A stretch of 25,598 nucleotides of DNA, taken from positions 1 through 25,598 of the IMG/VR virus record IMGVR_UViG_3300037264_008982; one strand, written 5' to 3'. Below, piece after piece: positions 1 through 25,598 of this stretch. Below the pieces are notes generated by a model. The model was not told where the DNA came from, made no database searches, and saw only the letters and a list, made by a program, of their open reading frames with translations. Position numbers and translations under genes: made by a program. Each line of letters opens with the position of its first letter. Position 1 is the stretch's first letter. This DNA comes from a virus.

Positions 1-1
1 G

Positions 2-700
2 GCACGGGCCGGGATCTGGGCGCGTCGACAGGATTGGGGCATGCTCCGTCCCTCGAATCTGGGTGGGACCACGGCACGCGTCGGGGTGGGCGTGTTCCGC
101 GGACTCCCGGGCACGATTCTCGGGGCGGGCGTTGGAGCGGTGGTTGGCGGACCGTTCGGCGCGACGGCAGGGGCCATGCTCGGGGGCACGGTCGGCACGA
201 GTCGGCTGGCCCGGATGATTCCCTGGGGTGGCATGGCCCGGGGCGCGGGGACCGTCGCCTCGGGAGCCGCCGCCGGAGGATTCGAGGCCGCCACCTGGGG
301 CGTGAAGTCGGCCGCCCGGTTGGCGCTCCAGGGAGGGTCACTCCCCGGACGGATGCTGTTGGGCGCGGCGGCCGGTGGGATGGTGGCGGGGTTGCCGGGG
401 GTCGGCGTCGGGCTGGCCTTCGGGATGAACCCCGCGATGAAGTTCGGTCTGGGGGGCGTCGCACGGAAGGCCGCCGGTTTTGCGATCAATCGTCCCGGGA
501 TTGCAGGGGCGCTGATGGGGGTGGCGCTGATGGGCCCGGCGTTGCTGCGAGGAGCCCGGGCAGCCGTGGCGCCCAGTGACGAAGAGCTCCCGCAAGTCGG
601 CTTCGGGACCTTCGATCAGCAGTACGGGCTGGATCCCAACAACCTGAACACGCAAGGGCTGACCTTGGCCCTGCACAACCGGCGGTTCAGTCGTGGCTGA
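2..700 (+). CDS. Glycine-zipper-rich hydrophobic protein, probably truncated at the left edge
   Basis: I do not recognise a family. The frame is open from base 2. An ATG at 41 with AGGA seven bases upstream is a possible start (219 residues), but the gene may begin outside the window. Counting from that Met, residues 29-53 and about 105-128 are runs of Gly, Ala and Val in GxxxG spacing (for example AVVGGPFGATAG), as in glycine-zipper helices that insert into or perforate membranes. The C-terminus is polar (SDEELPQVGFGTFDQQYG). The next gene starts on a GTG overlapping this stop by 8 bp, so the two are probably translationally coupled. Its place before the terminase and its resemblance in composition to the third gene suggest a virion or DNA-delivery component. 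That is inference; a membrane or holin-like role is the alternative. Confidence 0.7.
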   Translation, partial: ARAGIWARRQDWGMLRPSNLGGTTARVGVGVFRGLPGTILGAGVGAVVGGPFGATAGAMLGGTVGTSRLARMIPWGGMARGAGTVASGAAAGGFEAATWGVKSAARLALQGGSLPGRMLLGAAAGGMVAGLPGVGVGLAFGMNPAMKFGLGGVARKAAGFAINRPGIAGALMGVALMGPALLRGARAAVAPSDEELPQVGFGTFDQQYGLDPNNLNTQGLTLALHNRRFSRG

Positions 701-1388
701 TAACCTCTACCTCCAGGATGAGGCGACTGGTGGCAGTCTGCTCGGCGACATCGCGTTGCCGCTTGGGACCGCGTTCGGCCATCAGTGGACCACGACGGCG
801 CTCATCGGTCGCGCGGCCCGGAAGCGAATCGGACAGACGCATTGGTGGGGACCGGAGCGGGGTGAAGCTCGTCGACGGGCGAATCGGGCGTCGCGACAGA
901 TCTGGCAAGGCTCCCGGGGGAAGGGATGGGATCTGGGAGCTCGGTTGGCTGGAGCCTATGACGCTGCCGAAGCGCATCTGCCAGGAAAGCGGATCAGGGG
1001 TCGAGGGACCGCGTTCCGTGCAGCAGCGGCAGGCCATCGTGGTGGAGCGGCGGTGGCCCAGAAGATTACCGGGATTGTCGAACGGACCGCGACCAAGCGC
1101 ATGGTGGCCGGACTGCTCCGGGCACCCCTCGGGGTGGCGAATGCCTACTTCATGCTCGGCAGTGCGCTGCCCGCCATCGCCGAGGGGATCATGGGCGGCC
1201 TCAGTGAGATGCAGCGCTTCGGAGCCAAGCTCCGACAGACCACGCCGGAGACCTCGGTGGGCTGGCAGGATACCGCGACCCGGGAGCGAGCGTTTACTAT
1301 GCGGCAGGCATCCCTGATGGCGATGCACATGTCGCAGTCCGGGACCCGGGCCGCGCTCGGTGAGGAGGCCTCATTCCTGCACAGTTGA
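693..1388 (+). CDS. Hypothetical protein, probable virion component
   Basis: This 231-residue protein starts on GTG inside the stop region of the preceding gene (8-bp overlap, shared sequence GTGGCTGA), which supports the start by coupling. It has a basic N-terminal half (Arg/Lys-rich, roughly residues 40-110), a hydrophobic segment near residues 140-170 (APLGVANAYFMLGSALPAIA) and a short C-terminal tail reading MHMSQSGTRAALGEEASFLH. The tail looks like a conserved motif of Met, His, Ser, Gln and an LGxEA core, seen in large phage structural proteins as far as I recall, but I cannot name the family. No enzymatic motif is visible. Its neighbours are two glycine-rich hydrophobic proteins and the terminase. 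A structural or ejected-protein role is inferred from position only. Confidence 0.72.
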   Translation: MADNLYLQDEATGGSLLGDIALPLGTAFGHQWTTTALIGRAARKRIGQTHWWGPERGEARRRANRASRQIWQGSRGKGWDLGARLAGAYDAAEAHLPGKRIRGRGTAFRAAAAGHRGGAAVAQKITGIVERTATKRMVAGLLRAPLGVANAYFMLGSALPAIAEGIMGGLSEMQRFGAKLRQTTPETSVGWQDTATRERAFTMRQASLMAMHMSQSGTRAALGEEASFLHS

Positions 1389-1942
1389 ACCTCGGCCATG
1401 AGATTCTCCGACACGCGCTGCCCGGTGCGGCGGTGGGACTCGGAGCGGCGGGGGTCATGGGCTTGCTCGGGGCTCGAGGAGACCCTGCCGGAATCCCGGC
1501 GGGGATCGGAGGAGTCTTCAGCGGCGGACCCAGTGGTGGCATCTCCGGGGGCATGCTCGGGGGGATGGTGGGGGCCGGGGCCGTCGCGTTGGCGTCGGTT
1601 CATCCGGGGACCCGTCGAGCTGTGGCGAGTGGACTGGTCTCGGCGATGCGGTCCCGCCCCGTTCGACACTTCGGACGTGTTGTGTCGGCCATCCCGGCGT
1701 CGGTTCCGGGCGCCGAGTACCGCGACATCACGATGAACTACCTCACGCGGATGGGTGGGATGCCCCAGCACACGGCCATGCGCATCCTTGAGCGGTACCT
1801 GACGCAGAAGTCCCTGCGACGGGTGGCGATGGGCGCGACAGCCGGGATTGCCGCTGGGGCGCTCATCGGAGGGCCGCTGGGTGCCATGCGACGGGCGTAC
1901 CAGGGTGGCGCTCAGCATGCGCCGCAGCCGATGCTCGGGTGA
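1385..1942 (+). CDS. Glycine-zipper-rich hydrophobic protein
   Basis: This 185-residue protein starts on TTG at 1385, sharing TTGA with the preceding stop, a classic termination-reinitiation overlap. Residues 11-30, 39-70 and 150-168 are strongly Gly/Ala/Met-rich with GxxxG and GGxxGG spacing (for example GGISGGMLGGMVGAGAVA), suggesting close-packed membrane helices. The middle (about 85-140) is basic and amphipathic (RSRPVRHFGRVV). It resembles the first gene of the window in composition and position but is not an obvious copy. The terminase gene overlaps its end by 4 bp (GTGA), so it belongs to the same transcriptional unit. The function is unknown; a membrane-active virion protein is a guess from composition. 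Confidence 0.72.
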   Translation: MNLGHEILRHALPGAAVGLGAAGVMGLLGARGDPAGIPAGIGGVFSGGPSGGISGGMLGGMVGAGAVALASVHPGTRRAVASGLVSAMRSRPVRHFGRVVSAIPASVPGAEYRDITMNYLTRMGGMPQHTAMRILERYLTQKSLRRVAMGATAGIAAGALIGGPLGAMRRAYQGGAQHAPQPMLG

Positions 1943-3732
1943 TCACTAACCTCGAGCCTCGGTTGCGGGAAGAGCTCGGCCCGCAGCTCTACGACGAGTA
2001 TCTCCACAACGTCTCGCAGCGCCGCACGACGAAGTTCTGCGACGACTGCCTCGCCAATCAGAAGCGCCGAGGCTGGTTCGGGAAGATCGAGTGTCAGCGT
2101 TCGACCGACGAGCAGGCCGAGCAGGTGCTGGCGCTGTTGCCGGAGAGCGACCACGCGCTGGCTCGACAGGCCATCGACCCGGTGGACTGGGCGGAGGCCG
2201 AGTTCGGGTGGTACGCCCGGTGGTACCAGGCCCAGGCGCTCCGGTGCACGGCGTCGTGGCAGACCCATCGGTGGGGACGTCGAGCGGGGAAGTCGGCCTT
2301 CCTCGGGTTGAAGGCCCTCCACCTCGCGGCCACGAAGCCCGGGGTCGCGGCGATGGATCCCTACACCGTGCTGGTCGTCACGCCGTACCAGGATCAGCTC
2401 GAGAAGCTGTTCCAGTACATGCGGGACTTGATCGGCAAGGCGAAGACGCTCCGGACAACACGTGACATCCGGGATCCGCACTGCATCGAGTTCGCCAACC
2501 TCGGGAAGATCATCGGCTTCACGGCCGGGGAGAAGACCGGGGCACGGTCGGACAAGATTCGTGGGCAGGACGCCAACGCGATCATCATCGACGAGGCGGA
2601 TCGCATCGCCGTCGACGACATCGACGCGGTGATGGCCATCCTCGCGTCGCACAAGGATTGTCTCCTGTACTTCTCGACGACGCCGACGGGACTCCCGACG
2701 CGCTTCCGGTCGGCCTGTGAGAATCCGGAGCTGGGGTACAAGGAGTTCTGGATCGTCAGCTACGAGTCGCCGGACTACACCGACCGCAGCGATACCCAGC
2801 TCAAGCTCACCTACCCCCGGGAGACCTACGAGCACGAGATCCTGGCGATCTTCGGAACGGCCGAGGGTGGCGTTTTCCTGCCGAAGCAACTGAAGGCCGG
2901 GCTTCGGGAGTACGCGCTGGGGTCGCCGCTGGGACCGAACGAGCGGGCGATCATCGGTGTCGACTGCAACGACCCGAAGAACGGGACGCACGCGGTCGTC
3001 CTCGGGGTCGAGCACGCGACGGAGCGTGCCCGGATGCTCGACAAGGCCGTGCTCTGTGGCGAGGACTTCAGCAAGACGAAGTCCGAGGAGATGCTGGTCG
3101 CGCTCTTCCTCAAGTGGCGGCCGATCCTCATCGCGTTCGACAAGGGCCACGCGCACGGGCAGATCGACGACCTCTCGGAGTGGGCGCTGCACCATCCCCA
3201 GTCCGGGATGAGCGAGGCCTTGAAGTTCTACGATCTCGGGTCGAACTACGTGTACATCGATCCGGTGACCAACGAAGAGATGAATCGGCCCATGAAGCCG
3301 CTCATGGTCGGGATCACGCAGAACTTCCTGAACGAGAGTCGGCTGTTCTTGCCGGAGATGGAAGACGTCGAGTCCGGCGTCGTGGGCCAGATGCGGCGCT
3401 TCCACGTCAAGCGCCAGGGGCAGGACGGCCGCTTCATCTACTCCCAGGGCAACGAGCACGACCTCACGGCGCTGATGATCGCGTTGCTCTCGTGGCGGCT
3501 CGAGATCCTGGGGTTCGAGCCGATGCCGACGAGCGACATCCTGTCCCGGATGGGGCGGTCGAAGGCCCCGCCGAGCCTGCCCGTGCCGACGGGGACACGG
3601 CTGATCCCGAACGCGGCGGGGAAACCGATGATGCCGCGGGCGATCGGGATGCGAGACTCTCCGTCGCTGCGGACCCAGCTGGACGGCCCGACACGCCGGA
3701 CCTCCACGGTCCCGGCGCGGAAGAAGTTCTGA
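1939..3732 (+). CDS. terL: Terminase large subunit (DNA packaging ATPase/nuclease)
   Basis: This is the motor that pumps phage DNA into the procapsid through the portal and cuts the concatemer. The 597 residues show the two-domain plan. The ATPase domain has Walker A at 112-119 (WGRRAGKS), Walker B with catalytic acid at 215-221 (IIIDEAD) and a coupling motif at 246-251 (STTPTG). The RNase H-like nuclease domain has three spaced acidic positions: D342 (IIGVDCND), D401 (LIAFDKG) and D508 (GNEHDLTALM). The N-terminal extension contains C34, C37 and C52, possibly metal-binding. The start is GTG overlapping the previous stop by 4 bp; length suits the family. A portal gene lies downstream, as usual, separated by one unknown gene. 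No small terminase subunit is recognisable in the window. Confidence 0.96.
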   Translation: MITNLEPRLREELGPQLYDEYLHNVSQRRTTKFCDDCLANQKRRGWFGKIECQRSTDEQAEQVLALLPESDHALARQAIDPVDWAEAEFGWYARWYQAQALRCTASWQTHRWGRRAGKSAFLGLKALHLAATKPGVAAMDPYTVLVVTPYQDQLEKLFQYMRDLIGKAKTLRTTRDIRDPHCIEFANLGKIIGFTAGEKTGARSDKIRGQDANAIIIDEADRIAVDDIDAVMAILASHKDCLLYFSTTPTGLPTRFRSACENPELGYKEFWIVSYESPDYTDRSDTQLKLTYPRETYEHEILAIFGTAEGGVFLPKQLKAGLREYALGSPLGPNERAIIGVDCNDPKNGTHAVVLGVEHATERARMLDKAVLCGEDFSKTKSEEMLVALFLKWRPILIAFDKGHAHGQIDDLSEWALHHPQSGMSEALKFYDLGSNYVYIDPVTNEEMNRPMKPLMVGITQNFLNESRLFLPEMEDVESGVVGQMRRFHVKRQGQDGRFIYSQGNEHDLTALMIALLSWRLEILGFEPMPTSDILSRMGRSKAPPSLPVPTGTRLIPNAAGKPMMPRAIGMRDSPSLRTQLDGPTRRTSTVPARKKF

Positions 3733-3733
3733 G

Positions 3734-5593
3734 ATGCCTGAAGTCGACCTCCTCGATCGTCGCTTCGATCCGCGGTTCTTCCGCGAGCGTCGGCTCAGCA
3801 CGGATCCGCCGGGTGGGGTACCCCAGCCGGTCGACGTCGATACCGCCCCGGCTGTGGTCGCGCTCCGGGAGAACTACCGGAAGGTGGCGACCAAGGCCGA
3901 GAAGATCTTGGGGGAGGCGGTTCGGCTGGCCACGGTGCGCCGGATCCCGGTTGAGGATTCGCCCGAGATCGCTGCGGCCGTCACGCGGCAGGATCCCGAT
4001 TCCCAAGGGAAGTTCATCAGCTTCGATCTCTACCGCCGGGCCTACGAGTATCTGCAGGCCCGCGAGCATGCCCTCCCGATCGAGATCCTGGACGAACTGC
4101 ATGGGGATCCCACCACGGATCGTCGCCGGATCAGTCGCCAACTCCGGGTTACGGTCGATGGGATCTCGGTCGAGGCGGCGGACCTGCTGGGGGACCAGAT
4201 CGTGACGCTCTTCGTGCTCAAGCTCCTGCAGCTGGGCATGGACGCGATGTCGGACGGCGCCCAGAGCGCGACCAAGCAGCCGTCGGGAACGGAAGCGGCG
4301 GTGATCGCGCTCCAGCTGGCCACCTCGATCGCCGCCCAACAGATCTACGCCGGGATCAATCAAGCCCAGGCGGAGCAATCGCTCGAGGAGTTGAACGCTG
4401 GGGTGCCGATTCCCCAGGCGAACCTGGCCGCGGCCCGAAAGTCGCTGGCCGAGTCGAGTCTCTTCCAATCGGCGCTGCTGCAACGGCGGCCGAGCGACTT
4501 CCAGTTGATCTACAGCTACGCCGAGGCTTTCCTCGAGCGGCAGACGGCGGCCGGGTGGGAGACCTGGCAACTGGCGCCGGAGCTGCGGGGGGCCGTGACG
4601 CGGACCCGAGAGACGGCGACCATGTTGGATCGCTATCCCGTGCGGGCCAACACCCGGGCGGCGGAAGAGCCGACCGACACGTTGAATCTCACGACGCAAC
4701 TGCTCTCGGCCGACATCCAAATCTCGACGGGGACGCCGGTCACCCCGTCACCCGAGGTCATGTCGCTCTACGAACGTGACCTCCGCGGACTCAATCGGAA
4801 GGTCGATGAACTGGGCTACGTGCTCGGGGATACGCTGGACGTCAACGACCTCTGCTGCTTCCTGAAGTGGGCGACGGACATCGGCGCCCGTCCGTTGGCT
4901 CTGATCCGTCGGCTCCTCGAGACGGCCCAGAACGCCGTGAAGCGGCTCAACGGCACCCGCGGCCCGACCTTCAGTGCTCAGCTCTCGGTGTCGACCCTGA
5001 TCCACCAACGCGCCATGTTGCTCCTCCAGGACCTCATGGCCACCGTGCTCGAGCGGGTCCGGACCTGGTTCAAGACCGACACCGAGAAGTGGCAGGAGCT
5101 CTTCGCCGGCTGCAAGCTCATCGACGAGCTGGTCGAGTACCTCACGCTGTCGCTCGAGCAGTTGGAGCAGGCCTTGGTCTCTCTGCTCAATCGCTATCTC
5201 GGGTACATCGAGGACCAGGAACTGCGCCTCGGGGCCAAGATCGATCGCACTGGGAACCAGAAGCGGCTGCGAGTCCTGATGACGACCATCGACCAGTTCC
5301 TGGCGTTCGGAGGGGCCGAGGGGGGCATCTGTCCCGACACGCCGGTCGAACCCGTTCAACTGGCCGCGGCGGTCGAGCGGTTGCTGACCAACCTCGGGCC
5401 GGCGGTGGCCCTGCCGGTGGGCGAGGGGGATCCGTTCTCGACCCTGCAGTCGCCGCCGGTCCGGTTGTCCTCGGGCGTGACCATGCCGAGCCCGCCGGGA
5501 GCCACGGCCGGACAGACCACCCTTGACCTCGCGCGCGATTTGTGCCGGAATGGTGTAGTCCGACAGAACCTGGTCCCCTTCCCTCGTGGCTGA
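3734..5593 (+). CDS. Large helical protein of unknown function between terminase and portal
   Basis: This 619-residue protein begins at ATG one base after the terminase stop. I see no catalytic or binding motif. It is predominantly helical, with amphipathic stretches at about 40-75, 150-260 (rich in Ala, Gln and Leu), 390-420 and 440-510 (SLEQLEQALVSLLNRYLGYI) that could form coiled coils or bundles. There are low-complexity Pro/Gly/Ser segments near the C-terminus (about 560-600). The portal gene starts 8 bp before its stop, so translation is probably coupled. Its place between terminase and portal suggests a head or DNA-packaging accessory protein, possibly an internal or portal-associated virion protein. 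This is inference from synteny alone. Confidence 0.85.
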   Translation: MPEVDLLDRRFDPRFFRERRLSTDPPGGVPQPVDVDTAPAVVALRENYRKVATKAEKILGEAVRLATVRRIPVEDSPEIAAAVTRQDPDSQGKFISFDLYRRAYEYLQAREHALPIEILDELHGDPTTDRRRISRQLRVTVDGISVEAADLLGDQIVTLFVLKLLQLGMDAMSDGAQSATKQPSGTEAAVIALQLATSIAAQQIYAGINQAQAEQSLEELNAGVPIPQANLAAARKSLAESSLFQSALLQRRPSDFQLIYSYAEAFLERQTAAGWETWQLAPELRGAVTRTRETATMLDRYPVRANTRAAEEPTDTLNLTTQLLSADIQISTGTPVTPSPEVMSLYERDLRGLNRKVDELGYVLGDTLDVNDLCCFLKWATDIGARPLALIRRLLETAQNAVKRLNGTRGPTFSAQLSVSTLIHQRAMLLLQDLMATVLERVRTWFKTDTEKWQELFAGCKLIDELVEYLTLSLEQLEQALVSLLNRYLGYIEDQELRLGAKIDRTGNQKRLRVLMTTIDQFLAFGGAEGGICPDTPVEPVQLAAAVERLLTNLGPAVALPVGEGDPFSTLQSPPVRLSSGVTMPSPPGATAGQTTLDLARDLCRNGVVRQNLVPFPRG

Positions 5594-8069
5594 CCACGCA
5601 CTGGTTCCGGTGGTGGATGTAACGCGTCTGCCGCTCATCCGGCTCGACGCGCAGTTGCCGACCCAAGTCGGTCGCGCCGCGGCTCCTCAGATCCAGCCGA
5701 CGGTACTGCCGGCCCAGTTCCGGGTCGTCACTCAGCACCAGATCGAACCGCCGCCGTACGGGCGTCGCGGGCGGATCATCCAGCCGGAGTACAACCTCGC
5801 CGAGATCGGCAAGGCGACCGACACCGACGGCCTGCTCCGGCGGGCCTTCGATGCCCACCTGACCTGCATCATGAAGGACGGGTGGCTGTTGGCCGGGCGG
5901 AACGACCGCACCCGGTCCTACATCCAGCGTCGGCTCGACGAGATCTCGTTCATGAGCCAGGTACCGTTCGAGCAGGTCGTGCGCCAGGCTGCCCAGGACC
6001 TCGTCGAGTACCACAACTTCTTCCTCTTCCTCGTGCGGCAGCCGGACCGTTCGTCCGGGCAGCCGATCACGTGGCATGGGAAGCACAAAGAGCCGGTCGC
6101 GGCGCTCCATTCGATCGATCCCACGACGATGTACCCGTTGCTGGGGGACACGACCGAGGTCCGCTCGTGGCACCAGTTCGTCGACGGGCGCAACTTCTCC
6201 GGACGCCGACTCGAGTTCTCGACCGAGACCGAGGGCAGCAAGCGCTACTCGCCCGAGGACGTCATCCACGGGTTCCTGCGGCGTCGGGCGGGCTTCATCT
6301 TCGGAACCCCGATGGCGATCCCGGTCCTCGACGACATCCGGGCCCTGCGTCGGCTCGAAGAGATCGCCGAGCTCATCGCCCACCGGCACGCGTTCCCCTT
6401 CGTGCATCTGCAGGTCGGGACCGAGCGGATTCCGGCCAAGCTGCTGCCGACGGGGGAGCACGAGATCGATGTCATCAGCCGCCAGTACGAGCGGGTCCCG
6501 CTCGAGGGGTCGCTTGTGACCTCGGAGCGGGTCAAGATCACCCCGGTCCCGCTGACACCGATGGACCTGAGCACCCTGCTCGAGCATTACCACAAACGGG
6601 CGGTGACCGGGCTCGGGCTGTCCGACATGGATGTCGGACGGGGTGGGACGGCCAACCGGGGCACCGCCGTCGTCCTGTCGCGCGGCCTCATGGACCGCTG
6701 CCGAGAGTATCAGCGGAGTCTCTCGATGTTCTTCCTCTTCGGCCTCTTCGACGTCCTGCTGCTCGAGGGCGGCTTCGACCTGACGCCGGAGAACCGGGTC
6801 TTCCTGCAGTTCCCGGAGATCGATCTCGACCGCCGAATGACAGTCAACAACCACGCCATGGCGCTGTACCAGGGCAAGCTCATCACCGAGACCGAGGCCC
6901 GGTTGGAGATGGGACGAGACCCGATCACCCCGGCCCAGCGGAAGGACATGCACTTCGAGCTGGTCGACAAGCCCTTGGCGATCATTCAAGCGGTCGACGA
7001 GCCGTTCACGTCTGAGGCGAAGCAGGCCAGCAAGGCTGCGACGACGTCGAAGAACCAGCCCACGAACCAGGCGGGGAAGAAGGCGGCCAAGACACCGCCG
7101 GCCAATACCCGCGTGCGAGGAGCGGACATGCAGCCGTTGGTCGAGGCACTTCGGCTCGCGATCCTGACCTACGTCGATACCCAGTTGACGACGGGACAGC
7201 CGCTCAGCGACACGGGTCTTCGCGAGTTGTTCACCACGCATCGCGAGCAGATCGAACAGCAGTTGGTGGCGCAGGGTGTGGAGCGGATCCAGAAGGGCTT
7301 CGATCAGTACCGGACCGATAGTCGGACGCCGACCGCGTTCTTCGTCGGAGAGCCGCTCAAGCGTCGCTTCCATCGCCGGTGTGTCGCCCCGGCGCTCGAT
7401 CGCTTCTTCGGCCCCGAGGGGGAGTCCGAAGTCCTGATCACCGATCTGCGGCGGCAGACGGCCGACCACGTGCTGCGGGCGGCGGCGTTCTTCAACGCGT
7501 GGGATCAGCGGTGGGATTTGCTGCTGGATCGGCTCGAAGCGGTGGCCCAGCGGTTCGGCTACATCCAGGCCGCCTGGATCGATGACGCGCACCACGTCCA
7601 GTGGGCGGTGGCCGAACCGTGTGCCCGGTGTCGAGAGCTGGATGGGAAGATGGTGACACCGCGACAGGTCACGTACTACGGGCTCAGTGACCGGGATTGC
7701 GCCGTGACGTTCCGACTGGCCGACACCACGCGACTGCCGGCGCGGGTACCACTGCGGGTCCAGAGCCTCGTGCGGGCCGACGACCACGCGGTGCTGCAAC
7801 TGAGCATTCCCGGTCGCGAAGATTATCTGGACCTGACCCAACCGGGACGGTTCATGAAAATCCTTCTTGACAGCCAGGAGTCGGCTGTGCTACCAGAAGA
7901 AGCCGTAGGTGGTTGGCGGTACGCGGGATCGGGCGCCGTCCACCTGCCGCGGTTCGAATCCGGAGTGGTGGAACTCTGGAGTGAGGACCGTGTCGTCGGT
8001 CGTGTACGGTTCGAAGCCTTGTCGAATGGAGAGCCCCATGGGCATGAAGTTCCGGCCTCGGCTGAGTGA
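5586..8069 (+). CDS. Portal protein with C-terminal MuF-like extension
   Basis: The portal forms the dodecameric ring at one capsid vertex, through which DNA enters and to which the neck attaches. The start is GTG at 5586, overlapping the previous stop by 8 bp. Residues about 65-470 look like a portal core: IIQPEYNLAEI, a dense aromatic strand (EYHNFFLFLVRQP), the segment VIHGFLRRRAGFIFGTPMA near 227-244, and a long stem-like helix at 249-268. A Lys/Ala/Thr/Gln-rich linker covers about 475-510. Residues 510-720 then resemble the MuF/SPP1 gp7 minor head protein, ending in the signature-like CARCRELDGKM at 679-689. At 827 residues it is far longer than a typical portal (roughly 400-600), consistent with a fusion. 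The last 50 residues are less certain, and the end overlaps the next gene by 32 bp. Confidence 0.9.
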   Translation: MADHALVPVVDVTRLPLIRLDAQLPTQVGRAAAPQIQPTVLPAQFRVVTQHQIEPPPYGRRGRIIQPEYNLAEIGKATDTDGLLRRAFDAHLTCIMKDGWLLAGRNDRTRSYIQRRLDEISFMSQVPFEQVVRQAAQDLVEYHNFFLFLVRQPDRSSGQPITWHGKHKEPVAALHSIDPTTMYPLLGDTTEVRSWHQFVDGRNFSGRRLEFSTETEGSKRYSPEDVIHGFLRRRAGFIFGTPMAIPVLDDIRALRRLEEIAELIAHRHAFPFVHLQVGTERIPAKLLPTGEHEIDVISRQYERVPLEGSLVTSERVKITPVPLTPMDLSTLLEHYHKRAVTGLGLSDMDVGRGGTANRGTAVVLSRGLMDRCREYQRSLSMFFLFGLFDVLLLEGGFDLTPENRVFLQFPEIDLDRRMTVNNHAMALYQGKLITETEARLEMGRDPITPAQRKDMHFELVDKPLAIIQAVDEPFTSEAKQASKAATTSKNQPTNQAGKKAAKTPPANTRVRGADMQPLVEALRLAILTYVDTQLTTGQPLSDTGLRELFTTHREQIEQQLVAQGVERIQKGFDQYRTDSRTPTAFFVGEPLKRRFHRRCVAPALDRFFGPEGESEVLITDLRRQTADHVLRAAAFFNAWDQRWDLLLDRLEAVAQRFGYIQAAWIDDAHHVQWAVAEPCARCRELDGKMVTPRQVTYYGLSDRDCAVTFRLADTTRLPARVPLRVQSLVRADDHAVLQLSIPGREDYLDLTQPGRFMKILLDSQESAVLPEEAVGGWRYAGSGAVHLPRFESGVVELWSEDRVVGRVRFEALSNGEPHGHEVPASAE

Positions 8070-8253
8070 CTTCAACGTGACCGGCGCCCAGGCCGGCACC
8101 TTTCCGAATGCCGCGGGGCGTCCGGAGAAGGAGTCCGACTACTGGGCGGCCATCGAACGGGATCTCGAGCGACAGAAGCGGCAGCAGCCCAAGAAGGGCA
8201 CCGGAGTGCCGCCGTCCAAGACGCGTAAGGTCGGACCGGTTCCGCTCGTCTGA
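8038..8253 (+). CDS. Small basic protein between portal and protease
   Basis: This 71-residue protein starts at ATG 8038, preceded by GGAGAG at 8028-8033. A second in-frame ATG at 8044 is also possible. The same frame is open upstream, but the ribosome-binding site and the portal coding sequence there favour this short form. It is polar and basic, with a charged helix near 31-50 (YWAAIERDLERQKRQQ) and a Lys/Pro/Gly-rich tail. No known domain is visible. In T4, small prohead core proteins (gp67, gp68) lie at this place between portal and protease, so an internal prohead core role is conceivable; I infer this from synteny, not from sequence similarity. Confidence 0.7.
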   Translation: MGMKFRPRLSDFNVTGAQAGTFPNAAGRPEKESDYWAAIERDLERQKRQQPKKGTGVPPSKTRKVGPVPLV

Positions 8254-8255
8254 CC

Positions 8256-10448
8256 ATGGCGCAAGGGCTCGAGATGCGGTTGTTCGATGTCATCCGGGTG
8301 AGCCTCCCGGAAGGGGGGAAGTTCTTCTGCGACGGGAAGCTCGTCGCCGAGGACACGACCGACGTCATCCTGCGCAAGATGTCGTCGCCCCAGATCCGGA
8401 CCAAGGCGCGGGCCTCGAGCTCCGGCGTCTTGATCAACGGCCGCGTCTACCCGGGCTCGCGGATGAAGGCGAGCGTCCACCACTTCCTCCAGGATCACGG
8501 GAAGCCGGTCCTCGACCGACACCCCAATCCCAAGGATCGGTACGACGCGCCCACCCGGGTGGGTCGGGTGGTGGCGGCCGAGTACGTGCAGACCGCGGTC
8601 GACGCCCTCTGGCAGAACGACTGGAAGAGCCCGACCCCCAACGGCTCGGCCGGCTCCGGACACATCATGATCGACTCGGTGATCTCCGGACTGGAGAACA
8701 TCGAGCGCGTCCTCGACAAGCGCGACCTCTCCCTGAGCGTCGGCTTCACCCCGCTGGCGTACTACTGCTCGATCTGTGGGGTCGACTGGGTCCAGCACGG
8801 CGGTCCCTGTGGCCACGAGCCGATGAAGGTCTACGAAGTCGAGGACGCCCGGAAGGGTGGGCCCCGGCTCTGCTTCAACATCACCGGGAACCTGCTCTAC
8901 GACCACGTGGCCAACGTGAACTTCCCAGCGGATCCCACTGCCCAGTTCCTCACCGCCGAGTTCCAGGATCACGCCCAAACAAAAACTCTACACTCTTTTC
9001 TCGCCGATGCGTATACTGGGGCCCTCTCCGCGCTCCTGCTGGTCGACGCGGCCAGTCAGCGGACGTTGGAGTTGCAGTTGACGATGCCCGAGTCCCCGAG
9101 TCGCGTCTTCTCCTCGGTTGGTCTTCCCGGTCACGGACAGAAGGAGGCCCGCATGGGTCAGCCCGTTGTAGAGGCCGCAGCCAAGCTCGATGACAAGCTG
9201 ACGGACGCGGGGAGTGTGAAGCCCCCGCCCCCGGCAGCTCAGACGGCACCCGCAGCCAAGCCTCCGACCACCGATCCCAAGCCGGCTGGATCTGCGGCGG
9301 ACTTCGGGTCGGTCGGCAACTGGACGGGCCCGGATCCGGTGGACGGCCACACGCACAGCCTGGCCGCGCTGAACGCCGATGGCAGCGGGCGGACCACGCC
9401 GGGCGGGGCCACGGCGCACGACCACGAGATCAAGAGTGGCCGCGTGCTGCCGTACTCCAACGGGAAGAACGGGGGCGAGGCGTACATGTCCCGGCATCCG
9501 GGCACGTACTACTACGACCAGGCCGGCAAGCCCGCGATCCGGTTCGACGACGCCGCGGCCCCGGTCGGTGAGTCGTGTGAGCCCTGCTACGAGTTCGAGA
9601 AGGACGACAGCCTCAAGAGCGAGTTCACCCCGACCGACGACAAGAAGATCGTCGTCGAGAAGATGGACGCCGACGAGATGGCCGACATGCTCGAGGAGCA
9701 TGAGCTCATCTCGACGGGCAAGCTCAAGACCGACGCGGTCCTGACGGCGGCGGCCCGGAAGAAGATCCCGACCGGCCTGTTCTGCGGTCCCGGCCGCTCG
9801 TTCCCCGTGCACGACAAGGCGCACGTCCGGAACGCGTTGTCCCGGCTGCCCCAGTCCACGCGCTTCTCGCCGGAGCAGAAGGCGCGGATCCTGGCCTGCA
9901 TCAAGCGCCGAGCGAAGCAGCTCGGGGTCGAGGCCGGGAGCGGGGGCGATGAGAAGGCGCTGGGCCAGGCGTTCATGGACGGCCCGTCGCAGGCCATCCT
10001 CAAGACGCTCGGCCAGGACCTCGAGGCCCGGATCGCGCGGATCGGGCAACTCGAAGGCGCGCTGACCGAGCGATCCGATGAGCTCAAGCGGGAGAAGGCG
10101 GCCCACGAGAAGGCCCAGCAGGAGAATCTCAGCCTGCTGCTCGATCGGATCATCGATATGAAGCTGATCCTCGGCAAGCCCGACATGCAGACGGTCAAGG
10201 CCGAGGACGACGTGAAGAAGTTCAAGACCGAGCTCGCGAAGCGTAGCCTCGACTCGCTTCGGGACTCGGCCCGGGATCTGCAACTCGAGCTCACGCGGGG
10301 CGGGAGTGCTGGTGCTCGTCCGAGCCCGGTGCTGGCCAAGCCGGAGAGCGGAGTCGGTGGCCTTGGCGGCGCACCGACAGTCAAGGCGGGCGATCCAGGT
10401 GTGACGCTCGCCGACCTGGCCCTGCGGAAGCTCCGCGGGGAGGCATAG
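8256..10448 (+). CDS. Prohead protease fused to scaffold/core protein
   Basis: The protease part should cleave scaffold and capsid N-termini during head maturation; the scaffold part should shape the procapsid. Residues 50-245 look like a phage prohead protease: GVLINGRVYPGSRM, KPVLDRHP with candidate catalytic H89, GRVVAAEY, and DLSLSVGFTP with candidate nucleophile S159 or S161. A Cys/His cluster follows (C171, C174, C185, H187) and could bind zinc. A Pro/Ala linker spans about 320-347. A His-rich motif (VDGHTHSLAALNADG, then TAHDHEI) lies at 362-391. A small conserved-looking unit, GRSFPVHDKAHVRNALSRL, lies at 513-531. A charged coiled coil spans about 585-680. At 730 residues it is much longer than a protease alone. 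A strong internal ribosome-binding site precedes M300. The major capsid gene lies two genes downstream, as expected. Confidence 0.86.
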   Translation: MAQGLEMRLFDVIRVSLPEGGKFFCDGKLVAEDTTDVILRKMSSPQIRTKARASSSGVLINGRVYPGSRMKASVHHFLQDHGKPVLDRHPNPKDRYDAPTRVGRVVAAEYVQTAVDALWQNDWKSPTPNGSAGSGHIMIDSVISGLENIERVLDKRDLSLSVGFTPLAYYCSICGVDWVQHGGPCGHEPMKVYEVEDARKGGPRLCFNITGNLLYDHVANVNFPADPTAQFLTAEFQDHAQTKTLHSFLADAYTGALSALLLVDAASQRTLELQLTMPESPSRVFSSVGLPGHGQKEARMGQPVVEAAAKLDDKLTDAGSVKPPPPAAQTAPAAKPPTTDPKPAGSAADFGSVGNWTGPDPVDGHTHSLAALNADGSGRTTPGGATAHDHEIKSGRVLPYSNGKNGGEAYMSRHPGTYYYDQAGKPAIRFDDAAAPVGESCEPCYEFEKDDSLKSEFTPTDDKKIVVEKMDADEMADMLEEHELISTGKLKTDAVLTAAARKKIPTGLFCGPGRSFPVHDKAHVRNALSRLPQSTRFSPEQKARILACIKRRAKQLGVEAGSGGDEKALGQAFMDGPSQAILKTLGQDLEARIARIGQLEGALTERSDELKREKAAHEKAQQENLSLLLDRIIDMKLILGKPDMQTVKAEDDVKKFKTELAKRSLDSLRDSARDLQLELTRGGSAGARPSPVLAKPESGVGGLGGAPTVKAGDPGVTLADLALRKLRGEA
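8989..9017 (+). promoter_or_regulatory. Possible promoter upstream of the scaffold-capsid group
   Basis: TATACT at 9012-9017 resembles a sigma70 -10 box and lies just downstream of an A/T-rich patch (8978-9000), unusual in this GC-rich sequence. The -35 region at 17-bp spacing (TACACT) is weak. It sits inside the protease part of the gene, about 130 bp before the internal ribosome-binding site, so it could drive extra transcription of scaffold, decoration and capsid genes. A chance match is possible. Confidence 0.3.
9141..9155 (+). promoter_or_regulatory. Strong internal ribosome-binding site and ATG for a nested scaffold protein
   Basis: AAGGAGG at 9141-9147 is followed, five bases later, by an in-frame ATG at 9153 (codon 300 of the protease-scaffold gene). 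This is one of the best Shine-Dalgarno matches in the window, far better than that of the full-length start at 8256. Initiation here would yield a 431-residue protein lacking the protease domain and starting MGQPVVEAAAKLDDKLTD. That layout matches the known nested scaffold of lambda (Nu3 within C). Use in vivo is inferred. Confidence 0.65.
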
Positions 10449-10478
10449 GCTTCTCGAGCGAAAGGATAAAGGCTACAC

Positions 10479-11267
10479 ATGGCCTTCACTCCGGTTCTCA
10501 AGTCGCTCGCGGAAGTCGCGGTACAGGTCACTCCGTTCCAGGCGCTAACCGAGATCGTGTCACCCCACGAGGAGTTCAAGCCCGCGGGGTACCTCCAGAT
10601 CATCAGGATCGACGGCCAGAACGATGAGCCGTTCGTGATCGAGGGGGGCATGATCGTGGCCATTTCGGCCCGGACCGAGACGCGGTTCGTCAACCGTCTC
10701 GACATCGCCAACGGTGGAGTGGCGCAGACCATCACGTATACGCAATCGGACGTGGATTACGGTGTGGAGGACGTTGCCGTTCCGGGCAGCCTCCGCACCA
10801 CCACGGGTGCGGTTGCGGCTGCGCGTCCGGCCAACATCCCCATCGGGTTTGCGCCGTTCCCCTACTACCGTGGCATCCTCGACGACATCTACATCAACTT
10901 CGAACTGCAGCCGTTCGTGCCGGTCTGGAACCAGGGTTACCTGGAATACCCGATCGTCAAGTCGGCGCAGGACTCCGGCGCGGATGCGCTGGTGCGTGGA
11001 CGCCTCGTGCGTCCGGGTCCCAATGGAGAGTTGCTCTTCTGGGATCCGTCCGCCGACAGCGTCGATCAGATCGTTGGCCGTTGCTGGACCATCAAGACCA
11101 TCGCAGACGATGTCGCGCTGCGGGGCCTTGACAAGGTGCGTACCGTTCCGGGCCTGGCCCTGAGCGGTACCGGCACGGGTGGTGTCCCTGCGTACCTGTA
11201 CAAGGACTTCGAGGGCGGCGGTAAGGCCACCAAGAAGTTCCGGGTGGTCATCGACGCGGCCGTCTAG
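10479..11267 (+). CDS. Probable head decoration/stabilisation protein
   Basis: This 262-residue protein is preceded by AAAGG six bases before ATG. It is rich in beta-type sequence, Gly, Val and aromatic residues, with no enzymatic motif. Segments such as PFVIEGGMIVAISARTETRF (about 51-70) and VDQIVGRCWTIKTI (near 193-206) resemble the small beta-barrel fold of capsid decoration proteins, where an 'all-parameters' loop lists domain edges. Its place between scaffold and major capsid gene matches the usual location of decoration proteins that bind the capsid surface after expansion. Its good ribosome-binding site suggests a high copy number, like the capsid gene next to it. The assignment rests mainly on position; a minor capsid or vertex protein is the main alternative. 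Confidence 0.82.
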   Translation: MAFTPVLKSLAEVAVQVTPFQALTEIVSPHEEFKPAGYLQIIRIDGQNDEPFVIEGGMIVAISARTETRFVNRLDIANGGVAQTITYTQSDVDYGVEDVAVPGSLRTTTGAVAAARPANIPIGFAPFPYYRGILDDIYINFELQPFVPVWNQGYLEYPIVKSAQDSGADALVRGRLVRPGPNGELLFWDPSADSVDQIVGRCWTIKTIADDVALRGLDKVRTVPGLALSGTGTGGVPAYLYKDFEGGGKATKKFRVVIDAAV

Positions 11268-11297
11268 GCCACGTCAGACCAGGAAGGAACTACTACA

Positions 11298-12629
11298 ATG
11301 GATCAGCTTACCGATGCGCAGAAGGAAGCCCTGAAGCTTCAGGTGGCCGAGCTCCTGCAGTCGCGGGGTCTCGGGCCTGACATGTTCAAGCAGCTCTGCA
11401 AGGCCGACTCGGACGACCACAAGTTCGCCCGGGCGTTGTCCATCTTCCGGGGCAACGGGTTCGAGCGTTCGTCGGATGCCGATCGGTTCCTCGATCGGGA
11501 CGAGCGCGAGCAGAATCGGGTCAAGTACAAGCAGCTGGTCGACGCCCTCGGGACGACCGAGTCGACCATCTTCATCCCGCGTGTCCTCACGACCATCGTG
11601 CGGGAGGCCACGGAGCCGGTGATCGTGCTGTCAACGCAGATCTTCCGGCGTCTGCGCGTGCCGAGCATGACCTCGGTCGTGCAGTTCCCCAGCGTCGGCG
11701 CGATCAACGCGTTCGACGTGCCGGAGTCCGGCGAGTACCCGGATCAGAAGCTCGAAGGGGCCGGTTGGACGATCGCGAAGATCGGGAAGTCCGGGGTCAA
11801 GCTCCGGATGACCGAGGAACTGCTTCGCTTCTCCAGCTTCGACCTCATCGGGCTGCACGTCCGGGCCGCGGGTCGGGCGCTGGCTCGGCTGAAGGAAGTC
11901 AAGGCGGCGAACCTGCTCAACACCAAGGGCATCGTGTCGTTCGACAACTCGGGCGGCACGTCGCTCAACGGCAAGACGCAGGGGCGCAACATCAACACCT
12001 TCGGCAACAACACGCTCATCCTGGCGGACATCTTCCAGATGTACGCTGACCTGGTGAACCGTGGGTTCATCCCCACGGACTTCATCGTCAACCCCATCGG
12101 CTGGCTCCTCTTCGCCCGGGACGCGACCATGCGTTCGTGGGCGTTCCAGAATGGTGGGGCGCTCTTCCAGGCGGTCATGGGGCAGGCAGGTCGTGGCGAA
12201 CCGCGGGAGACGCCGAACCTGGGTCCGAGCTCGGGCGGTGGCACCACCTTCGGGGCCATCAACCAGGCGACGACGCAGGGGCAGCTCATGCGGGCGCTGT
12301 TCCCGGCCAACCTCGGGATGATCGTGAGTCCGTTCGTGGCGTTCAACAGCACGGCTTCCCCGAAGACGACCACCATCCATCTCGTCGATCGCGACGAGGT
12401 GGGCGTGATCGTCCAGGACGAGGACGTGATGAGCGAGCGCTTCGACGACCCGCACCGGGACATCCAGATCATCAAGTTCCGGGAGCGGTACGGGCTCGCG
12501 GTGTCCAACAACGGCGAAGGGATCGCGACGGCGAAGAACATCAGCATCGAAAAGGGCTTCGACTTCGAGTCGGGAGCGCGGCTCTCGATCTCGCCGACGG
12601 GCTCTCCGGTGCTGCCGGCCATCGTCTAG
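11298..12629 (+). CDS. Major capsid protein (HK97 fold)
   Basis: This is the main shell subunit, 443 residues, preceded by AGGAAGGA and ATG at 11298. Residues 1-90 form a charged, helical N-terminal segment, a likely target of the upstream protease. Residues 91-125 resemble the N-arm (IFIPRVLTTIVREATEPVIV). Residues 143-205 match an E-loop followed by the spine helix (GEYPDQKLEGAGWTIAKIGK; GLHVRAAGRALARLKEVKAA). The P-domain region has DFIVNPIGWLLFARD near 261-275. The C-terminal part (about 360-415) carries HLVDRDEVGVIVQDED and ERYGLAVSNNG, typical of HK97-fold capsids. The order protease/scaffold, decoration, capsid is the standard one. Two stable hairpins follow the gene. Confidence 0.92.
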   Translation: MDQLTDAQKEALKLQVAELLQSRGLGPDMFKQLCKADSDDHKFARALSIFRGNGFERSSDADRFLDRDEREQNRVKYKQLVDALGTTESTIFIPRVLTTIVREATEPVIVLSTQIFRRLRVPSMTSVVQFPSVGAINAFDVPESGEYPDQKLEGAGWTIAKIGKSGVKLRMTEELLRFSSFDLIGLHVRAAGRALARLKEVKAANLLNTKGIVSFDNSGGTSLNGKTQGRNINTFGNNTLILADIFQMYADLVNRGFIPTDFIVNPIGWLLFARDATMRSWAFQNGGALFQAVMGQAGRGEPRETPNLGPSSGGGTTFGAINQATTQGQLMRALFPANLGMIVSPFVAFNSTASPKTTTIHLVDRDEVGVIVQDEDVMSERFDDPHRDIQIIKFRERYGLAVSNNGEGIATAKNISIEKGFDFESGARLSISPTGSPVLPAIV

Positions 12630-12650
12630 GTGTGACCTTCGACGGGCTGC

Positions 12651-13157
12651 ATGACTCCATCACCTACCACACACGAGACACGACCTGGAGCCTCGAAAGG
12701 GGCTCCAGGGCTTGGGGACCGCCTCGGCGGTCTCATGGACGAGCTCGCGGTGTTCCTCAGCACCTGCGACCTCTCCACGCTTCCTGGCGAGGCCCTCGCC
12801 CAGCAGATCCTGGTCTTCCTCGGGCGGGTCCGGACTCGCGTGGCGGCGGGAGGCGAGACGGCGTACCTGTCGCGCCGCATCGCCCTCTTCCTCGTCGAGA
12901 CCCTGTCGCTCGGTCTGCGGAAGGGGCACGATCCCGAAGATGTCCCCTTCGAGGCTGCCTCCATCCTTGATGCGACCTACCAGAAGATCCAGGCCACCTC
13001 GTCCGGGTTGACCGGGGAAGAGCCGGACGTGGCGCGGATCAACCAGCAGGTCGAGGAATCGCAGAAGTTCTACCAGGAGGCGCTGGCGGAGGCGGGCCTG
13101 CTGAAGCGCGTCCCGACTGCTTCCGGGGAGCGCAAGATCGTGATCGCTGGCGGCTAG
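12651..13157 (+). CDS. Hypothetical protein downstream of the capsid gene (neck region)
   Basis: The ATG at 12651 gives 168 residues; the ATG at 12735 gives 140. Neither has a clear Shine-Dalgarno sequence. The first 28 residues are low-complexity Thr/Pro/Gly and are encoded by DNA containing two hairpins, so I think the shorter form may be the real one. The body is helical: DELAVFLSTCDLSTLP, ILVFLGRVRTRV, a Leu-rich helix near 75-90, and a charged helix near 128-150 (ARINQQVEESQKFYQEALAE). There is no recognisable domain. Its stop overlaps the ribosome-binding site of the next gene. Position between capsid and connector genes suggests a head-completion role, by inference only. Confidence 0.75.
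   Translation: MTPSPTTHETRPGASKGAPGLGDRLGGLMDELAVFLSTCDLSTLPGEALAQQILVFLGRVRTRVAAGGETAYLSRRIALFLVETLSLGLRKGHDPEDVPFEAASILDATYQKIQATSSGLTGEEPDVARINQQVEESQKFYQEALAEAGLLKRVPTASGERKIVIAGG
12684..12709 (+). terminator. Stable hairpin after the major capsid gene
   Basis: CCTGGAGCCTC at 12684-12694 pairs with GGGGCTCCAGG at 12699-12709 (11 bp with one T-G wobble) around a GAAA tetraloop, a very stable GNRA cap. It lies 55 bases after the capsid stop. No T-run follows, so it may be a processing or stability element, or a weak terminator. If the next gene starts at 12651, the hairpin is inside its coding sequence. Confidence 0.5.
12717..12732 (+). promoter_or_regulatory. Second hairpin next to an alternative start codon
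   Basis: GACCGC (12717-12722) and GCGGTC (12727-12732) form a perfect 6-bp stem with a CTCG loop, ending two bases before an ATG at 12735 that is in frame with the following gene. If that ATG is the true start, this stem would sit in the ribosome landing site and restrain translation after the abundant capsid gene. Confidence 0.35.
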
Positions 13158-13169
13158 GAGGCCACCGTG
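13156..13169 (+). promoter_or_regulatory. Ribosome-binding site fixing a GTG start
   Basis: AGGAGG at 13156-13161 overlaps the TAG stop of the preceding gene and lies five bases before GTG at 13167. It is a full-strength match that decides the start of the Ig-domain neck protein. Confidence 0.75.
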
Positions 13170-14579
13170 GCAAACCTAGCGCTGGTGTCCAGTGATCCCG
13201 CCAACGGGGCCACTGGAGTCTCGGTCGAACAAGTCGTCACCCTGACGTTCGATCAGAACGTCGACGCCAACTCGGTCTCCGGCGCGACGGTGCAGCTCTT
13301 CCGGGACGACACCGACTTCCCGGTGGTCAGTGGGACCATCGCGAGCGGGAAGAAGATCGTCCTGCTGCCTCAGAGCGCCCTCGACCAGGACGCCCTCTAC
13401 CGGGTCAAGATCATCGGGTCGGATCTGGGCCTGGGGTACGCGCTCAAGGCGTCGGATGGCACGTTCCTCGCCACGACGATCGACCAGACCTTCCGGACCG
13501 GGACCGAGCGCTTTGTCAGTCTGACGGAAGTCGCCTCCCGGACCGACATCGAGCGCATCGGGCCGATCCGGGAGAGCGACCCCCTGGCGATCCAGCCCAG
13601 TGGCGGGGCGCTGGAGATTGATGAGCGGACGCCGGAAGCCCTGGCCGCCAAGGTCTCGGTCTCGCTCACCGGCATCCTCATCGACTTCAACAAGTCGCTG
13701 CTCCACAGCACGGTCAACGATTCAACGATCCAGGTGACACAGGTGCCGGTTCTGGGCCTCGAGGAGTACTACGGCGACGTGATCGATGGGGAGTTCAAGC
13801 TGGCCGCCCAGCTGGCGACGCCCCTCATTCCGCCGACGGGGGTGGTGTTCCAGTCGGCCGGCAACCTGGCCGTCTTCCAGCGAGATCCGGCCACCGATTT
13901 CCTCTTCAACACCGAAGTCCGGGTCAAGGTCACGACTAAGGTCCAAGGCGTGGATGGGTCGACGCTGCTCCAGACGGACATGTACCTCTTCACGACGGAG
14001 TACTGCCCGCTTTACTCGAGTCCGGACCTGGTGCGGTTGGAGATGGGACCAGCGGTAGCCACCCTGACCGATGACACCCTCTGCCGGCTCATCCACAAGA
14101 ACTCGATCGAGGCGTGGGAGCTCTCGGGTCGGGCCATCCCGTTCCGGAATCCCAACGCGCGGATCAAGCGGTGGGTCCTGTGTCAGACGATCCTCGACGT
14201 GCTCAACGTGCTCATGCTGGCGAGCGATCTGCGGGCCGGCGAGACCAAGACCCTGGGCGACCTCTCGATCCGGAAGCAGCCGGCCGATCCGATGCTGGGC
14301 GGGCTCTACCGGTCGGCCACGGCGTGCGTCGAAGCCAACAAGCCGTTCTCCGGGGACAGCTTCCTGGCGCGTCCGTCGGTCAAGGGGCAGTCGGCCCCGG
14401 GCGAGCGGTTCGACCATCGCATGCGAACGTGGGATCACCTCTTGCTTCAGAGCGTCCCGGCGGCGAACCTGGGCACGGAACGGGGTGAGAAGGCGCGGCT
14501 CTCGGTCGAGTGGGCCTTTGCCGGGAAGGGTGCTATGTTCGCCCAGTCGTTCTTCGTCTCGGTCGGATCGGGGCTCTAG
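13167..14579 (+). CDS. Neck/head-tail connector protein with two N-terminal Ig-like domains
   Basis: This 470-residue protein starts at GTG after a perfect AGGAGG. Residues 5-112 look like a Big_5/SbsA-type bacterial Ig-like domain: SSDPANGATGVSVEQVVTLT, FDQNVDANSV, KIVLLPQSALDQDALYRVKI and a final DQTFRTG strand. Residues 161-278 look like a second, more diverged copy (ILIDFNKSLLHSTVNDSTIQ, later EVRVKVTTKVQGVDGSTL and YLFTTEY). From about 280 on the sequence is helical (LTDDTLCRLIHKNSIEAWEL, then TILDVLNVLMLASDL), resembling connector proteins that dock under the portal. The following genes also look like neck genes. The Ig domains probably face outwards and could bind carbohydrate or the host surface. 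The connector assignment is tentative; the Ig-like domains are better supported. Confidence 0.82.
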   Translation: MANLALVSSDPANGATGVSVEQVVTLTFDQNVDANSVSGATVQLFRDDTDFPVVSGTIASGKKIVLLPQSALDQDALYRVKIIGSDLGLGYALKASDGTFLATTIDQTFRTGTERFVSLTEVASRTDIERIGPIRESDPLAIQPSGGALEIDERTPEALAAKVSVSLTGILIDFNKSLLHSTVNDSTIQVTQVPVLGLEEYYGDVIDGEFKLAAQLATPLIPPTGVVFQSAGNLAVFQRDPATDFLFNTEVRVKVTTKVQGVDGSTLLQTDMYLFTTEYCPLYSSPDLVRLEMGPAVATLTDDTLCRLIHKNSIEAWELSGRAIPFRNPNARIKRWVLCQTILDVLNVLMLASDLRAGETKTLGDLSIRKQPADPMLGGLYRSATACVEANKPFSGDSFLARPSVKGQSAPGERFDHRMRTWDHLLLQSVPAANLGTERGEKARLSVEWAFAGKGAMFAQSFFVSVGSGL

Positions 14580-14580
14580 C

Positions 14581-14853
14581 ATGCCAACCTACGACACCTG
14601 GGACATCGGGATCGCGGCGGCCCTCTTTGTGGCGGGCGTCCCCCAGGTGGGGATCGACCGCGAGGCGCCTTCCGCCGACTTTCGAAAGGGGCGGGCGATC
14701 TTCCGGTTCGAGGCCGAGCCCGCACAGACCACGCTGCAGCGCTATCTCACGGGGCATCTCCAGGTGGATGCCCAATCGCTCGTGGGCAAGATGAACGAGT
14801 ACCGGCGGCTGATCTACAACAAGGAACGACTCGGCAGCGTGGCGAGGCCCTGA
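14581..14853 (+). CDS. Small protein, DUF5659-like
   Basis: This 90-residue protein starts at ATG one base after the preceding stop. The reading frame is open further upstream inside the neck gene, but the tight junction makes this ATG the sensible start. The pattern IAAALFVAGVPQVGIDRE, then GRAIFRFEAEPAQTTLQRYL, then VDAQSLVGKMNEYRRLIYN resembles DUF5659, a short domain found beside phage head and neck genes. There the layout is an N-terminal 'lAayL' helix, an F-x-F strand and a C-terminal helix ending near Ile-Tyr. The biochemical role of the family is unknown to me. It shares TGATG with the next gene, so translation is coupled. A head-closure accessory role is inferred. Confidence 0.75.
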   Translation: MPTYDTWDIGIAAALFVAGVPQVGIDREAPSADFRKGRAIFRFEAEPAQTTLQRYLTGHLQVDAQSLVGKMNEYRRLIYNKERLGSVARP

Positions 14854-15413
14854 TGGTCTGGGAGTTCCAGCCGACGCCGATTCCGAACAAGCCGTACGCG
14901 GGGCTCCCGGCGATCGACGACAAGGGCATCGACATCCGGGCCGAGTTTGCTCGGATGATGACGGACCACGGGCACACCGTCTTCCTGCGGGTGCCGACCG
15001 GGCAGCTCTGTGCCTGTCGCGCCACGCAGGACGATCCGGTCCACCCGAATCCGGACGACGAGTTCGAGGTCAGCTGTCCGACTTGCCAGGGCTTCGGCTA
15101 CCACTATCGCGACCTGCCAGTGCGGGCGTATCGACGTCCGGCCTACGGAACCTTCGGGTTCAACGGGGCGATCCAGCGGACCCAGGTCGGGGTGGGAGGC
15201 GTGTCAGACCTGGTGTGGTACTTCCAGCACACCCAGCGGGTCGACGTCGGGACACACATCATCGAAGTGACCGATGACGATGCGGGACTCCCGATCAAGG
15301 CGTACAACATCGAACGGATCCACGAGGTCAAGCAGGCCCACATCACGCGCGACCGTACCGGGCGGACCGAGTTCTGGGAGGTTCTGTCGCGTGAGGTCCT
15401 CTTCGGGAAGTAA
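14853..15413 (+). CDS. Neck protein with a zinc-knuckle-like Cys cluster
   Basis: This 186-residue protein starts at ATG 14853, overlapping the previous TGA by one base. Residues 51-83 carry C53 and C55 (QLCACR), then C75 and C78 (VSCPTCQGFGY): a four-Cys pattern with a CxxCxGxG half-site like DnaJ-type or rubredoxin-type zinc sites. The remainder looks beta-rich (DLVWYFQHTQRVDVGTHIIE, then DRTGRTEFWEVLSREVLFG). Small Cys-containing proteins of this kind are common between capsid and tail genes and often act as head-closure or neck components. The assignment to the neck comes from position; metal binding is inferred from the Cys spacing. The next gene begins three bases after its stop. Confidence 0.8.
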   Translation: MVWEFQPTPIPNKPYAGLPAIDDKGIDIRAEFARMMTDHGHTVFLRVPTGQLCACRATQDDPVHPNPDDEFEVSCPTCQGFGYHYRDLPVRAYRRPAYGTFGFNGAIQRTQVGVGGVSDLVWYFQHTQRVDVGTHIIEVTDDDAGLPIKAYNIERIHEVKQAHITRDRTGRTEFWEVLSREVLFGK

Positions 15414-15415
15414 GC

Positions 15416-16531
15416 ATGCTGCCCGACGGGACTCTCGAGTCGTGGGACATGTTGACGGCCTTGGGCTTCCGAAACGAAGACGACGTCACGATCGGGAAGC
15501 CTGTAAGTCTGACCTTCCCTTCCCATCCCATGCAGAAGCGGGCGGGGGCGGCGGATGTCCACGAGGCGATGTCCTTCATCGCCGAGTCCCTGCTCGACAA
15601 CCAGGGCTACTTCATCCCGGTCCGGGGCAACGCGAACCGGCTCTGGTTTCCGTACGCCCTGAGCCCGCTGTTGAACCGCGGGGACCAGTACGTCAACATC
15701 AACACCGGCGAGACCTACGCCGTCAAGGAGGTCTTCGAGGTCGAGGATGTGCGGCAGGGGCAGAAGCGGAAGACCGGCGAGGTCATCTTGACCGATTTCC
15801 GTGGGGCGACCGCGGTTCCGAGATCCCACCACCGTCTGCGGCCCAAGAACCATCTCCGGTTCATGCACTCGTTTCCGAAGACGCTGGCTCAGCCTTACCA
15901 GTTCGATCCGCCGACCAGCACGGGCGAGGTCCAGCTCACGACGACCAAGAACCAGGGTGGTGATCGTGCCCCCTGGACAGACACCATCACCTGGGCCATC
16001 ATCCGTCGGGAGCCCGGCGGACTCCGGAAGCCCTTCGAGGACCCGCGTGAAACCAAGCCCCGACACCGTGAACTGCTCAAGTTCGTTGAGATCGACAACT
16101 GCGACTACCTCCACTCGATCGAAGGGCAGTTCTTCGACAACGTCGTCCAGTTCGACATCTGGACGCAGACGAACGAGCGGGCCGAGCGCCTGGCCACCTG
16201 GTTCCAGGATTTCCTCGAGCGCTACCTCTGGGTGTGGAAGTACAACGGGGTCAAGGAGATCCTGTTCTGGCAGCAGAACGCCGACGCGATCGTCACCCGG
16301 TGGAGAAATGATATTGTCAGCCGTTCGATTCAGGTATACTTCCAGACCGAGCGGCTCCGGAACTACCCGGTCCGTCGAATCGTCGACATCTCGGTATCCG
16401 TGGACGTGCTAACACGCGGCGAGCATCTGCAACCCGTACCTACCGTGGTGGACCCCACCGCTTGTGTGGATCCCACCGCGGTCATTCCCATCGAACTCCT
16501 GGATGGGCCAGGCATTTCCCTCACGCAGTGA
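15416..16531 (+). CDS. Probable tail terminator/neck protein
   Basis: This 371-residue protein starts at ATG two bases after the previous stop. Residues about 240-315 form a compact alpha/beta unit: DNVVQFDIWTQTNERAERLA, a helix with FQDFLERYLWVW, then IVSRSIQVYFQTERL. This resembles tail terminator proteins that cap the tail tube and sheath, where a strand with Phe-Asp-Ile and a Thr-Asn-x-Arg-Ala-Glu helix are usual. The N-terminal 220 residues look beta-rich with charged segments and may contact the neck. The C-terminus has a short repeat (VDPTACVDPTA) near 345-355. The gene lies directly before the sheath gene, the usual site for a terminator. A promoter-like sequence for the sheath lies inside its 3' part. 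Confidence 0.8.
   Translation: MLPDGTLESWDMLTALGFRNEDDVTIGKPVSLTFPSHPMQKRAGAADVHEAMSFIAESLLDNQGYFIPVRGNANRLWFPYALSPLLNRGDQYVNINTGETYAVKEVFEVEDVRQGQKRKTGEVILTDFRGATAVPRSHHRLRPKNHLRFMHSFPKTLAQPYQFDPPTSTGEVQLTTTKNQGGDRAPWTDTITWAIIRREPGGLRKPFEDPRETKPRHRELLKFVEIDNCDYLHSIEGQFFDNVVQFDIWTQTNERAERLATWFQDFLERYLWVWKYNGVKEILFWQQNADAIVTRWRNDIVSRSIQVYFQTERLRNYPVRRIVDISVSVDVLTRGEHLQPVPTVVDPTACVDPTAVIPIELLDGPGISLTQ
16314..16340 (+). promoter_or_regulatory. Possible promoter upstream of the tail sheath gene
   Basis: TTGTCA at 16314-16319 (5 of 6 matches to the sigma70 -35) and TATACT at 16335-16340 (5 of 6 to the -10) are separated by 15 bp, shorter than the optimum 17. The patch is A/T-rich for this genome and lies about 200 bp before the sheath start. 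The same TATACT hexamer occurs upstream of the capsid group. A chance match cannot be excluded. Confidence 0.35.
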
Positions 16532-16545
16532 GATAGGAGCGACGC

Positions 16546-17958
16546 ATGCCCCTGAACACGTTGCCGGGCGTCAAGGGCGAAATCAACGATGGTCAGCTGC
16601 GACCACGCTTCGTCCCCCAGCAGCCCAAGATCACGCTGATCGGGACCAGCAACAACCCCGATCTCCCCGTCGGCGAACCGTTCATCATCGAGACCGACGC
16701 CGAGGCCCAGAGCACCTACAACCGCTTCCTGGCCGATGGAATCACGCCCAGCCAGAGCGGGCCGGTACGGAAGCCGTCTGAGCTCACCAAGGCCATCGCC
16801 GAGGCTCGGGGCGGTGGGGCCGAGAACATCGAGGTCGTGGTCCTGCCCGATCCGACGGCCATGGAGTTGCCGCTCGAGATCAACCCGAACAACCTGAAGC
16901 GCTTCCAGGCGCAGGAAGCCCTCTTCCCGCTCTTGAAGGAGACCCAGCTCGACCACGTAATCGCCGTCGGGGCCACGATCGACGCGTCAGGGCTCGGGGC
17001 GACCCAGAACTTCGGGTACCAGCTCGCGAACCTGTGCCACCAGGCGACGATCAACGAGCGGTCGTGCCGGGGGTACATCGGGACCGTCGGACCGGTGGCG
17101 AACGGCTCGACGTCCAAGCCCACGCTCGCTCAGCTCGAGGCGTGGGTGGCGGCGCTCGAGGCGTTCAACACGGCGGCCTTCAACGGGGCCGCGTTCACGA
17201 TCGGCGACGGGGTCACCGACGTCGGGGGCGACGGGGTGCCGGACCTCTACGCCTTCTGGGGCACGCAGAACGAGCTCATTCCGACGGGGTCTCCGCCGCG
17301 GTTCAACGGCCAGGTCGAGATCGACAGCAAGGGCCAGCCGGTCGACATCGGGAAGTACCTCACCGTGTTCGTCGAGCGGGTCCGGTTCTTCAACGAGGTG
17401 GCGCAGGACGTCAACCCGACGCTGAACTTCTACGACGCCAACGGGGTCGTGGCCTACGCCGGGCTCCGTGTGGCTCTCCCGTCGCGGCTTGGGACGACCA
17501 ACCGGGTTCTGCCGGGTGCCGTGCCCATTCGTCCGCTGTCGCCCACCCAGGTCGAGCGGCTGCAGCGGAAGCGCTTCGTGGCGCTGCGGCTGCGGCCCAC
17601 GGGGTACGTGGTCAACAACGGGCTCACCTTCGCCTACCACATCAGCGACTTCTACAAGTCGGACTTCACGCAAGAGACGACGATGATGATCACCCAGGAC
17701 GCCCTGTCGTTCATCCGGACGCGGGCGGTGCAGTACATCGGGGGTCCGAACAACGCACAGGTCAAGGCGGCGATCGAGTCCGACATCGACGACGCCCTCA
17801 AGGTCATGCAGCGCCTCGGGGCGCTGAATCGGTACAACTTCCAGGTCATCATCAGTCCGGCCCAGGCGGTCCTGGGACGGATGCGGATCGAGGTCACGTT
17901 GGTGCCGGCGTTCGAGATCACCCGGATCACGGTGTCGATCTCGCTTGCCCGGGAGTAG
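16546..17958 (+). CDS. Tail sheath protein
   Basis: This subunit forms the contractile sheath that shortens and drives the tube through the host envelope. The 470-residue protein is preceded by TAGGAG and ATG at 16546. The C-terminal 130 residues carry the typical sheath signature: LRPTGYVVNNGLTFAYHISD, then an Ile/Thr-rich segment with TTMMITQDALSFIRTRAVQY, a helix AIESDIDDALKVMQRLGALN, and final strands (GRMRIEVTLVPAFEITRITV) used for sheath interlocking. The N-terminus has PQQPKITLIGTSNNPDLPVG, as in many sheath proteins starting near the tube. The tail tube gene follows directly. This makes the phage a contractile-tailed (myovirus) type. The length is within the usual range. Confidence 0.93.
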   Translation: MPLNTLPGVKGEINDGQLRPRFVPQQPKITLIGTSNNPDLPVGEPFIIETDAEAQSTYNRFLADGITPSQSGPVRKPSELTKAIAEARGGGAENIEVVVLPDPTAMELPLEINPNNLKRFQAQEALFPLLKETQLDHVIAVGATIDASGLGATQNFGYQLANLCHQATINERSCRGYIGTVGPVANGSTSKPTLAQLEAWVAALEAFNTAAFNGAAFTIGDGVTDVGGDGVPDLYAFWGTQNELIPTGSPPRFNGQVEIDSKGQPVDIGKYLTVFVERVRFFNEVAQDVNPTLNFYDANGVVAYAGLRVALPSRLGTTNRVLPGAVPIRPLSPTQVERLQRKRFVALRLRPTGYVVNNGLTFAYHISDFYKSDFTQETTMMITQDALSFIRTRAVQYIGGPNNAQVKAAIESDIDDALKVMQRLGALNRYNFQVIISPAQAVLGRMRIEVTLVPAFEITRITVSISLARE

Positions 17959-17959
17959 A

Positions 17960-17976
17960 CTCTCGGCTACCGAGAG
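17960..17976 (+). promoter_or_regulatory. Hairpin between sheath and tube genes, abutting the tube ribosome-binding site
   Basis: CTCTCGG (17960-17966) and CCGAGAG (17970-17976) form a perfect 7-bp stem with a CTA loop, starting one base after the sheath stop. The tube Shine-Dalgarno (AGGGAG, 17975-17980) begins in the last two bases of the stem. It may tune sheath-to-tube expression or protect the message; no T-run follows, so it is not a typical terminator. Confidence 0.5.
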
Positions 17977-17986
17977 GGAGTGAACC

Positions 17987-18667
17987 ATGCCCGCAGCCCA
18001 CGCGAACTTCGCTGAGGAGTTCTCCCGGACCTACAACTCGTTCTCCGGGGTGGACATCCATGCCGTCTTCGGCGGGACGACCATCCTCGAGATCCAGGGC
18101 ATCAGCTACACCGTCTCGCGCGAGAAGGCGCCCATCTACACGATGGGCCGGGCCGACCCGCGCGCGTTCTGCCGGGGTAAGCGGGGGATCGCCGGGACCG
18201 TGATCTTCACGGTCTTCGATCGCCACGCGCTCCTCGAGAACCTGGCGGACCGGGCGATCTTCTGGGCCGACGCCGAAGAGGTGACGGCCATGAACCAGCG
18301 GCTGTCGGCGGGCAACACGTCGATTCAGCCGGCAGGAGCAGGATCGTTCAGCGATCCCAACCGCGTGGGCGTGGCGGTTCCTGCCGTTCCGTGGTACGAG
18401 GACCAGATCCCGCCCTTCAGCATCATCTTGGTCGGCCTCAACGAGTACGGCCACCAGATGAAGATGGAGATCCGTGGCACGGAGATTCTCAATCAAGGGC
18501 AGGGCATCAGCGTGGACGATCTCATGATCGACCAGCAGATGACCTTCGTGTGCACCGACGTCTACCCGTGGCGGGCGGCTCCGTTTGCGCCGCCGTCTCG
18601 GGCGCAGGCCATCCATGAGGTGGTCGCGCCGCCGGTCGCGTCGCCGGTCACGGGTCTGGCCGCCTAG
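17987..18667 (+). CDS. Tail tube protein
   Basis: This is the inner tube subunit inside the sheath, 226 residues, preceded by AGGGAG six bases before ATG. The gene follows the sheath directly, the universal order in contractile phages. Visible features are FSGVDIHAVFGGTTILEIQG near 19-38 (tube-fold beta strands), PIYTMGRADPRAF, GIAGTVIFTVFDRH near 67-80, and the C-terminal block IPPFSIILVGLNEYGH (141-156) and ISVDDLMIDQQMTFV (174-188). These blocks recur, diverged, in the next gene, so the two appear paralogous. The last 30 residues are Ala/Pro-rich and probably flexible. A strong terminator follows the stop. Confidence 0.88.
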   Translation: MPAAHANFAEEFSRTYNSFSGVDIHAVFGGTTILEIQGISYTVSREKAPIYTMGRADPRAFCRGKRGIAGTVIFTVFDRHALLENLADRAIFWADAEEVTAMNQRLSAGNTSIQPAGAGSFSDPNRVGVAVPAVPWYEDQIPPFSIILVGLNEYGHQMKMEIRGTEILNQGQGISVDDLMIDQQMTFVCTDVYPWRAAPFAPPSRAQAIHEVVAPPVASPVTGLAA

Positions 18668-18668
18668 T

Positions 18669-18680
18669 CGCTACGTAGCG
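18669..18680. repeat. 12-bp perfect palindrome after the tube stop
   Basis: CGCTACGTAGCG reads the same on both strands. It starts two bases after the tube stop and lies directly against the terminator stem. It could be a protein-binding site, an RNA processing element or chance; as RNA it would fold poorly because it has no loop. Confidence 0.4.
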
Positions 18681-18729
18681 GGGTCCGGGGATGAGAGGCT
18701 CCGGCTTCTCTCCCCGGACCCTTGGATTT
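18681..18729 (+). terminator. Strong intrinsic terminator after the tail tube gene
   Basis: GGGTCCGGGGA (18681-18691) pairs perfectly with TCCCCGGACCC (18711-18721). After one bulged T, an inner stem GAGAGGC/GCTTCTC (18693-18699 and 18704-18710, one G-T wobble) continues to a TCCG loop closed by C-G, a stable UNCG-type cap. The stem is followed by TTGGATTT, a modest T-rich tail. This is the best terminator in the window and separates the sheath-tube group from later tail genes. Confidence 0.85.
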
Positions 18730-18733
18730 CCCT

Positions 18734-19666
18734 ATGGCTGACCAAGCGGGTGGACTCCGCGAACGGCGTCTCGTTCCGGACCTTTCCGGGGTGCCGCCCA
18801 GCGTCCGGACGCTGGATCTGCAGCGGGCGTCGCTCGAGCCGCCCCACGAGCAGACCGGCTTCCAGCAGGCCTTTTCCGGCGTCGACTACCGGATCACGGC
18901 GGTCATGCCGTACCACGATCGCCTCAGCACCTCGCCAGCCCAAGGGGAAGGCGAGATTCTCGAGGCCCTGGGGCTGCTCGAGAACCGGATCCTCGGGGAT
19001 CCTACGATGGACCCGGTGCAGCTGGCCGACCTCAAGCAGCAGAAGACGGTCCTTCTCGGTGCTCTGGATGCGACCCGGAGTTCGGGAGGGAAGAAGGGGC
19101 TCCAGCCGTTCTACAAGACGTTCGGCGAGATCCAGACCCTCACAATCACGAGTCGACGCTCCGTCGAACCGGTGCGTCGGCTGGGAGAATCGAGTCCGGC
19201 CGAGTACCTGGGGGGCCCGCGGACCTTCGCGGGGACGATGATCTTCACCCTGCTCCAGGAAGAGCCCCTGCTGGACCTCTACCGGAGCACCGACCGGGAC
19301 CGGTACGATGGGGAACCCTACCTGGTGATGGACCGGTTGCCGCCCTTCAACATCCTGATCACCGGGAGCAACGAGTTCGGCCACTTGGTCGAGTCGGCTC
19401 TCTTCGGGGTGACGCTCGTGGCGGACGGGACGACGCTCTCGATCGACGACCTCTTCACGGAGCAGCAGTACACCTACGTGGCGCGCTCGAAGCTGCCCTT
19501 CACGAAGCGAGCGCGGAACAATAGTCTGCTGGCCATGGTCGGACGGCCCACGCTGCCGGTGGGGCTGGGAGCGATCAGTGAGTTGAATCCCTCCTTCGTG
19601 GTCGGCTCGGTGGCGCGGACGGGGAACACTCTGGGTCGTGGCTTCCCGGTGCGGCGGTCCCGGTGA
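18734..19666 (+). CDS. Tail-tube-like protein with an inserted helical segment
   Basis: ATG at 18734 gives 310 residues. An in-frame TTG at 18722 is possible but lies against the terminator stem. The protein looks like a diverged copy of the tail tube. FSGVDYRITAV (47-57) parallels FSGVDIHAVFG; FAGTMIFTLLQEE (165-177) parallels IAGTVIFTVFDRH; LPPFNILITGSNEFGH (202-217) parallels IPPFSIILVGLNEYGH; and LSIDDLFTEQQYTYV (235-249) parallels ISVDDLMIDQQMTFV. Between the first and second blocks it has about 65 extra residues (62-126), predicted helical (LADLKQQKTVLLGALDATR). The N-terminus and the last 50 residues are also extra. It may be a tube-initiator, tube-end or baseplate-junction protein. 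It overlaps the next gene by 4 bp (GTGA). Confidence 0.83.
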   Translation: MADQAGGLRERRLVPDLSGVPPSVRTLDLQRASLEPPHEQTGFQQAFSGVDYRITAVMPYHDRLSTSPAQGEGEILEALGLLENRILGDPTMDPVQLADLKQQKTVLLGALDATRSSGGKKGLQPFYKTFGEIQTLTITSRRSVEPVRRLGESSPAEYLGGPRTFAGTMIFTLLQEEPLLDLYRSTDRDRYDGEPYLVMDRLPPFNILITGSNEFGHLVESALFGVTLVADGTTLSIDDLFTEQQYTYVARSKLPFTKRARNNSLLAMVGRPTLPVGLGAISELNPSFVVGSVARTGNTLGRGFPVRRSR

Positions 19667-20430
19667 ACTATCCCTACATCGCCCAAGGGCAGCCGGTCGT
19701 CTTCATCGGCGGCTTCTGGATCGACGATGCCCAGGCGTGCGAGTGGCAGGACAGCGCGCCCAAGGAGCCGCTCTACGGGTTTCGGGATGTGCAGTATCGC
19801 GAGGTGGCCCATGGACAAGAGCTCGTCCACGGCGTCCTGGATCTGAACTTCCGGTACAAGGGCTACCTGACACTGGCCCTGGCGCGACTCACGACGCTGG
19901 GCCGCCGGATCGAGAAAGCGCTCGAGGAGGGCATCTCGATTCCCGGGATCGAGGGAGGCGCCCGGTCCGAGTTCCAGGCCACGGCGCCGTACCGACTGCA
20001 GCAGATCATCCACAGCTTGCGGGAACCCAACATCTTCCAGAGCGCCGGCATCGATCCACGACGGATGTCTCTCCAGGAGCGGCGGGACATGCTCGAGAAG
20101 TCGTTCCAGCAGTTCGACATCGAGACCTTCACTCGGCTCTCGGACGCGATGGCGGACGATCTCTGGACGGATGGGCGGGACTTGCTCGGGGTGCCCTACG
20201 TCGAGGAGGTGCGGCCGACGGCGCTGCGATGGCCGCTGGGCTTCGACATGTCGGTCGTGTATGACCAGCCGGATCCGCTGGACGTCAGTCGGTCCCAGGA
20301 TCCAGCCCGGGTGGAACTCATCCGGGATGTGCACTTCGTCGGTCAATCCAAAATCATTGCCAACACGGTCCCCGGTGGCGGACGGGCTGTCATCGAGCGG
20401 TACCAGTTCCTTGCCCGTACAGTCGAATAA
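19663..20430 (+). CDS. Second tail-tube-like protein (baseplate or tube-end candidate)
   Basis: This 255-residue protein starts on GTG at 19663, sharing GTGA with the preceding stop. The first 80 residues (GFWIDDAQACEWQDSAPKEP, PLYGFRDVQYREVAHG, LVHGVLDLNFRYKGYL) align loosely with the tube fold of the two preceding proteins. The C-terminal block (VELIRDVHFVGQSKII, AVIERYQFLART) matches the final strands of that fold. The middle (about 85-190) is a helical insertion (SLQERRDMLEKSFQQFDIET). The relationship is weaker than between the first two tube-like proteins, so this is inference. Likely roles are tube-baseplate junction or tail completion. The chaperone-type genes follow 18 bases downstream. 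Confidence 0.78.
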   Translation: MNYPYIAQGQPVVFIGGFWIDDAQACEWQDSAPKEPLYGFRDVQYREVAHGQELVHGVLDLNFRYKGYLTLALARLTTLGRRIEKALEEGISIPGIEGGARSEFQATAPYRLQQIIHSLREPNIFQSAGIDPRRMSLQERRDMLEKSFQQFDIETFTRLSDAMADDLWTDGRDLLGVPYVEEVRPTALRWPLGFDMSVVYDQPDPLDVSRSQDPARVELIRDVHFVGQSKIIANTVPGGGRAVIERYQFLARTVE

Positions 20431-20448
20431 CAAGTCGAAGGAGTTGTC

Positions 20449-20907
20449 ATGAGCGCAGAAGCTGTGCCTGGTCTGGATCCCGGAGCGGTCGAGATGGCGG
20501 ACCCCAAGCCGCCGACGATGGAAGAGCAACTCGCCACGCTGCGAGCCGACATGAAGAAGCGGCTGCAGGAGAAGCACCCCGAGGTCACTGACGCGGTGAT
20601 CGCGGACTGGAAGGCGAAGTTCGGGCGGGTGGCGATCTTCCCGATCTTCGACGAGCTCTACGTCATCCGGCCCCTCTCCCGGAAGGAGTGGAAGGACCTC
20701 AACCGGATGAGCGCCGAAGGACCGGAGAAGAAGGCGCTGAGCCAGGATGAGATGGAGGAGGCGATCGCGGCCCGGGCGACGGTGTTCCCACCCCTCGACC
20801 CTAGCAAGCTGCGGACGAGCAGCTTCGCCGGCATCCCGACGACCATCACCAACTATGTGGAGGTGATCTCGGGTTTCAACCCGTCGATCGGACCCGTCCT
20901 GCTGTGA
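20449..20907 (+). CDS. Probable tail assembly chaperone, first of a tandem pair
   Basis: This 152-residue protein has GAAGGAG seven bases before ATG. It sits after the tube-type genes and before the giant protein, where tail assembly chaperones are encoded in many tailed phages. Its first 50 residues are acidic and Lys-rich. The body has DWKAKFGRVAIFPIFDELYV (53-72), then RPLSRKEWKDLNRM and FPPLDPSKLRTSSFAGIPTT. The same pattern, Trp-Lys, two residues, aromatic-Gly, then (Ser/Thr)-x-x-Glu-Trp, recurs in the next gene, so they look like paralogues. In many phages the two chaperone products are linked by a programmed frameshift; here a TGA, one base and a GTG separate them. The family assignment is by position and pattern. 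Confidence 0.75.
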   Translation: MSAEAVPGLDPGAVEMADPKPPTMEEQLATLRADMKKRLQEKHPEVTDAVIADWKAKFGRVAIFPIFDELYVIRPLSRKEWKDLNRMSAEGPEKKALSQDEMEEAIAARATVFPPLDPSKLRTSSFAGIPTTITNYVEVISGFNPSIGPVLL

Positions 20908-20908
20908 T

Positions 20909-21793
20909 GTGAACCTCGCTACGCTCCCACCCGACGTCGCGGCCAAACTCCCCGTCTGGAAGTCCCAGTACGGGGAGTTGGTTTACATTCCCTACGAGGG
21001 GACGCCATCGGCGTTCCTCTTCCGCTCGATCACGCTGCAGGAGTGGGATCGAATCAAGCTCTGTCTCGACATCAACGATCCGGTCCTGATCGACACGACG
21101 GCGGCCCAGACCATGCAGGCCTGCCTGCTCTGGCCAGAAGGGTTCGATCTCGAAGATCTGAGCATCGGCGACTTCAAGCGTCTCTACGCCAAGCTCACGG
21201 AAGCCTCGCCGTTCGGCAGCATCGACAACTTCCTGTCGGCTCTCGAGCGGTATCGCACGAAGCACCAGGACCTGGTCAACCTGATCCACGCCTTCATCAC
21301 CGCCGCCTTTCCCGGCATGCGTCGGCACGAGATCGCCCAGTTCACCGCCCATGAGGTCTTCCAGCACCTGGTGACCGCCGAGACGATTCTCCAGCGGAAG
21401 TTCGAGATCCAGGGGGCCGGTCCCAGGAAGCCCCCGACGCCCGTGTCTCCGGATGAGGTCCGGGTGCTCCAGGCCCAGAAGGCGATGGAGCGACGGGAAG
21501 TGGCGATTGCCGCCGCGCGCGATCGGCGACGGCGAGCCCTGGAGACCCGGGCGGGCGAACACGCTGCCTCGTTCGGGGCGGCATCGGAGATGGCGCCTCC
21601 GCGTCAAGCCCCGATTCCGATTCCGGCGGCGACGCTGCCTCAATCCTCCCGCGTGGAACGGGTCGGAGCGACGAGTGCGCTCCTGCATCGCTATCCGACC
21701 TCTGAGATCCTGAAGCCGACGGACGATCTGATCGACTACGAGCGGGAGAGGTCGACCATCGACCGCATCCTCCACGAGGACACCGGTGGCTAA
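20909..21793 (+). CDS. Second tail assembly chaperone-like protein with C-terminal extension
   Basis: This 294-residue protein starts at GTG one base after the previous TGA; no other in-frame start is nearer. Residues 1-105 parallel the preceding protein: VWKSQYGELVYIPYEG (16-31), FRSITLQEWDRIK (38-50), CLLWPEGFDLEDLSIGDFKR (72-91). Residues 105-165 are helical (ALERYRTKHQDLVNLIHAFI). Residues 185-225 form a very basic Arg/Ala helix (AAARDRRRRALETRAG), followed by a Pro-rich stretch (about 228-245) and an acidic tail. The extension could hold the tape-measure or giant protein, but this is speculation. The next gene overlaps its end by 8 bp (GTGGCTAA), indicating coupling. It could also be a tail structural protein; the similarity to its neighbour favours a chaperone pair. 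Confidence 0.72.
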   Translation: MNLATLPPDVAAKLPVWKSQYGELVYIPYEGTPSAFLFRSITLQEWDRIKLCLDINDPVLIDTTAAQTMQACLLWPEGFDLEDLSIGDFKRLYAKLTEASPFGSIDNFLSALERYRTKHQDLVNLIHAFITAAFPGMRRHEIAQFTAHEVFQHLVTAETILQRKFEIQGAGPRKPPTPVSPDEVRVLQAQKAMERREVAIAAARDRRRRALETRAGEHAASFGAASEMAPPRQAPIPIPAATLPQSSRVERVGATSALLHRYPTSEILKPTDDLIDYERERSTIDRILHEDTGG

Positions 21794-24700
21794 CTTCCGC
21801 GACGAGTTGCGGGACCGGACCGGAGGGCCGTCGGATGCTGAGCTGCAGAATCCGGTCCAGTACTACCAGCTTCGTCAGCAGCGGGAGTCTGAGCGGCTCG
21901 ACAAGGGTCCGGAGCGGCCGTTCTATGCCCTGGCCACGCTGCTGTTGGCCGGTGTCGGAGGCTGGGCGGCGGTCCGGCACTTCCCCAAGGGGCGACTGGC
22001 AGGTCTGACAGGAGAGATCCGGGACTTCTTCCAGAACCCCGGACGCTTCGGCATCTCCGACAAGGTGCTTCCGAAGCTCCACCGGGCGCTCGACTCGGTC
22101 ACGGATGTGGTGGCACAGCAGCCTTGGGCCCACGTGCACAAGGACAACTTCGGGCAGTTCCTGGGGAGCAGCCGAGCCGCGACGGATCCCGAGGTCAATC
22201 GAGCCCTCCGGATCCTGGCCGACGTCGCGGAGAAGAACCCGGACAACTTCGGGCACGTCCTCTCAGCACAACGGACGGCGGCGACCAAGTACCTCCGGCC
22301 GATCCCCCAGGACACATCCGGCCTCCGGAGCCTGACGCTCGGCGATCTGTTCAACCCCACAGGTGGCTGGAAGACCGAGACCTTCGGCACCATGCCGGAG
22401 AACTTCCAGAACCTCCACCGCACGATCCAACGGTTCGCTTCGATTCCAGGGATCCGGGGGTCGAGTGCCGACCTGCTCCACCAGGTGCAGGTGGATTCGG
22501 GCGTCTACCTGCGTCGGTCGTCGGCCGGGGCAGTGGACCTGGTCAACCTCCGCCACCTCTCGCCGTCGCAGTGGATTCGACGCATCGGGGAGAAGGCCTC
22601 GGCCGCCCGCATGTTGCCGATGCGGGAGCAGCTCCGCACCGGCGCGGTCGGGGCTCGGCTCGCGGACTGGGCGATGCAGCTCATGGTGCCCACCGAGCTG
22701 TTCAGCCCGGGTCCGGGTCTGGCCCATGTCGGTCCCGAGGCCATTCGTGCGGCCCTTCCTGGGGTGGCCCGTCACGAGGTGGCTGGTGGGGTCTATCTCG
22801 GGGGCCAGGTCTTGCCGCTCTACCGTGGGGGATTGCTCGGCCAGCCCCTTGAGGGTCGCTACATCCTGGGGCGTCAGACCTCGGCGATGGGAGCGGCCGG
22901 GCGGATGCGGTTCCGAGAGATGGGCGAGCGCCGGGCGATGGAGCGGGCGGCGCACGGACCTCTGTCGACAAGTCCGGTTGGGCGAACGGCGAAGTACCTA
23001 GCCGACCACAAGATCGATCCCCAGTCGTTCCGGGGCCTCGCGGTGCGGTTCGGCGATGTCCTGGGTCTCGGCCCGCAGTTCTCGGTGGAAGAGGGGCTGC
23101 AGCAAGCCCAGGCACGCGCGAAGGCCCAAGGACTCGATTGGGCGGAGTCGGCGCTCGAGAACCCGGAATCTCTGCCCAAGCGGATCTGGCAGTGGACGAC
23201 CTCTCCGAACCCCATCGGGAAGATGCGGGAGGCACTCAAGACTGCGGCGAATGCGATCCCCGGCCGAAAGCATCTCGAGGGGCAGTACTTCGTTGCGCGA
23301 CCCGGACAAGCGGTCTCGGACTGGGGGAACTACCTCGTCGGACGTGTGGGGCGGCTCCTCGAGGAGACTACCCGGAACGTCACGGGGACCGCGGTCGGGA
23401 TTCGTCCTGGCCTGACCCCGCTGGGCTCGCTGGGACGGTGGGTGGGGGTCGGAGCTGCCGCGTGGGCCGGGTTCAAGGGGCTCCAGTACGTCGACTACCA
23501 CACGCGGAACTTGATCGGGACCGGGCCGCTGACGTTGCCGGTCCAGGCTTACACCCAGCTCCGCGTGGCCCAGCAGGCCGCGTTTGCCGGTCTCGGGATC
23601 CAGCAGTCAGCCGACTACCTCGAGAACCTGGCGCCGGGGCTGGTCAACAGCCCACTCTCTCGCGTGGCACGAGCAGCGGCCGTGACCCGGATGGCCTCGG
23701 GGATCGCGCCCTTCGGAGGCACGTTCGGGGCGGGGCTGGCGAGTCGGATCAACCTGCCCGGTCGGTTCGGACGGCTGGGGACGGCCGCGGCGGTCGGGTT
23801 GGGCCTGACCCAGCTCACCGACATCGGCCAGTCTCCGGCGAACCTGGCCGCGGTCTATCGAGGTGACGTCGATGTGCCAGTGCGCGAGGCCCGGTGGTGG
23901 GCCATGGGGACCCAGCCCTACACCGGGGGCCGGATTCTCTACACCCGGCCGCACCTGATCGCGAGCTACCTCAGTCGGGCCGAGACGATCGGGCGGTACG
24001 GATCGGAAGCCGAAGCCTGGAAGAACTCCCTCTTCCCGACCGTGGAGAGTTGGGGTGGACTCCGGCCGCTTCTCGATCCGTACCGGGTCGAACGTCAGAA
24101 CTACCTGAAGCGGCCCTATCCACTCACGGCGCCGATGTTCGAGGAGGTGCCGTTCGTCGGCCCGGCGTTGGCCGCCACGGTCGGGGCGCTGATCAAGCCG
24201 GTCCAGCGGTGGCATGGAGCCTACTGGCAGGGGAACCAACTCCAGGAAGGGTATCCCCAGCTCGCTCCGGCGGGGGCAGCCGAGGCGTTGGGGTATCCGA
24301 GTCTGTCGGGTCTGCCTCGGCGGACGGCGGGAGACCCCACACGTCCGATCGAGGTCCTGGGGAAGCAGATCGACGTCATCCGGGACTTCCTCGGGATGCC
24401 GGGCTTCCTGCTCGGGGCGATCAAGAAGCAGTTCACCGGGGAAGACGACTTCAACGTCGCCAACCGCCAGATCGCCACGGCAGGCCGGATCACCTCGGCC
24501 GAGCGGCAGTACTACGACTGGCAGCTGGGCGGCCTGATGGGCACGACCGAGCTCTTCCGGCGGTTCTTGCCGCATCGGAAGCGTCAGGTCGAACTGGTCA
24601 ACCCGATTCCGAACCTCGCCCCGAACTGGTTGCCGGGCAGCTTCTCGGCCTTCGCGCAAGATCGTCCGGCCCGCGTCGATCTCCACCGTGGGGATCCCTA

Positions 24701-25598
24701 CGCGACGATTCCCCAGGGGGAGCTCCGGCTCCCCGGACTGGGGTACGAGGCGCTCCACCGGCTGCACTCCGGGATTCCGGGAGTCTACGACGCCTACGAC
24801 CGCTGGAAGATCCTGCGGGACGTGGCTCCCACAAGCCAGGCGTTCCGGCACTACGACGCCATCGTGCGAGGCTGGGCGGCCGGATCCGCGATCTCGAATC
24901 GGTCGGGTGGCAAGTGGATGGAGGACAGCTACGGACGCCTTCGGGGTGTCGTCCGAGCTGCGGTCGATGGCGACACGATCACGGTCGACGTCAACGGGCG
25001 CTTGGTCAACGTCCGCATCGCCGGAGGAAATACGCCCGAGGTGGCGCACACCCGGTTCGAAGCGAGCTTCCCAGAATCCCTTGCTGGAGCGATCGCTAAA
25101 CAGCGGCTCGAGAACCACGCGATTGGTCGGTCCGTAGAGATCGCCGTCACGGGGATCAACCCGGGAGACACGAAGTACGGTCAGCGACTCGTCGGGCGAG
25201 TGGTCACGGGTGGGTGGGGTGGACGAGATGTCTCGGCCGAGTTGGAAGCGGCGTACCCGGCCTACAACCTGACTCCGGGACAACAGGCACGGGTTTGGAG
25301 CACCCGACGGGATCTCGAGCGCCGGTTCCAACCGTACCCCTTCACCGAGCGCATCTTCCAGGATCCTACGGCCCAGGTCCCTCGGAACATGCGGGACCTT
25401 ACGACGCGTTCGATCACGGGAATCAACACGGCGATCAAGCAACAGGGCGAGTTCACGCTCCCGGAGAAGCTCATCGGTCGAGCCTGGGAGTCGGTCTCGC
25501 ACCTCACGTTGCCGGGGCCGCTCAACTGGCCGGTCAACAAGCTCTTCGCGCAACGGGATCCGCTCGAGGTCTACCGGATGCAGACCCAGGGCGGCCTC
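21786..25598 (+). CDS. Giant virion protein with an embedded staphylococcal-nuclease-like domain (3' truncated)
   Basis: The frame starts at GTG 21786, overlapping the previous stop by 8 bp, and stays open to the end of the window: 1271 codons with no stop. Hydrophobic segments lie at 46-64 (FYALATLLLAGVGGWAAVR), about 545-567 and about 661-680. Long Gly/Arg-rich and Pro-rich stretches alternate between them. Residues about 1050-1165 resemble a staphylococcal nuclease (SNase) fold: VRAAVDGDTITVDVNGR (D1061, D1063), VRIAGGNTPEVAH (R1077, N1082, E1085) and KYGQRLVGRVV (1130-1140). In the classic enzyme the corresponding positions are Asp (VDTPE) and Arg (YGR), so two key positions look changed. 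After chaperones one expects a tape measure; this could be that, or a virion-ejected protein. It is not a typical coiled-coil tape measure. Confidence 0.85.
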   Translation, partial: MANFRDELRDRTGGPSDAELQNPVQYYQLRQQRESERLDKGPERPFYALATLLLAGVGGWAAVRHFPKGRLAGLTGEIRDFFQNPGRFGISDKVLPKLHRALDSVTDVVAQQPWAHVHKDNFGQFLGSSRAATDPEVNRALRILADVAEKNPDNFGHVLSAQRTAATKYLRPIPQDTSGLRSLTLGDLFNPTGGWKTETFGTMPENFQNLHRTIQRFASIPGIRGSSADLLHQVQVDSGVYLRRSSAGAVDLVNLRHLSPSQWIRRIGEKASAARMLPMREQLRTGAVGARLADWAMQLMVPTELFSPGPGLAHVGPEAIRAALPGVARHEVAGGVYLGGQVLPLYRGGLLGQPLEGRYILGRQTSAMGAAGRMRFREMGERRAMERAAHGPLSTSPVGRTAKYLADHKIDPQSFRGLAVRFGDVLGLGPQFSVEEGLQQAQARAKAQGLDWAESALENPESLPKRIWQWTTSPNPIGKMREALKTAANAIPGRKHLEGQYFVARPGQAVSDWGNYLVGRVGRLLEETTRNVTGTAVGIRPGLTPLGSLGRWVGVGAAAWAGFKGLQYVDYHTRNLIGTGPLTLPVQAYTQLRVAQQAAFAGLGIQQSADYLENLAPGLVNSPLSRVARAAAVTRMASGIAPFGGTFGAGLASRINLPGRFGRLGTAAAVGLGLTQLTDIGQSPANLAAVYRGDVDVPVREARWWAMGTQPYTGGRILYTRPHLIASYLSRAETIGRYGSEAEAWKNSLFPTVESWGGLRPLLDPYRVERQNYLKRPYPLTAPMFEEVPFVGPALAATVGALIKPVQRWHGAYWQGNQLQEGYPQLAPAGAAEALGYPSLSGLPRRTAGDPTRPIEVLGKQIDVIRDFLGMPGFLLGAIKKQFTGEDDFNVANRQIATAGRITSAERQYYDWQLGGLMGTTELFRRFLPHRKRQVELVNPIPNLAPNWLPGSFSAFAQDRPARVDLHRGDPYATIPQGELRLPGLGYEALHRLHSGIPGVYDAYDRWKILRDVAPTSQAFRHYDAIVRGWAAGSAISNRSGGKWMEDSYGRLRGVVRAAVDGDTITVDVNGRLVNVRIAGGNTPEVAHTRFEASFPESLAGAIAKQRLENHAIGRSVEIAVTGINPGDTKYGQRLVGRVVTGGWGGRDVSAELEAAYPAYNLTPGQQARVWSTRRDLERRFQPYPFTERIFQDPTAQVPRNMRDLTTRSITGINTAIKQQGEFTLPEKLIGRAWESVSHLTLPGPLNWPVNKLFAQRDPLEVYRMQTQGGL

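What the first reader, a model, noticed from the sequence alone, without database searches (positions are those of the whole stretch)
24931..25280. Nuclease domain with altered catalytic positions inside a giant phage protein
The segment matches the SNase order: DGDT, VRI, (D)TPE and YGR. Retained are D1061, D1063, R1077 and E1085. The usual Asp of the VDTPE motif is N1082, and the usual Arg of YGR is Q1133 with Arg in the next position (R1134). Such changes often weaken or abolish cleavage, so the domain may bind nucleic acid or calcium, or act structurally, inside a virion protein. A nuclease or DNA-binding unit embedded in a tail-length protein could act on host DNA at entry or guide phage DNA.
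Basis: partly seen in the sequence, partly recalled or inferred. Interest (0 to 1): 0.6.

Follow-up and report, generated by a model that had tools for sequence, protein, structure and literature searches.

The report
SNase-fold domain in phage tail protein
A large tail protein of an uncultured contractile-tailed phage carries a real staphylococcal-nuclease-like domain whose catalytic residues look mostly intact, in a protein family whose other members either lack the domain or keep a clearly degenerate copy at what looks like a different spot.

Summary
The domain is real. Window 24930-25265 (aa 1049-1160 of ORF 21786-25598) scores 35-40 bits against a profile of 158 SNases (best of 1000 shuffles 5.2), and its AlphaFold model matches staphylococcal nuclease and Tudor-SN. 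Pfam PF00565 itself does not report it.

The 'altered catalytic positions' largely dissolve. Asn at the Asp40 place occurs in 68 of 158 SNases, 67 of them with D21, R35 and R87 and a full E43 or near it. The best alignment treats Q1133 as a one-residue insertion and puts R1134 in the Arg87 column (posterior about 0.9).

The host protein is not shown to be a tape measure; it resembles the large virion protein encoded before the tape-measure gene in the Bacillus phage 0305phi8-36 lineage. Of 58 metagenomic relatives about 37 carry an SNase fold stripped of its motifs, others none; a few carry a PD-(D/E)XK nuclease. Intact SNases sit in the hub or other structural-region genes of several relatives; one hub SNase was published in 2007. 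The window's SNase looks like a separate insertion (moderate support). Activity and target are untested.

The parts
21786..25598 (+). large virion-protein ORF (1271 aa, 3' end cut off by the window), homologue of ME3_35 and MTATph1_CDS0026 (0305phi8-36 gp145-like)
24930..25265 (+). SNase-fold domain, aa 1049-1160 (profile match runs to about aa 1169)
   Evidence: profile 35-40 bits; AF2 model pLDDT 72.3; Foldseek E 1.6e-4 and VIA Z 10-11 to SNase/Tudor-SN; phrog_452 endonuclease E 0.012
24966..24977 (+). DGDT motif, D1061 G D1063 T1064 (D21 equivalent is D1063)
25014..25016 (+). R1077, equivalent of SNase Arg35
25029..25040 (+). NTPE: N1082 (Asp40 place), T1083, P1084, E1085 (Glu43 equivalent)
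25176..25187 (+). YGQR: Y1131 G1132 Q1133 R1134; R1134 in the Arg87 column with Q1133 as a one-residue insertion
24495..24875 (+). conserved core block before the SNase (WLPG...RGDPYATIP.GE.RLPG...KILRDVAP)
   Evidence: A2/A3 alignments and 58 IMG/VR relatives
25266..25478 (+). linker after the SNase; matches the linker of SNase-less relatives and the pre-SNase linker of others (z about 3-5)
20449..21793 (+). two ORFs in the tail assembly chaperone position before the large ORF (first one only weakly XkdN-like, Phage_TAC_5 E 0.21)
16546..17958 (+). tail sheath protein (contractile-tail phage)
   Evidence: phrog_16991 E 4.5e-43

Best explanation
The segment is a staphylococcal-nuclease-fold domain inserted into the gp145-like large tail/virion protein of a phage of the 0305phi8-36 lineage. 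It keeps a plausible complete catalytic set (D1063, R1077, N1082, T1083, E1085, R1134) and most likely works as a virion-borne, calcium-dependent, sequence-nonspecific nuclease. The virion would carry it as built-in cargo and expose it at or after adsorption, where it could cut nucleic acid at the cell envelope, in the surrounding matrix, or in the entered cell. Shown: fold similarity, motif content, host-protein family, presence or absence in relatives. Inferred: virion location (by homology to annotated structural proteins), metal use, catalysis, target. The domain was probably acquired separately from the old degenerate SNase of this protein family.
For: Profile match of 35-40 bits with D21, R35, E43 and R87 equivalents aligned. 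AF2 model matches SNase and Tudor-SN at Foldseek E 1.6e-4 to 2e-4 and VIA Z 10-11. N at the D40 place in 68 of 158 SNases, 67 of which keep D21, R35, E43 and R87. R1134 has posterior about 0.9 in the Arg87 column, and that register puts G1137 and V1139 on the buried A90/I92 positions, where the gapless one would bury R1138 (plus inference). The profile of the degenerate SNases of this protein family scores the window at only 0.3 bits. With the SNase left out, the ORF aligns end to end with SNase-less relatives L010, L011, L015 and L016, and the linker after the SNase matches relatives' linkers (z about 3-5). Intact SNases recur in other structural-region genes of the lineage: hub ORFs of ME3, MTATph1, KLEB27-3 and L033, and a 1393-aa protein upstream of terminase in the L018 contig. 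PMC2147016 reports one in the BtI1 hub.
Against: None of the 158 SNases has an insertion at the YG-R step; only the ME3 hub has a longer loop there. Pfam PF00565 does not report the domain at all. Model confidence around the NTPE loop is low (pLDDT 53-61), and the model's alignment contained one intact hub SNase. Most relatives of this protein keep a degenerate SNase or none, so nuclease activity is not a conserved need of the protein. No close relative of the window was found, so selection on the active site could not be tested. No virion or activity data exist for this phage.
Confidence: 0.55

Rival explanations
1. The domain is a pseudo-nuclease: it folds like SNase but cuts little or nothing, and serves as a nucleic-acid-binding or structural module in the tail.
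For: About 37 of the 58 IMG/VR relatives, plus MTATph1 and KLEB27-3, keep an SNase fold without the DGDT and TPE motifs in the same protein; a model of that segment from these sequences alone matches SNase at Foldseek E 1.5e-5, TM 0.74. The one-residue insertion before R1134 may misplace it.
Against: The window copy keeps DGDT, R35, TPE and an Arg in the Arg87 column, unlike the degenerate copies, and lies far from them in profile score. N at position 40 is ordinary.
Confidence: 0.33
2. The window's SNase is the old family SNase, retained with its motifs while other lineages decayed, not a separate insertion (compatible with either the active or the inactive reading).
For: Same general stretch of the protein (between the KILADVAP block and R.PLE.Y); in the core tree the window pairs weakly (support 0.45) with L013/L018, which have the old degenerate SNase.
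Against: The linker that precedes the old SNase in relatives follows the SNase in the window (z 2.8-3.3 against L048 and L054, up to 5.3 against SNase-less L014); the degenerate-family profile gives 0.3 bits. The insertion-site evidence is moderate: a helix-motif HMM gave no significant hit.
Confidence: 0.3
3. Chance resemblance; no SNase fold.
For: Weak single-sequence hits only (PDB phmmer E 0.03; PHROG E 0.012) and no Pfam hit.
Against: 35-40 bit profile match against a shuffle maximum of 5.2, and a structure match in which the top hits are SNase and SND1.
Confidence: 0.02

Closest known systems
Staphylococcal nuclease family (Pfam PF00565; thermonuclease)
   Same: Predicted fold, order DGDT - R35 - (D/N)TPE - YG-R, and equivalents of D21, R35, T41, E43 and R87
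   Different: N at the D40 place (common), one extra residue before the R87 equivalent (not seen in 158 homologues), embedded in a large phage structural protein, below Pfam detection
SNase domain in the baseplate hub of the 0305phi8-36 lineage (BtI1 hub, PMC2147016; ME3_37, MTATph1_CDS0032, KLEB27-3 gp035)
   Same: SNase fused to a large tail protein in the same phage lineage, catalytic residues mostly kept
   Different: A different host protein: the window's is in the gp145-like protein, two genes upstream of the hub
Degenerate SNase-fold segment of the gp145-like protein (MTATph1, KLEB27-3, about 37 IMG/VR contigs)
   Same: Same host protein and same general region
   Different: Catalytic motifs lost, apparently different insertion point, almost no profile similarity to the window's domain
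Human Tudor-SN (SND1) SN-like domains
   Same: Close structural match (3bdl, 7knx)
   Different: Eukaryotic multi-SN protein; no relation of context

Membership tests
SNase (PF00565) superfamily | SNase (OB-type) fold | tested here: met
   AF2 model, Foldseek E 1.6e-4 with TMq about 0.6, VIA Z 10-11 over about 100 residues
SNase (PF00565) superfamily | profile similarity to SNases | tested here: met
   35-40 bits against a 158-sequence profile built here
Pfam PF00565 as curated | reaches Pfam's curated cut-off for PF00565 | tested here: not met
   no PF00565 hit at E up to 10; described here as SNase fold, not as a Pfam-recognised PF00565 member
SNase (PF00565) superfamily | catalytic D21, R35, E43 | tested here: met
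   D1063, R1077, E1085 in the profile alignment
SNase (PF00565) superfamily | D40 (calcium ligand) | tested here: inconclusive
   N1082; N also in 68 of 158 SNases (viral set 48 N / 31 D, genome set 19 N / 58 D), though all three query sequences had N there
SNase (PF00565) superfamily | R87 | tested here: inconclusive
   R1134 aligned there with posterior about 0.9 after a one-residue insertion; no coordinates to confirm the side-chain place
SNase (PF00565) superfamily | Ca2+-dependent nuclease activity | not testable with these tools
   needs an assay
gp145-like virion protein of the 0305phi8-36 lineage | sequence homology to an annotated member | tested here: met
   ME3_35, E 8e-20, and MTATph1_CDS0026, E 3e-23; ME3_35 carries a note of homology to 0305phi8-36 YP_001429636
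gp145-like virion protein of the 0305phi8-36 lineage | gene order sheath - tube - chaperone position - this gene - next large gene - hub | tested here: inconclusive
   upstream order is as in the relatives; downstream genes lie off the window
Tape measure protein | length sets tail length | not testable with these tools
   PMC2147016 assigns the tape measure to orf146, the next gene, mainly from length

The most novel reading that the evidence does not exclude
The gp145-like virion protein of this phage lineage is a recurrent landing site for nuclease domains (an old SNase that decayed, a newer apparently intact SNase in the window, a PD-(D/E)XK nuclease in other relatives), and these phages carry working nuclease cargo in their tails.
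Probability: 0.4. Interest if true: 0.65.

Novelty: new variant of a known kind. Interest (0 to 1): 0.45.

Why it matters
If active, it is a nuclease built into a phage tail protein, which makes testable whether such phages use virion-borne nucleases against extracellular DNA, the host chromosome or rival DNA. The family also offers a natural series of SNase copies, from none through degenerate to apparently intact, in one structural protein.

Tried and rejected
Direct searches with the SNase domain and with the whole ORF in viral and genome contigs found no relative, nor did a search with the capsid protein, so selection on the active site could not be measured. PF00565 search of the window and Pfam scan: nothing. 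tblastn of the domain alone against phages: only chance-level hits, the ME3 hub among them at E 4. MAFFT alignments of whole proteins misaligned the SNase region, so trimmed segments were used. An HMM of the pre-SNase helix and motif gave no significant hit in the window; the insertion-site claim therefore rests on pairwise z-scores only. The window's first ORFs against the SNase-bearing protein upstream of terminase in the L018 contig: not clearly above shuffles. GC3 of the SNase stretch is somewhat low (0.74 against 0.83 for the whole ORF), but other stretches of the gene reach 0.78, so this is no firm sign of recent import. 0305phi8-36 itself is not in the collections. Paper searches for SNase in tape measure or virion proteins found only PMC2147016 as relevant.

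Full report
The observation. ORF 21786-25598 (+) is open to the window end. The single-sequence signals are weak: no Pfam family even at E 10, phrog_452 (endonuclease) at E 0.012 over aa 1055-1166, and PDB thermonucleases at E 0.03. A profile built from 158 SNases fetched from viral and bacterial contigs raises this to 35-40 bits. The best of 1000 shuffles reaches 5.2 bits, and no other of 205 stop-to-stop frames in the window exceeds 2.3 bits. An AlphaFold model of aa 1049-1168 (pLDDT 72.3) has the SNase order of strands and helices; its best PDB matches are staphylococcal nuclease and Tudor-SN (Foldseek E 1.6e-4 and 2.0e-4; VIA Z 10-11). The SNase reading is therefore sound.

The catalytic positions. 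In the profile alignment D1061/D1063/T1064 fall on DGDT, R1077 on R35, N1082 on D40, and T1083/P1084/E1085 on TPE. Among the 158 homologues the D40 place is D in 90 and N in 68, and 67 of the N sequences keep D21, R35, E43 and R87. The sample is biased, because all three query sequences had N, but N is also found in 19 of 77 scored bacterial-contig sequences. N1082 is thus no sign of inactivity. At YGQR the profile inserts Q1133 and matches R1134 to Arg87, with posterior about 0.9; MAFFT with nine SNases does the same. The gapless reading would put R1138 on the buried I92 position, whereas the gapped reading puts G1137 and V1139 on A90 and I92 (inference from the SNase fold). The model starts a strand at R1134 (residue 86 of the model). 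No homologue of the 158 has an insertion at that step, so whether R1134 reaches the phosphate remains open.

The host protein. It matches ME3_35, MTATph1_CDS0026 and KLEB27-3 gp031/gp033, and the portal finds the same three phages. In ME3 this gene is annotated as homologous to 0305phi8-36 YP_001429636 and lies two genes before the hub. PMC2147016 places the tape measure at orf146 and the hub at orf147, so the window protein is most likely gp145-like, a virion protein upstream of the assigned tape measure. The window has the sheath, tube-like genes and the chaperone-position ORFs in the matching order.

The relatives. A search with the conserved core found 58 IMG/VR contigs. After the KILADVAP block they have either a short linker or an SNase-like segment in which DGDT and TPE are lost. 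A model of that segment built only from these sequences (pLDDT 86.3) matches staphylococcal nuclease at Foldseek E 1.5e-5, TM 0.74. It is thus a widespread degenerate SNase fold. The window's domain does not resemble it (0.3 bits). With its SNase left out the window ORF aligns with SNase-less L010, L011, L015 and L016, and the linker after the window's SNase resembles the linker before the old SNase (z 2.8-3.3) and the linker of SNase-less relatives (z up to 5.3). This points to a separate insertion, with moderate support; an HMM test was negative and the core tree is weakly resolved near the window.

Other nuclease domains in the lineage. SNases with the catalytic residues lie in the hub ORFs of ME3, MTATph1, KLEB27-3 (Q at the D40 place) and L033, and in a 1393-aa protein upstream of terminase in the L018 contig. 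Several relatives of the gp145-like protein carry a PD-(D/E)XK nuclease insertion (L055, L060: phrog_1706 E 1.3e-16 and 5.4e-17; PF12705 E 1.4e-4 in L060).

Mechanism. The best-supported reading is a virion-borne SNase with a plausible complete active site. That it would be calcium-dependent and nonspecific follows from established knowledge of the SNase family, not from data here. Target and moment of action are unknown; because SNases need calcium at levels found outside cells, action at the envelope or on matrix DNA is somewhat more natural than action in the cytoplasm (inference). The main rival is a pseudo-nuclease, which is what many relatives carry.

Known and new. SNase fused to a tail protein of this lineage was described in 2007 for the BtI1 hub (PMC2147016). 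New here, as far as the searched papers go, are its presence in the gp145-like protein, the widespread degenerate SNase in that protein, and the correction of the 'altered residues' reading.

Noticed in passing
L055, L056, L057, L060 (from about 10235 to 10885); eroded in L053, L064, L065: PD-(D/E)XK (Cas4/RecE-like) nuclease inserted in the gp145-like protein just before the DR.KILADVAP block; phrog_1706 E 1.3e-16 (L055) and 5.4e-17 (L060).
   Followed up: partly
L086:3570-7751 (-), contig of L018: 1393-aa protein upstream of terminase with an intact SNase (PF00565 E 5.5e-12): a third structural-region location of SNase in this lineage.
   Followed up: partly
L001:15285-19214; L003:16271-23575; L002:14469-19280; L089:59-4723: The gene after the gp145-like one (the assigned tape measure position) has a DnaQ-like exonuclease in MTATph1 (phrog_192 E 5.3e-11) and DxDxD motifs like RNA polymerase beta' in KLEB27-3 (KADYDGDF), L011 (ADFDSDKM) and ME3 (GGDHDQDQ); possibly a virion RNA polymerase rather than a tape measure. 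PF00623 only E 0.015.
   Followed up: partly
L003:13117-14150: In KLEB27-3 the gp145-like gene is split by an insertion with a 211-aa ORF (gp032) inside the conserved core block; looks like an intron with a homing endonuclease.
   Followed up: no
L066:6068-10288: The gp145-like ORF of L066 stops inside the same core block; intron or frameshift.
   Followed up: no
window 17987-18667 and 18722-19666: Two neighbouring, apparently paralogous ORFs, both matching phrog_9206 ('major head protein'), in tail tube position; KLEB27-3 annotates genes in this position as tail tube.
   Followed up: no
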